Part shown: positions 1 through 64,000 of the stretch, piece after piece
Position numbering within the stretch: the first letter of the stretch is position 1
Layout of the letters: every line of letters starts with the position of its first letter
Assembly: GCF_019977235.1 (NCBI RefSeq)
Contig: NZ_AP024646.1
Span: forward strand, 1,116,001 to 1,180,000
Reading direction: 5' to 3'
Source of the DNA: Arthrobacter sp. StoSoilB5
Lineage (GTDB): Bacteria; Actinomycetota; Actinomycetes; Actinomycetales; Micrococcaceae
Length of the DNA: 64,000 nt
Position numbers and translations under genes: made by a program
The notes under the pieces: generated by a model
What the model was told of the DNA's origin: nothing
Database searches by the model: none
What the model saw: the letters and a program-made list of their open reading frames with translations, nothing else

Positions 1-300
1 AGGCCTGCCTTCGAGGTAGGTCACAGCCCGGCGCCAGTCCTTGATCTGCTGCCAGGGATTGATGTCATGGCGGAGTTCTCCCTCGCTCGCGCCGAAATTG
101 CGGTGGTCGTGGACCAGGACCACGAATCCGTTGGCGGCAAAGCGGGAGGCGTAAGCGGCGAGGCCGTGAGCGCGGGTTCCCGCATAGCCGTGTGCCATGG
201 TAATGGCCGGATGAGGTCCTGGCCCATCCGGGATGTAGAGCCAAGCGCGGAGCGTGATGCCCCCGTCGGCCGCGAATTCAACATCCAGTCGTTCTGCCAT
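1..300 (-). CDS. alpha/beta hydrolase (dienelactone hydrolase / X-Pro peptidase-like), partial
   Basis: The first 100 residues of an alpha/beta hydrolase are visible and the C-terminus lies beyond the left edge. I read it as MAERLDVEFAADGG, then an oxyanion-hole-like segment (MAHGYAGTRAHGL) and the strand VVLVHDHRNFGASEGE, typical of hydrolases related to dienelactone hydrolase and the S15 group. The nucleophile elbow Ser and the rest of the triad are not in the window, so the substrate cannot be stated. The ATG is preceded by a GA-rich stretch. The gene diverges from the thiolase gene across a 231-base gap in which I see no further gene. Confidence 0.75.
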   Translation of the reverse strand, partial: MAERLDVEFAADGGITLRAWLYIPDGPGPHPAITMAHGYAGTRAHGLAAYASRFAANGFVVLVHDHRNFGASEGELRHDINPWQQIKDWRRAVTYLEGRP

Positions 301-531
301 GAGTCTCTCTTTTCTTTCCAGCGCCCCTGGACGGGCAGGGTGAAGCCGCGGGAGCAACGCCGCGCGCCGCGGGGAATTTGTGAGGTGTGGGTAAGGGGGT
401 AAAGATGTGAAATAAGCGTACAGCTTTAGGCTCTGTCCCGCAAAGACTTTTTGGCGTATGCTCCTTTCACGGCCGCGAGCCGGCCACCCATTCCAGATTT
501 CCTTCCCCGATGCACGACGAAAGGCAGAAGC

Positions 532-1701
532 ATGGCAAGCAGCTTCATCTACGACGGGATCCGTACCCCCTTTGGAAAATTCGGCAAATCATTGGCCGGC
601 GTTCGTCCTGACGATTTGGCCTCCCATGTCGTCCGCGAAGTGGTGGACAGGCAGCCCGGGCTGGAAGCGGACAGGATTGACGAGGTGATCTTGGGCAACG
701 CCAATGGTGCTGGAGAGGATAACCGCAATGTGGCACGCATGGCCGCGCTGCTCGCCGGGCTTCCGACCTCGGTGCCTGGCGTCACGGTCAATCGACTGTG
801 CGGCTCCGGACTTGAGGCTGCGATCCAGGCAAGCCGTGCTGTGGAAATCGGGGATGCGGAGCTGATTGTTGCCGGGGGCGTTGAATCGATGAGCAGGGCG
901 CCCTGGATCCTGGCAAAACCCGAGCGGGCGTATCCGGCCGGCCCTGAAACCCTGCACAGTTCGACGCTGGGCTGGCGAATGGTCAACCCCCGGATGAACG
1001 AGGCCTGGACCATCTCCAATGGCGAGACGGCTGAAATCCTGGCCGACAAGTTTGGCATATCAAGGACCGAGCAAGACCAGTTTGCCGTGAGAAGCCACAG
1101 CTTGGCTGCCAAGGCCTGGTCCGAGGGCATCTACGACGACGAAGTCGTGCCCCATCCGGATTCGGCGCTCCACACCGATGAGGGCGTGCGACCCGGCACC
1201 TCCGAGGTGGCCTTGGCTGGCCTGGAGCCGGCATTCCGTGACGGTGGCTCGGTAACGGCGGGCAATTCCTCTCCGCTCAATGATGGGGCAGCGGCTATGC
1301 TCATCGGCCGTGAGGGTGCCCTGGAAACAGAACCTCTGGCTCGCATCGTTTCACGCGGAGTGGCTGGCAACGATCCAAATATTTTCGGCATTGCGCCGGT
1401 AGAGGCTGCCAATCAGGCGTTGGCGCGGGCAGGGAAAACCTGGGCAGACGTGGACGTCGTGGAGCTCAACGAAGCGTTCGCCGCCCAAAGCCTGGCGTGC
1501 CTGCGGCTTTGGCCCGACCTGGACCCGGAGAAAGTGAATATCCATGGTGGAGCGTTGGCGCTGGGCCACCCGCTGGGGGCGTCCGGCTCCCGCATTCTTA
1601 TCCACCTGGCGCGCGAGCTGAAGCGCCGTGGAGGCGGTGTTGGCGTTGCTGCCATCTGCATCGGTGTAGGGCAGGGGCTTGCTGTCGTTCTGGAGAGATA
1701 G
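532..1701 (+). CDS. acetyl-CoA acyltransferase (thiolase, beta-ketoadipyl-CoA thiolase-like)
   Basis: A 389-residue thiolase, the normal length for the family. The acylated Cys is in RLCGSGLEAA, the His in GGALALGHPLGASG, and the second Cys in AAICIGVGQGLAV, so the catalytic set is complete. I chose the ATG at 532 because it gives the usual thiolase N-terminus (MASSFIYDGIRTPFGKFGKS) and follows AAAGGCAG; the frame is open to 451 without a better start. It would thiolytically cleave a 3-ketoacyl-CoA; close relatives act on beta-ketoadipyl-CoA in aromatic acid breakdown. An enoyl-CoA hydratase and a PaaI-type thioesterase nearby fit that role. The exact substrate is inferred. Confidence 0.92.
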   Translation: MASSFIYDGIRTPFGKFGKSLAGVRPDDLASHVVREVVDRQPGLEADRIDEVILGNANGAGEDNRNVARMAALLAGLPTSVPGVTVNRLCGSGLEAAIQASRAVEIGDAELIVAGGVESMSRAPWILAKPERAYPAGPETLHSSTLGWRMVNPRMNEAWTISNGETAEILADKFGISRTEQDQFAVRSHSLAAKAWSEGIYDDEVVPHPDSALHTDEGVRPGTSEVALAGLEPAFRDGGSVTAGNSSPLNDGAAAMLIGREGALETEPLARIVSRGVAGNDPNIFGIAPVEAANQALARAGKTWADVDVVELNEAFAAQSLACLRLWPDLDPEKVNIHGGALALGHPLGASGSRILIHLARELKRRGGGVGVAAICIGVGQGLAVVLER

Positions 1702-1919
1702 CTGCCGTCCCCGCTCCCGCGCGGTTGCACCACTTAAGGCGTTTTGAAATTCTGAATCAACACTCTTGTCCGAAATAGGTAAAACGGATACGCTTACTTC
1801 AGCTGACTTTCACTAAGCTCCAAAACTTCCCATCACCGCAGGCCGCGCCGATGCAGCCTCAGGTCGCGTTTCTTCTACAGGAACGCCCCCACACTGACAA
1901 GGAAAGATACAGGCTCTCC

Positions 1920-2642
1920 ATGATCATCAATAGTGCGGATCTCAACGCCGTCGACTCCTACAAACTCCTCATCGGAAGCATCATTCCCAGGGCTATCGCA
2001 TGGGTGAGCACCGTCTCGCCCGACGGAGTGGCCAATCTTGCGCCCATTTCCTTCTTCACGGCGGTGGGGCGAAAGCCGCCCATGGTGTCGATCTCGCTGC
2101 AGCCGCGCTCAGACGGGAAGACCCTCAAGGACACGTTCGTCAACATTCGCGAAACGGGAAACTTTGTGGTCAACGTGGCGACGCTTCCACAGGCACACGC
2201 CCTGCACTCCTCGGCCTTCGAATTTCCCTCGGGTATCGACGAGTTTGAGGCCGTGGGTCTTGAAAAAGAGGCTTCACAAGCCGTGTCTGCGCCCAGGATC
2301 AAAGACGCCCCCATCGCAATGGAATGCATCGTTAACCGCATCATCCCTGTCGGCGAGATGAACGATCACGTGGTCTGGGGCGAAGTTGTCCGTTTCCATG
2401 TCAAGGACGAGCTTTACCTGGAACGAGGCCGGATTGATACGGCAGCAGTTACTGCCGTCGGGCGGTTGGCGGCTGAGTACACCCTGGTTGAAAACGTGTT
2501 CACCACGCCCCTCGAGGATGAACTCCTGAAGTCCAAGCACAATCAACGCATGGCACGGCTGGACGGTCAGCCGAATGACTGGTCACCCATCAATACAGCA
2601 GCCTGGTCCCCATCCGGCTCGACCCTCACCAAGGAGCAGTAG
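1920..2642 (+). CDS. flavin reductase family protein (DIM6/NTAB type)
   Basis: A 240-residue protein of the flavin reductase / FMN-binding split-barrel family. Family-typical stretches are IPRAIAWVSTVSPDGVANLAPISFF near the N-terminus (residues about 21-45) and the segment NFVVNVA. The start at 1920 follows AAGGAAAG and gives MIINSADLNAVDSYKLL; the frame runs open upstream. Longer members like this (over 200 residues) either reduce free FMN for a two-component monooxygenase or bind FMN tightly with another role. No monooxygenase gene lies next to it. It ends directly against the ATG of the following hydrolase gene, so the two are co-transcribed and probably coupled. Confidence 0.88.
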   Translation: MIINSADLNAVDSYKLLIGSIIPRAIAWVSTVSPDGVANLAPISFFTAVGRKPPMVSISLQPRSDGKTLKDTFVNIRETGNFVVNVATLPQAHALHSSAFEFPSGIDEFEAVGLEKEASQAVSAPRIKDAPIAMECIVNRIIPVGEMNDHVVWGEVVRFHVKDELYLERGRIDTAAVTAVGRLAAEYTLVENVFTTPLEDELLKSKHNQRMARLDGQPNDWSPINTAAWSPSGSTLTKEQ

Positions 2643-3860
2643 ATGAGCACTGTAATGGAGCAGTTGCAGAAGCAGGACCCCTCGTTGACAACCACTGGCA
2701 GCGGCGACGTGGCCGTGCTTTTCATCCACGGATTCCTGGATGATCAGAGTGTCTGGGACGACGTCGTCTCTGAACTCGCCACCGCAAACGCCCAGTTTCT
2801 GAGGTTGGACCTGGCAGGGATGGGGGACCGGAGCGGGGACGAAGGCCCGTACAGCCTGGAGCGATACGCCGACGACGTCGCTCGGGTCGTGGCGGGTCTG
2901 GACAGGCCCGTCGTGGTCGTGGCGCAAAGCATGGGAACGTTGGTGGCTGAACTTGTTGCTGTCCGCCATCCAGGCAAGGTGGTGGGTGCTGTATTTGTTA
3001 CCCCGGTGCCTTTGGCGGGGACCCACCTTCCTGAGGAAGCTGTTGGCCCTTTCCGGCATGTGGGCGGGGATGCAGAAGCCCAACGAGGGATCCGGAAGTA
3101 CCTTGGCGGCGGGTTGAACGAGTTCGGGTTGGACAAGCTCACCTATATAGGGGGCCGCATCCGTCCAGAAGTCGTTACCCATCTCGTCGACTGCTGGAAC
3201 GAAGGGATTCCGAACGCCCCTGCGGAGAGTGAATTTAGCTCACCAGTGTTAATAATCCGCGGTGACGCAGACCCGTTCGCCACCGCCGAGCTGGTCTCTT
3301 CAGCTGTCGCCCCGCGATTCCGACACGTCAAGGAGGAAGTGCTCAGTGGGGCGGGCCACTGGCCTCACGTCGAGCAGCCTCGGAACGTGGCAGGACTCAT
3401 CGGGCGATTCCTCAAAGAAGTTTCTGAAGCCTCTGCCACTACGTCTGGCGGAGCAGACGCCCAGGGATGGATAAATGCCTTTGCCAGCAAATCCGCGGAC
3501 GACTTCGGCGAGGCCTTCCACCGCGACGTTGTCCTTGAGGCCTCCGTCATCCGGTCGCCGATCACCGGCCGGGAGAACGTGAAAGCGGTAATGAGCGCAG
3601 CCAGCTCTATTTACGAATCGCTTGAGTTCACCCATCAAACCGTCAATGGGCCGCGCACCTACCTTGAATGGCAGGCCACCGCGTTCAGCGGTCTCAAAAT
3701 CTATGGAGTCACTATCCTCACCAAGGACGAAGCCGGCCAGATCGTCTCGGCCGCCATCCACCATCGCCCGCTTGACGCAGCGCTCCGGTTTTCGGCTGAA
3801 CTGGGGAAACGCCTCGGAAAGTCCGTGGGCGATGAATCCCGTTTCTACTCCGCCGACTGA
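2643..3860 (+). CDS. alpha/beta hydrolase fused to an NTF2/SnoaL-like domain
   Basis: The 405-residue protein has two parts. Residues about 20-260 are an alpha/beta hydrolase with the oxyanion strand VLFIHGFLDDQSVWDD, the nucleophile elbow VVAQSMGTLVAE and the His motif GAGHWPHVEQP; the acid is probably in IRGDADPFA. Residues about 275-400 (GWINAFASKSADDFGEAFHR onward) have the alpha+beta pattern of NTF2/SnoaL-like cone proteins, which in other systems bind or isomerise small hydrophobic ligands. The start ATG abuts the flavin reductase stop. The fusion is unusual; it may couple ester or C-C bond hydrolysis to a second binding step. The substrate is unknown. Confidence 0.85.
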   Translation: MSTVMEQLQKQDPSLTTTGSGDVAVLFIHGFLDDQSVWDDVVSELATANAQFLRLDLAGMGDRSGDEGPYSLERYADDVARVVAGLDRPVVVVAQSMGTLVAELVAVRHPGKVVGAVFVTPVPLAGTHLPEEAVGPFRHVGGDAEAQRGIRKYLGGGLNEFGLDKLTYIGGRIRPEVVTHLVDCWNEGIPNAPAESEFSSPVLIIRGDADPFATAELVSSAVAPRFRHVKEEVLSGAGHWPHVEQPRNVAGLIGRFLKEVSEASATTSGGADAQGWINAFASKSADDFGEAFHRDVVLEASVIRSPITGRENVKAVMSAASSIYESLEFTHQTVNGPRTYLEWQATAFSGLKIYGVTILTKDEAGQIVSAAIHHRPLDAALRFSAELGKRLGKSVGDESRFYSAD

Positions 3861-3908
3861 TTCCTTCGGATTCAGCTGGTTCGCAACTACTTCCTAGCGA
3901 AAGGGCTT

Positions 3909-4703
3909 ATGCCAATGACCCACCTTACGTTCACGGTCCACGACCAGATTGCCACCATCATCCTGGACAATCCACCCCAGAACCGAATCGACCTCCAGAT
4001 GGCGGACGAGCTTTCCGAAGCCATAACCGCGATAGGCAGGAGCGACGCCCGTGTGGTCATCATTCGGGCTGAAGGTGCGGACTTCAGCTTCGGAGGCGAC
4101 ATCATGACGTGGCCGGGCGCGGAAACGCGGGAGTTGCGTGCCTTGTTTGAGCGGTACATGTCAGTCTTCAACCAGTTGGAGCTGCTGCCGATGCCGGTGA
4201 TTGCCGAAGTCCAGGGTCTTTGCTTTGGAGGAGGGTTTGAACTCGCCCTGCGGGCTGACCTCATTTTCGCAGCAGAATCAGCCGAGTTCGGGCATCCCGA
4301 ACAAACTCTTGGCATCGTTACCCTCTTGGGTGGCATCTACCGGGTTGCCGAAAGGGCAGGCAAGAGCCGGGCAGCAGAATGGGCTATGACTTCGGAGAAA
4401 GTATCCGCTTCTGAAATGGACCGTGCAGGAGTCGTGAACCGCGTCGTTTCCGAGGACAAGCTCACGGAAGAAGTCTTGGCGTTTGCCCAGCGCATCGCCA
4501 CCGGAGCTACACAGGCATACGCTGCGCATAAGGCACTCCTGAGAACCTGGTCGTTGGGCGGCGTCGCTGCGGCAGACCAAGCGATGTTCGATATCGCCAT
4601 GCCGTTGTTTGAACGCGAAGACACCCAAACCGGGCTGAAATCGGCCGTGGAGGCACTGGAAGCGGGAAGGCCGCGCCCCGTGTTGGAATTTCAAGGGCGC
4701 TAA
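3909..4703 (+). CDS. enoyl-CoA hydratase/isomerase family protein
   Basis: A 264-residue crotonase-fold protein. The oxyanion-hole segments are ADFSFGGDIMTWPG (near residue 57) and VQGLCFGGGFELALRADL (near 100), followed by AESAEFGHPEQTLGIV. Crotonases hydrate, isomerise or cleave acyl-CoA thioesters; I cannot assign the substrate. The first catalytic Glu position is occupied by residues of FGHPEQ. The ATG at 3909 is used; an ATG two codons later is an equally good start. The gene follows the hydrolase fusion after 48 bases on the same strand and belongs with the thiolase and thioesterase in a CoA-linked degradation route. Confidence 0.9.
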   Translation: MPMTHLTFTVHDQIATIILDNPPQNRIDLQMADELSEAITAIGRSDARVVIIRAEGADFSFGGDIMTWPGAETRELRALFERYMSVFNQLELLPMPVIAEVQGLCFGGGFELALRADLIFAAESAEFGHPEQTLGIVTLLGGIYRVAERAGKSRAAEWAMTSEKVSASEMDRAGVVNRVVSEDKLTEEVLAFAQRIATGATQAYAAHKALLRTWSLGGVAAADQAMFDIAMPLFEREDTQTGLKSAVEALEAGRPRPVLEFQGR

Positions 4704-4761
4704 TCGCACTTAACATGGTGGATGGCCAAGGGTGCCCTGAAAGTTGGCGAGAGGGGATGCA

Positions 4762-5379
4762 GTGAGCGACTGGAACGCGACGCAACGCTATGACATGGAA
4801 TGTGCTCCTGGAGGGCTCGGTTTTGTGCATGACCTGCTCAACACGAAATCCGCTGGAAAGCCGCGAAGGACCGATTTGTTGCTTGATCTCGGGCTTGCCC
4901 AGGATTGGCTGGATGCTGGACTGAAACAGTGGGCACTGGCCACCGGCCGGCGTTATGTCGAAGTCAAACTTACGGAACGCGACCTGGAACACCTGCGGTA
5001 CTTTCGTGATGAACTTGCAGGCACCCTAAACGCCGGAGGCGACCCGGACGCCGTCGTTGGTTCCGACATCGACGCTTTGCCCACAGTCTGGACGACCGCC
5101 ACATCCTTGAGGCTCAAATCGAATGGCGAGATCCAAGCTGAACCGCAGGGAGCCGGAGCCGGGCATATTGAATCCCTGGCCATGACGGAGATTTTCCAGG
5201 CGCAACTGGCAGGGACCTGGCATCGGCTCAAACTGTGCCGCAGCGAAAAATGCAGGGTTGCGTTCTTTGATCGCTCACGCAACAACAGCGGCGTGTGGCA
5301 TGACGTAAAAATCTGCGGAAACCCGGCGAATCTCCGGGCGCACCGGGCCCGAAAACTTGAATCAAGGCTCGTGAATTGA
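4762..5379 (+). CDS. CGNR zinc finger / ABATE domain protein (probable regulator)
   Basis: A 205-residue protein with an N-terminal ABATE-type domain (GFVHDLLNT, then a helical core) and a C-terminal CGNR zinc finger: CRSEKCRVAFFD, then VKICGNPANLRAHRAR. The last motif here is CGNP rather than CGNR, a small departure. Such proteins are presumed stress- or ligand-responsive DNA-binding regulators. I chose GTG 4762 because GAGAGGGG lies 5 bases upstream; a TTG at 4744 is in frame but has no such site. It sits inside the catabolic gene group and is the only regulator there, so it may control it. Confidence 0.82.
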   Translation: MSDWNATQRYDMECAPGGLGFVHDLLNTKSAGKPRRTDLLLDLGLAQDWLDAGLKQWALATGRRYVEVKLTERDLEHLRYFRDELAGTLNAGGDPDAVVGSDIDALPTVWTTATSLRLKSNGEIQAEPQGAGAGHIESLAMTEIFQAQLAGTWHRLKLCRSEKCRVAFFDRSRNNSGVWHDVKICGNPANLRAHRARKLESRLVN

Positions 5380-5381
5380 CT

Positions 5382-5411
5382 CCCATTTCTGTTCGTTCGT
5401 GAACAGTGGGC
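5382..5411 (+). other. imperfect stem-loop between the CGNR gene and rhodanese
   Basis: CTGTTC and GAACAG form a 6-base stem around GTTCGT, extended by CCCA/GGG outside. There is no T-run, so it may be a weak attenuator or only an mRNA-stability structure. Confidence 0.3.
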
Positions 5412-5460
5412 AGAAGGGGTCTTTTCGCTCACCGGGCTATTAACCCCACTAAGGACCTCA

Positions 5461-6342
5461 ATGCAAGCTTTACCTCCTGACAATTCCGCCCGAATCACTG
5501 AGTACGCGCATTCTGACAGACTGGTTACAGCCGAATGGCTTGTACGGCACATGGCTGATGACAGACTGGTCATCGTGGAGTCTGACGAGGATCCGCTTCT
5601 TTATGAACTGGGCCACATTCCGTCGGCCGTCAAAATTGATTGGCATACAGATCTGAACGATCCTGTTATCCGCGACTATTTGACAGGGTGGGAATTTGCC
5701 AATCTTATGGCGTCCAAGGGTATTTCTCGGGACAGCACCGTTGTCATTTATGGTGACAAGCACAACTGGTGGGCTGCCTATACCCTCTGGGTGTTCCGGC
5801 TCTTTGGCCATCCTGACGTCCGCTTGCTCGACGGCGGGCGGGAAACGTGGATCTCTGAAGGGCGTCCCCTCGAGACGTCGCTGCCGCCCGCCAGGACCGC
5901 AACGTCCTATCCGGTAGTCACGCGCGATGACTCGTCCATCCGGGCGTTCAAGGATGACGTCCAGGAACACCTCGGCCTATCCCTCATCGACATCCGCAGC
6001 CCTGAGGAGTACACGGGTGAGCGGACTTCAATTCCCGACTACCCGCAGGAGGGGGTCCTCCGTGGAGGGCATATCCCTGGGGCGCGCAATGTCCCGTGGG
6101 CGCGGGCTGTTTCGGATAATGGAACGTTCAGGCCGCGAAGGGAACTGGAGGAGATCTACTTCCATGAAATTGGCCTCAAGGTGGACGATGAAGTTATTAC
6201 CTACTGCCGGATTGGTGAGCGTTCAAGCCATTCCTGGTTTGCCCTGACTTTCCTGTTGGGTATGGACCGGGTGAGGAACTACGACGGTTCCTGGACAGAA
6301 TGGGGCAATGCAGTCCGGGCTCCCATAGCGGTAGGTAATTGA
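5461..6342 (+). CDS. sseA: sulfurtransferase, two-domain rhodanese (SseA-like)
   Basis: A 293-residue protein with two tandem rhodanese domains, the usual layout for thiosulfate or 3-mercaptopyruvate sulfurtransferases. The N-terminal domain (about 22-140) lacks the active Cys. The C-terminal domain carries [15 protein letters not shown], with the persulfide-forming Cys and the CRIGERSSH loop seen in actinobacterial thiosulfate sulfurtransferases. The ATG at 5461 follows AAGGACCTC. It is cytoplasmic, with no signal peptide. It lies within the first catabolic gene group, 82 bases after the CGNR gene; a direct role there is not evident. Confidence 0.92.
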
Positions 6343-6362
6343 AGCGAACAAGAGGAGCATTA

Positions 6363-6854
6363 GTGAGCGAGCGTAAACGAGTCGTAGCCTGGGACGATCC
6401 GGCCATTGGCGCGGCTGCCATGCCCGGCATGAGCGGCTTGGAATACCTGCACGCAATGATGGGCAAAAAACTGCCACCCCCACCGATGGGCGAATTACTG
6501 AACATGACCCTGGTGGATGCGGCACCGGGCACTGCCACCTTTACCTGTGATCCCGACGAGTCCCATTACAACCCAATCGGCTCGGTTCACGGCGGGCTCC
6601 TATGCACCCTGCTCGATTCCGCCCTTGGTTGCGCCGTGCAGACGACCCTTCCCAAAGGCCAGGGTTACACCTCCATAGAGATTAAGGTGAACTACCTTCG
6701 CTCAGTGCTTGCTGACAGCGGCCCATTGACCTGTGTAGGCGTTGTATCGAAGCCCGGCAATCGCGTTGCCTTCGCGGACGCGACTGTCACCGACGCCAGA
6801 GGCAAGCTCGTAGCTACCGCCACAGGCTCCTTACTCGTCTTCACGATCGACTGA
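6363..6854 (+). CDS. PaaI family hotdog thioesterase
   Basis: A 163-residue hotdog-fold acyl-CoA thioesterase. The family signature is clear: NPIGSVHGGLLCTLLDSALGCAV (central helix), then YTSIEIKVNYLRSV and the final strand LVATATGSLLVF. I chose GTG 6363 because AGAGGAG lies just upstream; a TTG at 6339 overlaps the end of the rhodanese gene and lacks a ribosome site. PaaI-type enzymes hydrolyse dead-end aromatic or hydroxylated acyl-CoAs and free CoA. Its place at the end of a thiolase and crotonase cluster fits that rescue role. Confidence 0.9.
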   Translation: MSERKRVVAWDDPAIGAAAMPGMSGLEYLHAMMGKKLPPPPMGELLNMTLVDAAPGTATFTCDPDESHYNPIGSVHGGLLCTLLDSALGCAVQTTLPKGQGYTSIEIKVNYLRSVLADSGPLTCVGVVSKPGNRVAFADATVTDARGKLVATATGSLLVFTID

Positions 6855-7010
6855 TGTTGGATGAACATGTCAAGCCCGGCGGGGCTCTCCATGCCCGTTC
6901 GCTGGCTTCTGCCCTCTGAGTGAGCCGGTCGGAGATCGACCGCGAAGAGTAGACGTCCGTTGCCGAAAAGAGTCATAGTCCGGGAACGTGCACGTAGACC
7001 GCTTTACCGA

Positions 7011-7640
7011 TTAGCCGGCGCCGTTGTCGCCTTGATGAGTCCTGGCGACAAAGTGCTCAACCCGGCGGTCCGGCACCAGCCAGATCAGCGCCACGACGGT
7101 GAAGATGGCGATCCCGAAAAGGGGCTGGATCGGTGTGACTGCGATGCCGACAGCATAGATCACGGGGGAGGCTTTGCCTTTCCAGTCACGGCCGAGAGCC
7201 CGGGCCAGGGCCCCGTCCCTGCCTTGGGCGGCGATCAGCCGACGTTCCAGGATGTAGTATGCGATCGCAGCACACAGCAGGTTGATTCCATACAACAGGA
7301 CGGGGACCTGCACGAAGCCGGACTCATCCATCCACCGTGTCGTGAAGGGGAAGAGCGACAGCCAGAACAGCAGGTGCAAATTGGCCCAGAGGATCCCGCC
7401 GTTCACTCGCCCGGCCAGGTGGATCATGTGGTGGTGGTTGTTCCAGTAGATCCCGACATACACGAAGCTCAGAAGGTAGCTGAAAAGGGTCGGCAGAACT
7501 GCGGCAACACCCTCCCATGTTGGCGCTTCCGGGGTGTGCAGCTCCAGGACCATGATGGTGATGATGATGGCCAGTACGCCGTCACTGAACGCCTCGAGCC
7601 GGTTCTTGTTCACCGCCCCCGGTCCCGTCGCACGTGGCAC
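7011..7640 (-). CDS. TMEM175 (DUF1211) family potassium channel protein
   Basis: A 209-residue membrane protein with about six transmembrane helices. The hallmark NRLEAFSDGVLAI in the first helix carries the R-x3-FSD motif of the TMEM175/DUF1211 family, whose bacterial members are potassium-conducting channels assembled from single repeats. WNNHHHMIHL and LFPFTTRW are also typical. The GTG at 7640 gives a 9-residue extension; a GTG at 7613 would start directly at NKNRLEAF and follows a G-rich stretch, so the start is uncertain. It stands alone, convergent with the thioesterase gene. Confidence 0.87.
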   Translation of the reverse strand: MPRATGPGAVNKNRLEAFSDGVLAIIITIMVLELHTPEAPTWEGVAAVLPTLFSYLLSFVYVGIYWNNHHHMIHLAGRVNGGILWANLHLLFWLSLFPFTTRWMDESGFVQVPVLLYGINLLCAAIAYYILERRLIAAQGRDGALARALGRDWKGKASPVIYAVGIAVTPIQPLFGIAIFTVVALIWLVPDRRVEHFVARTHQGDNGAG

Positions 7641-7878
7641 TGCTTTCGGGTCACCCTGTCATCAGCCATAGTCGGCTCCTCTGAAGGTCTGCACTGTAGG
7701 GGGCGACACGCACCCGGTGGATAGAGTACACCCGTCTCTTTGGCGGGATGCGAAGGTAACGCCGTCGAGGGGGCGTGACAGCGTACGTGGACATTGAAGA
7801 CGCCGCTTCACGTCGTTGATCGGTACGGCTTCCAAACCCGCGATGTTGGCTAGTTGGACTCGGCGTTGGCCAGACCGA

Positions 7879-8178
7879 CTACAAGACCCGCACCGGGGCC
7901 GCGGTCACCACAGGATGATCGCGGCCCACGTCCTCGAAGATATCCGCCTCGAAGAACTCCGCGTTCGCCCTGACGTAGTCTGCCCACTCGTCAGGCACGT
8001 CCTCCGCGTAGTAGATCGCCTCTACGGGGCACACGGGATCGCATGCCCCGCAGTCAACGCACTCGGACGGATGGATGTAGAGCGAGCGTTCGCCCTCGTA
8101 GATGCAATCCACCGGGCATTCGTCAATGCACGCCTTGTCCTTCACATCCACGCAGGGCTGTGCGATCACGTAGCTCAT
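7879..8178 (-). CDS. fdxA: 7Fe-8S (3Fe-4S + 4Fe-4S) ferredoxin
   Basis: A 99-residue ferredoxin of the Azotobacter / actinobacterial FdxA type. The 3Fe half is CVDVKDKACIDECP and the 4Fe half is CVDCGACDPVCP, followed by the usual acidic C-terminal segment (EDVPDEWADYVRAN). It carries electrons at low potential in the cytoplasm. It begins 6 bases after the stop of the aldehyde dehydrogenase gene and is therefore the last gene of the long minus-strand operon, unlike the free-standing fdxA loci common in actinobacteria. A partner enzyme could be the FAD oxidoreductase of the same operon, but this is inference. Confidence 0.95.
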   Translation of the reverse strand: MSYVIAQPCVDVKDKACIDECPVDCIYEGERSLYIHPSECVDCGACDPVCPVEAIYYAEDVPDEWADYVRANAEFFEADIFEDVGRDHPVVTAAPVRVL

Positions 8179-8184
8179 GGCGTA

Positions 8185-9663
8185 CTAAACACCGGTGTAG
8201 ACGGTCTTGCCCCAGGTGTAGAAGTCCAGGGCGGACCTGCCTTGCTCGCGGAAGGTGTTGGTGGAGGAATCCTTCACGCCGCCGAAGGGGACGTTCAGGT
8301 CCAGCCCGGCAGTGGGCCGGTTGATCTTCACCACGCCAGCTTGCGCCCTGGCAGCGAAGTCCGTGGCGAGGGCCAGCGAGTCCGTGCAGATGCCGGCCGT
8401 GAGCCCGTAGCGGGAGTCATTGATGGCGGCGAGGCCGGTTTCATAGTCGGCCACTTCGAGAACGGCCACTACTGGACCGAAGATCTCTTCCGTTACGGCG
8501 GCGTCGTCGAACGGCAGCCCGGCGAGAATCGCCGCCGGGAAGAACAGCGCCCCGCTGGGGTCGCCGTCGTACTGTCCGTGCAGAAGTGTGGCCCCGCGTT
8601 CGACGGCGGTACGCACCGCTGCCTGGTCCTGCTCGAATTGCTGCCTGCTCACTACAGCGCCCATCCGGGCGTCGCCATCAAGTCCGTCACCGCTCGTGTA
8701 GTCGGCGGCCTCCTGCACCAAGGCCTCGAGGAAGGCGGAGCGGATGCCGGGCGTCACGTAGACGCGGGACGTTGCTGTGCACGCCTGTCCCGTCAGGCCG
8801 AATGCGCCTGCCGCTACTACCTTTGCAGCTTTGCGGGGATCGGCGTCATCCAGCACCAGCACACCGTTTTTGCCGCCCATTTCGAGCTGTACCCGGGCGC
8901 GCCGGGCATTGAGGATCTCCTGCAGCCCAAGGCCAACATTGGTGGAACCCGTGAACGACAAGCCGGCAATGCGGGGGTCCCGGGCCAGCGCGTCACCCAC
9001 CACGCGGCCCTTCCCGTGCACCACGTTGAACACGCCGGAGGGCAGTCCGGCGTCCTGCAGGGCACGTGCCAGATGGGTGGTGGACAACGGAGTGAGCTCG
9101 GCGGGTTTGATCACCACGGCGTTGCCGCTGATCAGGGCAGGCGCGGTTTTCCATGCCGGAATGGCGATGGGAAAGTTCCACGGGGTAATGAGTCCCACCA
9201 CGCCCAACGGTTCGCGACGCGTCGTGATGGTGGTGTCTGGCAGGCCGCTTGGCAACACTTCGCCGGTTGCTGCCCAGCCCAGCGAGCCGAAGAAGCGCAG
9301 CACGTCAGAGGCACGCTTGACCTCACCCTTTGCCTCCGCCAGCGTCTTTCCTTCCTCACGGACCAGGTCTTCGGCGATGGCGTGTTGGCGCTCGTTGAGC
9401 AGGTTTCCGGCCGCGATGAGGATGGCGCCCCGGGCTGGTGCTGGCAGGGCCGCCCATGACGGTTGGGCTGCGACGGCCGCGGTGATGGCGGCGTCCACGT
9501 CCTGGGCGCTGCCGCTGGGTGAGAGGGCTGCGAGTTCGCCTGGCCGGGCCGGATTCATTCGCTGTGTGTCCGCGTCTCCGAGCCATTGGCCATTGATGAG
9601 GTGCTGGGCGGTCATCGTCTGCGGGTCGGTGATCGCCTGCGGGTCAACTGCTGTGGAAGTCAT
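8185..9663 (-). CDS. NAD(P)-dependent aldehyde dehydrogenase (semialdehyde dehydrogenase type)
   Basis: A 492-residue aldehyde dehydrogenase of normal length. Visible motifs are the cofactor loop SFTGSTNVG, the catalytic Glu in LEMGGKNGVLV, the catalytic Cys in GQACTATSRVYV and the late EEIFGPVVAV. The GQxCTATSR signature is frequent in alpha-ketoglutaric semialdehyde and benzaldehyde-type dehydrogenases. In the operon it follows an SDR and a DapA-family lyase, so a reasonable guess is that it oxidises the aldehyde released by that lyase. The start ATG at 9663 follows AAGGAAC. Confidence 0.93.
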   Translation of the reverse strand: MTSTAVDPQAITDPQTMTAQHLINGQWLGDADTQRMNPARPGELAALSPSGSAQDVDAAITAAVAAQPSWAALPAPARGAILIAAGNLLNERQHAIAEDLVREEGKTLAEAKGEVKRASDVLRFFGSLGWAATGEVLPSGLPDTTITTRREPLGVVGLITPWNFPIAIPAWKTAPALISGNAVVIKPAELTPLSTTHLARALQDAGLPSGVFNVVHGKGRVVGDALARDPRIAGLSFTGSTNVGLGLQEILNARRARVQLEMGGKNGVLVLDDADPRKAAKVVAAGAFGLTGQACTATSRVYVTPGIRSAFLEALVQEAADYTSGDGLDGDARMGAVVSRQQFEQDQAAVRTAVERGATLLHGQYDGDPSGALFFPAAILAGLPFDDAAVTEEIFGPVVAVLEVADYETGLAAINDSRYGLTAGICTDSLALATDFAARAQAGVVKINRPTAGLDLNVPFGGVKDSSTNTFREQGRSALDFYTWGKTVYTGV

Positions 9664-9696
9664 GATGTTCCTTAGGATTTCGGGAGGGAGGGGTGG

Positions 9697-10548
9697 CTAG
9701 AGGCTACGGATGAGGCCGCCGTCGCACCTCAGCGCGACGCCGGTGATGTACGACGCCGGCGCGCTGCACAGGAAGGCGGCAGCCGCACCGAACTCAGCAG
9801 GTTCTCCATAGCGTCGGGCGGGGATGGTCTTGCGGGATTCGAGCTGGATGTCTTCCAGCGTGGTACCGCGTCGCTTGGCGGCGGCGTGGTCAAGTTGGGT
9901 GACCCGGTCGGTGGCGATGCGGCCTGGCAGAAGAAGGTTAACGGTGACCTCGTCCAAGGCAACTTCGGCAGCGAGGGTCTTGAGGTATCCGGCCAGGGCA
10001 GCCCGTCCGGTGTTGGAGACGGCGAGGTTGGGAAGCGGGGCTGTCACGCCGCTGGATCCGATAGCCAGGATCCGGCCCCATCGCCGTTCCCGCATACCCG
10101 GAAGTACCTGGGAAACCAAGGCGTGCTGCGGTTTGACCAGGAGATCAAACGCCGCTGCCATGTCATCGGAGCTCAGCGTGGCTGCGGCACCGGGTTTGGG
10201 GCCTGGGCCGTTGAGGACCAGGATATCGATGGGTCCCAAGTCCGCGACCGTCTGTTCGACTGCCGATTCGATGCCCTCGGGCGTGGTCAGGTCCGCCTCG
10301 ATCGCCACGGCGTCAAAGCCCTTGGTCACGATGCCGGAAGCACCGGAAACACGGTTCCCGGAAGCACCGGCAGTACCAGTTCCGTACGCGGCCTGCAGTT
10401 CAGCGACGATCTCCTTTGCGCGGTCCCGACGACGGCCCACGATCGCCACGCGCACGCCTTCAGCAGCGAGGGCACGGGCCACGGCCAGGCCAAGCCCACC
10501 GGTGGAAGCGGCGACCAAGGCTGTCTTGCCCGCAATTCGTAGATCCAT
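9697..10548 (-). CDS. SDR family oxidoreductase with atypical active site
   Basis: A 283-residue short-chain dehydrogenase. The Rossmann start is VAASTGGLGLAVARAL and the late NLLLPGRIATDR is typical. Where most SDRs have Tyr-x3-Lys, this protein reads SNTGR: Ser178 replaces Tyr and Arg182 replaces Lys. A group of bacterial SDRs shares this L/V-SNxxR pattern, and their chemistry is poorly known. Residues about 56-80 form a Gly/Ser/Ala-rich insertion made by a 24-base tandem duplication. The ATG overlaps the upstream DapA-family stop by one base (ATGA-like TGATG), so translation is coupled. Confidence 0.88.
   Translation of the reverse strand: MDLRIAGKTALVAASTGGLGLAVARALAAEGVRVAIVGRRRDRAKEIVAELQAAYGTGTAGASGNRVSGASGIVTKGFDAVAIEADLTTPEGIESAVEQTVADLGPIDILVLNGPGPKPGAAATLSSDDMAAAFDLLVKPQHALVSQVLPGMRERRWGRILAIGSSGVTAPLPNLAVSNTGRAALAGYLKTLAAEVALDEVTVNLLLPGRIATDRVTQLDHAAAKRRGTTLEDIQLESRKTIPARRYGEPAEFGAAAAFLCSAPASYITGVALRCDGGLIRSL
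10334..10370. repeat. 24-base-period direct repeat inside the SDR gene
   Basis: CCGGAAGCACCGG occurs at 10334-10346 and again at 10358-10370, exactly 24 bases apart. It encodes two copies of GASG in the Gly/Ser-rich insertion of the SDR protein, consistent with a recent in-frame duplication of eight codons. Confidence 0.6.
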
Positions 10549-11528
10549 CAGAAGCTCCTTACCGGCAATGTGGCATTTTCAAGTGCAGCAGCTGCCTCAC
10601 GAAGATGTGTGCCCATGCTCCCGCGCAGGACTTCGGGGAAGCCCGCTGCAGGGGCACGAACGCCAGAGTCCTTGATGAGTCCCCGTTCGCGCAGGCACTC
10701 CTTGCGAATAGCCAGCGCCACTTTCGCCTGCTGCTCAAAGTTGATCAGCGGCAGATAGGGGAGCAGTTCGCGCTGGGCTGCTTCATAGCCATCCTGCTGC
10801 CATGCCCGCACACACGCTATGAGGACTTCAGGGTAGGAGAAACCCGTCATTGCGCCTGCTGCGCCAGCCATCAGTTCGTCCAGGAGTCCCTGCCCGCCGA
10901 GGCCACCAAAGACTGAAATCCCGACGCCGGCACGCAGCTCCGCGATCGCGACGCTGGTGGGCGGTGCTTCGGCCTTGACCGCAATGACGAAATCACAAGA
11001 AGCCATCACCTTGATCAGTGCGGATGTGGGGATACTAACGCCACTCGCCAACGGATAGTCCTGCAGGACCACCTTGGCGCCGGTAGCCCGGTGGATGGCA
11101 TCCAAGTGCGCAGTCACCGTCTCGGGCTTGGCAGAGTTAGCCTGCACCATCACAGCTGCCAGGCGTTCTCCGGCAACGTCCTGAGCTGCCCGGACTTCCT
11201 CGATGGCGGGCCGGGTGGCCAGGGCGGTCACGCCCACCACCAATGGCAGCGCGGTGCATTCGACGGCGGTTTCCAGCACTTGCCGGCGTTCCTCAGCCGT
11301 CAGTGCGGCTGCTTCGCCGAAGACTCCCAGTACGGTGAGTCCCGTGGCGCCGATGGCCTCGTAATGCTCCACGAGCTCGGACAAACTGTCCAGGTCCACG
11401 TCCAGCGTGCTGCCTTGGAATGGCGTGGCGACAACGCCCCACACTCCTGGAGCCAAAGATTCACGGTGCTGTACTGCGTAGTTTAGGAATTCGGGATTTA
11501 GGGATTCGGGCGCGACTGATGGCGGCAT
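10548..11528 (-). CDS. dihydrodipicolinate synthase (DapA/NAL) family lyase
   Basis: A 326-residue class I aldolase-superfamily protein. The family loop appears as GVFGEAAALTAEERRQVLE, the Tyr in VVLQDYPLASG and the Schiff-base Lys in FVIAVKAEAPP. DapA relatives in catabolic operons cleave or form C-C bonds with pyruvate; examples are hydratase-aldolases and keto-deoxy sugar acid lyases. This one is not the lysine pathway enzyme because it lies in a CoA-transferase and crotonase operon. GAGGAGAT lies upstream of the ATG. Its product aldehyde may feed the aldehyde dehydrogenase downstream. Confidence 0.88.
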   Translation of the reverse strand: MPPSVAPESLNPEFLNYAVQHRESLAPGVWGVVATPFQGSTLDVDLDSLSELVEHYEAIGATGLTVLGVFGEAAALTAEERRQVLETAVECTALPLVVGVTALATRPAIEEVRAAQDVAGERLAAVMVQANSAKPETVTAHLDAIHRATGAKVVLQDYPLASGVSIPTSALIKVMASCDFVIAVKAEAPPTSVAIAELRAGVGISVFGGLGGQGLLDELMAGAAGAMTGFSYPEVLIACVRAWQQDGYEAAQRELLPYLPLINFEQQAKVALAIRKECLRERGLIKDSGVRAPAAGFPEVLRGSMGTHLREAAAALENATLPVRSF

Positions 11529-11605
11529 CGGTATCTCCTCTACTTCGTTCTAAATGGTTTCTGTAGGCAGGGCAGGTCAGTGGTCGTGCCGGTTCACTGA
11601 GCCGT

Positions 11606-12427
11606 TCAACGCCCCGGCCAGACTGGGGGGCGCTTTTCCTGGAAAGCACGCACTCCCTCTGCGGAGTCTTCACTGTCCAGCGCCCCCATAAGAGCCGGAA
11701 GTCGCAGGCCGCGGGCTTCCCTGGCCGTCAGGTGGGAGGTCTGCGTCACCATCTGCTTCACCGCGCGGACTGAGGTGGGGGCGCAGGCAACGATCTGGTC
11801 CACCCAGCGCTGCACAGCGGCGTCGAGCTCTTCGGCAGGAACAACTTCGTTGACCAGCCCCATGGACTGCATCTCGGCAGCGTCTGCCTTGCGGCCTGTC
11901 AGGAGCATCCCCATGGCCTGCGTATAGGGGATCCGCCGCACCAACTGGTGGATGCCGCCGTCGAGCGCCAATCGCCCAACGCGAGGTTCCGTCAAGCCGA
12001 ACTTTGCGGTGTCGGCGGCCACCACAATGTCGGCACCCAGCACCATTTCCATCCCGCCGCCCAAGGCGTAGCCGTTGACCCGGGCTATCACGGGGATGTC
12101 CAAACTGGTGCGCAGGCTCAGGCCACCGAAGCCGTTGGGGTCCAGGCCGGCCCAATATTCCAATCCGGTCTTGTCCACGGCGGACGCCGACATGTCAGCA
12201 CCAACGCAGAAGGCACGGGACCCGGCACCGGTGATGACAACCGCACGTACGGACGGATCCTGCTCAAGCTGGGCCCAGATCTCGTTTAGCCGTGCATGGG
12301 TGGTGCCATCCACGGCGTTGAGGACGTGTTGACGATCGATGACCACAGTTGCCACGTGGTTCTCGATGGTCAGCGTCACAACATCCACCGGCGCCTCCAC
12401 CGAGGCTTGGACAGCTGTGGCCGTCAC
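11606..12427 (-). CDS. enoyl-CoA hydratase/isomerase family protein (carnitinyl-CoA dehydratase-like)
   Basis: A 273-residue crotonase. Oxyanion-hole segments are GSRAFCVGADMSAS and VNGYALGGGMEMVLGADIV; TAKFGLTEPRVGRLALDGG contains the usual Glu region. The C-terminal EKRPPVWPGR is the family's FxExRxPxWxGR tail. Its ATG overlaps the CoA-transferase stop by 4 bases, so the CoA ester made by that enzyme is probably the substrate hydrated or dehydrated here. A CaiB-type transferase next to a CaiD-type crotonase resembles carnitine metabolism, but the rest of the operon does not. Confidence 0.9.
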   Translation of the reverse strand: MTATAVQASVEAPVDVVTLTIENHVATVVIDRQHVLNAVDGTTHARLNEIWAQLEQDPSVRAVVITGAGSRAFCVGADMSASAVDKTGLEYWAGLDPNGFGGLSLRTSLDIPVIARVNGYALGGGMEMVLGADIVVAADTAKFGLTEPRVGRLALDGGIHQLVRRIPYTQAMGMLLTGRKADAAEMQSMGLVNEVVPAEELDAAVQRWVDQIVACAPTSVRAVKQMVTQTSHLTAREARGLRLPALMGALDSEDSAEGVRAFQEKRPPVWPGR

Positions 12428-13692
12428 CGCAAGACCCCCAGCTGCTGCAGGCGCTCGATCGTCTCGTGGTCGAAGCCGTTCTCCAGCAGGACCTCCACAT
12501 TGTGCTCCCCGAGGCGCGGTGCGGCGCGGCGGATGGTGGGCGGAGTGGCGGAGAGCCGGATGGGAGCGTTCAGCATACGGACAGTGCCGACGCCGGGGTG
12601 CTCTGCTTCCACGATCATCCCGTTGGCCTCTGTTTGCGCGTCCGCCAAGGCCTGTTCGAGGGTGTGCACGGGGGCATTCAGCAGCCCCTGCTCCTCAAGC
12701 TGCTGTGTCCAATACTCAGTGGTATTGGTGGCGATGCGCTCGCGGAAGATGGCCTGCAGTCCGGGCTTGTTCTTGAATTGCTGCTCAAGGTTGGAGAATT
12801 CGGGCCGCCGGGTGAGGTCCTCGTCCAAGCCAAGGGCTTCAGAAATCCTGGCCAGGGGATCGGGCGTGAAACCACCCACCATGCATACGGCGCCGTCGGT
12901 GGTTTCGAAGACACCGCTCAGCGGCATGGCGCCCCAGTTGACCTCGTAGCCGCGGTTGAGCTGCATGCACGCTTCCTGCATCTGCAGGTGCAGCATGGAG
13001 TCGTACATAGTCACTTCCACCTTCTGGCCCACTCCTGACGCTTCGCGCGTGCGCAGTGCCAGAAGGATGCCCTGCATGAGGTGCATGCCGGTGATGTAGT
13101 CGCACAGGGTGGTGGGGTAGATGGAGGGCTTGGCGTCATCGGATTCGCGGCGCCACATCACTCCCGAATACGCTTGCGCGATCGCGTCCTGGCCACCTTT
13201 ATGGGCGTAGGGCCCCTCGGGGCCGAAACCCGTGCCCGAGGCCCAGATGATTCCCGGGTTCGCAGCTTTCAGGTCCTCGTAGCCGAAGCCCATCCGTTCC
13301 ATGACTCCGGAGCGGAAGTTGCTGACCACTACGTCTGCATCAGCTATGAGCCGGTGCAGCACCTCACGCCCTTCGTCGGTGCGGGTGTCCACGGAGACGC
13401 TGCGCTTGTTCCGGTTGATGGACAGGAAGATCGGGTTGTCCTGGCCATCTTGATCCGGGAAGGAATTGCGCGAAATATCGCCTGCGCCAGGACGTTCCAC
13501 CTTGATGATGTCTGCCCCATAATCGCCCAGCAGTTGGGTGCAGGACGGACCCATGAACACCTGGGTGAAGTCCACGATTTTGATGCCGTCAAGCGGCAGC
13601 GGGGTAACTGCCGCAGCAGCTGAGGCGCCGGCGGCAGCGGCGGCAGGGGCCGTCGTCGTGCTTTCAGTCTGGTCGAGGAGAACGGTGCTCAT
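12424..13692 (-). CDS. class III CoA-transferase (CaiB/BaiF family)
   Basis: A 422-residue CoA-transferase, normal for the family. Typical stretches are GIKIVDFTQVFMGPSCTQLLGDYGADIIKVE at the start of the fold, the catalytic Asp in KGGQDAIAQAYSG and the late QQLGVL end. These enzymes move CoA between carboxylates by an aspartyl-CoA thioester. The N-terminus has an Ala-rich, probably disordered lead of about 30 residues. The gene overlaps both neighbours by 4 bases (FAD oxidoreductase upstream, crotonase downstream), which ties the three steps together. Confidence 0.93.
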   Translation of the reverse strand: MSTVLLDQTESTTTAPAAAAAGASAAAAVTPLPLDGIKIVDFTQVFMGPSCTQLLGDYGADIIKVERPGAGDISRNSFPDQDGQDNPIFLSINRNKRSVSVDTRTDEGREVLHRLIADADVVVSNFRSGVMERMGFGYEDLKAANPGIIWASGTGFGPEGPYAHKGGQDAIAQAYSGVMWRRESDDAKPSIYPTTLCDYITGMHLMQGILLALRTREASGVGQKVEVTMYDSMLHLQMQEACMQLNRGYEVNWGAMPLSGVFETTDGAVCMVGGFTPDPLARISEALGLDEDLTRRPEFSNLEQQFKNKPGLQAIFRERIATNTTEYWTQQLEEQGLLNAPVHTLEQALADAQTEANGMIVEAEHPGVGTVRMLNAPIRLSATPPTIRRAAPRLGEHNVEVLLENGFDHETIERLQQLGVLR

Positions 13693-15053
13693 GCCGGCAC
13701 CGCCTCGTTGGAGTCCACGGTAGCGTTCGACGACGGGACGTCGCCTGGGTCAGCACCATGCCGGCGCATGCCCTGCTGGATATCCAGCGCGGAGACGTCG
13801 CGGACCAACACGTTGTTCTCCACGGCGAGGGCGGCCGCAACGCCGACGGCCTGTCCCATTGCCATGCAGGGCGGGATTTCGCGCGACATTTTCTGTGCCT
13901 CGGGGGTGGCGGAGTAGTGGCGGCCGGCGACCAGGAGCTGGTCCACTTCCTTGGGGAGCAGCGAGCGGTACGGGTAGTAGTAGTCACGGCCGCGGGCAAC
14001 GGTGTCCGCGAAGTGGCGCCGCTGGGTGACGTCGTCCTTGGTCATGACGTACTCGCCTTGCAGGAGCCGGGTCTGGCGGACTCCCATCTGGGAGGCTACG
14101 TCCAGCATGTAGCAGTTTTCGAAGCCAGGCAGGTTGGCGCGGACGTATTCTACGGCCTCGGAGATGCGGTCACGGGCGGCGAACTCAGCAGCAGTCATGT
14201 CCGCCGGGTCAACGCCGTCGAATCCGCTCATGTGCGGGGCGTTGCACCAGACCACGCCGTCGATGGGTGTCTTGAGCCACCAGAGTTCCCAGGCGCCGCC
14301 GAGGAGGCGCTTGATCTTGCGGTTGATGGCGCGCGCTTCCTTCGGGTTGGCTTGTTCGAAGGCTTCGGCTGCCTTGGTGTTCACATTGCCCAATCGGAAA
14401 ACGAGCGTGGTGAGGTAGTTGTCCTTGGCGTAGCTGGCGCCGGCGCGGGAGGCGACGTCGATGTCGCCGGTGGTGTCGATCACGACGTCGGCCATGAACG
14501 CCTGCGGGCCGAGTTTCGTTTCGCAGATGACGCCCTTGATCACGCCGTTGTCCACAATGGGACGGGAGAACCAGGAGTGCAGGCGGAGGTCCACGCCGGC
14601 CTCTCGGACGAGGTCGTTGGAGACGCGCTTCCAACCGTCGGGATCGAAAGCCGCGGCGTAGCAGATGGGCTTGGGGTTGGTGTGCGAGTGGAAATCGAAG
14701 GTGCCGTAGCGGCCCCACTTGTTCCAGAGTTCCTCGGAAGTCTTGCGGTCATCGGCGGGCGGGACGATTGCCAGGCCAAGCTTTTGCAAGCGCTCCACGT
14801 ACTCGGAGACGATGCCGGTGACGGTGATTTCCTGGCCATTGATCATGTCATCGAGAACCAGGACCATACCGCCGGAAGCGAGTCCGCCCAAGGATGAGTA
14901 GCGTTCCAGGAGCGTGACTTTGGCTCCTGAGCGGGCGGCGGTAACCGCTGCGGCGACGCCTGCGGGACCACCTCCGACTACCAGGACGTCGGATCGTGAG
15001 ATGACGGGGGCGGTGAGGTCCGCCGTCGTAGTGCTGAGTTCAAGGGTGTTCAT
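13689..15053 (-). CDS. FAD-dependent oxidoreductase (PF12831-type)
   Basis: A 454-residue flavoprotein. The FAD Rossmann motif is VLVVGGGPAGVAAAVTAARSG, continuing with LLERYSSLGGLASGGM; a second family stretch is VVIDTTGDIDVASRAGA, and PPCMAMGQAVGVAAALA closes the fold. Members of this group are dehydrogenases or fumarate-reductase-like enzymes acting on diverse carboxylic or polyhydroxy compounds; none can be assigned. AAGGAAC precedes the ATG. It is the first catabolic enzyme after the transporter, so it may catalyse the first step on the imported compound. Confidence 0.88.
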   Translation of the reverse strand: MNTLELSTTTADLTAPVISRSDVLVVGGGPAGVAAAVTAARSGAKVTLLERYSSLGGLASGGMVLVLDDMINGQEITVTGIVSEYVERLQKLGLAIVPPADDRKTSEELWNKWGRYGTFDFHSHTNPKPICYAAAFDPDGWKRVSNDLVREAGVDLRLHSWFSRPIVDNGVIKGVICETKLGPQAFMADVVIDTTGDIDVASRAGASYAKDNYLTTLVFRLGNVNTKAAEAFEQANPKEARAINRKIKRLLGGAWELWWLKTPIDGVVWCNAPHMSGFDGVDPADMTAAEFAARDRISEAVEYVRANLPGFENCYMLDVASQMGVRQTRLLQGEYVMTKDDVTQRRHFADTVARGRDYYYPYRSLLPKEVDQLLVAGRHYSATPEAQKMSREIPPCMAMGQAVGVAAALAVENNVLVRDVSALDIQQGMRRHGADPGDVPSSNATVDSNEAVPA

Positions 15054-15063
15054 GGGAGGTTCC

Positions 15064-16395
15064 TTACTTTCCGACGAAGATGCCGTTGGAGCGGCGTGCG
15101 GCGAGGTAGAAAACGATGCTGAGGATGGAGAGGACGGCCACGTAGACCGGGAAGATCCAGGTGAGGTTCAGGGACTGGAACCAGACCAAAAGGTAGGAGG
15201 CGGTGCCACCGAAGAGTGCCACGCCGATGCCATAGCCCAAGGCGACGCCGGTGCCGCGGATGTTCTTGGGCATCAGGGATGAGCTGACCACGTTGTAAAG
15301 GGTCATGTTCAGGACCAGGACGATTGAGCCGCCCAGGAGGACTGCGGCGAATCCGCCAATTCCGGGCTGAACGTACATCAGCATGAGGAACACGGACGGG
15401 ATGGCGAGGATGCGGGTCACCAGGAACCACTTGGACATCGCCTTGCCGTCGGCCAACTTGCCGATGATCCAGCTGCCAACCACCAGGATGGCGCCCAGGA
15501 TGGTGGTGAGGGCAAACACCGCGGTGGGGTCTTCCTTGAAACCGCTGCGGGCTGCGCTGGGAAGGCCAACGTTCCAGGCGTAGTTGTAGGCCTGTGCTGC
15601 ACCCACCACGAAGATGATGGCAAGGACGGAGAGCCAGTGCCTACGGACTCCGGACCACACGGCACGCGGCGTGTTCGTGGCCATTTCCTCGGCCTTGAGG
15701 GTTTCCGGCAGGGAACGGCGCAGGTAGAGCACCACGAAACCGAAGGCTGCGCCGATGATGAACGGTACGCGCCAGCCCCAATCGGCCATGGCTGCGCCGC
15801 CGAGGACAAGGCTGCAAAGGAAGCTCACCAGCGAGGCCAGCAGGATGCCGATGTTCACGTAGAAGGACATGATGCCGGCGACGTAGCCTTCGCGGCCTTC
15901 CGGGGCAAGCTCCACAGCGTGGGAGGTGGAGAGCGGGGCTTCGATTCCTGTGGAGATACCTTGCAGGACGCGGCACACCAGCAGGATGACGCCGGCCCAG
16001 GCGCCGATGGTGGCGTAGTTGGGTGTGATGGCAATGATCAGCGTGGTGCCGGCCATGAGCATGATGGACAAGAGCATGACCCGACGCCGGCCGATCCGGT
16101 CTGCGAGCGTCCCCAGCAGTATGCCGCCCAAGGGGCGGAAGGCGAACCCGACGGCGAACACGGCCAGCGCGTTCAGGGTGGCGGAGAGTGGCTCTGTGTT
16201 GGGGAAGAAGTTCGGTCCGATGAAGGCTGACAGGAGGCCGAAGACCATCCAGTCGTACCATTCAAGGGCGTTGCCGAGGCCAAGGCCCAACAGTCCTTTG
16301 CGGACCTGGGGAGTGAACTTTGGGTTCTTTGTGGGGGAGGAGTGGCTGGTGCTTGGTGACGGGACGGCGTTGTCCGTCGTTTGGGTGTTGAGCAT
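15064..16395 (-). CDS. MFS transporter, metabolite:H+ symporter (MHS) family
   Basis: A 443-residue major facilitator with about 12 membrane helices. GNALEWYDWMVFG in the first helix and LADRIGRRRVMLL between helices 2 and 3 are signatures of the MHS group, which takes up organic acids and betaines with protons. I chose the ATG at 16395 because CGTAAGGACAC lies before it; the frame extends upstream without a ribosome site. The gene opens the structural operon and ends 10 bases before the FAD oxidoreductase, so the operon's substrate is probably an organic acid. Confidence 0.92.
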   Translation of the reverse strand: MLNTQTTDNAVPSPSTSHSSPTKNPKFTPQVRKGLLGLGLGNALEWYDWMVFGLLSAFIGPNFFPNTEPLSATLNALAVFAVGFAFRPLGGILLGTLADRIGRRRVMLLSIMLMAGTTLIIAITPNYATIGAWAGVILLVCRVLQGISTGIEAPLSTSHAVELAPEGREGYVAGIMSFYVNIGILLASLVSFLCSLVLGGAAMADWGWRVPFIIGAAFGFVVLYLRRSLPETLKAEEMATNTPRAVWSGVRRHWLSVLAIIFVVGAAQAYNYAWNVGLPSAARSGFKEDPTAVFALTTILGAILVVGSWIIGKLADGKAMSKWFLVTRILAIPSVFLMLMYVQPGIGGFAAVLLGGSIVLVLNMTLYNVVSSSLMPKNIRGTGVALGYGIGVALFGGTASYLLVWFQSLNLTWIFPVYVAVLSILSIVFYLAARRSNGIFVGK

Positions 16396-16558
16396 GGAAG
16401 TGTCCTTACGCTGACGCCACGGAGGGCGTGGGAGGGTATGACGCAGGAACGCCTGTTGGAGGAGGCGTGTTGTGCGAAAGTGGCAAGGATTGTCTGCGGC
16501 CACGGTTCGTGTCCGGACAGTTAAGGGAAAACGCTGGCGCCGTTGAGGGGCAGCAGTG

Positions 16559-17158
16559 TTACCACGCGTGTGGTGCGTTGACCCAGATGGCTACGCATAC
16601 CTCTTCGTAGCTGTTCTTGTACCAGTGGGGGATTTCTGAGGAGTAGGTGATCGAGTCGCCCTCTTCCAGGCTGTAGCAGACGCCGTCGAGATAGACGTCC
16701 TTACGGCCGGAAATGATGTAGCAGAACTCTTCACCGCTGTGGGTAAAAGGGGTTGCGCTGGTGTCGTGCCCTGGGGGCGTGCTGATCCACTGCGCTTCGA
16801 TGCTTCCGTCGCGGTTGGGAGTCAGCAGTTCGTGTACGGCTTCGCCCACGGATTCACGGGTGACGTTCTTCAGGTTGCGTCGTTCGGATCTGCGGACCAC
16901 GGGTGAGGTGGATTGGTCCTGGCCAATGAAGAATCTCCCTACGGGGATATCCAGGCCGTGGGCCAATTGGGCGAGGGTGGTAAAGGAAGGGTTGGCCATT
17001 CCGCGTTCGATTTGGCTGACGATCGCCTGGCTGAGGCCCGTGATGTCCGAGAGTTGGGCGAGGGTCATGCCCTTTGCCTTGCGCATGGTGCGCACCTTGT
17101 TCCCCACAGTTGCCAGCAGTTCGCTGGTGGCTGGCGGTGCAGGAGTCTCGGTAGTCAT
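16559..17158 (-). CDS. XRE family regulator with C-terminal cupin domain
   Basis: A 199-residue regulator. Residues about 15-75 are a helix-turn-helix of the XRE type (MTLAQLSDITGLSQAIVSQIERG) and residues about 115-195 a cupin (SGEEFCYIISGRKDVYLDG, SITYSSEIPHWYKN). XRE-cupin proteins sense a small ligand in the cupin barrel. The gene precedes the transporter operon in the same orientation, 163 bases upstream, and is the likely local controller. AAGGAT lies before the ATG. Two similar inverted repeats upstream may be its own binding sites. Confidence 0.93.
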   Translation of the reverse strand: MTTETPAPPATSELLATVGNKVRTMRKAKGMTLAQLSDITGLSQAIVSQIERGMANPSFTTLAQLAHGLDIPVGRFFIGQDQSTSPVVRRSERRNLKNVTRESVGEAVHELLTPNRDGSIEAQWISTPPGHDTSATPFTHSGEEFCYIISGRKDVYLDGVCYSLEEGDSITYSSEIPHWYKNSYEEVCVAIWVNAPHAW

Positions 17159-17197
17159 TGCCGCATCCTTCGTTGGTGAGCTAACTCACACAACTAT

Positions 17198-17253
17198 AGT
17201 GAAGATTTTTAGCGAGTCAACGGTTTTCTTTATTTTCGTGAAGATCTTTACGA
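17198..17253. promoter_or_regulatory. tandem inverted repeats upstream of the XRE-cupin gene
   Basis: TCGTGAAGATCTTTACGA at 17236-17253 is an 18-base inverted repeat with one mismatch. A related but weaker copy, AGTGAAGATTTTTAGCGA, lies at 17198-17215, about 38 bases away centre to centre. Both are AT-rich against a GC-rich background and lie 40-95 bases before the XRE-cupin start. I infer regulator binding sites, probably autoregulatory. The distal copy overlaps the end of the Hpt-like gene. Confidence 0.5.
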
Positions 17254-17628
17254 AAGTGGTGTTTGGAGTTCGCAGATCGTTCCGAAGACGAATGCCTCGA
17301 TCAAGTTCACTTGGGGCCTAAGTTCCTGAAGGTGGCTGGCGTTGGGGAGGAGCCTGATGCTGATCTCCAATTCAGTGGCCAAGCGGCGCATGCAGATGGC
17401 GCCCACCATCTCGCTGGATGTCTTCAGGCTTAGCACCGCGTCCATGGCATCTTCCATGTCCAGGTTGTTCAGCGCGTGATGCAGGCGGCCAACCCGCCAC
17501 GGCAGGAGGTCTATGTAGCTGCGGACGAACCTGTTGACGATGGATTGGTCTCCGCCAAGTTCTGCCTGGAGTTCGGTGAGGACCGTGGGATCAACCAGTG
17601 AGTCTGTGCACTCGTCATACTCAGACAC
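17248..17628 (-). CDS. Hpt-like protein lacking the phosphorylatable His
   Basis: A 126-residue helical protein that aligns along its length with histidine phosphotransfer (Hpt) domains: DPTVLTELQAELGGD, FVRSYIDLLPWRVGRL, then AVLSLKTSSEMVGA, which matches the AAHxLKGSSxxxGA core. The His is replaced by Leu66, so it cannot act as a normal phosphorelay carrier. It may act as a docking or scaffold protein. GTG 17628 is chosen because GGGAGGGG lies directly upstream; a GTG at 17661 is also in frame. No histidine kinase or response regulator is adjacent. Confidence 0.7.
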   Translation of the reverse strand: MSEYDECTDSLVDPTVLTELQAELGGDQSIVNRFVRSYIDLLPWRVGRLHHALNNLDMEDAMDAVLSLKTSSEMVGAICMRRLATELEISIRLLPNASHLQELRPQVNLIEAFVFGTICELQTPLS

Positions 17629-17809
17629 CAAACCCCTCCCGCCTCCGAGCAATAGATTCACGATTCAACAGTAGGTCTCGGGGAACATTTGGAACGCCCG
17701 GAATCGAAAGCTTGATCCAATCTTGAGCGGACTCAGAGGGAGTCTTGATCAGAGGCCCCGAAAGTAAGTAAAGGAAATGGAGTAATCGCCGAGAGCGGGG
17801 GATCAGGGC

Positions 17810-17998
17810 GTGGGCACAGAAACGGGAATCAGCATGAACGGTGGTGTTCGGCCCTCGGTGGGTCTCATGGTCATCATCGTGTTTTGCCTGACGGTGCTGC
17901 TTGGTATTGGCGGATCGTCAGCATATGCGTTGTGGGAGCAGGGCTCCCGTACCGCCACTGATCAGTCGGCGGAATCTTCGGGATTCAAGGCGCCATAG
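17810..17998 (+). CDS. small single-pass membrane protein
   Basis: A 62-residue protein with one strong hydrophobic helix (VGLMVIIVFCLTVLLGIGG), short N-terminal and longer polar C-terminal ends. The start is a GTG with a G-rich stretch upstream; an ATG 8 codons later is an alternative. Its last 37 bases overlap the end of the convergent vsr gene. I do not recognise a family, and the gene call rests on the membrane helix and open frame only. Confidence 0.45.
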   Translation: MGTETGISMNGGVRPSVGLMVIIVFCLTVLLGIGGSSAYALWEQGSRTATDQSAESSGFKAP

Positions 17999-18435
17999 GG
18001 CGTTCCGCCCTCCAAAAACACTGTCAGCCGTTCTTCGAGGACTGAGCTGTTCCGCAGCTCGCACTCCCACACGGTCAGCACGTCCCAACCATCGGCGCGC
18101 AGTTGTTCCCTCTGGGCCAGATCGCGTTCACGGGTCCGGGTGCGCTTGGCCTCCCAGAACTCCGCATTGGCAGCGGGAGAGTGCAGTCCTACCTTGCAGT
18201 CATGGAAGTGCCAGAAGCAGCCGTTGACGAAAATGACCTTATGGCGGCTGGAGAACACCAAATCAGGGCGACCCGGCAGCTTGGTCCCGCCAGCCTGCCC
18301 GTGCAGCCGATAACGGTAGCCCTTGGCATGCAGGAGTTTGCGCACCAGTAACTCGGGCTTGGTGTTCTTGCCCCGGATCCTGGACATGTTTCGGCTGCGC
18401 TGCTCCGGCGTCAGCAAGTCCCGGCTCTCGCCCAT
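17962..18435 (-). CDS. vsr: very short patch repair endonuclease (Vsr)
   Basis: A 157-residue Vsr endonuclease, normal length. Family motifs are RSRNMSRIRGKNTKPELLVRKLLH, the catalytic Asp in LPGRPDLVF, the zinc and active-site segment NGCFWHFHDCK and the last zinc Cys in VWECEL. Vsr nicks beside T:G mismatches left by deamination of 5-methylcytosine. It normally sits beside a cytosine methyltransferase, but none is visible here, so this copy is an orphan in the window. It lies 10 bases downstream of the P450 stop on the same strand and may be transcribed separately or by read-through. Confidence 0.93.
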   Translation of the reverse strand: MGESRDLLTPEQRSRNMSRIRGKNTKPELLVRKLLHAKGYRYRLHGQAGGTKLPGRPDLVFSSRHKVIFVNGCFWHFHDCKVGLHSPAANAEFWEAKRTRTRERDLAQREQLRADGWDVLTVWECELRNSSVLEERLTVFLEGGTPYGALNPEDSAD

Positions 18436-18445
18436 AAAGTCCAGC

Positions 18446-19576
18446 CTACCCAGGCATCACTGTCACTGTCCGGGGAGCCTGGAACGATAGCAAACGGAGC
18501 CATTCGGGGTTTGGGTCGCGGAGTCGGGCGCCCTTGAGGGCCGCAGTAGTTTCCTGAACCACGACGGCGGCCTCCAGTTCGGCGAGTTTCGCACCAAGGC
18601 AGCGGTGGATTCCTGAGCCAAAGGCCAGGCCGTAGGGCGTGGGTCCTTGGTGTTCGGCGCTTTCCCCGGCTGCCCACGGAAAGCCGTGGTTCCCCGTCAA
18701 CTCCACCAGGATTTCTTCCCCGGCAAGCACTGGCTCGCCGTTGAGCTCCGTATCGCGGGTGGCCACCCTGCGCCATGTAGGCACGGAAGACTCAGTGGCC
18801 AGCACATGCCGGACAATGTCCCGGGACTTGGCACTGGAGGATGCCTCGTCCCAGGTGATTCCCCGGGAGCCTTCGGCCAGCCGGAAGAGCGTGGTGCTGA
18901 TGAGCTGCGTGGTGGTCTCCTGGCCTGCGATGAGCAGGAAGTAGCCCAGTGAACAGATCTCCGGCGTGCTGAGGCCGTGGTCTGCGAGTGCCCTGAAGAG
19001 GTTGGATGTACCCTCGAGTGCAGGCGCGGCCACGGCTTCCAGGACCAGCTCGCGCAGCCAGGTGTAGAAGTCCGCCGCCGTGTGGGCCAGTTCCAGCTGA
19101 CGTTCAGGATCCGGCCAGCCCCAGAAAAGCTCAAGCGAGTCCAGGCTCCATGCCTTCAACTGGGGAAGGTCCCGGACGGGTAGGCCCAGCATTTCGAGCA
19201 TGACGACTGCCGGGGGATAGGCGGCCACTGCCTGCACCAAATCAACGTTTCCTGCAGAGTCCAGGAGCCGGGCTGCGGCGGCGGCTGACTCCCGGGAGAG
19301 CTGCCGGATGCGCGGTTCCATGGCAGCAACTTTGGCGGGAGTGAAGAAGCCCGCCACCACTTTGCGGATAGCGGCGTGTGATGGGGAGTGGTTGCTGGCC
19401 AGGACCGGTGGAAGGGCGAACCGTGCCTTCTGCAGGATGCGGAGGGCCTGGCCGCTCAGCGGTGTCACGGCCAGCAGCGCGTTGGCTGGGCTGAAGTCGC
19501 CAGGGCGGTGAAGGACCTCGCGGACGGTGTCCGGATCGCGTAACACCTTGTACGGGCATGTGGTCACGGTGCTCAT
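18446..19576 (-). CDS. cytochrome P450 of the biotin operon, ExxR motif absent
   Basis: A 376-residue soluble P450. The I-helix oxygen-activation motif is LLIAGQETTTQLIS and the haem ligand loop is AFGSGIHRCLGAKLAELEA, both intact. The K-helix reads IVRHVLATESSVPTWRR, so the near-invariant ExxR is replaced by HVLA. A few P450 families (for example CYP157 of Streptomyces) also lack it. The ATG overlaps the bioD stop by 4 bases, making it the last gene of the biotin operon. By analogy with Bacillus BioI it may generate the pimeloyl precursor; substrate and activity are unproven. The frame opens further upstream, but the start in MSTVTTCPYKVL fits the overlap. Confidence 0.9.
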   Translation of the reverse strand: MSTVTTCPYKVLRDPDTVREVLHRPGDFSPANALLAVTPLSGQALRILQKARFALPPVLASNHSPSHAAIRKVVAGFFTPAKVAAMEPRIRQLSRESAAAAARLLDSAGNVDLVQAVAAYPPAVVMLEMLGLPVRDLPQLKAWSLDSLELFWGWPDPERQLELAHTAADFYTWLRELVLEAVAAPALEGTSNLFRALADHGLSTPEICSLGYFLLIAGQETTTQLISTTLFRLAEGSRGITWDEASSSAKSRDIVRHVLATESSVPTWRRVATRDTELNGEPVLAGEEILVELTGNHGFPWAAGESAEHQGPTPYGLAFGSGIHRCLGAKLAELEAAVVVQETTAALKGARLRDPNPEWLRLLSFQAPRTVTVMPG

Positions 19577-20256
19577 GCCGGCACCCCCACAAGCCACGAG
19601 GCCGCCTGTTCGCGAAACACCTCGGGGGCCAACCCTGCGGCTTCGTGCCGGATGGCACCCAGCAGCGGCACCGGCCAGTCCGAGATGGTGGCGCGGTTGC
19701 TGCGCTCCACAGCCCCGGGGACGGCGGGCCAACTCCCAAGCACCACTCCCACTACCGGCAAGCCCCGTCGGTCCAGGGCCTCCAGCGTCAGCGCCGTGTG
19801 GTTCAAGGTGCCCAGCGATGGCCGCGCCACCACGGCGAACCCAGCCGAATCGCCCAGGAGTGTGCCCAGGTCAGCCAGCGTCCCGCCGTCGTGGTCCAAC
19901 TCAACCAGCACCCCGCCTGCACCTTCCACGAGAACATGGTCATGGGTGTTGGCCAGTGCGCGGATTCGCTCGGCATGCGAAGCAAGCTGCGGCAGCACCA
20001 CTTCGTCACAGGCAGCAGCGGGGACGGGAGCCAACGGCTGTTCCAGGACGACGCCGGCCTCGGCCGTGAGTGGGCCGGCAAGCCGCACCACTTCCGCGCA
20101 GTCCGAATCGCCGTCGACGTTGCCGCTTTGGCAGGGCTTGTAGACGGCCACCGAGCAGCCGCGTTGCGTGAGCGCTGCGGCGAGTGCCGCCGTCGTGATG
20201 GTCTTCCCGACGCCGGTATCAGTACCGGTCACCAGGATGATGCGTGGAAGTTTCAT
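19573..20256 (-). CDS. bioD: dethiobiotin synthetase
   Basis: A 227-residue ATP-dependent dethiobiotin synthase. The P-loop is ILVTGTDTGVGKTITTAAL, followed by KPCQSGNVDGDSDC and the VEGAGGVLVEL segment, all diagnostic. It closes the ureido ring of DAPA with CO2 and ATP. The gene overlaps bioF upstream and the P450 downstream by 4 bases each. Confidence 0.97.
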   Translation of the reverse strand: MKLPRIILVTGTDTGVGKTITTAALAAALTQRGCSVAVYKPCQSGNVDGDSDCAEVVRLAGPLTAEAGVVLEQPLAPVPAAACDEVVLPQLASHAERIRALANTHDHVLVEGAGGVLVELDHDGGTLADLGTLLGDSAGFAVVARPSLGTLNHTALTLEALDRRGLPVVGVVLGSWPAVPGAVERSNRATISDWPVPLLGAIRHEAAGLAPEVFREQAASWLVGVPA

Positions 20257-21449
20257 GAGGTTCGCTCCAGGATGTCGCGCAGCACTGCGCAGGCGTGGTC
20301 GAGGTCATTGGGGGTGAGGTTTGCCCGGGCCGTCAGGCGCAGGCGGGAGATGCCGTCGGGCACTGAAGGTGGACGGAAACACCCCACCTGGACGCCGGCA
20401 GCCAAGGCGGCTTGGCTCGCAGCCAAGGCCGCTTCCGCCGAGGCCATGGGGATGGATTGCACTGCTCCGGCAGAGCGCTCGACGGCGGCTGGGCGTTCCA
20501 GCGCGGGTGGCAGTTGGGCGGCGAGGGCGGCTGCGTTGTGGTGGACAGCCGCGGCGCGCCAAGGTTCCTGCCGGATGATTCCGACGGCGGCCATCGCAGC
20601 AGCCGCGGCGGGCGGGGCCAACGCGGTGTCGAAAATGAAGCTTCGCGAACGGTTCACGAGGTGCTCGCGCAGCAGCTTGGAACCGAGCACCGCACCGCCC
20701 TGACTGCCCAATGCTTTGGACAAGGTGGCCGTGCGGACGACGCCGGGATGGTCCGCCAGGCTGGTGCCCGCCACAGCGCCGCGCCCTTGAAAGGCGCCAA
20801 GGCCGGCAACACCCAGGCTGTGGGCCTCGTCGATCAGCAGCACGGCATCGTTTTCTTCGGCCAGGCTGAACAACTCCGCCAAGGGAGCAGCGTCCCCGCC
20901 CACGCTGTAGATGGACTCCACCACCACCAAGGCCCGTGGTTGTGTCCGCCCATACAGGAGCCGTGCCGCGTCCGCTGCATCATTGTGCTTGAATTCCCGC
21001 ACTTCAGAGCGGCTCAGCCTAAAACCATCGATCAACGAGGCATGGCAGTACTCGTCCGCCACAATCAGTGTTCCGGGACCACCCAGGGCCGTGGTGACAC
21101 CCAGATTAGCCAGGTAGCCGGAGGAGAACACCAACGCAGCCTCTGCTCCGGTCAGCGCAGCCAGCTGGTCCTCCAACTCGAGATGCAGTTCCGTGGTGCC
21201 TGTCACCAGCCGGGACGATGCAGCTCCAGTGCCCCACCGCCTGATCGCGTCAGTGGCGGCTTCCGCCAGGCGCGGGTCCGTGGACAGGCCAAGGTAGTCG
21301 TTGCTGGCGAGGTCGATCATCCGGCGCTGTCCGCCGCTGTCACTGCCGTGGGCGCCCTGCGGGCCACGCACTGACGGCTTCCTAACCAGCCCCCGGCGCT
21401 CGCGGACCCCGGCCTGTTGTTCCAGCCAGGCGGTCATGGAGACGCTCAT
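20253..21449 (-). CDS. bioF: 8-amino-7-oxononanoate synthase
   Basis: A 398-residue PLP enzyme of the alpha-oxoamine synthase family. Visible are IDLASNDYLGLSTDPRL, the His-containing DEYCHASLIDGFRLS, the DEAHSLGVAG motif and the PLP Lys in VRTATLSKALGSQGG. It condenses pimeloyl thioester with L-alanine. The start is the ATG of [12 protein letters not shown], which overlaps the bioA stop (ATGA); a longer open frame upstream lies inside bioA. Confidence 0.97.
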   Translation of the reverse strand: MSVSMTAWLEQQAGVRERRGLVRKPSVRGPQGAHGSDSGGQRRMIDLASNDYLGLSTDPRLAEAATDAIRRWGTGAASSRLVTGTTELHLELEDQLAALTGAEAALVFSSGYLANLGVTTALGGPGTLIVADEYCHASLIDGFRLSRSEVREFKHNDAADAARLLYGRTQPRALVVVESIYSVGGDAAPLAELFSLAEENDAVLLIDEAHSLGVAGLGAFQGRGAVAGTSLADHPGVVRTATLSKALGSQGGAVLGSKLLREHLVNRSRSFIFDTALAPPAAAAAMAAVGIIRQEPWRAAAVHHNAAALAAQLPPALERPAAVERSAGAVQSIPMASAEAALAASQAALAAGVQVGCFRPPSVPDGISRLRLTARANLTPNDLDHACAVLRDILERTS

Positions 21450-22774
21450 GCTCTGGCCTCCAGCCTGTCTGCGGCGGCGGAAACTGCAGCCACCATGCCC
21501 GCGGTGATGGTCCTGATCTGGGAGGCTGAGCTGATGTACGGCGGCATCGTATAGACAAGGTTGCGGAACGGGCGGACCCACACGCCGTGCTCCACGGCAG
21601 CCCGGGTCACTGCGGCGACGTCCACCGCGTCCGCCAACTCAATGACGCCCACGGCGCCGATAGTCCGGACGTCCCTCACGCCGTCGAGCACCAACGCCGG
21701 GGCCAGTCCCTCCCCGAGTCCTGCGCCCAGGCGCTCAACGTCCGCACGCCAATCTCCGTCCCGCAGCAGCCCCAGGCTCGCATTGGCAACGGCGCAGGCG
21801 AGCGGATTTCCCATGAAGGTGGGGCCATGAAGGAGCGCACCGGCAGCACCGCCGGAGACCACCCGGGCAACCTCACCCGTGCACAAAGTTGCCGCCAGCG
21901 TCATGTACCCACCCGTGAGGGCCTTGCCCACACACAGGATGTCCGGGACGGTGCCGGAATGAGTCGCCGCGAACAACGCGCCCGTTCGGCCAAAGCCCGT
22001 GGCGATCTCGTCCAGAATGAGCAGCAGCCCATACTCATCAGCCACCTCACGGAGGATCCGCACACACTCGGCGGGGTAGATGAACATGCCTCCGGCCCCC
22101 TGCAGGACAGGCTCCACGATGATCGCCGCCAGCTCATTGGAATGCTCGCGGGCCAGCGCCTCCACTGACGTCCGCCAGTCACTGATGCTTGTTGGCGTGG
22201 CCGTCGCCGCGGCTGGAGGACGCGGCGCGAACACATTGCCCGCCAACAGGCCAGGGAAGGCTGAGTGCATTCCGTCAACGGGATCACAAACGCCCATCGC
22301 CGCGAAGGTGTCGCCGTGATACCCGCCGCGGACAGTCAGGAAACGTTGCCGCTGCGGGCGCCCCGACGCCGTCTGGAACTGCACAGCCAGCTTCAGGGCC
22401 ACCTCCACCGAGATGGAACCCGAATCTGCCAGGAACACGCGCTCCAGCTGTCGGCCGGACTCCCCTGGTGCCATAGCCAGCAGGTTCTCAGCAAGATCCA
22501 CAGCGGGCTGATGCGTCAATCCGCCGAACATCACATGGCTGAAGGAGCCCAGCTGGCGCTGAACCGAAGCATCCAGCACAGGATGGCGGTATCCATGGAT
22601 CACCGACCACCACGACGACATCGCATCCAGCACCTCATGAATGCGGCCGTCCTCGTCCCGCAAGCGCAGCGCCACGCCGTCGGCCGCCTCAACTTCCCAA
22701 AGCGGGAGTGTCCCGGAAGCCGGAGCGTAAGGATGCCACAGGCTCGCCCGGTCCCGTTCGATCAGGGAACTCAT
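21446..22774 (-). CDS. bioA: adenosylmethionine-8-amino-7-oxononanoate aminotransferase
   Basis: A 442-residue class III aminotransferase. SLWHPYAPA at the N-terminus, [29 protein letters not shown], the cofactor Asp in [14 protein letters not shown] and the PLP Lys in [13 protein letters not shown] are all diagnostic of BioA. It converts KAPA to DAPA with SAM as amino donor. ATG 22774 overlaps the bsaP stop by 4 bases. Confidence 0.97.
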
Positions 22775-22998
22775 CGGGACACCAGTCCGTGGCGCGAGCA
22801 CTCGGCCGACCATCCCAACGGCGTCACCTGTACCTTCATGCGGCGGCGGCACTGCGCGCAATAGCGGGGCGGCTCCATCGCCAACCGTTGCTGGCAGCCC
22901 TGGTGAGCGTCCGACGTCGGGCGCTCGCCTTGGGTGCCGGCAAGCGCGCCCCCGCAGTGCCCGCAGTATTCCGCCGTCGTGGCGCCTACAGCGGTCAT
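22771..22998 (-). CDS. bsaP: biotin synthase auxiliary protein
   Basis: A 75-residue Cys-rich protein with YCGHCGGAL near the N-terminus and [21 protein letters not shown] followed by CSRHG. This layout matches BsaP, the small protein mycobacteria need for biotin synthase to make biotin; the Cys residues are thought to hold an iron-sulfur centre serving BioB. Its position directly after bioB, with a 4-base overlap, and before bioA supports the call. The gene would be easily missed because of its size. Confidence 0.9.
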
Positions 22999-24020
22999 AG
23001 CGACTTCTGGAGTTCCTTGATGGGCATGTTGAGCTCCACCAGGAGGTTGAGGTCGGCGGTGGCGGGTCGGCCCAGGGTGGTGAGGTAGTTGCCGACGATC
23101 ACGGCGTTGATGCCACCGAGCAGGCCTTCGCGGGTGCCGAGATCGCCGAGGGTCAGTTCGCGGCCGCCAGCGTAACGGAGCACCGTGCGCGGCATGGCCA
23201 AGCGGAACGCGGCGATGGCACGGAGGGCGTCTTTGCCGTCCATGATTCCCTGGTTTTCCAGCGGCGTGCCGGGGCGGGGGTTGAGGAAGTTCAGCGGGAC
23301 CTCGTGCGGTTCCAGCGCCGCGAGCTGCGCGGCGAGTTCAGCACGCTGCTCCACGGTTTCGCCCATGCCGATCAGGGCACCGCAGCACAATTCCATGCCG
23401 GCGGCCTTGACCATGTTGCACGTGTCCAGCCGTTCCTCGTAGCTATGCGTGGTCACTACTTCGGGGAAGTAGCTGCGGGCGGTTTCGAGGTTGTGGTTGT
23501 AGCGGTGGACGCCCCATTCGGCCAGCTGGTCAACCTGGCGCTGCGTGAGCATGCCGAGGGAACACGCGATATTGATCTCAACTTCCTCGTTGATACGGTC
23601 GATCGCGAACTTGATCTGGTTCATGAGCTTGATGTCGGGGCCACGGACAGCTGCGACGATGCAGAACTCGGTGGCACCGGTGGCGGCCGTTTCCTTGGCG
23701 GCCTTCACGAGTTCCGGGATGTCCAGCCACACGCCGCGGACCGGGGAATCGAACAGGCCTGATTGGCTGCAGAAATGGCAATCTTCGGGGCAGCCACCGG
23801 TCTTGATGGAGATGATGCCCTCCACTTCGACGTCCTCGCCGCAGTGCTTGAGGCGGACCTCGTGGGCGAGCTGGAGGGCAGCGGGGATGGCCTCGTCCGG
23901 AAGTTGGAGGATCTCCACAAGCTGGGCTTCATTGAGGCCTTCACCTCGCTCAAGGACCTGCTCGCGTGCGGTGTCCAGGATGGCGTAGCCAGTGGCTTCT
24001 TGGGTTGCTTGGGTCGTCAT
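22995..24020 (-). CDS. bioB: biotin synthase
   Basis: A 341-residue radical SAM enzyme. The SAM cluster motif is [14 protein letters not shown] (C-x3-C-x2-C), followed by [14 protein letters not shown] and the [14 protein letters not shown] segment, as in BioB. It inserts sulfur into dethiobiotin. The start [16 protein letters not shown] is at ATG 24020; the frame extends 21 codons upstream but the extension is not BioB-like. It is the first gene of the operon and overlaps bsaP by 4 bases. Confidence 0.97.
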
Positions 24021-24091
24021 GGACTTGACGGTATCCGGGGGTGCGCATCGCGATTTTGTGGGGTCCGCACAAAGTGGCGTCACGGATTTTG

Positions 24092-24110
24092 GAACACCCT
24101 TATGGGTTGC
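24092..24110. promoter_or_regulatory. candidate biotin regulator operator upstream of bioB
   Basis: GAACACCCTTATGGGTTGC contains the perfect inverted repeat ACCC-TTAT-GGGT and imperfect flanks. It lies in the 208-base gap between the divergent bioB and NCS1 permease genes, 72 bases before bioB. Actinobacterial biotin genes are often controlled by BioQ-type TetR repressors at GAAC/GTT-like palindromes, which this resembles only loosely. The assignment is inference. Confidence 0.35.
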
Positions 24111-24228
24111 GACGGATACGGCTGGTGCAGAAGTTACAGCTGTGAAACATCGTTGTGACTGATTTGACCCGCTGCGTGACTAGCGTCGTTGGCGAAGCAC
24201 CGACCACGAATTGCGAGAGTGAGCACGG

Positions 24229-25905
24229 ATGAGCGACGTTCTGACAGACACCCAAAGAACTACGACGGCGGGGAACGCCGATGCGATGAGCGCAGCGAAG
24301 GAGAGTCTGGAAGATTACACACTTCGGTTCGCGCCTCGCTCCTACCGGAAATGGAGCGCCGGTGTGGTGGCGACCAGTGCCCTTGGCGGGATCGCCTACC
24401 TGGCTGACTTCTCCATCGGCGCGAACATCGGCATCGCCTACGGCACGGTGAATGCCATCTTCGGCATCATCGTGGCCGCAGTGATCATCTTCGCCACGGG
24501 CTTTCCGCTCGCTTACTACGCTGCCCGGTACAACATCGACCTCGACCTCATCACCCGCGGGTCCGGCTTTGGCTACTACGGGTCAGTGGTCACGAACATC
24601 ATTTTCGCGACCTTCACTTTCATCTTCTTTGCCCTCGAAGGTTCCATCATGGCCCAGGGTCTTCAATTGGGGCTCGGCGTCCCGCAGTGGATTGGGTATG
24701 CCGTGTCCACCATCATCATCATTCCGCTGGTGATTTATGGGATGAAGACGCTGGCTACTTTGCAAGTGTGGACCACGCCGTTGTGGTTGCTGCTCATGGT
24801 GGTTCCGGTTGGTTATCTGCTGCTGTCACACCCGGAAAGCATCGACGCCTTCTTTGCTTACACCGGTGCTTCGGGCGAGGGCGGCACCAATCTCGCCTCC
24901 GTGATGCTGGCTGCCGGAGTCTGCCTCTCGCTGATGGCCCAGATCGCAGAGCAGATCGATTACCTGCGCTTCATGCCACCCAAGACCGCGGAGAACAAGG
25001 GTGCTTGGTGGCGTGCTGTAATTCTTGCAGGACCAGGCTGGGTTATTTTTGGTGCCATCAAGCAGGTTGTGGGCATGTTCATTGCCATTTACTTGATCGC
25101 CAGGCTCGATCCCGCCGCGTCCGTGCACGCCAACGAACCCGTCCACCAGTTCCTGGGTGTGTACCAGGAGATGATGCCGGCCTGGCTCGCGATGTCCCTG
25201 GCTGTTGTGTTGGTGGTTATTTCGCAGATCAAGATCAACGTCACCAACGCCTATTCCGGCTCGCTTGCCTGGACCAATTCGTTTACCCGCATCACCAAGA
25301 CCTACCCGGGCCGCATGGTGTTCGTGGTGGTCAACCTGGTGATCGCATTGGTCCTCATGGAGTCGAACATGTTCGAGTTCCTCAACACCATCCTTGGCTT
25401 CTACGCCAACTGCGCCATGGCCTGGGTGGTCACCGTTGCCTCCGATATTGCGATCAACAAGTACCTGTTGAAGATCTCGCCCAAGGTTCCTGAGTTCCGC
25501 CGGGGCATGCTCTACGCCGTCAACCCGGTCGGTTTCGTTTCCATGCTGGTGTCCGCAGGGATGTCCATCGCGGTCTTTTTTGGGGCTTTCGGTGCCGGAG
25601 TTCAGCCGTATTCGCCAATTTTCGCCGTCGTCCTTGCTTTGGTGCTTCCCCCGGTTCTGGCTTTGGCGACGCGTGGCCGCTACTACCTCCGCCGCACCGA
25701 CGACGGGATTGACCTGCCCATGTTCGACGCCGATGGAAACCCCAGCGATGAGAAGCTTCTCTGCCACGTCACTGGCCTTGAGTTCGAACGCCCGGACATG
25801 CTCCGGTCAGGCCAGGACGGTCCCGACGGCGAACCCCGCTTCATCTCCTCCCTTGCCTTGTCCACGGATAAGTCAGGAGCACTGGTGCTGCCCGCCCAGA
25901 AGTAG
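24229..25905 (+). CDS. NCS1 family purine/cytosine-type permease
   Basis: A 558-residue integral membrane protein with about 12 helices. The N-terminal YTLRFAPRSYRKWS leading into the first helix, GSGFGYYGSVVTN and FYANCAMAWVVTVASDIAINKYLL fit the nucleobase:cation symporter-1 family, which moves purines, pyrimidines, hydantoins, allantoin or vitamin precursors with Na+ or H+. A C-terminal cytoplasmic tail of about 70 residues (DDGIDLPMFDADGNPSDEK) is longer than usual. The substrate cannot be named. The gene diverges from bioB, so a link to biotin is possible but unsupported. Start ATG 24229. Confidence 0.87.
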   Translation: MSDVLTDTQRTTTAGNADAMSAAKESLEDYTLRFAPRSYRKWSAGVVATSALGGIAYLADFSIGANIGIAYGTVNAIFGIIVAAVIIFATGFPLAYYAARYNIDLDLITRGSGFGYYGSVVTNIIFATFTFIFFALEGSIMAQGLQLGLGVPQWIGYAVSTIIIIPLVIYGMKTLATLQVWTTPLWLLLMVVPVGYLLLSHPESIDAFFAYTGASGEGGTNLASVMLAAGVCLSLMAQIAEQIDYLRFMPPKTAENKGAWWRAVILAGPGWVIFGAIKQVVGMFIAIYLIARLDPAASVHANEPVHQFLGVYQEMMPAWLAMSLAVVLVVISQIKINVTNAYSGSLAWTNSFTRITKTYPGRMVFVVVNLVIALVLMESNMFEFLNTILGFYANCAMAWVVTVASDIAINKYLLKISPKVPEFRRGMLYAVNPVGFVSMLVSAGMSIAVFFGAFGAGVQPYSPIFAVVLALVLPPVLALATRGRYYLRRTDDGIDLPMFDADGNPSDEKLLCHVTGLEFERPDMLRSGQDGPDGEPRFISSLALSTDKSGALVLPAQK

Positions 25906-25914
25906 CCGCGCCCA

Positions 25915-25980
25915 CCCAACTAGGTCGCACTTAAGCGCGTTCTGAGCTCTCAAAACGCGCTTAAGTGCGACCTACTTGGG
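25915..25980. repeat. 66-base palindrome, element 1
   Basis: Arms 25915-25946 and 25949-25980 are inverted copies of 32 bases with two mismatches around a 2-base centre. The arms begin CCCAACTAGGTCGCAC. It lies 9 bases after the NCS1 stop and 41 before the next ATG. There is no T-run, so a plain intrinsic terminator is unlikely. Its length and CCCAACT ends match a second element at 39463-39528. Confidence 0.85.
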
Positions 25981-26021
25981 CTGACGCTGGGCGCGAATAG
26001 TCAGGATGCTTAGAATTAGGC

Positions 26022-27044
26022 ATGGCACAGGATGAGCGGAACGAAGAAACCGGGCAGCCCAAGCAAAAAGAGGAATCCGAGCAGGCCGAGTCAACAACGG
26101 ATCTCGACGAAGACATCGTGATGGCTTTGGAGAACCACGTCCTTAACCCGGCGGAGGATCCTGAAGACGCATCAGATCCACGGACGATGTATCCGTCCGG
26201 GGAGTTCGAACCGCAAACCCAGGACTACCCGGGCTGGACCGAGGCAATGAACCCGCGCCCGGACCATGGAGAGCAAAGCTACGTGGGCCATCACCGCATG
26301 ATGGGTTTCCGGACCCTGATTACAGGCGGAGACAGCGGAATTGGAAGAGCCGTAGCCATTGCGTTCGCCCGTGAAGGTGCTGATGTGGCGTTTACGTATT
26401 TGCCCGAAGAGGAGCAGGACGCCGAATTGACGGTCCAGTTGATCGAAGCCGCGGGCAGCCGTGCACTGGCGCTTCCGGGGGATCTGCGGGACGAGGAATT
26501 CTGCCAGGAAGTCATCGCCCAAACCCTGGAAGAGTTCGGTGGCCTGAACGTCCTGGTGAATAACGCGGGGTTCCAAATGACCACCAGCCAGGGGATCGAA
26601 GACCTCAGCAGCGAGCAGTTCGACCGGACTTTCAAGAGCAACGTCTACGCCCTCTTCTGGCTTACCAAAGCGGCCTTGTCCCACTTGCACCCCGGGGCCT
26701 CGATCATCAACACCTCATCGATCCAGGGCTACCATCCGAGTCCCTCGCTCATCGACTATGCCGCCACCAAGGCGGCCATCAACAGCATGACGTTCTCGTT
26801 GGCAGAATCCCTGGGATCCAAGGGGATCCGGGTCAATGCCGTAGCTCCCGGTCCGGTGTGGACCCCTTTGCAACCACCAACCCAGCCCGAGGAGAAGATC
26901 GTGAAGTTCGGCCAGGACACGCCTCTGGGACGGGCAGGCCAGCCTGCTGAACTTGCCGCCACGTACGTTCTCCTTGCTACGGAGGAGTCCAGCTACATCT
27001 CCGGATCAGTCATCGGGGTGACCGGCGGAAAGCACCTCGCCTAA
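26022..27044 (+). CDS. SDR family oxidoreductase, stress-type with N-terminal extension
   Basis: A 340-residue short-chain dehydrogenase. Residues 1-85 form an acidic, Gln/Glu-rich extension; the Rossmann motif then appears as TGGDSGIGRAVAIAF, with NNAGFQ, the catalytic Ser in INTSSIQGYHPS and the Tyr-Lys pair in DYAATKAAI. This layout is that of the YhdF/YhxC/YhxD-type SDRs often induced by general stress. Substrate unknown. Start ATG 26022. The gene faces the alcohol dehydrogenase gene convergently, with 26 bases between the stops. Confidence 0.92.
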   Translation: MAQDERNEETGQPKQKEESEQAESTTDLDEDIVMALENHVLNPAEDPEDASDPRTMYPSGEFEPQTQDYPGWTEAMNPRPDHGEQSYVGHHRMMGFRTLITGGDSGIGRAVAIAFAREGADVAFTYLPEEEQDAELTVQLIEAAGSRALALPGDLRDEEFCQEVIAQTLEEFGGLNVLVNNAGFQMTTSQGIEDLSSEQFDRTFKSNVYALFWLTKAALSHLHPGASIINTSSIQGYHPSPSLIDYAATKAAINSMTFSLAESLGSKGIRVNAVAPGPVWTPLQPPTQPEEKIVKFGQDTPLGRAGQPAELAATYVLLATEESSYISGSVIGVTGGKHLA

Positions 27045-27070
27045 GCCGCTGCGGCCAGTTCATCCACCGA

Positions 27071-28246
27071 TCAGGGCTTGAGGACCACTTTGATGCAGCC
27101 GTCCTGCTTCTTCTGGAATTTCTCGTAGAGGGCAGGCGCCTCATCCAGGCCACCTGTGTGGGTGACCAGGTGCATGACTCCCAGCGGATCGGCGTCGTCC
27201 TCTACCAAGGGGAGCAGTTGGTCAGTCCAGCTGCGTACGTTGCATTGCCCCATGCGGAGCTGGATCTGCTTGTCGAACATTGTCATGAGCGGTATCGGAT
27301 CGGCTTGGCCGCCGTAAACGCCGCTGAGTGAAACAGTCCCACCACGCCGCACCAGGTCCACCGCCGTGTGGAGGGCGGCAAGGCGGTCCACGCTCATGGT
27401 CTCCATGGCCACCTGCGCCGGCTTGTCGGGGAGGAGGGAGACCGCCCGGTGCAGGAATGATGCCACCGGTGACCCGTGGGCTTCCATGCCTACGGCATCC
27501 ACCACTCCGTCCGGACCGCGACCCAGGGTCTCCTCGCGGATCTGGGCGGCGACGTCCGAGCTGTAGTCCATGGTCTCTACTCCGTGTTCTTCCGCCATGG
27601 CCCGGCGCTCAGGAACCGGGTCCACGCCAATGACGCGGAAACCTTTGTGGATGCCAACTCTGGAGGCGAACTGGCCCACAGGACCGAGTCCGAGCACCGC
27701 CAACGTGCCGCCCTCGGGGACGTTGGCGTATTCCACGGCCTGCCAGGCAGTGGGCAGGATGTCGGAGAGGAACAGGTAGCGTTCATCAGGCAGGTTTGAA
27801 TCCACCTTGATGGGGCCGTAGTCACCGAAAGGCACACGCAGGTACTGTGCCTGGCCACCCGGGACGGAGCCGTAGAGTTCGGAGTATCCAAAGAGTGCAG
27901 CCCCTGAGCCCTTGGCTTTGACCTGCGTTGTTTCGCACTGCGACTGCAGGCCTTGGTTGCACATGTAGCACCGGCCGCAGGAGATGTTGAAAGGCACAAC
28001 AACGCGGTCGCCCTTTTGGAGCCTGTGGACCTCCGAACCTACTTCTTCAACGATTCCCATGGGCTCGTGGCCTATGACGTCACCCTTGTGCATGTAGGGG
28101 CCCAGGATTTCGTAGAGGTGCAGGTCCGAGCCGCATATAGCCGTGGATGTTATTCGGACAATTATGTCCGTTGGTTCCTGGATGACGGGATCGGGGACGT
28201 CTATGACGGCCAACGAGCGCCTGCCCTGCCATGTCACTGCTTTCAC
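27071..28246 (-). CDS. zinc-dependent alcohol dehydrogenase (formaldehyde dehydrogenase-like)
   Basis: A 391-residue medium-chain dehydrogenase. The catalytic zinc residues are in TAICGSDLHLYE and VIGHEPMGIVEEVG, and the structural zinc lobe in CGRCYMCNQGLQSQCE. The NAD-binding loop is LAVLGLGPVGQFAS. The length and LQSQCE features resemble glutathione-independent formaldehyde dehydrogenases and related threonine/alcohol dehydrogenases. GTG 28246 is the start because AAGGAGTGCGATT precedes it and gives MKAVTWQGRR; the frame is open upstream. Substrate not assigned. Confidence 0.92.
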   Translation of the reverse strand: MKAVTWQGRRSLAVIDVPDPVIQEPTDIIVRITSTAICGSDLHLYEILGPYMHKGDVIGHEPMGIVEEVGSEVHRLQKGDRVVVPFNISCGRCYMCNQGLQSQCETTQVKAKGSGAALFGYSELYGSVPGGQAQYLRVPFGDYGPIKVDSNLPDERYLFLSDILPTAWQAVEYANVPEGGTLAVLGLGPVGQFASRVGIHKGFRVIGVDPVPERRAMAEEHGVETMDYSSDVAAQIREETLGRGPDGVVDAVGMEAHGSPVASFLHRAVSLLPDKPAQVAMETMSVDRLAALHTAVDLVRRGGTVSLSGVYGGQADPIPLMTMFDKQIQLRMGQCNVRSWTDQLLPLVEDDADPLGVMHLVTHTGGLDEAPALYEKFQKKQDGCIKVVLKP

Positions 28247-28377
28247 AATCGCACTCCTTGCTCTTGGCTGGAGGTGTCCCGCGCTGCATGAGACCCTTCC
28301 AGCGAAGCAGAGTTGGCACCAGCACACAAGGACTCCGGTGGCCTCGACAGGCCCGGACGCCAGGCCTACATTGAGCT

Positions 28378-28581
28378 ATGAGTGAAGAACCAAGAGAACC
28401 GGACAAAGCACCCGCTGACGCCGAACAACCTCCGGTGAGTGCCGACGTCGGGCATTCCGGCAGCAGCCCCGGCACGGGGGATTTCAGCACGGAAGTAGAC
28501 CCAACGTTTATCCCTGATGAGAGCGGCGAGACGCCGGATGAGAAGCGCGCCAGGGAACACCCTGAGGCCACTGGAAGCTAG
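28378..28581 (+). CDS. small acidic, probably disordered protein
   Basis: A 67-residue protein rich in Glu, Asp, Pro and Ser with no hydrophobic core (EEPREPDKAPADAEQPP, then DESGETPDEKRAREHPEAT). I do not recognise a family. It starts with ATG 28378 without a clear ribosome site and diverges from the alcohol dehydrogenase gene. The base composition and codon use fit the neighbours, but it could be a chance open frame. Confidence 0.5.
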   Translation: MSEEPREPDKAPADAEQPPVSADVGHSGSSPGTGDFSTEVDPTFIPDESGETPDEKRAREHPEATGS

Positions 28582-28690
28582 CTTTCCAAGCAACGACGAC
28601 GGCGGCCCTGCGGACGATGCCGACAGCCACCTGTTGCCATCACATAGTAAGTAGCCTGATTACCAGTGTTAAGCTGAGGTACAAGGTTTT

Positions 28691-28710
28691 CCCGGGCAAG
28701 GGTGCCCGGG
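28691..28710 (+). other. strong hairpin in the leader of the membrane-anchored gene
   Basis: CCCGGGCA and TGCCCGGG pair perfectly around AGGG. It lies about 110 bases before the start of the next gene and is followed by a purine-rich stretch (GAATAAGGGG), so it may be a 5'-leader structure. No T-run follows. Confidence 0.4.
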
Positions 28711-28819
28711 GAATAAGGGGATTGAACGAACGAGGAAATGGGTACAGCTTCAGTACCGGGCAGGGCATGGGCTACGGACGGCGCCCAATAACAAGCCGTC
28801 CACGAGGGAGGCAATTCAC

Positions 28820-29347
28820 ATGGACACAGGGCAATTGGTATTGATCATCGTGTTGGCCGTGGTCGTAGTCGCTGCTGTGATCATCGCGGTAGTCGTAGGA
28901 CGCAAGAAGAAGACCGAACTCAACCGCCGCCGGGCGGGGGAACTGCGGGAAAAGGCCGACCAGGAAGCTGTGGGTGCGCACCAAGCTAAAGCACAGTCTG
29001 CCCAGGCCGAGGCCGCTGCGGTTCAGGCGGAAGTCGAGGCCAATCGGCTCCGGCGCGAAGCACAGCGCCACGCGGAGAAAGCAAATGAAGCGAGCGGACG
29101 CGTCGAGGAGAATCTGCGACATGCCGACAAAGTCGACCCGGACGTCAAGACGGACCGCGATCGGGAAAACGACGCAGACCGGAATCGTTCGGATGACGTC
29201 CGTGCGCAGGACGCGGGTGGGGAACGCATGACCCGGGATCGTTCCGCGGGCGACGGGGTAGTAAGGGAAGAGCCCTTGCGGGACTCTGCGACACGGGACG
29301 TACGTCCTCGCGATGGCTCTCCGCGGGAAGGCGACAGGAACGTGTAA
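28820..29347 (+). CDS. membrane-anchored coiled-coil protein, highly charged
   Basis: A 175-residue protein. Residues about 5-28 are one membrane helix (LVLIIVLAVVVVAAVIIAVVV), followed by RKKK, a helical coiled coil rich in Ala, Glu, Gln and Arg (about 35-100) and a disordered Arg/Asp/Glu tail. The topology is N-out or N-in with a cytoplasmic charged tail, judged from the RKKK stop. A good GAGGGAGG precedes the ATG. I do not recognise a function; the layout resembles envelope or stress proteins of actinobacteria. Confidence 0.72.
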   Translation: MDTGQLVLIIVLAVVVVAAVIIAVVVGRKKKTELNRRRAGELREKADQEAVGAHQAKAQSAQAEAAAVQAEVEANRLRREAQRHAEKANEASGRVEENLRHADKVDPDVKTDRDRENDADRNRSDDVRAQDAGGERMTRDRSAGDGVVREEPLRDSATRDVRPRDGSPREGDRNV

Positions 29348-29371
29348 GTACAGGGGATAGGGAGGCAGGAA

Positions 29372-30004
29372 GTGAGCATCGTGGTGAGACGGACCGGCCA
29401 GGCGCTGCGTGCAGCGGATTCGAAGCACAACCGGCATGCAGTGGACGTTGTCTTGGGCCATTTGGGTGAGATCGGTCCGGCCGTTGCGGCCTTGCGCCGC
29501 GAATCGTCGCGGCTCGCTGAATGGGGCGAGGAGTTGGCCCGTGTCCGGCTGCGGGGCGGCAGTGTGTTCGCTGCCGGGAGTGATGGCTCTGCTCACGAAG
29601 CACAGAGGTTCGCTACCGAGCTTGCCGCCCACGATGCCAACGATGGCTCGCCCGGCGATGGCGCGGTCTTCAAGGCCATATCGGTCAACAAGGAGGCCGG
29701 CAGCGGGGCCGATGGAAGCATCAGCGGCCAGATTCCGCAGTTGGTGCGACGCGGAGACATTGTGGTGTTGCTGGCCGCCAAGGGGATCACGGACGATCTC
29801 CGGGATGCGGCTGCCGCCGCAAAATCCGCGGGAGCGCGGGTGTGGGCCCTGACCGGCAAGGAATCCAAGGACCTCGCCCAGGCTGTCAATGAAGCCATCT
29901 GCATTGACACGGATCCACCTCATGCCGAAGAAGCCCATCTTGTTGCGGTGCTAGCCCTGTGCGAGTGCTTCGACGAGGCAATGCGGGAGATCAGGGCACG
30001 GTGA
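29372..30004 (+). CDS. SIS domain protein, divergent phosphoheptose isomerase-like
   Basis: A 210-residue protein with the SIS fold of GmhA-type sugar-phosphate isomerases. GGSVFAAGSDGSAHEAQRFATEL matches the GNGGSAxxAxH region. The second phosphate loop, usually SxSGxxxN, is LLAAKGITDDLRDAA here, so the sugar-phosphate binding site is altered. GTG 29372 follows GGAGGCAGGAA. The role is uncertain: a phosphosugar isomerase, a regulator or a binding protein. It follows the coiled-coil gene after 24 bases on the same strand. Confidence 0.78.
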   Translation: MSIVVRRTGQALRAADSKHNRHAVDVVLGHLGEIGPAVAALRRESSRLAEWGEELARVRLRGGSVFAAGSDGSAHEAQRFATELAAHDANDGSPGDGAVFKAISVNKEAGSGADGSISGQIPQLVRRGDIVVLLAAKGITDDLRDAAAAAKSAGARVWALTGKESKDLAQAVNEAICIDTDPPHAEEAHLVAVLALCECFDEAMREIRAR

Positions 30005-30091
30005 GGTGTGATCTGACCCTCAATCGGAATAGTTGCAGACGCTGCACAGTTGCCAAGGAGTGAACCTCATTCATTCTGAAAGGAACTGCGC

Positions 30092-31162
30092 ATGCTGTTT
30101 TCCCCTCTGGCCCTCGGCGAGCTCGAACTTCCCAACCGACTGGTGATGGCGCCGCTGACCCGTCTTCGCGCCGGCGTCCAGGGCGTGCCGGGTTCTTTGA
30201 TCGCGGAGCACTACCGTCAGCGCGCTTCCCTCGGGCTGATTGTCAGCGAGGGTACATACCCGACGCCTGCAGGCCAGTCCTACCCCGGGCAACCCGGGCT
30301 GGTCACAGAGGCGCAGATTGCGGGTTGGAAGAAGGTGACGGACGCCGTTCACGCGGAAGGCGGACGTATCTTCGCGCAGATCATGCACGGTGGGCGTGTT
30401 TCACACGCCGACATCACCGGTGGTCACGAGATCGTCGGCCCCAGCGCCGTGGCCATTGAAGGGGACGTCCGCACGCCCCATGGCAAGCAGCCTTACCCGG
30501 TGCCCCGCGAACTCCGCACTGACGAGCTGCCGTCCGTCATTCAGGAGATCGTCACTGCCTCCAAGAACGCGATCGAGGCAGGATTCGATGGCGTCGAACT
30601 GCACTCCGCCAACGGTTACCTGCTGCACGAATTCCTGGCGCCCAACTCGAACGTTCGCACGGACAGCTACGGTGGCTCCCCGGAGAACCGCGCCCGCTTC
30701 GTGATCGAGACGGTCAATGCCGTGGTGGAAGCGCTCGGCGCCAACCGCGTGGGCATCCGGATCTCCCCCGAACACAATGTGCAGGGCATCGCGGAGACGG
30801 ATGCCGCAGTCGTACGCGCAACCTACGAGGTCCTCGTGGACACCATCGCCCCGCTCAACCTCGCGTACCTGAGCATCCTGCACCACGAGCCCAAGGGTGC
30901 GCTGGTCCAGGATCTTCGCGAGCGTTTCAACGGCACTTTCCTGGTCAACACCGGCTTCAGCGAGATCACTACCCGCGATGAAGCTTTCGCCATCATCGAA
31001 GAAGGTCTCGCCGACGCCGTTGTGGTTGGCCGCCCAGCCATCGCAAATCCGGACCTTGCCCGCCGCTGGCGTGAAAGCCTGCCGCTGAACGAACCGGACG
31101 CTTCGACGTTCTACGCGGACGGCGCCGAGGGTTACACGGACTACCCGTTCTACGCGAACTAA
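30092..31162 (+). CDS. old yellow enzyme family alkene reductase
   Basis: A 356-residue FMN-dependent ene-reductase of the OYE / N-ethylmaleimide reductase group. LPNRLVMAPLTRLRAG at the N-terminus, FAQIMHGGRVSH, FDGVELHSANGYLLHEFLAPNSN and the FMN phosphate site in VVVGRPAIANPDL are typical. It reduces activated C=C bonds of enones, nitro compounds or quinones with NAD(P)H. The ATG at 30092 follows GAAAGGA. It stands alone, followed by a strong terminator-like hairpin. Confidence 0.94.
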   Translation: MLFSPLALGELELPNRLVMAPLTRLRAGVQGVPGSLIAEHYRQRASLGLIVSEGTYPTPAGQSYPGQPGLVTEAQIAGWKKVTDAVHAEGGRIFAQIMHGGRVSHADITGGHEIVGPSAVAIEGDVRTPHGKQPYPVPRELRTDELPSVIQEIVTASKNAIEAGFDGVELHSANGYLLHEFLAPNSNVRTDSYGGSPENRARFVIETVNAVVEALGANRVGIRISPEHNVQGIAETDAAVVRATYEVLVDTIAPLNLAYLSILHHEPKGALVQDLRERFNGTFLVNTGFSEITTRDEAFAIIEEGLADAVVVGRPAIANPDLARRWRESLPLNEPDASTFYADGAEGYTDYPFYAN

Positions 31163-31187
31163 AGAGCAGCACCTCAAGCAAGGCGCG

Positions 31188-31219
31188 CGACGTCGGCACT
31201 CACCTGAGTGCCGACGTCG
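31188..31219 (+). terminator. perfect 15-base hairpin after the alkene reductase
   Basis: CGACGTCGGCACTCA and its perfect reverse complement are separated by CC. Outer AGCAGCAC and GTGCTGCT (31169-31175 and after 31219) pair further. A CTTCCT tail rather than a T-run follows. I infer a terminator or mRNA-stability element for the upstream gene; the gntR gene begins 25 bases later. Confidence 0.7.
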
Positions 31220-31225
31220 TGCTGC

Positions 31226-31239
31226 TTCCTATAGGATTT
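31226..31239. promoter_or_regulatory. candidate GntR operator at the gntR start
   Basis: TTCCTATAGGATTT contains the palindrome TCCTATAGGA and lies 5 bases before the gntR ATG, covering its ribosome site. The same 14 bases occur in reverse orientation at 32084-32097 before the downstream operon. I infer autorepression by the GntR protein. Confidence 0.6.
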
Positions 31240-31244
31240 GTGGC

Positions 31245-31943
31245 ATGTCTGAACCTTCGCCGGCTCTTGCCCGCCCCGGCTTTCCCGTCAGCCGCCAAGT
31301 GCTGGCCGACCACGTGTATGAAGCCCTCCTCGAGTGGCTCATGGATGGTCGACTCGAACCCGGGGCCGCAGTGAGCATCGACGGTATGGCACGGGAATTG
31401 GACGTTTCTCCCACTCCGGTGCGTGAAGCGTTGGCGCGCCTGGAGCACACGGGCATGGTGCGGCGCGTGGCGTTGAAGGGCTACCGAGTGGCCCCCGTGT
31501 TTACGCGCGAGGATTTCGCTGAACTCATGGAGGCGCGGCTGTCCATCGAGCCCGTGAATGCCCGCCTCGCCTGCTCGCGCATGACTTCGGAAGGCTTGGA
31601 CGCGCTGAGGCAAGCGGTCGAGGACCTCAAGACTGCCCCGCGCGGTGGCACGTTCGCTGAGTACCGCAGCTACCTTGAGGCTGACGAGCGTTTTCACCAA
31701 CTGATCGCAGCCCAAGCCAAGAACCAGTTCCTGCTCACGGCATACAACACGCTGGGCGGGCAGATCCAGCGCTTCCGGTTGTTTGGGGGAGTGGGCATCA
31801 CGGATGCGGAGCAGGCTATCGCTGAGCACCAGGCCGTGCTGGACGCGATGACCAGTGGAGATCCCGAGAAAGCCGCGGAGGCAATGGTCGATCACGTGGA
31901 AAAGGTGCGGGGTCGCGCTATGGCTGACGCGCCGGAAGACTGA
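31245..31943 (+). CDS. GntR family regulator (FCD-type)
   Basis: A 232-residue regulator with an N-terminal winged helix (ADHVYEALLEWLMDGRLEPGAAVSIDGMARELDVSPTPVREALARLE, residues about 20-70) and a C-terminal all-helical FCD ligand domain (LACSRMTSEGLDALR, DERFHQLIAAQAKNQ, DHVEKVRG). It precedes the sugar-phosphate operon on the same strand and shares a 14-base palindromic site with it, so I infer that it represses the operon and itself. The inducer is probably a pathway sugar or sugar phosphate. Confidence 0.93.
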   Translation: MSEPSPALARPGFPVSRQVLADHVYEALLEWLMDGRLEPGAAVSIDGMARELDVSPTPVREALARLEHTGMVRRVALKGYRVAPVFTREDFAELMEARLSIEPVNARLACSRMTSEGLDALRQAVEDLKTAPRGGTFAEYRSYLEADERFHQLIAAQAKNQFLLTAYNTLGGQIQRFRLFGGVGITDAEQAIAEHQAVLDAMTSGDPEKAAEAMVDHVEKVRGRAMADAPED

Positions 31944-31961
31944 CAACCGCTGCTTAAACGA

Positions 31962-31991
31962 AGGCTCGTCGCTGATGCGGCGGGCCTTTTT
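31962..31991 (+). terminator. intrinsic terminator after gntR
   Basis: AGGCTCGTCGC (31962-31972) and GCGGCGGGCCT (31977-31987) form an 11-base stem with G-T pairs around TGAT, followed by a run of T. This is a classic intrinsic terminator, so the downstream operon needs its own promoter. Confidence 0.8.
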
Positions 31992-32061
31992 CCTGCCCGC
32001 AGTGAGCCCCTTCACAGTCATATGTAAGACATATAGGATCTAGGAAGTTTCACTCAAAGGG

Positions 32062-32097
32062 TTGACAGCTTCATCCGGTTCGTAAATCCTATAGGAA
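32062..32097 (+). promoter_or_regulatory. promoter and GntR operator of the tetritol-type operon
   Basis: TTGACA at 32062-32067 is a consensus -35 box; a weak -10 candidate (AATCCT, 32085-32090) lies 17 bases on. AAATCCTATAGGAA at 32084-32097 is the reverse complement of the site before gntR and covers the -10 region, as expected for a repressor. A partial copy (TATAGGAT) lies at 32032-32039. The operon's first ATG is at 32125. Confidence 0.6.
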
Positions 32098-32124
32098 ACA
32101 GGATTCCACGAAGGAGTGATCATC

Positions 32125-33126
32125 ATGGCGTATACCGCCGAGAATTGGCCCATCACCGCGGCCCTCCTGCAGTTCCCCGGCACCGACGCTGCGGGACAGC
32201 ACATCAACGACGCCGATGCTTCCGTTTGGGCTTCGGTCCTCCAGGAAGTCAAGGACGCGGGTTTCGCCAACGCGGACTTGACCGACAGTTGGGTCCGTCC
32301 CGGCGACCTCAGCAAGGGGCGCCTGGCCGAGTTCAAGCAGACCGCTGACGAAGTGGGCATCGGCGTGCCGGTCATCTCGGCCATCCGCCGCAGCGTCATC
32401 CACACCCAGGACTGGGCAGACAACCTCGCGTACAGCCACCGAACCATCGACGCCGCCGCCGAGCTCGGTTGCGAAGTTGTCTCGTTCGGCCTCCACCAGG
32501 CCATCACCCCGGAGCAGCAGAAGCAGCTGTGGTTCTGGACCGTCGAGGGCTACAAGGACCCCGTGGGGGACAAGGAAGCGTGGGGCAACGCAGTGTCCCG
32601 CATCCGTGAACTCGGCAAGCACGCAGCGGACGCCGGCATCCTCCTCTCCCTGGAAATGTACGAGGACACCTACCTCGGCACCGCAGACTCGTCCGTTCGG
32701 CTGGTGCAAGACATTGGCCTGGACAACGTCGGCCTCAACCCGGACCTGGGCAACCTCATCCGCCTGCATCGGCCCATCGAGGACTGGCGCGAGATGGTGG
32801 CCAAGACGCTGCCCTACTCCAACTACTGGCACATGAAGAACTACATCCGCGATGAAGACGTTGCCCGCGACAGCTACATCACCATGCCGGCTCCGATGGA
32901 AAGCGGGCTCATCAATTACCGCGAAGCCTTCAAAGTGGCACTGTCCGTCGGCTTCCAAGGCATCCTCTGCACCGAGCACTACGGCGGCGACGGCCTCAGC
33001 GTCACGGCCAGCAACCAGGACTACCTGCGCCGCCATGTCCTCCCGAAGACGGACGGCTACGCGCTCGGCCAGAGCCAAGTTGCGCAGGGGCGCCAGCAGC
33101 CCGCAGCCGAATTCGCAGGAGTCTAG
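32125..33126 (+). CDS. sugar phosphate isomerase/epimerase (xylose isomerase-like TIM barrel; LerI-like)
   Basis: A 333-residue TIM-barrel protein of the AP-endonuclease 2 / xylose isomerase-like superfamily. Metal-ligand-type residues fall in LLSLEMYEDT, NPDLGNLIRLH, YWHMKNY and CTEHYGGD. AAGGAG lies 8 bases before ATG 32125; a GTG at 32116 is an overlapping alternative. In tetritol pathways of mycobacteria a protein of this fold (LerI) converts L-erythrulose 1-phosphate to D-erythrulose 4-phosphate. The DhaKL kinase and RpiB directly downstream fit that, but sugar specificity is inferred from context. Confidence 0.82.
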   Translation: MAYTAENWPITAALLQFPGTDAAGQHINDADASVWASVLQEVKDAGFANADLTDSWVRPGDLSKGRLAEFKQTADEVGIGVPVISAIRRSVIHTQDWADNLAYSHRTIDAAAELGCEVVSFGLHQAITPEQQKQLWFWTVEGYKDPVGDKEAWGNAVSRIRELGKHAADAGILLSLEMYEDTYLGTADSSVRLVQDIGLDNVGLNPDLGNLIRLHRPIEDWREMVAKTLPYSNYWHMKNYIRDEDVARDSYITMPAPMESGLINYREAFKVALSVGFQGILCTEHYGGDGLSVTASNQDYLRRHVLPKTDGYALGQSQVAQGRQQPAAEFAGV

Positions 33127-33129
33127 GAA

Positions 33130-34878
33130 ATGACCCAGATTTTCGACAACCCGGCAGACTTTGCCGATGAAGCCCTGGACGGTTTCGTGGCTGCCAACCG
33201 CGGCTACGTCGCACGCGTCGATGGTGGCGTGGTCCGCTCCACGGAGGTCCCGTCAGGCCAGGTAGCGCTGGTGGTGGGTGGCGGATCAGGACACTACCCG
33301 GCATTCGCTGGGCTGGTGGGCCCCGGACTGGCAACGGGCTCCGCTTGCGGGAACATGTTCGCCTCCCCGGCGGCCGGTCAGGTGTACCGCGTAGCGAAGG
33401 CGGCCAACGCCGGTGGCGGCGTGCTGCTGAGCTACGGCAACTATGCCGGCGACGTCCTGCATTTCGGGCAGGCCCAGCTCCGGCTCAACGCCGAGGGCAT
33501 CGAAACCCGAACAGTCACCGTCACCGATGACATCGCCAGCGCCCCGATCGACCAACTCGAAAAGCGACGTGGAATTGCCGGGGACCTCACCGTTTTCAAG
33601 ATTGCGGGCGCCGCCGCAGAAGCGGGACTGAACCTTGACGACGTCGAGCGTTTGGCCATCAAGACCAACTACCGCACGCGTTCCCTCGGTGTGGCCTTCG
33701 ACGGCTGCACGCTTCCCGGCGCCAAGGATCCGCTGTTCCATGTCCCGGCCGGCCAGATGTCGCTTGGCCTGGGGATTCACGGCGAGCCTGGTATCTCCGA
33801 GCACCCGATGCCCACTGCTTCTGAGCTGGCAGAACTCCTCGTTTCCAAGCTCCTGGCGGACAAGCCCGACGACGCCGGGGACCGCGTGGTGGCCATCGTC
33901 AACGGCTTGGGCACCGTGAAGTACGACGAACTATTCCTGCTGTTCGGCAAGGTGGAGAAGCTGCTCACCGCCGCCGGCCTCACGGTTGTTGAACCCGAGT
34001 GCGGCGAGCTGGTGACCAGCCTGGACATGTCCGGACTCTCGCTGACGCTGCTGTGGCTGGATGAGGAACTGGAACAGTATTGGGCTGCGCCCGCGGATAC
34101 TCCCGCTTTCCGTAAAGGCAGCATGGCACCGCGCACACCTCGCGCTGAGGCAACAGTCGACGACGCCGAAACGGCTGCCGTCGAACAGTCCACCGTGGCT
34201 GCCGCCGAACTCGGGCGGCAGGCCGCTGCCATCCTCGTCCAGGTGCGGGAGGTCGTCGTCGAGCATGAAGAGGAGCTCGGCAAGCTGGATGCGATCGCCG
34301 GCGATGGCGACCACGGCATCGGCATGCGTCGTGGCGTGGACGCCGCAGCCGCCGCGGGAGGGGCAGCGTCCGGTTCCTCCGTATCGCGGGTCCTTGCAGC
34401 GGCGGGCGAGGCCTGGAGCGAACGCGCCGGCGGAACATCCGGAGCACTGTGGGGCTCGGCCGTGATCGCGGCAGGGCAGGCGCTCGGCAACCGCGAATCG
34501 TATTCGTCCAGGGACGCGGCCGCAGCCGTCAAAGCCTTCGCGGACGCCATCACCGAACTCGGCAAGGCCGACCCCGGGGACAAGACCATGGTGGACGCGC
34601 TCCTCCCGTTCCGGGACGCGTTCCTGACAGAGCTCGACGGAGGTGCTCCGGTTGACCGGGCGCTGGCAGTTGCCGCTGCGGCCGCTGAGTCCGCTGCCGC
34701 AAAGACCGCAGATCTGCGTCCGCTCAAGGGCCGGGCCCGACCCCTTGCGGAGAAGAGCCTTGGACACCCGGATCCCGGAGCAGTGTCCTTTGGCCTGATC
34801 ACCGCCAGGATTTCGCAATTCATCGATTCACAACTGGCCACCGCTGCGTCAGCGGCAACGGCCGGAAACGGAGCCTGA
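33130..34878 (+). CDS. dihydroxyacetone kinase family protein, DhaK-DhaL fusion (erythrulose kinase-like)
   Basis: A 582-residue single-chain ATP-dependent kinase. Residues 1-335 form DhaK ([15 protein letters not shown]; the substrate-binding His in [14 protein letters not shown]). A Thr/Glu/Ala linker follows, then DhaL from about 355 to 575 with the Mg-ATP motif [11 protein letters not shown] and [10 protein letters not shown]. This is the layout of DAK-type kinases and of LerK, the L-erythrulose kinase. It begins 3 bases after the isomerase stop. In this operon it probably phosphorylates a tetrulose, although dihydroxyacetone cannot be excluded. Confidence 0.9.
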
Positions 34879-34880
34879 GC

Positions 34881-35363
34881 ATGAGCAACACCCAAGGCTG
34901 GCGCATCGTCGTCGGCAATGATGAAGCCGGAGTCGAATACAAGCAGGCCCTTGTGGCACTGCTGGATGCCGACCCGCGTGTCGCGTCCGTGACTGACGTC
35001 GGCGTTGGCTTCAACGACTCCACCGCCTATCCGCACGTCGCCGTCGAGGCCGCCCGCAAAGTGGCCGATGGTGAGTTTGACCGTGCGCTCCTGATCTGCG
35101 GCACCGGCCTTGGCGTGGCCATCGCGGCCAACAAGGTCCCCGGCATCCGAGCCGTCACGGCCCACGACAGCTACTCCGTGGAACGCTCCGTGCTGAGCAA
35201 CAATGCCCAGGTCCTCACACTCGGCCAACGGGTGATTGGCTTGGAACTGGCCAAAAAGCTCGTAGGGGAGTGGCTCAACCACCGCTTCGACGAAACCTCA
35301 TCCTCCGCCGCCAAGGTGGACGCTATCTGCTCGTACGAGCCCGACTACACGAAGGCAGTTTGA
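34881..35363 (+). CDS. RpiB/LacAB family sugar-phosphate isomerase
   Basis: A 160-residue aldose-ketose isomerase of the ribose-5-phosphate isomerase B family. The base-bearing Cys is in [19 protein letters not shown] and the ring-opening His in [19 protein letters not shown]. The N-terminal motif reads GNDEAG in place of the usual DHAG. Relatives in erythritol operons (EryI/DerI) convert D-erythrulose 4-phosphate to D-erythrose 4-phosphate, which enters the pentose phosphate pathway. The ATG is 2 bases after the kinase stop. Confidence 0.9.
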
Positions 35364-35365
35364 TC

Positions 35366-36355
35366 ATGACCATTTCTGAAGCAGCCGAAGGTTCCGCCAA
35401 CAACGCAGCCCGGAAGATCGCCGTCGTCGGTTCCGGTTACATGGGCGGTGGGATCGCCCAGGTCCTGGCGCTCGGCGGGGCGCGCGTGGCTTTGGCCGAC
35501 GTCTCCGCTGAGGTCGCGCAGAAGAACTACGACCGCCTCCTGGTTGAGTCTGACCAGTTCATTGCCGATGGCCTGTTCCCTGAAGGTTCCACGGAGATCC
35601 TCAAGCAGAACCTGTGGGCTGCCAAGGACATCGAGGAAGCTGTTGCCGACGCCGATTTCATTGAGGAATGCGTCCCCGAGGTTCTGGAAATCAAACATCA
35701 GACGCTCGCCCGGATCAGCGCTGCGGCCCGTCCGGATGCCCTGATCGGCTCCAACACGTCCACGATTTCCATTGCTTCACTTGCCGAAGCCGTGACCAAT
35801 CCGGAACGGTTCCTGGGCGTCCACTTCTCCAACCCGTCGCCTTTCATCCCGGGTGTCGAGGTCATTCCCCATGCCGGTACTGCTGCAGCAACGGTGTCCG
35901 CATCGCGTGACCTCGTACACGCGGCCGGCAAGCAGACCGCCGTCGTGAAGGACGTCACCGGTTTCGTACTCAACCGCCTGCAGTACGCGCTGTTCCACGA
36001 GGCGGCACAGCTGGTGGAGCAGGGCATCGCAACAGCGGACGACGTCGACACCCTTGTCCGCACGACGTTCGGCTTCCGCTTGCCGTTCTTTGGTCCGTTC
36101 GCCATCGCGGATATGGCCGGTTTGGACGTCTACAACTTCTGCTACAAGTCGCTGCAGACCGGTTTCCCGGAACGCTTCGCGACGCCGAAGATCCTCTCGG
36201 ACCTCGTCGAAGCAGGCAAGCTCGGCACCAAGACCGGCGCAGGTTTCCTCAACGTCCCCGCCGAACGTACTCCGGAACTCATCGCCTACCGCAACAAGGC
36301 CTACGTCGCCATGCAGAAGCTCATTGAAGAGCTCGGCCCGGCCCCCATCAACTAA
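35366..36355 (+). CDS. 3-hydroxyacyl-CoA dehydrogenase family protein
   Basis: A 329-residue two-domain NAD enzyme. The Rossmann motif is IAVVGSGYMGGGIAQVLALGG; the catalytic Ser and His are in IGSNTSTISI and FLGVHFSNPSPFIPG, and the C-terminal helical domain carries FVLNRLQYALFHEA. Relatives act on 3-hydroxyacyl-CoAs, carnitine, gulonate or other hydroxy acids. No other CoA enzyme lies in this operon, so it more likely oxidises a polyol or hydroxy acid. ATG 35366 starts 2 bases after the rpiB-like stop; the frame upstream overlaps that gene. Confidence 0.9.
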   Translation: MTISEAAEGSANNAARKIAVVGSGYMGGGIAQVLALGGARVALADVSAEVAQKNYDRLLVESDQFIADGLFPEGSTEILKQNLWAAKDIEEAVADADFIEECVPEVLEIKHQTLARISAAARPDALIGSNTSTISIASLAEAVTNPERFLGVHFSNPSPFIPGVEVIPHAGTAAATVSASRDLVHAAGKQTAVVKDVTGFVLNRLQYALFHEAAQLVEQGIATADDVDTLVRTTFGFRLPFFGPFAIADMAGLDVYNFCYKSLQTGFPERFATPKILSDLVEAGKLGTKTGAGFLNVPAERTPELIAYRNKAYVAMQKLIEELGPAPIN

Positions 36356-36377
36356 CCCTCTTTTCAGGAGAAAACAC

Positions 36378-37142
36378 ATGACTTTCCCCGCTGAACGCAC
36401 CGCAATCGTCACAGGCGCCGTTTCCGAGCGCGGCATCGGCCGTGCCACCGTCAACTACCTGGCCGCCCAAGGCTGGAACATCGGCATCATCGACCTCGAC
36501 GACGCCGCCTGCAAGCTCGCAGCCAAGGAAATCGCCGCGGAATATGGCGTCAAGGCACACGGTGTCGGCGCCAACGTGGCAAGCGAAGCCGAGGTCCGGG
36601 CGGCCATCGACGAGCTCGAAGCCGAGCTGCCCCAGATCGTCGCCCTGGCGAATGTTGCCGGTGTGAGCTCGCCTATCGGCTACCTCGAACTCGAGCCGGC
36701 CGAGTGGGACCGCGTCCTGAACATCAACCTCAACGGGGTCCACTACGCCACCCGGCGCGTGGCGGAGTCCATGGTCAAGAACCGGATCGGCCGGATCGTC
36801 AACATCTCCTCAGTCTCGGCCCAGCGCGGCGGCGGCACGTTCTCCAAAACGCCGTACTCGGTGGCCAAGGCAGGCGTGATCGGCCTGACCCGCGCCACGG
36901 CCCGCGAACTTGGCGAATACGACATCACGGTCAACGCGATCTCGCCCGGCCCTATCGACACCGACATCATGGGCGGCACCCTGAGCCAGGAGCGCAAGGA
37001 CGAGCTGACCAAGGACCTCGTGGTGAACCGGGTGGGCTCCACCCGTGACATCGCCGCCGCCATCGCCTTCCTCATCAGCGAGGACGCCGGATACATCTCC
37101 GGCCAGACGCTGAATGTGGATGGCGGACTGTACATGCACTAG
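36378..37142 (+). CDS. SDR family oxidoreductase (probable polyol dehydrogenase)
   Basis: A 254-residue short-chain dehydrogenase, complete. The cofactor loop is IVTGAVSERGIGRATV, with NVAGVSS, the Ser in NISSVSAQRGG and the Tyr-Lys pair in YSVAKAGVIG. SDRs in tetritol operons oxidise threitol or erythritol to erythrulose. That role is inferred from neighbours. TTTTCAGGAG precedes ATG 36378. Confidence 0.92.
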   Translation: MTFPAERTAIVTGAVSERGIGRATVNYLAAQGWNIGIIDLDDAACKLAAKEIAAEYGVKAHGVGANVASEAEVRAAIDELEAELPQIVALANVAGVSSPIGYLELEPAEWDRVLNINLNGVHYATRRVAESMVKNRIGRIVNISSVSAQRGGGTFSKTPYSVAKAGVIGLTRATARELGEYDITVNAISPGPIDTDIMGGTLSQERKDELTKDLVVNRVGSTRDIAAAIAFLISEDAGYISGQTLNVDGGLYMH

Positions 37143-37169
37143 GTCGCCGGCAATGAAGACTTTGACGAG

Positions 37170-37262
37170 ATGAAGGCCTGGACCAGAGAACGCAAAATCT
37201 ACCTTGCCCTGGGCATCCTTGCCTGCGCCGTGGGCATGGTGCTCATTTTCTTCCCGCGCTGA
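37170..37262 (+). CDS. candidate small membrane protein (about 30 residues)
   Basis: Between the SDR stop and the MFS gene an open frame encodes MKAWTRERKIYLALGILACA followed by VGMVLIFFPR and a stop. A charged N-terminus and one membrane helix make it look like a real small protein. The frame continues back to the SDR stop codon (GTC GCC GGC AAT...), so the start is uncertain; the ribosome site is weak. It could be a transporter-associated peptide or an ancient extension of the SDR. Confidence 0.4.
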   Translation: MKAWTRERKIYLALGILACAVGMVLIFFPR

Positions 37263-37317
37263 TGGCGCGCTGACTTAGCCATCACAACCCCAACTGATTG
37301 CTCAAAGAGGAGTTTCA

Positions 37318-38667
37318 ATGTCTGTTGCCTCGACTTCCACCAAGGAGTTGCTGGATTCGCCGATTCTGAAGTCGGCCATATCCAAGGCTTCGCTGCGGCT
37401 CATGCCCATGCTCGTCATCCTGTATGTGGTGGCATTCCTTGACCGCACCAACGTGGGTTTTGCCGAAGCTGCCCTTGGGGTGGACAAAGGCATCACAGCG
37501 GGCGCTTACGCGCTGGGTGCCGGTATCTTCTTCATCGGCTACGCACTGTTCGAGATTCCCAGCAACCTGCTGCTCACCAAGTTCGGAGCCAAGGTCTGGC
37601 TCGCCCGGATCGCCATCACCTGGGGCATAGTGTCGGCGTGTTTCGCCTTTGTACAGGGCGAAACGTCGTTCATCATCCTCCGCTTCCTGCTGGGCGTTAC
37701 CGAGGCAGGGCTCTTCCCGGGCGTCATCATGTTCCTCGCCGCCTGGTTCCCCAACAAAGTCCGCGTCAAGATGTTTGCCATCTTCTACTTGGCCCAGCCT
37801 TTCTCTCAGATGATGGGCGCGCCGCTTTCCGGCTGGCTCATCAACATTGGCGACCAAGTACCGGGCGTCGCTGGTTGGCAGGTCATGTTCTTCGTCGAAG
37901 GCATGTTGGCTGTCCTGGCGGGCATCGCAGCGTACTTCTTCCTCATCAACAGCCCGCAGGACGCGAAATTCCTGAGCAAGGAAGAGAAAGCCTCGCTCAT
38001 CGACGTCATGGCGCTGGAGGACACCGTCAAGGAAGAATCAGGTCCGCGCGGCGTCCTTGCGTCCATGCGCAACGGCCGTGTCTGGTACTTCACGGCCATC
38101 TACTTCTGCCTGCAGGTTGCCGTCTACGGTGTCACGTTCTATCTTCCCCAGCAGGTATCTCAGCTCACCGGCCAAAAAGTGGGGCTCGCCGTCGGACTCC
38201 TTGCTGCTATTCCGTGGTTCTTCGGGATCTTTGCCTGCTATTTCGTTGGCAAAGCGGCAAACACGGTGGAACGTCGCCGCCGTTGGGGCACCGCCCTGTT
38301 CATCTCAACCGGCCTGTGCATCTTTGGTTCAGCTTGGGCCGGGGCCAACCACCTGCCGGCGCTCGGCATCATCTTCATCACCCTGGCGGTGTCCAGCTTC
38401 CTGTCGACAGGTCCCATCTGCTGGTCATATCCGACGGCGTTCCTCACGGGCACAGCCGCAGCTGCGGGTATCGGGTTGATCAACTCGCTTGGCAACCTTG
38501 GCGGTTTTGTGGCGCCGATCCTGCGCACCACTGTCAACCAAGTGACAGCCTCGGACACGGGAACAATGGGGGTTTACGCCCTGGGTGTCCTGCCGTTCCT
38601 GGCTGCCTTGATGATGTTCGGCACCCGGGCCTTCAGCAACAAAGCCGACGAGTTGCTGGGCAAGTAG
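37318..38667 (+). CDS. MFS transporter, anion:cation symporter (ACS) family
   Basis: A 449-residue transporter with 12 predicted helices. LDRTNVGFAEAALG in the first helix, FEIPSNLLLTKFGAK and GVTEAGLFPGVIMFLAAWFP are ACS-family signatures, a group importing organic acids, tartrate-like and sugar-acid substrates. GAGGAG precedes ATG 37318. It is the only transporter of the tetritol-type operon and probably imports the sugar alcohol or a related compound. Confidence 0.92.
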   Translation: MSVASTSTKELLDSPILKSAISKASLRLMPMLVILYVVAFLDRTNVGFAEAALGVDKGITAGAYALGAGIFFIGYALFEIPSNLLLTKFGAKVWLARIAITWGIVSACFAFVQGETSFIILRFLLGVTEAGLFPGVIMFLAAWFPNKVRVKMFAIFYLAQPFSQMMGAPLSGWLINIGDQVPGVAGWQVMFFVEGMLAVLAGIAAYFFLINSPQDAKFLSKEEKASLIDVMALEDTVKEESGPRGVLASMRNGRVWYFTAIYFCLQVAVYGVTFYLPQQVSQLTGQKVGLAVGLLAAIPWFFGIFACYFVGKAANTVERRRRWGTALFISTGLCIFGSAWAGANHLPALGIIFITLAVSSFLSTGPICWSYPTAFLTGTAAAAGIGLINSLGNLGGFVAPILRTTVNQVTASDTGTMGVYALGVLPFLAALMMFGTRAFSNKADELLGK

Positions 38668-38669
38668 GC

Positions 38670-39482
38670 GTGAGCGCTGCTGTCACTGCCGAGACCTTGT
38701 ACGCCGACATCCTATACATCGGCGTCAGTACCAAGATGTACATGGGCTATTCACAGAGCCTGGAGTGGTTGGAGCAGTTGGTTGCAGAAGTGGACGCCCG
38801 TCCGGCCTTGGAGGCCGGGCGGGTGGTCCCGTTCGTGATCCCGTCGTTCCCCGTTCTGCCCGCGGCTTCGGGAATTATTGAGGGCTCGCCATTGGTTCTC
38901 GGAGCCCAGAACTGCGGCTGGTCGGACGGCGCATGGACGGGCGAAGTCTCACCATCGATGCTTGCGGAGCTGGGCGTTGGCCTGGTGGAGATCGGCCACG
39001 CCGAACGCCGGCGGCACTTCGGTGAGGACGACGCTGTCATCGCACTGAAGGTGCGTGCCGCCGTCGACGTCGGACTCACGCCGCTGTTGTGTGTGGGGGA
39101 GGCTGTGGTGGGTGAACCTGGAACTGCCGCCGATGCCGTGTTCGGGCAGGTTAAGGCAGCGCTGTCCGGGGACTGGTCGGTGGCTTCCCGCATGGTGATC
39201 GCGTACGAACCCGTGTGGGCAATCGGTGCTGCGGAACCAGCAGCGGCTGTGTATGTCTCCGAGGTGGTGCGTGAGCTGCGCGCTTTGCTCGGCGAGCAAG
39301 GGCTGGGCGAGATGCCGATCATCTATGGCGGCTCGGCGAAACCGGGCCTGCTGCCGCAGCTGGACGGTGTCTCCGGACTCTTCCTGGGCCGCTTCGCGCA
39401 CGACGCCACCAACTTCGGCCGCGTGTTGGACGAGGCCCTAGCCGTCGCAACTACTGTTCCTTCCCAACTAAGGGACAGATAG
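38670..39482 (+). CDS. triosephosphate isomerase homologue (EryH/TpiB-like)
   Basis: A 270-residue TIM with all catalytic residues: the Lys in STKMYMGYS, the His in EIGHAERRRHFGE and the Glu in AYEPVWAIGAAEP. The phosphate loop IIYGGSAKPG is present. GTG 38670 lies 2 bases after the MFS stop. In Brucella and Sinorhizobium a second TPI (EryH/TpiB) isomerises L-erythrulose 1-phosphate in erythritol breakdown. This copy, encoded in a catabolic operon, probably has that role rather than being the glycolytic enzyme. Its last codons lie inside a 66-base palindrome. Confidence 0.9.
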   Translation: MSAAVTAETLYADILYIGVSTKMYMGYSQSLEWLEQLVAEVDARPALEAGRVVPFVIPSFPVLPAASGIIEGSPLVLGAQNCGWSDGAWTGEVSPSMLAELGVGLVEIGHAERRRHFGEDDAVIALKVRAAVDVGLTPLLCVGEAVVGEPGTAADAVFGQVKAALSGDWSVASRMVIAYEPVWAIGAAEPAAAVYVSEVVRELRALLGEQGLGEMPIIYGGSAKPGLLPQLDGVSGLFLGRFAHDATNFGRVLDEALAVATTVPSQLRDR

Positions 39483-39528
39483 CGCTCCTCTGAGCCCTCA
39501 CTGGAGCGTTATCTGTCCCCCAGTTGGG
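39463..39528. repeat. 66-base palindrome, element 2
   Basis: Arms 39463-39488 and 39503-39528 are inverted copies of 26 bases with two mismatches and a G-T pair around a 14-base loop. The arm begins CCCAACTAAGGGACAG, like element 1 at 25915-25980, and the total length is identical. It overlaps the last codons and stop of the TPI homologue and lies between it and the convergent nuclease-helicase gene. A bidirectional terminator role is possible. Confidence 0.8.
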
Positions 39529-39555
39529 CGGGGAGGCGGGTGGTTCAGGACGCAC

Positions 39556-42500
39556 CTAGGCACCCGCGCGCTGGCAGAGGGCAATAAAGCCGCCAAGGTT
39601 TTCCAGGCCCTCCGGATGCGTAGGCAGGTAGTTGGTCAGTTCGGGCGAACGCACGACGACGGCGCGCCACTGCCCGCGCGACACCGCCACGTTGATTCGG
39701 TTCCGCAACAGCAGGAACTCCATGCCACGCGGCACTTCGCCCGCTGCGGACGCAGCCATGGACACAATGACCACAGGCGCTTCCTGACCTTGGAACTTGT
39801 CTACGGTACCTACCCGCACTTTTGCCAACCCCGCTGCCCGGAGCTCGTGCTTGATGAGTTGCACTTGGGCGTTGTAGGCCGCGACCACGAGGATGTCGGC
39901 TTCTTCAAGAGGCCGGCTGCCTGGCGATTCAGACGGGTCAGTCCACGGCAGGCCCACGTGCGCCTGTACCTGGCGGACAACCTCGGCGGCTTCCTCGGGC
40001 GAGCTTGTGGAGTTGCCGGTGTGGGGGAAGTATACGCAAGCAATCCCGGGCTCCGCATGGCCTAGATGGCGCACGGAGGCCGCGGGTGCTGCTTCCAAGC
40101 GGCCGTCATAAGAGAGCTCCGAAACCGCATCGCACAGGGCAGGGTGCATGCGCCAGGACAGGGCCAGGAAGTATCCAAGTTCCGGTGGCAAGGTGTTGTA
40201 TCCATCGGACAGCCAACCGAGTGCTGACTCATCTACCGGCTCCGGGTGCTTGCCCTGCGTGACCTGAGGCAGTTGCTGCGGGTCTCCCAGAAGCAGGAGC
40301 CGCTTGGCGGCCCGGCTGACGGCCATAGCGTTGGCCAAGGAGAACTGGCCGGCTTCGTCGATGACCAACAAGTCCAGCGAACCTGGCGGAATCGAACTTC
40401 CCACCATGGTCCAGGCTGTCCCGCCAATCAGGGCTCCGCCGGGCTTGGACAATGCGTCCTCCACGTCAGCTTTGGCGCATTGCGACCACGGCACATGGTC
40501 GCCGTGCTTGACCTCCTTGGCCACCCGTTGAGGATCGACGCCCGCCTTCTCCACGGCAGCACAGAGCATGTGTTCCACTACGGCGTGGGACTGCGCCACA
40601 ACCCCGACCTTCCATCCCTGCTCCACCAGACGGGCCAGGACGTGGGCACCGACGAAAGTTTTTCCGCTGCCAGGAGGTCCCTGGACCGCCAAATAGGAGT
40701 TGTCCAGATCCTTCACCGCAGCAGTGATGGCGTCGATGTAGCCATCAGGACCCCGGCCGACGGCGGGCAGAGCTTCCAGGCTACGCAGTTTTGGGGGCTT
40801 CCTGCGCAACAGGTCCAATGCGGGATCCTGAGGCCATTCCGGCAGCGAATCCCTGAGCCTGTTGGCCAACTCTGCAAGCGCTGCCCTCTGCCCTTTGGTG
40901 GCAATGGGGGCGTCTGGAGTCAGTGCCATCGGTACCTGGCTGAACTCGGTTGAGTCTTTGCGAAGACTCTCGGCCATGGTGACCGACTCGAAATCTCCAT
41001 CTTCGCCGACTTCGATGATCTTAGTGTTGCTCCAACCCGCCCGGCCGAGCACCGATTCGTTGGCAGCCAAAGCCTCCGGCAGCGGAGATTCGTACATCCG
41101 GAAATAGGTCCTGCCCGGTTCCAATCCTGCTCCGTCGCCGGAACGGCCGAGCAGTTTCACGATCCGGACAGGGTTACTGCGAGGGGTTGGTTTCGCCCAC
41201 TCCTGCTGCACCACAGCCCGCTCCACCGTGAAAATATCACGCCCGTCCTCCCACTGGGACACTGGCTTCTCCAAGCGGTCGAAATGCCCCCACCAATATT
41301 GCTTGTCCTCACGCCGGTGATATCCAACGCCTGCTGCCACCATCGCTATTGCCCGGGAATCGGGGGACAGCCGTTGCTCCTCCGGCAGCGCAGCGACGTA
41401 GTCCAGCAGGGCGCTTTCTTCCGGAGCAGCCTCGTATTTGGGCGGTTCGGCGCGCTGGGAGGCGTCGGCGGCATCCCCCGAATCAACCAAGCCCCCCGGC
41501 ACGATGGATCGCTCGGCGGCGCGGGCCAGGAGCCAGTTGCGCAGTTCCAACGTCGAGAGGCAGTCGTACTCGTTGTAGTCCCTGATGCTCTCCAGGATGG
41601 CGGCGGCTTGGCCGGCGTTGCCCGTGTCCCGCGCAGTGCAGTAGTCCGCGTAGGCAACAACGGAGGCTCCGGCGTCGGTGACATCGCCGGAACGCAGGTG
41701 CTGGCCCATGTAGAGGGGCTCGAGTTTCTTGATGCTGTACGAGTTCTCGGATACGCGGATGCTGTGCCGGACGGTGTCGTAGAGGTCCACCAGGACACCT
41801 TGGCGCAGGAGGTCATCGACGGCGGTCTCGCCCATCACGTGCGTCAGCGACAGGTTGCGGAGCGCCGTCTTCTCGTAAGCCGCGTAGTGGTAGATGTGCA
41901 TGCCGGGGTAGCTGGCGCGGCGTTTGGCGACGTACTCCAGGAAGTCCACGAATGCCTGCCCTTCTTCAGCCCTCGAATGCGCCCAGAACGGGCGGAAGAC
42001 GGGCTCAGCGCCAGGCTCCAATGGGTTTTCGATGACTCCGAAAAGGTACTCGAGACCCCATTTGCCGGTGGCTGGGTCCTGCCACAGGGGATCGCCCTCG
42101 AAGTCGAAGAAGATGTCCCCAGGGTCCGGCGTGGGGAGCCTGCCGAGGGTGTTCTCCGGCAGCACCTTGTAGCTCACTGCTTTGGCTTCCCCGGCTTTGT
42201 CGGTGTACTTGACCGTGCCGTCGGGGGTTCCCGTCCCCGTCTGGAGCTGGGCTTGCTCGCGAAGGCGCAGCAGCGTTGGGTCTCCGACCGCAGGCAATGC
42301 AGCCAGTTGGTCGATGGTGGTGATTCCAGCGTCCATCAGCTTCTTACGCTTGCTGATCCGCATACCGGCAACCATCAGGAGGTCCCGGTGCAGTTGTACT
42401 TGCTCGGCGCAATAGTCGCAGCGGCCGCACGCGGAGAAACGGGAGTCGCCCCACTCGATGGGTCCTGAAGCAGCCATATGGGCGGCGGTCATGCGGAGGA

Positions 42501-43125
42501 AACGTTCCCGGCGTTCCTTAAAGACCGGCAGAATTTCCGCGAGCGGGTGATCGCTGTGCACCCGGTTGCCCAGGACCAACGTGACTGTGGGATCCGGTGT
42601 TATCCCGGCCTGAAGGAGCTGATCGCCGTAGGCTGCCAGCTGCAAAAGCGCTGTGACTTTGGCGTGGCGTGCCAGCTTGGTGTCGAAGACTGCGTACTGG
42701 CCCGCGGAACGCTTCACCAGGAAGTCGGAGCGGCCGTGGAATTGGCCATCGAAGAACGCGGCCTGGAACACGATATCCGCTCCGGAGCGCAAGGCGTGGA
42801 TGGATTCTGCGTGCTTGGCCAAAAGGGTGGAGCGGTCCATGTCGGAGGCGGGGACGACGTCGTAAACGCCCTTTCCCGTGGCAGGGTCCCACAGCCCGAA
42901 CTCATCCACGAACTCGTCCAGGACCCGGTGCTCGTGGACATCGCCAAGCTTGGCGGTGCGCTCCAGCATGGCATCGGCCGCGAAGTCGGGCTTGGGGGAG
43001 CGGCCCAGCTTTTCGTCGAGTTTCCGGAGCAGCTGGTACTCGCAGGTGGCAGCGATGACAAGATCGCTGGCCGAGAACACCAAATCCTGCGGCGCGCCAG
43101 CTATCTCCGAATCGAGAAAGAACAC
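39556..43125 (-). CDS. TM0106 family RecB-like nuclease / RNase H-like / SF1 helicase fusion
   Basis: A 1189-residue protein with several nucleic-acid modules. Residues 1-260 form a Cas4/RecB-like PD-(D/E)XK nuclease (VFDTKLARHAKV, LLQLAAYGDQ) with four Cys (one in ATCEYQLLRKL and CGRCDYC near 234) that could hold a 4Fe-4S cluster. A helix-hairpin-helix follows, then a DEDDy-type exonuclease (FFDFEGDPLW near 340, IYHYAAYEKTAL, YNEYDCLST near 518). From about 790 an SF1 Upf1/Dna2-like helicase follows: GPPGSGKT near 815, LLVIDEAGQF near 920, GDPQQLPQV. The start is a GTG with AGGGAG upstream. A DNA or RNA processing role is inferred. Confidence 0.9.
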   Translation of the reverse strand: MFFLDSEIAGAPQDLVFSASDLVIAATCEYQLLRKLDEKLGRSPKPDFAADAMLERTAKLGDVHEHRVLDEFVDEFGLWDPATGKGVYDVVPASDMDRSTLLAKHAESIHALRSGADIVFQAAFFDGQFHGRSDFLVKRSAGQYAVFDTKLARHAKVTALLQLAAYGDQLLQAGITPDPTVTLVLGNRVHSDHPLAEILPVFKERRERFLRMTAAHMAASGPIEWGDSRFSACGRCDYCAEQVQLHRDLLMVAGMRISKRKKLMDAGITTIDQLAALPAVGDPTLLRLREQAQLQTGTGTPDGTVKYTDKAGEAKAVSYKVLPENTLGRLPTPDPGDIFFDFEGDPLWQDPATGKWGLEYLFGVIENPLEPGAEPVFRPFWAHSRAEEGQAFVDFLEYVAKRRASYPGMHIYHYAAYEKTALRNLSLTHVMGETAVDDLLRQGVLVDLYDTVRHSIRVSENSYSIKKLEPLYMGQHLRSGDVTDAGASVVAYADYCTARDTGNAGQAAAILESIRDYNEYDCLSTLELRNWLLARAAERSIVPGGLVDSGDAADASQRAEPPKYEAAPEESALLDYVAALPEEQRLSPDSRAIAMVAAGVGYHRREDKQYWWGHFDRLEKPVSQWEDGRDIFTVERAVVQQEWAKPTPRSNPVRIVKLLGRSGDGAGLEPGRTYFRMYESPLPEALAANESVLGRAGWSNTKIIEVGEDGDFESVTMAESLRKDSTEFSQVPMALTPDAPIATKGQRAALAELANRLRDSLPEWPQDPALDLLRRKPPKLRSLEALPAVGRGPDGYIDAITAAVKDLDNSYLAVQGPPGSGKTFVGAHVLARLVEQGWKVGVVAQSHAVVEHMLCAAVEKAGVDPQRVAKEVKHGDHVPWSQCAKADVEDALSKPGGALIGGTAWTMVGSSIPPGSLDLLVIDEAGQFSLANAMAVSRAAKRLLLLGDPQQLPQVTQGKHPEPVDESALGWLSDGYNTLPPELGYFLALSWRMHPALCDAVSELSYDGRLEAAPAASVRHLGHAEPGIACVYFPHTGNSTSSPEEAAEVVRQVQAHVGLPWTDPSESPGSRPLEEADILVVAAYNAQVQLIKHELRAAGLAKVRVGTVDKFQGQEAPVVIVSMAASAAGEVPRGMEFLLLRNRINVAVSRGQWRAVVVRSPELTNYLPTHPEGLENLGGFIALCQRAGA

Positions 43126-43215
43126 CGTAACCTACTCCCTGTTGCCGGATGAACCACTGCGAAGTGGACCATGAAGCCAAGCTATCAGCGGCCCCCGACA
43201 ATTTAGACTGCACCC

Positions 43216-43671
43216 ATGACTGAATCAGCACGTACCACCGCCGATCCCGCTTTCGAAGCCGCCTACGAGGCCGCGCAAAAGAGTCTCAGCGAGGGCGGCA
43301 TTCCTATTGGCGCCGCGTTGGCCCGAGGTGGGAAGGTCATCGCGAGTGGGCACAATGAACGGGTCCAGCACGGAGACCCCATAGCCCACGGCGAGATGTC
43401 TGCGCTTCGGGCTGCCGGACGCCAAAAGAGCTACCGGGACACCACCCTCTACACCACGCTGGCGCCGTGTGCGATGTGCACGGGAACCATCATCCAATTC
43501 AAGATTCCGCGCGTCGTGGTGGGCGAAGCGGAGACGTTTCCGGGCGAATTCGACCTCCTGCGTTCGCGTGGCGTTGACGTGGTTGTCCTCGATGACCCCC
43601 GCTGCGTGGACATGATGCGCGCCTTCCAGGAGGAACACCCTGAACTGTGGGCCGAGGACATCGCCGAATAG
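43216..43671 (+). CDS. cytosine deaminase, yeast FCY1-like (nucleoside deaminase family)
   Basis: A 151-residue zinc deaminase. The zinc site is AHGEMSAL (His and Glu) and APCAMCTGTII (two Cys). Unlike TadA or CodA, the C-terminal half (FKIPRVVVGEAETFPG, DVVVLDDPRC, HPELWAEDIAE) matches the yeast cytosine deaminase FCY1 pattern almost throughout. It converts cytosine to uracil. It diverges from the nuclease-helicase gene, 90 bases away. The specificity assignment is by motif only. Confidence 0.87.
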   Translation: MTESARTTADPAFEAAYEAAQKSLSEGGIPIGAALARGGKVIASGHNERVQHGDPIAHGEMSALRAAGRQKSYRDTTLYTTLAPCAMCTGTIIQFKIPRVVVGEAETFPGEFDLLRSRGVDVVVLDDPRCVDMMRAFQEEHPELWAEDIAE

Positions 43672-43689
43672 CTGCAACGACTTAAAGGA

Positions 43690-43737
43690 GCGACGGCGGC
43701 ACCCACCTTTTCGAGCGATGGAGCGTGCCGCCGTCGC
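43690..43737. terminator. 13-base perfect inverted repeat between convergent genes
   Basis: GCGACGGCGGCAC (43690-43702) and GTGCCGCCGTCGC (43725-43737) pair perfectly around a 22-base loop. The element lies between two convergent genes, so I infer a bidirectional transcription stop, although the loop is long and no T-run is present. Confidence 0.6.
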
Positions 43738-43777
43738 CGGCTGCGGAGGAGCCACATGCCAAACGGTCATCCGACGA

Positions 43778-46018
43778 CTATTTGGCAGGCTTCCTCGGAG
43801 CCGACCGGCGGGAACGGGCCGCCGGAGTTGATGGAATCAGTTCCTTGACCTGGGCCAGGACTGTGGGGTTGACGCCGCGGGAGCCCAGGTCCTTGGCGAG
43901 GGTCTCCACCTCTGACTTTGCGGCTGCTGTGTCGTTCGCCTTCACATGCAGTTCGGTCCGCAGTTCCACGAGCTTCCGGTACGCCAGATTGTTCGCCGCA
44001 CCACTGGCCTTCTGGTAGCTCGCGAGCCCGGCATCGGTCAGCGCCAGTGCCCGCTCAGGGTCGGCGCTATGGTGCTTCACCATTTTGTCTTCCTTGCGGC
44101 GATAGAAGTCATCTCCCACGGATTGCGCGACGGCGGTAGCCGCCTTGACGCCTAAAGGCTCGCCGCCGAACCGCTCGGCTGCCTCCGTAAGGGCGTCCAG
44201 GCCCTTGCTCAGATGGGGCGACATCGAACCTTCAAACGCCAGGGTGAGACCGACTTCCCGGGTAAAGAACTCGGGTGCGAACCGATCTTCCTCCCGTGTG
44301 ACCGGGAAGCCGACCCGCAAGGGCAAGGTGTTGGACGCCTGGACTATGCCGTCTGTCGAATAGATGGCGCGGACCAAGTACTGCCCGGGCTCGTCAAAAG
44401 CGAAGCCTTGCACTCCATATGCCAACTGGACCAGTTGGCTGTAGCGGTCGCTGTCATCACTCGTGGCCGCTGCGGCAGGTTCCAGGGTCACCGGTTCCGG
44501 AAGGCCATAGAAGCAGACCACGGATTCGTGCAGAACCACGGTTCCGTTGGGCTTCTGCACGTAGACGGTGGTGTTTCCGAACCTGGGATCCAGGCGGCCA
44601 TCCACCACCACTGGCACATCGCTGGTGTTCCGCAAGCGGAATTCAATGGACACAGGCTCCATGTAGTCGAAGTGGCTCTTGGCTGAGAGCGTCAGTTCAA
44701 TATCGCTGCCCGGTCCGGAGACGGTCATGGCGCCGGCAGGGGATTCCAGATGCCCACCGGAAGCCCACGGATCTCCACCCATAATTACGGATGCACGGTC
44801 GCCATGGCGCATGTGGAGCAGTTCGTCGTCGTCGAACCGGAACCGGAAGTTGCCCCAGAAGGTATCGGTGCCGTTGCGCTGATCGTATTTCCAGTCGTAG
44901 TTCATCCAGGACAGGGAATCCGGCCTGGCCTTATCCCACGCATGCAGGAAGTTGAAAGCGTGCCCTGCCTCGTGGACCCATGTGTACAGGAAGTGGCGCA
45001 TCGCCCAGGCCTGATCCTGGGTGGTGGGGTTGGATACGAGGTTGGTGAACCAGGAGTGGTTGCGGAACACCGCAAAACCCTGGCGGTCCGGACCGCGACC
45101 GGCGCCGCCAAAGCCTGCAGCGGCGTCGAACATAATGCCACCAACTCCGGCGGTGTCGAAGAGGCCGGCCTGCACGCCCCACAAGTTCCAGGCAGGCCAT
45201 CCGGCGTTGAACTTGCCGAACGAGGTCTCCATGGCATCGTGAAGTTCGCCGACGTTCCAGGAAGCGAAGCCGGCAGCACTGTCATCGATCACGGTGTGGA
45301 TGGGATCGACGGTGACGGCGACGCCCGCGTCGCGGTACGAGGACTCTATGGTGATGGTCCGGTTGGCGAGGTCCGCAGGGCGGTTGTTGTGTGAGTGGCT
45401 GTTGTATACGGGAGCTTTGGGCTCGATGTCCACCGAAGTGCAGTAGTCGAGTTCGAGGTTTATATCGCGGAAACAGTCTGAGCGGTAGGCGCACGCGTAT
45501 GGCTGCCCGGCAACGCCGCCTGCCGTGAACGTGGCAACCGCGCCGGTTATCGCTCCATGGGCCCATGACACGACGATTTCCACCGTGGTGACGGGATGGG
45601 TGCCTTTCCAATAGCGGACCGTTCCAGTAATGCGTGCGTCCGCGTGGGTCATGGTGACTACGGGCGCGTCCACGATCCACGACTCCACATAGGTCTTCAC
45701 GAGTTGGTTTACGCCACCAGTTTTGACCCAACGGGTGCTGTAGAGATCGCCGCTGACTTTGTTCAGCACCGGGGATTCCACGGCCTTCCGCGGATCGACG
45801 TCCAAACGGAGGTCCAGTGCGCTGCCCACAGGGCCATTGCCTGCCTGGTTGCCCTCATAGCGGCCACTGACGGGAGCGGAGCGCCAGCATCTCCACCAAT
45901 CTTCCGACGGCCACGACAACGGATTGGGTTGAGGCCCGGGAGAGGGCGGGAACGGGATTTCACTGGGATTGCCGGGGACAGGGTTGTAGTGGGTGCTGGG
46001 GACGTTGGGGGTGTCCAT
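43778..46018 (-). CDS. metzincin-like zinc metallopeptidase, uncharacterised large protein
   Basis: A 746-residue protein. At about residue 354 it carries HEAGHAFNFLH, which fits HExxHxxxxxH with Asn in place of the usual Gly, and about 17 residues later SWMNYDW, matching the S-x-M-x-Y Met-turn of metzincins. The N-terminal 300 residues look beta-rich and the last 130 residues helical with a basic tail (SRRSAPRKPAK). There is no signal peptide. I chose ATG 46018 (MDTPNVPSTHYNP); the frame opens to 46189 but that part is not protein-like. The substrate is unknown. It is convergent with the cytosine deaminase gene. Confidence 0.75.
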   Translation of the reverse strand: MDTPNVPSTHYNPVPGNPSEIPFPPSPGPQPNPLSWPSEDWWRCWRSAPVSGRYEGNQAGNGPVGSALDLRLDVDPRKAVESPVLNKVSGDLYSTRWVKTGGVNQLVKTYVESWIVDAPVVTMTHADARITGTVRYWKGTHPVTTVEIVVSWAHGAITGAVATFTAGGVAGQPYACAYRSDCFRDINLELDYCTSVDIEPKAPVYNSHSHNNRPADLANRTITIESSYRDAGVAVTVDPIHTVIDDSAAGFASWNVGELHDAMETSFGKFNAGWPAWNLWGVQAGLFDTAGVGGIMFDAAAGFGGAGRGPDRQGFAVFRNHSWFTNLVSNPTTQDQAWAMRHFLYTWVHEAGHAFNFLHAWDKARPDSLSWMNYDWKYDQRNGTDTFWGNFRFRFDDDELLHMRHGDRASVIMGGDPWASGGHLESPAGAMTVSGPGSDIELTLSAKSHFDYMEPVSIEFRLRNTSDVPVVVDGRLDPRFGNTTVYVQKPNGTVVLHESVVCFYGLPEPVTLEPAAAATSDDSDRYSQLVQLAYGVQGFAFDEPGQYLVRAIYSTDGIVQASNTLPLRVGFPVTREEDRFAPEFFTREVGLTLAFEGSMSPHLSKGLDALTEAAERFGGEPLGVKAATAVAQSVGDDFYRRKEDKMVKHHSADPERALALTDAGLASYQKASGAANNLAYRKLVELRTELHVKANDTAAAKSEVETLAKDLGSRGVNPTVLAQVKELIPSTPAARSRRSAPRKPAK

Positions 46019-46343
46019 GTGAGGATCTTTCTCGCTCTGCAAGCAGTCAATATGCGTTCGCCCATCACTGGATGAACCAGCTGGACGGCATGACGGTTCA
46101 GGGCGGGGCGATGCATGCGGGGAGTCCCAAAGGGGGTGAGAGTGGCCAAGCCCAGAAGCCGTGTGTAACCCAGAAAGAGAATACTCCACCGAATGGACTA
46201 TATCTAGGGTGCTGCCATAATTTTCCGTTCGGTAACCTGCCGGATCGCCTAGTCAGCCGGAGTAGCCAAGCGTAGGCTGGCATCATCGGCGTCGGAGCCG
46301 AAGGACCCCGCGTCGGTGAACCCCATTCGATGAAGGAGGACCC
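46019..46343. other. 325-base divergent intergenic region
   Basis: This gap separates the metzincin-like gene (minus) from the CBS-domain gene (plus). I see no convincing open frame, RNA gene, riboswitch or strong inverted repeat. It probably holds two promoters; a GAAGGAGG ribosome site for the CBS gene lies at its right end. Confidence 0.5.
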
Positions 46344-46778
46344 ATGAGTGTCGTACGTGAATTCATGACGACGGATGCCCAATGCATCGCCGAGGACAAA
46401 ACTCTCGAAGATGCCGCCAGGCTCATGAGGGATCTGGACTGCGGTTCACTTCCCATCTGCGGCAATGACGGCAAGCTCACCGGCTTCATCACCGACCGCG
46501 ACATCGTGGTCAAGTGTCTGGCCGAGGGAAAGGACGCCCGTGAAGTCCGGGCAAGCGACCTCGCTACCGGTAAGCCGTACTGGGTTGACGCGGATGCCAA
46601 CGTTGACGAAGCCATCGCCATGATGGAAGAGCATCAGGTTCGCCGTCTTCCCGTCATCAAGGATCACAAGCTGGTAGGCATCATCAGCCAGGGAGATATT
46701 GCCCGCAACCACTACGCAGAACAGCGCGTCGGCGAAATGGTGGAGCACATCTCCGCCAAGGAGCATATGTCCCACTAG
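46344..46778 (+). CDS. CBS domain-containing protein
   Basis: A 144-residue protein consisting of two tandem CBS motifs: VREFMTTDAQCIAEDKTLEDAARLM with GSLPICGNDGKLTGFITDRDI, then AIAMMEEHQVRRLPVIKDHKLVGIISQGDIA. Paired CBS motifs bind adenine nucleotides and sense energy state. Stand-alone proteins like this, with R-D-I/D-I-A ends, are common in stress regulons of actinobacteria. A strong GAAGGAGG precedes the ATG. Confidence 0.94.
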   Translation: MSVVREFMTTDAQCIAEDKTLEDAARLMRDLDCGSLPICGNDGKLTGFITDRDIVVKCLAEGKDAREVRASDLATGKPYWVDADANVDEAIAMMEEHQVRRLPVIKDHKLVGIISQGDIARNHYAEQRVGEMVEHISAKEHMSH

Positions 46779-46839
46779 CAGCAAACCGGCTCTTACTGAT
46801 CCTGCAGGAAGTAATCCAGCCGCCGCGAAGCGCTCCCCG

Positions 46840-47136
46840 TTAGAGGAACGCCTCGCGGCCCGTTCCTTCGCGCAGGACGAGTTCGTCATTTTCTATCGAG
46901 ACGATCAGGCTCCGGGGTTTACCCGCGAGCTTTTTCGTTGCGCTGAGCTTCCTGCTGCGGACTTCAACACCCACCGTGGCGCCTTTCGCCGGCAGTTCCA
47001 CCGTGATTTCGTCGGCCATTCCCAACAGCATCTTGGTGGACACATCCCGTTCGGACACAGCTTCCTTGCCGTTGACGGTCACGCTCACGTCATCGGAAAC
47101 AAACCCGTCCTGAAGGATGATGAGCAGTTCCTGCAT
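46840..47136 (-). CDS. hypothetical protein, 98 residues
   Basis: A 98-residue protein of alternating hydrophobic and charged residues suggesting a small beta-rich domain (VSVTVNGKEAVSERDVSTKM, then EITVELPAKGATVGVEVRSR). I do not recognise a family. It has no membrane segment or signal. The ATG has only a weak upstream purine stretch. It is convergent with the CBS gene and divergent from tex. Codon use matches the neighbours. Confidence 0.68.
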   Translation of the reverse strand: MQELLIILQDGFVSDDVSVTVNGKEAVSERDVSTKMLLGMADEITVELPAKGATVGVEVRSRKLSATKKLAGKPRSLIVSIENDELVLREGTGREAFL

Positions 47137-47226
47137 GGTCCAACTACAGCACTAACAGCGCTCCGGGCATAGGCCTTCCGGAACCCGGACCTGAAAACTG
47201 TCGGTCATGTGAGGCAAACTGTCAGG

Positions 47227-49644
47227 GTGACTCAATCTCTCCAACACCAGTCTGCCGACTCCGCCATCCATGACCTCATCGCCAAAGAACTCGGGGTCAA
47301 GGCCTGGCAAGTCAAAGCCGCGGTGGAACTGCTCGACGCCGGATCCACCGTGCCCTTCATCGCCCGCTACCGTAAGGAAGTCACCGGGACGCTCGATGAC
47401 ACTCAATTGCGCGATCTCGAGGAACGCCTTCGGTACCTGCGTGAGTTGGAAGAGCGGCGGAAGACCGTTCTTGAGGCGATTGCAGCGCAGGGAAAGCTGA
47501 CGCCGGAACTGGAGGCCGCCGTCGTCGGTGCCGATACCAAGGCGCGGCTGGAGGACATCTACCTACCCTTCAAATCGAAGCGCCGCACCAAGGCCCAGAT
47601 TGCCCGCGAAGCCGGGTTGGAGCCCCTGGCCGATGCCCTGCTCGCGAACCCACAACTGGATCCGGAAACCGAGGCCGCCAAGTACCTCAACTCCGAGCAC
47701 TCCATTGAGGACCCAGCCGCCGCGCTCGCAGGCGCCCGCGCGATTTTGGTGGAGCGCGTTGCCCAGGACCCTGACCTCGCGGAGGACCTGCGCGAGCGGC
47801 TCTGGAAGCAGGGTCGCATGGTCTCACGCGTCAAGAAGGGTATGGAGGCCGAAGGCCAGAAATTCAAGGACTACTTCGAATTCACGCAGGTGCCCTCCGG
47901 CATGCCATCGCACCGGGTGCTCGCGCTTCTGCGCGGTGAGAAGGACGGCGTACTTGAGTTGGACCTCGCCGAAGCAGACCCCGCCGACGACGACGCCCTG
48001 GCCGCCGCACGCAGCCGCTATGAGAACGCTGTGGCCAAGCGCCTTGGGGTCGCCAACCACGGCCGTCCCGCCGATCTGTGGCTCACCCAGACGGCCCAGC
48101 TCGCCTGGCGCGGGCGCATCCTGGACCGCCTTACCACGGACCTTCGCGCGCGTATGTTTGCTGATGCTGAGGATGAAGCAGTGCGCGTTTTCGCTGCAAA
48201 CCTTCGCGACGTGCTGCTGGCTGCACCGGCCGGAAATCGGTCCACGCTCGGCCTGGACCCGGGACTCCGCACCGGCGTAAAGGTCGCAGTGGTGGACGGC
48301 ACCGGCAAGGTTGTTGCCACGGACACCATCTATCCGCATGCGCCTGTGAAGAAGTGGGATGAAGCCTTGGCCACGCTGGGTCGCCTCGCCAAGCAGTACA
48401 ACGTGGAACTCGTTGCTATTGGCAACGGCACAGCGTCCCGGGAGACGGACAAGCTGGCCACCGAGCTCATCAAGTCCCTTGAGGCCGCAGGTTCCAAGGG
48501 GGTCCAGAAGCTCGTGGTTTCCGAGGCCGGGGCTTCAGTGTACTCGGCGTCGGCCCTGGCAGCGTCCGAACTCCCGGGCATGGACGTATCGCTCCGCGGT
48601 GCTGTCTCCATTGCCCGGCGCCTGCAGGATCCCCTGGCCGAACTTGTGAAGATCGAACCCAAATCGATCGGCGTGGGCCAGTACCAGCACGATGTCACGG
48701 CTGCCAAGCTGGACCGCTCCTTGGATGCCGTGGTTGAAGACTGTGTGAACGCCGTGGGCGTGGACGTCAACACGGCTTCGCCTGCCCTGTTGAGCCGGGT
48801 GGCTGGCGTGGGACCTTTGCTGAGCGAAAACATTGTTGCGTACCGCAATGAGAATGGCCCGTTCGCCAAGCGCAGCGATCTCAAGAAGGTACCCCGGCTG
48901 GGAGCGAAAGCCTTCGAACAGTGCGCTGGCTTCCTTCGGATCACTGGGGGAGCGGAGCCGTTGGATGCTTCCAGCGTTCACCCCGAGGCGTACTCGGTGG
49001 CCCGTAAGATCCTGGTGGCGGCAGGCGGCGGACCAGCTACAGCGTTGGATCCGCAGGCATTTGTGGATGGCACTTTCGGCTTGCCGACCGTCAAGGACAT
49101 CATGTCCGAGCTTGAGAAGCCGGGCCGCGACCCCCGTCCGGCGTTCCAAGCGGCATCGTTCTCCGAGGGCATTGAAAAGATCTCCGACCTCAAGCCCGGA
49201 ATGATCCTGGAAGGCACCGTCACCAACGTAGCCGCGTTCGGTGCTTTCGTGGACGTCGGAGTGCACCAGGATGGATTGGTCCATGTGTCAGCCCTGTCCA
49301 ACAAGTTCGTCTCCGACCCCCGTGAGATTGTGAAGTCAGGCCAGGTGGTCAAGGTGAAGGTGCTCGAAGCCGATCCCGAGCGAAAGCGCATCTCGCTGAC
49401 GTTGAGGCTCGACGACGAACCCGGTACGCCGGGCGGCCGCAGTTCCGGTGGACGCAACTCAGGCAGCGGTAACTCGGGCGCACGCGATGCTGGAGGGCAG
49501 CGATCAGGTGGCCAGCCGGGCCAGCGCGGCGGTGGCCAGGCGGGGCGGCAGGGTGACCGGCGTCAGGGCAAGCCACAGCAGACCCAGGCTCCCGCCAATA
49601 CAGCCATGGCGGAGGCTCTTCGTCGGGCAGGGCTCGGGAAGTAG
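47227..49644 (+). CDS. tex: Tex family RNA-binding transcription accessory protein
   Basis: An 805-residue Tex/YhgF protein. The N-terminal Tex helical region ([35 protein letters not shown]) is followed by a YqgF/RNase H-like domain ([18 protein letters not shown]), helix-hairpin-helix repeats ([19 protein letters not shown]) and an S1 domain near 650 ([19 protein letters not shown]). The last 70 residues are Gly/Gln/Arg-rich and probably disordered. I prefer GTG 47227 (MTQSLQHQ); GTG 47209 is also possible. Tex binds RNA and contacts the transcription machinery. Confidence 0.95.
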
Positions 49645-49656
49645 CCAAACCCCGCG

Positions 49657-50061
49657 CTACGACGGCACGGACGAGCCATCCGGAACGGACGTGCCGCCGT
49701 CGGGCTCCTTCTCCTTTTGCCACGGCCAGCGGCCGGTGATCTCCAGCTCAAGCGAGAAGCTCAGGAATGTGCGGATCAGCACGATGATCGCCAGGACGCC
49801 CACGCTCTCAAACGTGGGCGTCACGGCAACGGTCCGGATGATGTCGGCTGCCACAAGGAGCTCAAGACCCAGGAGGATGGAGCGTCCCAGCAGTTGCCGG
49901 TAGGCACGGTACGGCGAAAACGGGGCTAGGCCGCGGGCGCGGTTCGGTTGGTAGCCGCGCAAAGCGAGTGGGATCGAGACCAAGGCCCCGATCACCATGA
50001 CTGCCACGCCGGCGAAGTCCATGTACCGGCCCACCACTTCGATGATGTGCTGGAAATCCAT
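49657..50061 (-). CDS. DUF1622 family membrane protein
   Basis: A 134-residue protein with about three membrane helices (FAGVAVMVIGALVSIPLAL, LGLELLVAADIIRTVAV, VGVLAIIVLIRTFLSF). YRQLLGRSILLGLELLVAADI and RTFLSFSLELEITGRWPW are the signatures of DUF1622 proteins. The function is unknown. The C-terminal 20 residues are polar. It ends 12 bases after tex, convergently. Confidence 0.88.
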   Translation of the reverse strand: MDFQHIIEVVGRYMDFAGVAVMVIGALVSIPLALRGYQPNRARGLAPFSPYRAYRQLLGRSILLGLELLVAADIIRTVAVTPTFESVGVLAIIVLIRTFLSFSLELEITGRWPWQKEKEPDGGTSVPDGSSVPS

Positions 50062-50088
50062 TGCCCTCCCTCGCCCTTACTTGCCCGG

Positions 50089-51006
50089 CTACTTGACGGG
50101 CGCGGGGATCGGGAAGAACACCCGGGGATCCTGGAGGAGCGCCGGGTAATCGAAATCGGAGCGCTTGACCACGTCAGTTACTTCGAAGTTGCGGGCGAAC
50201 TTGCCCTCAACCGTGATGGGCCGTCCATGAATCAATCCGACAGCGAAGGTCTGGCCACCGTCGAACGGGACGGCGATCTCGGTCTTGCCGGGAAGCGTGT
50301 TGAAGGCAGCTTCCTGGGCCTGGCGTTTCCGGGTGGGCTTCTTCTCGAGCACCTTGGCCGGGCGCTTTTTGGGGCCCTTAAGCTGGCGGCGGGACTTCTC
50401 TTCCGCGTACACGAATTGGTACTCATCGGTATCGGAAACAGCAGCCCCCTGCTTGGCCTTGCCGTGCGGGGGCATGCTCACCGTGGTGAGCTGTTCCGGC
50501 CGGATGTCCTCCACATTGGCGCGCAGGATCCAGAGACGGTCGTCTTCCGGGTCTTCAGGGTGGAATTCGTGCATGGGCTCGGGCCACACGTATTCGAGCT
50601 TTTCTTCGACGCCCGGGAAGATCCGCCCGTAGAACTTGGGGTCTTTACCGATGAGCTTGGAGCGATGGCTGAGGTGCAGGTCCTCGTAGCCCAGCCACGG
50701 CGGCATGATGATCCGGGAGGCGTAATCAGGGTGTGCAGCCTGCGGCGCGAACTCCGCGATGTTGCCACGGGTGTTGTCCGGGTGGCCGCGCTGGATCCAT
50801 TCGTCGGCCATTGCCAGGCCGTACATGGTGAGCGCCGGGACGTGGCCCATCCACATACGGACGGCCGGGTGCTGCTGCCAACCGTACTCCGGAATGACCA
50901 GTGCGCGGAGGACCTGGAGGGCTTCGACGCGCTGTTTGCCGAGCCTTGAGGTGTCGAGCGCCGCGGCGCTCTCACGGAAATCGGCGAAAGGGAGGAAAGT
51001 CTGCAT
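50089..51006 (-). CDS. MSMEG_6728 family protein (pyrimidine dimer glycosylase-like)
   Basis: A 305-residue protein. Residues about 1-90 (MQTFLPFADFRESAAALDTSRLGKQRVEALQVLRAL, HPAVRMWMGHVPALTMYGLAMADEW) match the MSMEG_6728 family, whose core resembles T4 endonuclease V type pyrimidine-dimer glycosylases. The remainder has a Lys/Arg-rich central linker and a C-terminal domain of unknown fold. I chose ATG 51006 because the family begins MQTFLPF. A DNA-repair function is plausible but not shown. Confidence 0.82.
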   Translation of the reverse strand: MQTFLPFADFRESAAALDTSRLGKQRVEALQVLRALVIPEYGWQQHPAVRMWMGHVPALTMYGLAMADEWIQRGHPDNTRGNIAEFAPQAAHPDYASRIIMPPWLGYEDLHLSHRSKLIGKDPKFYGRIFPGVEEKLEYVWPEPMHEFHPEDPEDDRLWILRANVEDIRPEQLTTVSMPPHGKAKQGAAVSDTDEYQFVYAEEKSRRQLKGPKKRPAKVLEKKPTRKRQAQEAAFNTLPGKTEIAVPFDGGQTFAVGLIHGRPITVEGKFARNFEVTDVVKRSDFDYPALLQDPRVFFPIPAPVK

Positions 51007-51088
51007 CCTTTCAGTTTGGGGGTCCCGCGGCGAAGAACCAAGTTGAGTGCTCCGGGACACGTACACGGATGGGGCCTAGAGTTGTCGA

Positions 51089-52117
51089 GTGGAAACTTTT
51101 GGCGAGAAAACGACGACGGCGCCCCCGGTTGCCGAACTGCACCTGCACATCGAAGGGACTCTCCAGCCAGAGCTGATCTTTGCCCTGGCCGAACGCAACG
51201 GTATCGAACTACCGTATGAAGACATCGAAGAACTGCGTGAGAAGTACGAATTCTCGGACCTGCAGTCCTTCCTTGACCTTTACTACGCCAACATGGCCGT
51301 CCTGCAGACCGAGCAGGATTTCACTGACATGACCCGCGCTTATCTTCAGCGCGCAGCTGCCGGGGGAGTGCGCCACGCGGAAATCATGATGGATCCGCAG
51401 GCGCACGTATCCAGGGGAGTAGCGCTTGAGACTGTAGTCAACGGCATGGCCAACGCCTTGGCGACGTCGGAGGAGGACTTCGGTGTTTCGACACTCCTGA
51501 TTGCCGCGTTCCTCAGGGACATGTCCGAGGACTCCGCACTCGAGGTACTGGACCAGCTCCTGGCGATGCACGCCCCCATCGTCGGCATCGGGCTGGACTC
51601 GGCAGAGGTGGGCAATCCGCCGTCGAAGTTTGAGCGACTGTACCAGCGCGCCGCCGACGCCGGGTTGCGGAGAATCGCGCACGCGGGCGAGGAAGGACCG
51701 GCGTCCTACATCACCGAGGCCCTGGACGTGCTGCATGTGGAGAGGATCGATCACGGAATCCGCTGCATGGAGGACACGGACGTTGTGCAGCGGCTCGTCG
51801 CCGAGCAAGTGCCCTTGACGGTTTGCCCACTGTCCAACGTTCGCTTGCGCGCGGTGGACAAGCTCGCAGATCACCCGCTGCCGGACATGCTCGCGATCGG
51901 CTTGAACGTTTGCGTGAACTCGGACGACCCCGCCTACTTTGGCGGCTATGTGGACGACAACTTCGAGCAGTTGGCCAAGGTCCTTGAATTCTCGGTGCCG
52001 GAGCAGGCCACGTTGGCGGCAAACTCGATCCGGTCCTCGTTCGCGAGCGACGCCCGGAAAGCAGTATTACTGGACGAAGTCACGGAGTGGGTCAAGGCGT
52101 CCGTTCCAGGGCACTAA
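51089..52117 (+). CDS. adenine deaminase (AAH1/ADE type, adenosine deaminase superfamily)
   Basis: A 342-residue amidohydrolase-fold deaminase. Metal and active-site motifs are AELHLHIEGTL, AHAGEEGPASYI, RIDHGIRC, CPLSNVRL and NSDDPAYFGGY. The segment GIGLDSAEVGNPPSKFERLY and HAGEEGP are characteristic of the adenine-specific (yeast AAH1-like) branch rather than adenosine deaminase, so I call adenine to hypoxanthine. The start is GTG 51089, with a weak upstream site. It diverges from the MSMEG_6728 gene across 82 bases. Confidence 0.85.
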   Translation: METFGEKTTTAPPVAELHLHIEGTLQPELIFALAERNGIELPYEDIEELREKYEFSDLQSFLDLYYANMAVLQTEQDFTDMTRAYLQRAAAGGVRHAEIMMDPQAHVSRGVALETVVNGMANALATSEEDFGVSTLLIAAFLRDMSEDSALEVLDQLLAMHAPIVGIGLDSAEVGNPPSKFERLYQRAADAGLRRIAHAGEEGPASYITEALDVLHVERIDHGIRCMEDTDVVQRLVAEQVPLTVCPLSNVRLRAVDKLADHPLPDMLAIGLNVCVNSDDPAYFGGYVDDNFEQLAKVLEFSVPEQATLAANSIRSSFASDARKAVLLDEVTEWVKASVPGH

Positions 52118-52273
52118 ACCCTAAATTTGGTGGTCCAGCCGAGACCCGTCGATCACTTCCGGCCGCCGGGATGTCACACTCGGTCACGACACACGGTGTT
52201 TACCAATATCAGTCGCGCGAATTAACAATTCATTGGCAAACTGCAAGGGATTATCCACCGTAGAAGGAGAAGC

Positions 52274-53140
52274 ATGGGCGCGAACACCGCCGAGAACACC
52301 AACCTTCGTCTGAAGGCCGTACTGGACATCCTTGCTGAGGGCGTATGGTCTGGAGCCACGCTGAACGCAGGGGAAGTCCTGGCAGAGGCCATTGGACGCG
52401 TTCCTTTCAACGACCATGAGGCTGAACTTCTCAGTGGGGGCATTCCCCGCGGCCACAAAACCCTGACGTCGGCTTCGGCCAAGCTGGTCAAGGCCGGCTG
52501 GCTGGTCAAGGGGCGTTCGGGCTGGACCATCCCGGAAGACGGCTTGCGTGCGACTGTCGCCTTCCCTGACGTTTCGGCTTTCGCGGAGGCCCTCGACGCC
52601 GGAACGCCGGTACCAGCCGACGTTCCCGTGCCTACGGCCCCTCCCGCCAAGGCCAAGACGAAGCGTGCGGCTACGTCAAAGAAGGCTGCTGCTCCGAAGG
52701 CTGCCGCCAGTAAAGCTGCCACGGCCAAAGCTGCCACCACCAAGGCTGCCGCTACCTCCAAGGCTGCGCCTGCCGCGAAGAAGGCTCCCACGCGTAAGGC
52801 ACCTGCCAAGGCAGCGGCGGCTCCCGCCGTCGAGACCCTGCCGCAGCCGGACGCCGTCGCTATTGCCGGTGACTTCAACAAGATCCTTGGCGCTCCGGAA
52901 GACTGGGCTCCCCAGTACGACGAAGCCCAGATGGAGTTCAACCCCCTGGTCCAGGTATGGACGCTGACCGCCGACCTGCCGGCTGGTTTCTATACCTACA
53001 AGATCGCGCTGAACCGCGCTTGGGACGAGAACTATGGTGCGTTCGGGGTCCGGGATGGCGCCAACCACGAGCTAAACCACGACGGCGGCACTGTCACCTT
53101 CACGTACAGCCACGCGACGCACGATATCGTGACGGCCTAG
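52274..53140 (+). CDS. histone H1-like Lys/Ala-rich protein with C-terminal X25 starch-binding-like domain
   Basis: A 288-residue protein with three parts. Residues about 8-100 look like a small helical winged-helix domain (LRLKAVLDILAEGVWSGATL, KLVKAGWLVKGRSGWTIPEDG). Residues about 118-185 are Lys/Ala/Thr-rich tandem repeats (KKAAAPKAAASKAATAKAA) like actinobacterial histone H1 tails. Residues about 195-285 match the pullulanase X25 carbohydrate-binding fold (VAIAGDFNKILGAPEDWAP, WTLTADLPAGFYTYKIALN, DENYG). No signal peptide is present, so it is cytoplasmic. AGAAGGAGAA precedes ATG 52274. Function unknown; DNA binding with a glycan-binding module is inferred from sequence. Confidence 0.85.
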   Translation: MGANTAENTNLRLKAVLDILAEGVWSGATLNAGEVLAEAIGRVPFNDHEAELLSGGIPRGHKTLTSASAKLVKAGWLVKGRSGWTIPEDGLRATVAFPDVSAFAEALDAGTPVPADVPVPTAPPAKAKTKRAATSKKAAAPKAAASKAATAKAATTKAAATSKAAPAAKKAPTRKAPAKAAAAPAVETLPQPDAVAIAGDFNKILGAPEDWAPQYDEAQMEFNPLVQVWTLTADLPAGFYTYKIALNRAWDENYGAFGVRDGANHELNHDGGTVTFTYSHATHDIVTA

Positions 53141-53150
53141 TTCCAGGTTC

Positions 53151-53200
53151 CTCCAAGTCCCAACTCCAAATTTGCTCCAAGTTGGAGTTGGGACTTGGAG
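53151..53200. repeat. 50-base palindrome with alternative hairpins, element 3
   Basis: CTCCAAGTCCCAACTCCAA (53151-53169) and its perfect reverse complement (53182-53200) flank a 12-base loop. An overlapping second hairpin pairs TTTGCTCCAAG (53171-53181) with CTTGGAGCAAA (53194-53204), so the two folds exclude each other. It sits between the histone-like stop and the acylphosphatase start. Confidence 0.8.
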
Positions 53201-53248
53201 CAAACGGACGTCCTGACGCAGGGAGATTCCGGGGGTTACATTAGGTCC

Positions 53249-53563
53249 ATGGCTGAGTCCCCAGAAACGCACGCTGGTCCTGCCAACGAGGCTGTCAGGC
53301 TCACGGCTCGCGTGAGCGGCGTGGTTCAAGGCGTCGGATTCCGGTACTGGACGGCGCGAAAAGCGGACGAACTCCTTCTAACCGGCACGGTCCGCAACCG
53401 TTACGACGGTTCTGTGGAACTCGTGGCCGAAGGGTCCACGGCGCACGTTGGCCGTTTCCTGGACTGGCTGAACTCACCACGGGCTCCAGGCAGGGTGGAG
53501 AATGTGGAATCAGACGTTTCCTCGGCGACGGGGGAGTTCAAGGAGTTCCGGATCGTGGGTTAG
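53249..53563 (+). CDS. acyP: acylphosphatase
   Basis: A 104-residue acylphosphatase. The catalytic Arg is in GVVQGVGFRYWTARKA and the catalytic Asn in GTVRNRYDGSVELVAEG. The typical length is about 90-100. It hydrolyses acyl phosphates. ATG 53249 gives the normal N-terminus; the frame upstream crosses palindrome element 3 and is not protein-like. It is convergent with ribokinase, 5 bases between stops. Confidence 0.94.
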   Translation: MAESPETHAGPANEAVRLTARVSGVVQGVGFRYWTARKADELLLTGTVRNRYDGSVELVAEGSTAHVGRFLDWLNSPRAPGRVENVESDVSSATGEFKEFRIVG

Positions 53564-53568
53564 TTGGT

Positions 53569-54462
53569 TCAGCGGGCCTGCCGCGTCGCCTCGATGTAGT
53601 GCGCCAACGGCTTCAACGCAGGCTGTGACGAAGCATCCCGGACAGCGTCCGCACCTACGGCGTTTGCTGCAGCCAGGGCATGGCTGTGTTCAAGTCCGGC
53701 CCTCAGGGCTAGAACCAACGCCGCGCAGAATGCATCTCCAGCTCCGATGGTGTTGGCGATATCCGTGACCCGAACGGCAGGAGCTTCGGCCACGCGTTCG
53801 CCGTGCTCGAAGATCGCCGAGCCCTCGCCGCCATACGTCACGGCAACCAGTGGTGCGTTCTTGAGTTCGGGGATGAGTGCGTACTCGGTTTCATTGACGA
53901 TCACCAGGTCGCAACGCTTCAGGAGCTCCGGAAGGATGGGGGCGGCCGGTGCAGCGTTGAGGGCGAAGAATCCCTTGGTGCGACGAGCCGTTTCCAGCAC
54001 CACTTCCTGGTCCACTTCGAGCTGGCACAAGACGGCTTCTTCCTCGGCAAAGGGCACGCCAACCACGGACACTTCACTGTTGGCGCCCGGGCACACAACT
54101 ATCTGGTTCTCGCCATCGCTGTCCACCAGGACCAGTGCCGTGCCCGTCGCAGCATCCACCTGCGCGATGTCATCGACGTCGACGCCGGCACCCGCCATTG
54201 CGTCGAGGAGGCTTCGGCCAGCTTGGTCCCGGCCTACTGCCCCCACCATGCGAGAGGCTCCTGCGAGCCGGGCTGCAGCCACGGCCTGGTTGGCGCCCTT
54301 GCCGCCGGGCTGTTGGCGGAGGACGGCGCCGCCAACGGTTTCGCCGGGCGTCGGGAGGCGGCTGGCGGTTGCCGTGATGTCGAGGTTGATGCTGCCTACA
54401 ACGGTGAGCGCGGTGCTCGCGGCCGGCAAAATGGGCGCAGAAGACTGAGGGGAGGAGCTCAT
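53569..54462 (-). CDS. rbsK: ribokinase (PfkB family)
   Basis: A 297-residue PfkB-family kinase. The N-terminal SINLDITATASRLPTPGE, LRQQPGGKGANQAVAAARL and the C-terminal catalytic NTIGAGDAFCAALVLA are ribokinase signatures. It phosphorylates ribose released by the nucleoside hydrolase of the divergent operon. The ATG at 54462 (MSSSPQSSAP) follows AAAAGG. It is downstream of the GntR gene in the same orientation. Confidence 0.92.
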   Translation of the reverse strand: MSSSPQSSAPILPAASTALTVVGSINLDITATASRLPTPGETVGGAVLRQQPGGKGANQAVAAARLAGASRMVGAVGRDQAGRSLLDAMAGAGVDVDDIAQVDAATGTALVLVDSDGENQIVVCPGANSEVSVVGVPFAEEEAVLCQLEVDQEVVLETARRTKGFFALNAAPAAPILPELLKRCDLVIVNETEYALIPELKNAPLVAVTYGGEGSAIFEHGERVAEAPAVRVTDIANTIGAGDAFCAALVLALRAGLEHSHALAAANAVGADAVRDASSQPALKPLAHYIEATRQAR

Positions 54463-54484
54463 GGAAGGACCTTTTCGGGAGGAT

Positions 54485-55258
54485 TCAGGAGGACTGGATA
54501 ACGGAGAGGTGACCGGCTTTGGCAGCCACGAGGCATTTTGCAAGGTAGAACGGGGAGCCCTTGCGGCGGACGTATTGGGTGAGGACCAGAACCGGCTCGG
54601 ATGGTCGAAGATCCAGCAACTTAGCGCGGCTGGGACCCGCGGTGCTTAGGCTGATTTCGCATTCACCAGGTCCAAGTGACGCCCCCGGAAGCCCGCTGAG
54701 GACCTCCAAAAGGGTTGCAGCTGAAAGGGTGGGCGCTTCCGCTGCTTCGGCGAGGGCCTCGGCCTCGGGGATTCCTTGTGCGACGTTTTCCTGCAGGTGG
54801 GCCACGGGCTCGCCATTGCGGATCAGCACGCTTTCCCAAAACCAACAGTCTTCGTCGGGCTGGACACCAATTCCGGGTGCCACGAATTCCGAGGCCGGCT
54901 GCTTGATGGCAGCAACGCGCTTGACCTGGATGTCCTGGTCCGGGCCACCGAGGAGTTGATCGAACGGGCGGATGTGTTCGATGCCGATCCGGGGCAGGGA
55001 ATCGGCAACGAAACGGCCCACACCGCGGCGGGCCCGGGTGAGTCCGTCTTCCTCCAGCAGCATCAGCGCTTCCCGGATCACGGTGCGGCTGACGTCCATC
55101 ATGACGCCCAACTCGGTCTCGGTAGGCAGTAGCGAGCCGGGAGGGAGGAGCTTGGTCCTGATTGCCTCGGCGATGCGTGAGTAAGCCGCAACGCGCAAAG
55201 GCTGGCCGGGTTGGGGCGCAATGGGTCGGGACAGGAACTGGACGGCGTTGTCGGTCAA
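54485..55258 (-). CDS. GntR family regulator (UTRA/HutC type)
   Basis: A 257-residue regulator. Residues about 20-85 form the winged helix (YSRIAEAIRTKLLPPGSLLP, SRTVIREALMLLEEDGL) and the C-terminal two-thirds the UTRA ligand domain. It is divergent from the MFS gene and co-directional with ribokinase. An AT-rich inverted repeat lies in the shared 134-base promoter region. I infer control of nucleoside uptake and ribose use; the ligand could be a nucleoside or ribose derivative. Confidence 0.92.
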   Translation of the reverse strand: MTDNAVQFLSRPIAPQPGQPLRVAAYSRIAEAIRTKLLPPGSLLPTETELGVMMDVSRTVIREALMLLEEDGLTRARRGVGRFVADSLPRIGIEHIRPFDQLLGGPDQDIQVKRVAAIKQPASEFVAPGIGVQPDEDCWFWESVLIRNGEPVAHLQENVAQGIPEAEALAEAAEAPTLSAATLLEVLSGLPGASLGPGECEISLSTAGPSRAKLLDLRPSEPVLVLTQYVRRKGSPFYLAKCLVAAKAGHLSVIQSS

Positions 55259-55315
55259 GGGTGCCTCACTTGAGATTGGTTACGGCCACTGTACCCGAAA
55301 AATGTGATAGGTTGC

Positions 55316-55345
55316 ACAAGCTCGTAATACATGCTTGTATAACAA
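55316..55345. promoter_or_regulatory. candidate GntR/HutC-type operator between gntR and MFS
   Basis: TTGTATAACAA (55335-55345) is a TTGT-ATA-ACAA palindrome, like UTRA-type GntR operators. ACAAGC and GCTTGT (55316-55338) form an overlapping inverted repeat with an 11-base spacer. The region lies between two divergent genes and is the likely GntR binding site. Confidence 0.55.
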
Positions 55346-55392
55346 CTCACATCTCGTGGCGCCGCCTGCGCCCTCGGACAAAGGAGTTTGAT

Positions 55393-56823
55393 GTGAATAT
55401 CCCCAACACCGCGGTGGAAGCGCAGTCTTCAGTAGCCGCAGAAGCGACGCCGGATACGCGGCCCGGAGGCCGTGCTGCTGTCCTGCTGATCACCACGCTG
55501 GTCCTGGCCGTGCTGTCTTTCCAGCTCAATGCCAGCATGATCACCCCGGCCCTCCCGCACATCGGCTCGTTCTTCGGCGAGACGCCCGAGGCTGTGGCAC
55601 AGGTGCAGTCCATGTTTTTCTTGGCGGGCGCTATCTCGGGCCCGGTGATCGGACGCTGGAGCGACTTCATCGGGCGCCGGACGGCACTGCTCTTGGTCCT
55701 GGCCATTATGGGTGCAGGAACCGTGCTGTGCATTTTCGCTCCGAACCTGCCGCTGTTGGTCACTGGTCGCTTCATGCAGGGTGTTTCCAGTGCCATCTTC
55801 GCCCTCTCCTACATCGTGCTCAACGAATACCTGCCGGCCCGGCTCTTCGGCACGTCCATCGGCATCATCGCTGCCATCAACGGCGGTGTGGGTGGTGTTG
55901 ACGGCTACTTCGGTGGACTCATGGCTGAGACGCTCGGCTTCCAGTCGATCTTCGTTGCCGTCCTCGCTTTGGCCGCGATCGCCGTCGTCTGCGTCATCAA
56001 AGTTGTCCCGGGCGGGAAATCCGCTGTGGCTCCGGGACGCATGGACTGGTGGGGCGCCGGCTCGCTGTCCGTGTTCCTCGTATTCATTACGTACTTCGTA
56101 TCCACGGGGTCCTCCGCAGGCTGGACCTCACCCTCCGCACTTGCCCTGCTGGCTGGAAGCATCGCGTCCTTCACGGCTTTCTGGCTCATCGAGAAGAAGC
56201 GCGCCACGCCCCTGGTTGCGGTCCACCACCTCCGTTCGCGCCAGGTATGGCCGGTCATCGCCACCACTGTGCTGACGCTCGCGGGAATCTTCGCCATCAT
56301 CAACTTCACCGTGGTGCTGCTCAGCCAGGACAAGGAGAACGGCTTCGGCTTGTCGGCCTCGGTCGCGGCGCTGCTCTTCCTGACCCCGGCAGCACTGATC
56401 GGCGTGTTCGCGGCCCCTCTTGCAGGTTGGATTGCCGACCGCCGTGGCTGGATCAAGACCGTCCGCGTCGGCACGGCCACGAGCCTGGCCTGCGCCATTG
56501 CCGCTGCCTTGTTCGCCGACAACCAAGTAGCAGTCCTCATCGCCATCGCAGCCCTGGGCATCTTCTACAACGGCTTCTTCCTCACCGCCATCAACGGCCT
56601 GTCCGTCCTGCTCTCGCCCAAGGAAGCACCCGCCGCACTGCCGGGAATCAACGGCGCCTCGTTCGGCATCGGGGCGAGCCTCGGCGTCGTCGTTGTTGCC
56701 CCGTTCGCCGGTCAGGGCACCGCAGCCGGGTACTCGGCGGCGCTCTGGATTTCGGTGTCCATCACCGTCCTCGCCTTCATTGTCAGCCTGTTCATCACAG
56801 CTCCAAAGGGCGAAAAAATCTAA
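55393..56823 (+). CDS. MFS transporter (probable nucleoside uptake)
   Basis: A 476-residue transporter with about 12-14 helices. LVLAVLSFQLNASMITPALPHIGSFF leads the first helix and GPVIGRWSDFIGRRTALLL is the MFS signature loop. GTG 55393 follows AAGGAG. It is followed by a nucleoside hydrolase and diverges from GntR plus ribokinase, so a nucleoside or ribose-containing compound is the likely cargo. The length and fold are DHA-like, and many DHA members are exporters, so the direction is not proved. Confidence 0.88.
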   Translation: MNIPNTAVEAQSSVAAEATPDTRPGGRAAVLLITTLVLAVLSFQLNASMITPALPHIGSFFGETPEAVAQVQSMFFLAGAISGPVIGRWSDFIGRRTALLLVLAIMGAGTVLCIFAPNLPLLVTGRFMQGVSSAIFALSYIVLNEYLPARLFGTSIGIIAAINGGVGGVDGYFGGLMAETLGFQSIFVAVLALAAIAVVCVIKVVPGGKSAVAPGRMDWWGAGSLSVFLVFITYFVSTGSSAGWTSPSALALLAGSIASFTAFWLIEKKRATPLVAVHHLRSRQVWPVIATTVLTLAGIFAIINFTVVLLSQDKENGFGLSASVAALLFLTPAALIGVFAAPLAGWIADRRGWIKTVRVGTATSLACAIAAALFADNQVAVLIAIAALGIFYNGFFLTAINGLSVLLSPKEAPAALPGINGASFGIGASLGVVVVAPFAGQGTAAGYSAALWISVSITVLAFIVSLFITAPKGEKI

Positions 56824-56902
56824 AGCCCGACGGCGGCACGCGGCGCGCGCGCCCGCCCCACTCCTCTTCACAACACTCCGCCAGATCCTGAAACGAGAGA
56901 CC

Positions 56903-57901
56903 ATGAATCAGCGCACAGCAGCCCCCTTCTACCTCGACTGCGATACGGGAATCGATGATGCCCTCGCCCTCGCCTACCTGCTCGCAACGCCGAGAGCAGA
57001 ACTCGTTGGCATCGGCACCGTGAGCGGCAACATCAGTGCCGCAGGTGGCGCCCGGAACACCCTTGACCTGCTGAAGCTGGCCGGGCATCCGGACATCCCC
57101 GTGGCGATCGGCGCGCACGATCCGCAGGTCGGGACATTCCACGGCGGGGCGCCTCATGTGCATGGCGACAATGGAATCGGCGGGGTGGACCTGGTTCCGT
57201 CGGATCGCGAGCCGATCCAGGCCTCGGCTGCGGAACTCCTGGTCCAGCTGGCTCACCAGCATGCTGGGGAACTGCGCGTTGTGGCTATCGGTCCGCTGAC
57301 CAATATCGCCCAAGCCCTCCGGCTGGAGCCCAAGTTGCCGGAACTCATAGCCGAAATCACCATCATGGGCGGCGCAGCCCTGGCCCCGGGAAATATCACG
57401 CCGGTGGCAGAGGCCAACATCGCCAACGACCCCGAGGCTGCGGCGGAAGTACTCGCGGCCGATTGGAACGTGACGCTGGTACCGCTGGACGTCACCATGA
57501 CCAACGTCCTGGAAGAAACCCACCGCCAGGAGCTACTGGCATCCGAGCACCCTGTTTCGCGGGCGCTCGGCGACATGCTTGGCTACTACTTCGGCTTCTA
57601 CGTCGACATTTTCGGACGGGCCTGCTCCGCGATGCACGATCCTCTCGCCGCAGCCATTGCCGTCAGGGGAGTGGAGCTGGCCGTGGCGCCGACCGTTCGC
57701 GTGGAGGTAGATACAACCAACGGTCCCAGCCGTGGCCAGACCGTGTGCGATCTCCGTGGACAGTACCTGGGTTTCCCCGACCAGCGCGGTGCGCGTTGCC
57801 GGGTGGTGCTGGAAATTGGCGAAGATTTCGCTCCGCACCTACTGGGAACCATGCAGGCAGCATGGCTCTCCGAAGAACAGCTGGCTACTCCCGTCGCCTG
57901 A
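56903..57901 (+). CDS. nucleoside hydrolase (inosine-uridine-preferring type)
   Basis: A 332-residue nucleoside hydrolase. The Ca-binding Asp cluster is LDCDTGIDDALALAYL; VSGNISAAGGARNTLDLLKL, LVIGPLTNIA-like AIGPLTNIAQAL and MGGAALAPGNITPVAEANI are family marks. The catalytic His region is in CSAMHDPLAAAIAV. It cuts the N-glycosidic bond to give free ribose, which ribokinase would phosphorylate. ATG 56903; the upstream frame lies within the MFS gene. Confidence 0.94.
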   Translation: MNQRTAAPFYLDCDTGIDDALALAYLLATPRAELVGIGTVSGNISAAGGARNTLDLLKLAGHPDIPVAIGAHDPQVGTFHGGAPHVHGDNGIGGVDLVPSDREPIQASAAELLVQLAHQHAGELRVVAIGPLTNIAQALRLEPKLPELIAEITIMGGAALAPGNITPVAEANIANDPEAAAEVLAADWNVTLVPLDVTMTNVLEETHRQELLASEHPVSRALGDMLGYYFGFYVDIFGRACSAMHDPLAAAIAVRGVELAVAPTVRVEVDTTNGPSRGQTVCDLRGQYLGFPDQRGARCRVVLEIGEDFAPHLLGTMQAAWLSEEQLATPVA

Positions 57902-57923
57902 CTAACAGAAGACTGAAGCAGCG

Positions 57924-57956
57924 ACGACGACGGCGGCAGCGGCCCGCCGTCGTCGT
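57924..57956. terminator. 13-base perfect hairpin between convergent genes
   Basis: ACGACGACGGCGG (57924-57936) and CCGCCGTCGTCGT (57944-57956) pair perfectly around a 7-base loop. It lies between the nucleoside hydrolase and the convergent ArsR-AHSA1 gene. A bidirectional stop without T-run, as often seen in high-GC genomes, is inferred. Confidence 0.65.
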
Positions 57957-57985
57957 GGGTTAACCGTCGCCTTGGGTTAGGGCGC

Positions 57986-58738
57986 CTAGGCGTACATGAG
58001 TGAGCCGGGCGTTGTCAGCGTTTCGCCCGTTTCGAGCCACGTCTTGAGGCCTGAGAGGATCATGGGCCAGCCGCCGTACAGCTGCTCGTTGGCGCCTTCG
58101 CGGAGCTGATCGTGCGTGACGGTGAGATGGCACGAATCGCCCACGGGCTCGATTTCCCAGGTGATCCGCGATGTTCCTTCCGCTTTGACGTCCTCGCCCC
58201 ACAACGCCCGCATGGTCTGGACGAGCCGGCGCGGCGGATCGACTTCGATGTTCTCGCCCTCGCCCAATGGCTCATCTGCCTTGACGTTGTGCATTTCAAA
58301 GCGGCCGCCAGGAGTCCAGTCCGCCGTGAACGTATTCCCGAACTGGTACTTGCTGCGGATTTCGCTGTTGGTGATGGCGTCCCAGAGCCGTTCCGGAGTG
58401 GTTTTGATGTAAATCTCAAAGATCTTTTCCATGGGGCTTTCCAATCTGGATTTGAGGTCGCTGAGTGCAGCGGCCCATGGTTCTGCGTATTTGCTCACCC
58501 AGCGATCGTGGATGAGCCGGATGGGGACGGGGTTCAGGAAATGCAACTTTTCACGTCCCCGACGGCGCGTGACCAACAGTCCGGCATCCTCCAACAGTTT
58601 GAGGTGCTTGGCTATGCCGAAGCGGGTCATCTCGAACCGGGCTCCGAGTGCGGAGGCGGATTGCCCGTCCTCGCGGAAGAGTTCGTCGAGCAGTTCCCGC
58701 CGGGTGGGGTCTGCCAGTGCCTTAAACACGGCGTCCAT
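57986..58738 (-). CDS. ArsR family regulator fused to an AHSA1/SRPBCC domain
   Basis: A 250-residue fusion. Residues 1-95 are an ArsR winged helix (MDAVFKALADPTRRELLDEL, FGIAKHLKLLEDAGLLVTRRRGREK) and residues about 105-245 an SRPBCC/AHSA1 ligand-binding domain (IYIKTTPERLWDAITNSEI, GNTFTADWTPGGRFEM). I chose ATG 58738 because it begins at the usual ArsR N-terminus and lies 6 bases downstream of a -10 box, so the message would be leaderless. An in-frame ATG at 58759 would lie inside the promoter operator. The AHSA1 domain may sense a hydrophobic ligand. Confidence 0.88.
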   Translation of the reverse strand: MDAVFKALADPTRRELLDELFREDGQSASALGARFEMTRFGIAKHLKLLEDAGLLVTRRRGREKLHFLNPVPIRLIHDRWVSKYAEPWAAALSDLKSRLESPMEKIFEIYIKTTPERLWDAITNSEIRSKYQFGNTFTADWTPGGRFEMHNVKADEPLGEGENIEVDPPRRLVQTMRALWGEDVKAEGTSRITWEIEPVGDSCHLTVTHDQLREGANEQLYGGWPMILSGLKTWLETGETLTTPGSLMYA

Positions 58739-58744
58739 GTGTTC

Positions 58745-58774
58745 AGAATAGGTGACCATTTGGTCACGTGTCAA
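58745..58774 (-). promoter_or_regulatory. leaderless promoter with palindromic operator in the spacer
   Basis: On the minus strand TTGACA (58769-58774), an 18-base spacer and TATTCT (58745-58750) form a near-consensus promoter, ending 6 bases before ATG 58738. The spacer contains the perfect palindrome GTGACCAAATGGTCAC (58752-58767). An ArsR protein bound there would block RNA polymerase, so autorepression is strongly suggested. Confidence 0.72.
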
Positions 58775-59046
58775 CGTCCCACACATGCAGTTCGCTCGGC
58801 GCCCTTGGTAGGCGGTCGGGGTACGAGCATCTGCATCCTGTGCTGGGGCACTGAGTGCTGGGATAAAGAGTTTGTTCCAAATCCGATAGTTTCTGAATTT
58901 GGTCGGAAACAAATCTTTGCGCCAGTTCAATTTCGCGCGCCTTTACCGGTTGAATAGGCTCGGAAAGTTCAGCATTGTTCGCCTAGGGCCCGCAATAGCA
59001 GCGTCAAAGTTACTTTCCAGTTTCCCTGAGCGAGCTGTTGTTATTG

Positions 59047-59059
59047 CGTAAACTTTACG
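59047..59059. promoter_or_regulatory. candidate LacI-family operator upstream of GH42
   Basis: CGTAAACTTTACG is a perfect 13-base palindrome with a single central C, similar to LacI-family sites, and lies 70 bases before the beta-galactosidase ATG. No LacI gene is in the window, so the regulator is probably encoded beyond the right edge. Confidence 0.5.
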
Positions 59060-59128
59060 ATAGTTTCTCCCTGTGATGTGTGTCGCACTGTAGTTCCCAG
59101 AGCGACCTAGGCCGAGCGAAGGACAAAG

Positions 59129-61261
59129 ATGACCATCGATCCTGAGGACATACGGGCTGCTGAAAAGCGGATGGACCAACTGCATCGACAACTTGGCGGC
59201 ATCGCCTATGGCGGTGATTACAACCCGGAGCAATGGCCGCGCGAGGTCTGGCTTGAGGATGCAAAGCTCATGCAGCAGGCCGGGGTGAATTTGGTGACGC
59301 TTGCTGTTTTCTCGTGGAGCCGCTTGGAAACCAGCGACGGCGTCTTCGACTTCGGGTGGCTGGATGACGTCATGGACCTGATGCACGCCCATGGCATCGG
59401 CGTGGACCTCGCGACACCGGACGCCGTGCCCCCGGCGTGGCTCGTGGAGCAGCACCCGGACATCATGCCGGAACGCCCCGACGGAAGTACGTTCGGCTTC
59501 GGGTCCCGCCAACACTTTGACGTCTCCCATCCGGTGTATCGAGCCAGGTCACTGGCACTCGCCGACAAGATGGGGGAGCACTACGCAAAGCATCCCGCGC
59601 TGCGGATGTGGCATGTAGGAAACGAATACGGGCCAACCTCGTACGGGCCGTGGGCTGAGAAAGGGTTCCGCAAGTGGCTGCAGGGAAAGTACTCCTCGCT
59701 CGATGAACTCAACGAGGCATGGAGCACCACCGTGTGGGGCCAGATCTACTCGGACTGGAGCCAGGTCAGGGTTCCCGCGCAGCCACGCACGTGGTCAAAC
59801 CCGTCACGGCGCCTGGACTTCCACCGCTTCACTTCCGACAGCATGCTGGAGCACTTCAAGGCAGAGCGCGACATCCTGCGCCGCCACTCACCGGACCTGC
59901 CGATCGTCACCAACTTCATGCGTTTCTACAAGACCGACGACTACTGGGCATGGGCTGCAGAAGAAGATGCGGCAGCACTGGACATCTATCCCGATCCCCG
60001 CGAAGACGACGCCCACGTGGCTGCGGCGCTGAATTTCGACCTCATGCGCTCACTCCGCCACGGCCAGCCCTGGATGGTGATGGAGCAGGCAACAGGTGCA
60101 GTCAGCCAATGGTCCGTCAATGTCTCCAAACTGCCGGGCAAGATGAGGTTGGGCTCGTACCAAGCCATAGCGCAGGGAGCGGATTCCATCCTTTTCTTCC
60201 AATGGCGGCAGGCGAAGGGTGGCACCGAGCGCTACCACTCCGCCATGGTGAACCACGCAGGCCCGAACACCCGGATCTTCCGCGAGGTCTGCGAGCTCGG
60301 CCAGGAACTGAAATCTCTGGCCGATCTCACAGGCACGCGATCCACAGCCAAGGTTGCCATCGTTTTCGATTGGGACTGCTGGTGGGCACTGGAGTTGGGC
60401 AACTCGCCGCGCTCTGACCTGAACTACACCCAGGAAGTGTTGTGCTTCTACCGCCCGCTGTTCGAGGCCAACATCACGGTGGACTTCGTTAATGCCGACA
60501 GCGACCTGTCCGCGTACAGCCTGGTGATCATGCCAGCCTCGTACTTGCTCACCGACGCCGCGGCCCAAAGGTTCGAAAACTACGTGTCCGACGGCGGCCG
60601 TCTGATGGTCTCGTATCTCTCCGGCATCGTGGACCAGAACAACACCATCCGCCTGGGTGGCTACCCGGGCGCCCTCCGCAACGTGCTGGGTGCCTGGAGT
60701 GAAGAGATGCACCCGCTTGCTGGCGTGGGCGAGCAAGTTAAGCTCTCCACGGCCGACGGCGGTACCTCCTCGGCCAGTTACTGGACAGAGCACTTGCACA
60801 CCGAGACAGCAGAGGTCCTGGCCGGCTACTCTTCAGGGCGCCTCGCGGGAGTCCCCGCCATTACCCGCAACAGTTTCGGTGAAGGCAGTGCGGTTTACCT
60901 TTCGGCCCGGGTCGAGGACGGATTGCTCAAGCAATTGCTCGACGACGAACTTCAACACGCAGGCGTGGAACCGATACTGAAGGCACCTACGGGAGTCCAG
61001 GTCCGGCGTCGTGCTGGCTTGGGTCCTGGCGGCGGCAGTCCTGACGCCGGCGGTTCCGGCGACGCCGCCAAAAGCTTCCTGCTGGTTCTCAACCACAATG
61101 ACGCGCCTGCCGGCGTAAACGTCCTCGACGGGGGAATAGACCGCATCAGCGGACAGTCGATTCACGGGGAAGTGGAACTTCCAGCAAACGGCGTACTTGT
61201 CCTTGAAGAAGTCTTGGTCCCTGAAGACTCTGCAGCTAAGGCGGCAACACCATGGCACTGA
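59129..61261 (+). CDS. beta-galactosidase, glycoside hydrolase family 42
   Basis: A 710-residue GH42 enzyme of normal length. The N-terminal substrate loop is GGDYNPEQWPREVW; the acid/base Glu is in HVGNEYGPTSYG near 165 and the nucleophile Glu in MVMEQATGAVS near 319; QWRQAKGGTERYHSAM is also typical. The trimerisation and beta-sandwich domains follow. No signal peptide is present, so it acts in the cytoplasm on galactosides imported by the ABC transporter downstream. Its stop overlaps the first permease start by 10 bases. Confidence 0.96.
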   Translation: MTIDPEDIRAAEKRMDQLHRQLGGIAYGGDYNPEQWPREVWLEDAKLMQQAGVNLVTLAVFSWSRLETSDGVFDFGWLDDVMDLMHAHGIGVDLATPDAVPPAWLVEQHPDIMPERPDGSTFGFGSRQHFDVSHPVYRARSLALADKMGEHYAKHPALRMWHVGNEYGPTSYGPWAEKGFRKWLQGKYSSLDELNEAWSTTVWGQIYSDWSQVRVPAQPRTWSNPSRRLDFHRFTSDSMLEHFKAERDILRRHSPDLPIVTNFMRFYKTDDYWAWAAEEDAAALDIYPDPREDDAHVAAALNFDLMRSLRHGQPWMVMEQATGAVSQWSVNVSKLPGKMRLGSYQAIAQGADSILFFQWRQAKGGTERYHSAMVNHAGPNTRIFREVCELGQELKSLADLTGTRSTAKVAIVFDWDCWWALELGNSPRSDLNYTQEVLCFYRPLFEANITVDFVNADSDLSAYSLVIMPASYLLTDAAAQRFENYVSDGGRLMVSYLSGIVDQNNTIRLGGYPGALRNVLGAWSEEMHPLAGVGEQVKLSTADGGTSSASYWTEHLHTETAEVLAGYSSGRLAGVPAITRNSFGEGSAVYLSARVEDGLLKQLLDDELQHAGVEPILKAPTGVQVRRRAGLGPGGGSPDAGGSGDAAKSFLLVLNHNDAPAGVNVLDGGIDRISGQSIHGEVELPANGVLVLEEVLVPEDSAAKAATPWH

Positions 61262-62232
61262 GGCTCGACGCTCCGCCCGAGGTTGTCCCGGGCACTGAGC
61301 CAAGCAAACAGAAAAAGCGGCGCGTCAAGCCCGGAAGCTGGAAGCTGGCGCTCAAACGGGACTGGCGCCTGTACACACTGTTAGCGCTACCAATGGCATA
61401 CCTCCTCATCTTCAGGTACCTGCCGATGGCCGGGAACGTGATTGCCTTCCGCCAATTTCAGCCGGGCGGCAGCATCTTCGGTGAGAAGTGGGTGGGCTTC
61501 AAATACATCACCCTCTTCATCAATGACCCCAGCTTCTGGCAGGCCTTCCAGAACACCATCATTCTGGGTGTACTGACGCTGCTGTTCTGCTTCCCGATGC
61601 CCATCATCTTCGCTTTGATGCTCAACGAGCTCCGGTCCCAGAAGTTCAAAAAGTTTGTGCAGACCGTGGCATACCTGCCGCACTTCATGTCCGTGGTGAT
61701 CATCGCCGGCATGATCCTGCAAAACTTCTCCATGAACGGCACGGTGAACCAGATCGCGGAATCGTTGTTCGGCAACACCGTGAACTTCACGCAGGATCCA
61801 GGCTGGTTCCGGCCGATGTACATCAGCTCAGAGGTGTGGCAGACCATGGGCTGGGGAGCGATCCTCTATTTGGCGGCGCTCACCAGGGTGGATGAATCAC
61901 TGTACGAAGCCGCAAGGATCGATGGAGCCAATAGGTGGCAACAGACCTGGCACGTGACGCTTCCCGCCATCCGTCCGACCATCATCACGCTGTTGATCCT
62001 CAACATTGGCACGTTCATGGCAGTGGGCTTCGAGAAGATCCTGCTCATCTATAACCCGCTCAACTACGCAAGTTCAGATGTCATCTCCACCTACCTGTAC
62101 CGGGTAGGCCTGGAATCCAGCAACTTCAGCTATGCGGCGGCGATCGGAATGTTTGAATCCGTCATCGGCCTCACGCTGATCCTCTCAGCGAACGCGATAT
62201 CCAAGCGCCTCGCAGGAACGAGCCTGTGGTGA
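61252..62232 (+). CDS. ABC sugar permease (LplB/YteP-like, CUT1)
   Basis: A 326-residue membrane permease with about six helices. The N-terminal LPMAYLLIFRYLPMAGNVIAFRQFQ and the EAA loop EAARIDGANRWQQTWHVTLPAIRP are typical of LplB/YteP permeases that import oligosaccharides or uronate-type sugars. AAGGCGG precedes ATG 61252. It overlaps the beta-galactosidase gene by 10 bases, so translation is coupled. Confidence 0.94.
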   Translation: MALRLDAPPEVVPGTEPSKQKKRRVKPGSWKLALKRDWRLYTLLALPMAYLLIFRYLPMAGNVIAFRQFQPGGSIFGEKWVGFKYITLFINDPSFWQAFQNTIILGVLTLLFCFPMPIIFALMLNELRSQKFKKFVQTVAYLPHFMSVVIIAGMILQNFSMNGTVNQIAESLFGNTVNFTQDPGWFRPMYISSEVWQTMGWGAILYLAALTRVDESLYEAARIDGANRWQQTWHVTLPAIRPTIITLLILNIGTFMAVGFEKILLIYNPLNYASSDVISTYLYRVGLESSNFSYAAAIGMFESVIGLTLILSANAISKRLAGTSLW

Positions 62233-63170
62233 ACAAGACAGCGATTAAAAGTGCTCCTGCTCTGCGCGCCGCTACGGGGAACGGCGTTCTCCTGAAGGAC
62301 ATGAGAGTGTCCACCGGAATGCGGGTCTTCAGGGCGTTCAACCTGGTGTTCCTGCTGTTCGTAGTATTCCTGACGGTTTATCCATTCTTGAACATCATTG
62401 CTCAGTCGTTCTCCAGCGAGGGGTTCATCAACGCAGGGCAGGTCAACCTGTTCCCGATGGGCTTCAACACAGAAACGTACAAGCTGATCCTGGCCGACTC
62501 CACGTTCTGGACCAACTACGGAAATACGTTGCTGTACACAGTGGTGGCTACGGCGATTTCGATGGTGCTGACCACCTCGTTCGCCTACGCCATTGCCAAG
62601 AAAGACCTCAAGGGCCGCAGCGTCTTCATTGGACTCGCCGTATTCACCATGTTCTTCAACGGCGGGTTGATCCCCAACTACGTGCTCATCAGTTCCCTGG
62701 GGATGCGGGATTCCATCTGGGCCGTGGTCTTGCCCAATGCCATTAGCGTGTTCAACCTGCTCATCATGAAGTCCTTCTTCGAAAACATGCCGCGTGAACT
62801 GGAGGAAGCCGCATCGATCGACGGTCTCACGCAATACGGCATCCTCTTCAGGGTGGTGCTCCCGCTGAGCAAGGCAATCGTAGCCACCATGGTGCTGTTT
62901 TACGCGGTAGCAAACTGGAACTCGTGGTTCCAGGCCTTCCTGTACCTGGATAACCCAGACCTGTTTCCGGTCACTATCTACCTGCGCAACATGATCGCCG
63001 GAGTCACTACTGCGGGCTCCGCCGGCGGCACCGCGGAAAACGTTGGCCAAATCGCCGCCAACATCCAGTCGGTCACCATCGTCCTGACAGTCATCCCCAT
63101 CCTCTGTGTCTACCCCTTCGTCCAGAAGTACTTCTTCTCGGGCGTGATGCTCGGTTCCGTCAAGGAATAA
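62226..63170 (+). CDS. ABC sugar permease (YtcP/LplC-like, CUT1)
   Basis: A 314-residue permease, partner of the preceding one. The EAA loop is EEAASIDGLTQYGILFRVVLPLSKA and TVYPFLNIIAQSFSS and YPFVQKYFFSGVMLGSVKE (C-terminus) are family marks. GTG 62226 overlaps the previous stop; GTG 62229 is an equal alternative. No ATPase is encoded in the window; CUT1 systems often use a shared one. Confidence 0.94.
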   Translation: MVNKTAIKSAPALRAATGNGVLLKDMRVSTGMRVFRAFNLVFLLFVVFLTVYPFLNIIAQSFSSEGFINAGQVNLFPMGFNTETYKLILADSTFWTNYGNTLLYTVVATAISMVLTTSFAYAIAKKDLKGRSVFIGLAVFTMFFNGGLIPNYVLISSLGMRDSIWAVVLPNAISVFNLLIMKSFFENMPRELEEAASIDGLTQYGILFRVVLPLSKAIVATMVLFYAVANWNSWFQAFLYLDNPDLFPVTIYLRNMIAGVTTAGSAGGTAENVGQIAANIQSVTIVLTVIPILCVYPFVQKYFFSGVMLGSVKE

Positions 63171-63191
63171 CCCCTTATGAAAGGACACCCA

Positions 63192-64000
63192 ATGATCGCC
63201 AAACGAGAGTTCCGTAGAAGAGACTTCCTAGGCCTCGCGTCCGTTGTCACCATCGGGCTGATGATGACAAGTTGCGACTCTGAGGCCACTGAGAAGGTGG
63301 ACACCTCGAAATCCCGCAATGGTGCGATGGACAGCTTCAAGGTAGGTGACACGTTCAAGGCGACGACGCCCTTGACGTTCACCTTCCTGTTCTCCGACCA
63401 GCCTACTTATCCGTACAAGAAGGACTGGCTGCTCTTTACCAAGATGGCCAGGGACAATAACGTCACCTTGGAACCAACCATCGTTCCAAACAGCGATTAC
63501 GAGCAGAAACGGAGCCTTCTCATCAGTTCCGGCAGCGCCCCGGAGATCATCGCCAAAACCTATCCGGGACAGGAAGCCGCGTTTGTATCCGCCGGGGCGG
63601 TGCTGCCAGTGAGCGACTATGTGGAACTCATGCCTCACTTCCAGGAGAAGGTCAAGAAATGGAAGCTCGAGCCAGAGATCGAAGCACTCACGCAGGAAGA
63701 CGGCAAGTACTACGTTCTTCCGGGTCTGCACGAGGAACTGTGGCCCGATTACTCGCTGTGCTTCCGCAAGGACGTCCTGAAGAAGGAAGGCCTGGCCGAG
63801 CCCACAACATGGGACGAGTTCCGTGAAGTGCTGCGGTCGCTCAAAAAGGCGTATCCCGACGTCGTACCTTTCTCTGACAGGTTCAAGGGCGACAGCGTGC
63901 TGAACATCGCGGCACCAACGTTTGGCACTGTGGCAGGCTGGGGCCTGGTGGACGGGCTCCTGTTCGATCAGGACAAGAAGGAGTTCGGCTTTGCGGCAGG
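63192..64000 (+). CDS. ABC sugar-binding lipoprotein, partial
   Basis: The first 269 residues of a solute-binding protein, cut by the window end. It begins MIAKREFRRRDFLGLASVV with a twin-arginine (RRRDFLG) motif and a lipobox-like MMTSC, so I infer Tat export and lipid anchoring. LTFTFLFSDQPTYPYKKDW, SNYEQK-like NSDYEQKRSLLISSG and WDEFREVLRSLKKAYPD resemble LplA/YtcQ proteins. AAAGGA precedes ATG 63192; an in-frame ATG at 63177 has no ribosome site. It would present the oligosaccharide to the two permeases. Confidence 0.92.
   Translation, partial: MIAKREFRRRDFLGLASVVTIGLMMTSCDSEATEKVDTSKSRNGAMDSFKVGDTFKATTPLTFTFLFSDQPTYPYKKDWLLFTKMARDNNVTLEPTIVPNSDYEQKRSLLISSGSAPEIIAKTYPGQEAAFVSAGAVLPVSDYVELMPHFQEKVKKWKLEPEIEALTQEDGKYYVLPGLHEELWPDYSLCFRKDVLKKEGLAEPTTWDEFREVLRSLKKAYPDVVPFSDRFKGDSVLNIAAPTFGTVAGWGLVDGLLFDQDKKEFGFAA

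Follow-up and report, generated by a model that had tools for sequence, protein, structure and literature searches.

A conserved biotin-operon P450 of Micrococcaceae that has lost the ExxR motif together with the meander

The biotin operon and its terminal P450 gene

The window, a stretch of 64,000 nucleotides from Arthrobacter sp. StoSoilB5, carries a biotin operon on the reverse strand in the order bioB-bsaP-bioA-bioF-bioD-P450 (Table 1). The P450 gene is the sixth and last, and all five junctions are four-base ATGA overlaps. The initial annotation had the P450 translationally coupled to bioD and this was borne out, its coordinates, strand and frame being correct and the start ATG (19576-19574) overlapping the bioD stop. 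The 75-residue gene following bioB, which we take to be bsaP-like, was named from its position. The function of bsaP is taken from PMC11099021.

Scored against PF00067, the window P450 reached 34 bits, which exceeds the cut-off of 22.8 though the score is low. A Pfam search of the whole genome found one other P450 and missed that of the window; because the search overlooked this gene, Pfam-based P450 counts were discarded.

Directly 3' of the P450 lies a vsr mismatch endonuclease gene (17962-18435, reverse strand, above the TIGR00632 cut-off). The nearest kin of the window have it in the same place, but most other Micrococcaceae loci read do not. Further downstream of the operon, positions 11606-17158 look, from sequence alone, like a catabolic cluster with enoyl-CoA hydratase-like, CoA-transferase-like, FAD-oxidoreductase-like, MFS-like and XRE-cupin-like genes.

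Table 1. Genes of the biotin operon and features of the P450 (positions in the window)
Feature	Position	Strand	Remarks
bioB, biotin synthase	22995..24020	-	TIGR00433 above cut-off; start taken as ATG at 24020, ORF extends to 24083
bsaP-like small gene	22771..22998	-	75 aa; ORF; homologues 3' of bioB in relatives
bioA	21446..22774	-	TIGR00508 above cut-off; start set by ATGA overlap
bioF	20253..21449	-	best model TIGR00858, 370 bits, below cut-off of 426; operon position
bioD, dethiobiotin synthase	19573..20256	-	TIGR00347 above cut-off; ATGA overlap
P450, last gene of the operon	18446..19576	-	376 aa; ATG overlaps bioD stop; PF00067 match
SLELFWGWP, residues 147-155	19112..19138	-	highly conserved in this family of P450s
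I-helix AGQETT, oxygen-activation motif, residues 217-222	18911..18928	-	intact
K-helix ExxR position	18797..18808	-	reads His257-Val-Leu-Ala260
Stretch replacing the meander, residues 295-317	18626..18694	-	alignment and AF2 model
Heme loop FGSGIHRCLG, Cys326 ligand	18593..18622	-	intact

Motifs and predicted fold of the P450

The initial annotation had described a P450 with intact I-helix and heme loop in which the K-helix ExxR reads HVLA. Alignment to CreJ (5gwe), the closest solved P450, confirmed this reading: the EVLR of CreJ aligns to HVLA, and the ExxR signature of the P450 superfamily is absent from the window protein. WRR is present in the same alignment. The I-helix motif AGQETT is kept in 395 of the 409 family rows; FGSGIHRCLG conforms to the FxxGxHxCxG pattern of the heme-ligand loop, and the Cys ligand is kept in 408 of the 409 rows, the remaining row being ambiguous. 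His67 and Arg71, presumably the heme contacts of the C-helix, are likewise conserved in the family alignment. Sequencing error was ruled out as the origin of HVLA, which also occurs in a 91%-identical genome (G369, locus L003); its presence in the complete genome NZ_AP024630.1 (L032) disposes of an error or a one-off in the same way.

The precedent named in the initial annotation holds, as CYP157 of Streptomyces is a P450 family described without ExxR in PMC3990721. Since such P450s have been published (PMC3990721), HVLA does not exclude the window protein from the superfamily. The CYP157 motif, quoted there (PMC3990721) as EVLW or EQILW, keeps the Glu, whereas HVLA lacks both Glu and Arg and the meander is changed as well; the window protein is therefore not of the CYP157 type (Glu kept, Arg replaced by Trp), a family known here by description only.

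The change in the meander is a feature beyond those noted at first. This segment normally resembles ANRDE.RF..GE.FD..R, as in CreJ, and it is lost in the window P450. The fold is that of a P450, as P450 chains fill the fold-search matches listed, and the AF2 model has a mean pLDDT of 87.4 and a pTM of 0.88. Only residues 1-5 and 302-311 have a pLDDT below 50, the latter being the filler in place of the meander. The part of the protein preceding NAL has 27 residues in the window compared to 65 in L149 and 54-79 in intact full-length database rows (42 in one), locus rows being unsuitable for this comparison because they end at the match edge. The shortening is not universal, as five rows with a changed meander (P0124, P0130, P0139, P0184 and P0185) have 43-104 residues in this part.

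Conservation of the P450 with the biotin genes of Micrococcaceae

Orthologues were surveyed in 395 Micrococcaceae genomes. The orthologue group extended down to an E value of 2.2e-64 and 40% identity, below which there was a drop to paralogues near 33% identity. An orthologue of the P450 was present in 95 of the 395 genomes, representing 16 of 32 genera, and BioF, at E <= 1e-60, in 113, with a single match each. Both proteins were found in 93 genomes, the P450 only in 2, BioF only in 20 and neither in 280; a Fisher p-value for this pattern was set aside, since it takes no account of relatedness among the genomes. As for the two genomes with the P450 only, the gene lies at a contig edge in one (G105) and locus L058 of the other (G118) holds a 40%-identical BioF.

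We read 79 Micrococcaceae-type loci, drawn from 67 of the 95 P450-positive genomes together with 12 named loci, some of them repeats. In 78 of them bioF, bioD or both were encoded on the strand of the P450 and no more than 400 bases from it; the exception is, in our view, L042, whose assembly is frame-shifted and which likewise has bioD ahead of the P450. Two gene orders predominated, one with bioD upstream of the P450 (28 loci) and one with bioF upstream and bioD downstream (49 loci). The association with biotin genes that the initial annotation had proposed to look for in related Micrococcaceae was thus found, 93 of the 95 P450-positive genomes having bioF, and the P450 belongs to the biotin operon as a conserved gene, a trait of the BioI type. 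The dN/dS of the P450 was 0.085 relative to L032 and 0.115 relative to L033. Both values lie inside the range for the remaining bio genes (0.038-0.153) and indicate purifying selection.

In the 20 loci with BioF only, bioD adjoined bioF in 19. Neither the bio gene order of all 20 nor the ORFs listed in 6 revealed a recognisable replacement for the P450. One of these loci, L103 (G348), matches BioF only weakly and is perhaps no biotin locus. In G144 (L093), which has no P450, the bioF match contains two internal stop codons, as if the pathway decays after loss of the P450.

The front of the operon varies within the family. In the kin of the window, bioB is 88-97% identical to that of the window in the loci that reach it and is followed by bsaP, the frame-shifted L042 apart. 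The bioB of other Micrococcaceae genera is unlike it, at 31-38% identity, and bsaP has no match there, which suggests a swap of the bioB module.

Loss of ExxR accompanies a changed meander

The K-helix was compared in an alignment of 297 rows (80 loci and 217 proteins, with near kin over-represented and L042 left out). Both Glu and Arg of ExxR were kept in only four of the 295 Micrococcaceae-type rows (L052, L058, L071 and L076); L081 and L082, which are paralogues outside the 295, both keep the motif. The initial annotation had allowed that HVLA would lose its meaning if most orthologues carried ExxR. The motif is absent from 291 of the 295 rows and the claim survives. The commonest K-helix forms, counted in 203 rows, were HVLA (101), HILA (24), HVLT (16) and RVLA (12). 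Glu without Arg occurred in 17 of the 409 family rows.

A wider view of the clade was obtained with L149, which belongs to a different family in the order, as the query; 724 proteins were scored, and the best 120 of them were listed. Full-length relatives of about 420 residues came from Longimycelium, Allokutzneria, Solihabitans and metagenome bins, and these have a canonical meander and keep ExxR. Many of the listed proteins were from Kribbella; they have about 350 residues and a deleted meander, and their K-helix reads EVLR, DVLR, QVLR or a more decayed form. Among the 117 rows new from this search 69 keep ExxR, so that loss of the motif is limited to part of the clade. The motif loss first noted in a single protein therefore extends to nearly all Micrococcaceae-type rows, but ExxR is often kept in the wider clade, and there its absence is associated with a changed meander.

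The extent of the meander change can be judged from the distance between WRR and the end of the heme loop. This distance is 64 residues in every intact-meander row and in the outgroup P450s, 46 in the Kribbella-type rows and 46 to 69 in the Micrococcaceae-type rows, the longer ones containing unconserved filler. To follow both traits, a tree was made from 75 rows (69 of the family and 6 outgroup P450s) with both trait regions removed; meander states were taken from the table for these 75 rows, as a regular expression for the intact meander applied to the 409 rows missed clear cases. The 69 family rows stood apart from the six outgroup P450s with a support of 100/99. All 22 rows with an intact meander keep ExxR, compared to 10 of the 47 with a changed meander, so all changes in ExxR sit where the meander is changed. 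The fewest changes on the tree were two for the meander and nine for ExxR. The changed-meander part makes up 57% of the tree length, which gives a rough chance figure of 0.006, this being no formal test. An independent-pairs test of meander against ExxR loss offered only one pair on supported branches and had no power, since the meander was deleted in only one or two events. A single event was not rejected (p-AU 0.179), and the choice between one and two depends on the long-branch row L149; L060 and the outgroup row L183 are also long branches, and the program warns that two long branches meet in the outgroup.

Taken from the aligned sequences, this pattern suggests that the meander was probably deleted first and that the ExxR clamp drifted away afterwards. 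As the changes in ExxR and in the meander are associated, the K-helix accounts for only half of what is odd about this protein. The Glu and Arg of the K-helix are held to stabilise the meander (PMC3990721). That assertion becomes testable here, as a single family has members with both features, members with ExxR and a deleted meander, and members with neither.

Clade members outside Micrococcaceae and mkp-like clusters

At the level of the order, 39 of 396 genomes had a match at E <= 1e-30 and, at the level of the class, 17 of 394 at E <= 1e-50; many of these matches are other P450s. The P450 lies in or near biotin genes at L149, L150, L173, L174, L178, L179, L180, L188 and L210, being some 2-4 kb from bioD-bioF and on the opposite strand in L179 and L180. 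L151-L153 and L181-L186 hold other P450s, without bio genes. In L210 the order is bioA-bioD-bioB-P450, and bioF is on the opposite strand, preceded by an ACP and a ketosynthase. Within the genus g144, inferred to be Streptomyces, 20 of 150 genomes matched at E <= 1e-40 and 14 loci were read, L210 being one of them. No bio genes were found within about 8 kb at 11 of these 14 (L211, L213 and L215-L223), nor at L175-L177 of this genus, which makes 14 members in all; those examined have NAQ in place of NAL and an HRCPG loop.

Two further loci have a different setting. By Pfam, L214 has MFS, ACP, ketosynthase, a BioF-type aminotransferase fold and an AMP ligase, with the P450 beyond these on the other strand; in L212 the ketosynthase was identified by Pfam, while similarity pointed to BioF, ACP and bioA. 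The mkp cluster is described in PMC13336041 as containing an ACP (mkpB), a ketosynthase (mkpC), a BioF-like gene (mkpD), a FabH-like gene (mkpF) and a P450 (mkpG). By their gene content L212 and L214 match mkp-like clusters, which we so designate on that basis; the FabH-like mkpF was not seen in L214. In that work a knock-out of mkpG abolished alpha-methyl-KAPA, and MkpG was placed one step ahead of the BioF-like enzyme (PMC13336041).

The P450s of L212 and L214, which serve here as proxies for MkpG, share with the window P450 a 77-row clade with an SH-aLRT support of 100 relative to six outgroup P450s, in a quick tree that contains these proxies and not BioI. The L214 P450 is 38% identical to that of the window. 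Both proxies have ExxR and the meander intact, unlike the window protein. MkpG differs further in belonging to secondary metabolism with its own ACP and ketosynthase (PMC13336041); an ACP and a ketosynthase are neighbours in L210, L212 and L214, and there are none in the window operon.

Relation to BioI and other solved P450s

P450s of one family are by convention about 40% or more identical, and CYP116B enzymes are fused and self-sufficient. BioI (CYP107H1) of Bacillus subtilis (3ejb/3ejd/3eje) shares only about 20-22% identity with the window P450, which is not an orthologue of the BioI/CYP107H type. CreJ and CYP116B are nearer to it than BioI by profile and by fold, and with the L214 P450 as query they also lead, BioI being absent among the 60 matches listed. 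CreJ (5gwe/5xjn) has ExxR and the meander intact and, by the title of its structure entry, binds an alkylphenyl phosphate. The greater nearness of CreJ and CYP116B makes recruitment independent of BioI likely, though short of proof. BioI itself is called unique to B. subtilis in PMC12915131; PMC11089781 describes it as confined to a few microbes, which do not use it for biotin. In the titles and abstract openings of the open-licence papers listed, no biotin-operon P450 of Micrococcaceae or Kribbella is named, and PMC9666465 gave nothing usable on the biotin need of Arthrobacter. As judged from its sequence and that of its relatives, the window protein is a real, conserved and unusual biotin-operon P450 that has lost ExxR together with the meander.

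Proposed role in the supply of pimeloyl-ACP

Other routes to pimelate were searched for in 72 genomes, namely 52 of the 95 P450-positive and all 20 BioF-only Micrococcaceae. BioW was found in none of the 72, the control being positive in B. subtilis and M. jannaschii. No BioC exceeded the cut-off in the 72 genomes; this cut-off is strict, with only 1 of 14 control genomes reaching it, and may overlook a divergent BioC. Methyltransferases scoring below it were present in all 72. The genome of the window has four KAS III-type hits over the cut-off, and no KAS III was recognised within the bio operons read, whose flanks were annotated in part.

We consider it likely, by analogy with BioI of Bacillus, that the protein is a compact P450 with catalytic activity, which provides BioF with pimeloyl-ACP by cleaving an acyl-ACP. 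This reading draws on the conserved place in the operon, the co-occurrence with BioF, the purifying selection, the intact heme and oxygen-activation motifs and the clade shared with P450s of mkp-like clusters. BioI is reported to make pimeloyl-ACP by oxidative cleavage of acyl-ACP (PMC11089781 and PMC12915131). Following this analogy, the window P450 would act on an ACP-bound acyl chain, with successive oxidations at C7/C8 and then scission of the C-C bond, and the resulting pimeloyl-ACP would pass to BioF; the compact enzyme would function without the lock formed by ExxR and the meander. Catalytic activity, ACP-bound substrate, product and redox partners are all predicted features. Of the BioI-like role put forward in the initial annotation, the place in a conserved operon stands, with BioW in 0 of 72 genomes and no BioC over the cut-off (0 of 72); the protein is no BioI orthologue and the role in making pimelate is an inferred one. 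It differs from BioI in having lost ExxR and the meander and in occurring where none of the 72 genomes has BioW. The initial annotation had also proposed rescue of a knock-out by pimelate, which is not to be expected in a genome without BioW.

An alternative that we regard as unlikely is that the P450 acts in the biotin pathway without making pimelate, by oxidising KAPA or dethiobiotin or by making a biotin-related antimetabolite. To our knowledge, none of the known biotin steps after BioF needs a P450, which counts against this reading. Members of the family do occur in mkp-like clusters and some have no bio genes nearby, as such a role might lead one to expect, but the 113 BioF-positive genomes have one BioF match each (E <= 1e-60), as in a plain bio set, and mkpG was assigned upstream of the BioF-like enzyme (PMC13336041).

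It is also rather improbable that pimeloyl-ACP is made by a BioZ-like KAS III route from glutaryl-CoA and malonyl-ACP or by a divergent BioC, with the P450 redundant. The four KAS III-type hits, the methyltransferases below the BioC cut-off in 72 of 72 genomes and the 20 BioF-positive genomes without the P450 would all fit such a route, and BioI is redundant in B. subtilis (PMC12915131 and PMC11089781), which means that a biotin-operon P450 need not be essential. Against this, the P450 is under purifying selection and travels with the operon on a plasmid (see below), and the operons read held no recognised KAS III. In 20 of the 113 BioF-positive genomes the P450 is lacking and neither BioW nor a BioC above the cut-off was found; these would need another source of the precursor or would scavenge. 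That the protein is a degenerate, non-catalytic scaffold like the P450-derived glycosyltransferase activators, for which the lost ExxR and meander and a weak TIGR04515 match might speak, is very improbable, as this match (37.6 bits) is far under the cut-off of 343 and the Cys ligand, the I-helix motif, His67 and Arg71 are conserved.

If the P450 does cleave acyl-ACP, it would be the pimelate source of many Micrococcaceae, Kribbella and other Actinobacteria without recognised BioC or BioW; where such Actinobacteria obtain the seven-carbon part of biotin is the question that this family addresses. We lean, by a little, towards the broader view that a second lineage of pimelate-making P450s was recruited independently in Actinobacteria. 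In Micrococcaceae this lineage would be the sole dedicated source of pimeloyl-ACP and would be catalytic without the ExxR/meander lock, which would mean that ExxR serves to hold the meander and that heme-thiolate catalysis itself does not require it.

Plasmid-borne copies

The operon is also found on a conjugative plasmid of Arthrobacter sp. FW306-05-C (L189, NZ_CP084557.1), where bioB-bsaP-bioA-bioF-bioD-P450 lies between two IS110 transposase genes. One hypothetical gene precedes bioB, and bsaP was identified there by homology. This mobile biotin cassette includes the P450 and no other recognised pimelate gene.

Two other plasmids carry related genes. In Arthrobacter sp. StoSoilB13 (hit H1, NZ_AP024648.1) an 89%-identical P450 is encoded on a 1.35-Mb plasmid. 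The conjugative plasmid pYJN5-2 of Paenarthrobacter sp. YJN-5 (L187, NZ_CP053546.1) has a lone P450 paralogue, 72% identical and with HVLA, which is flanked by M20 hydrolase/dihydropyrimidinase and GAF-protein genes and stands without biotin genes.
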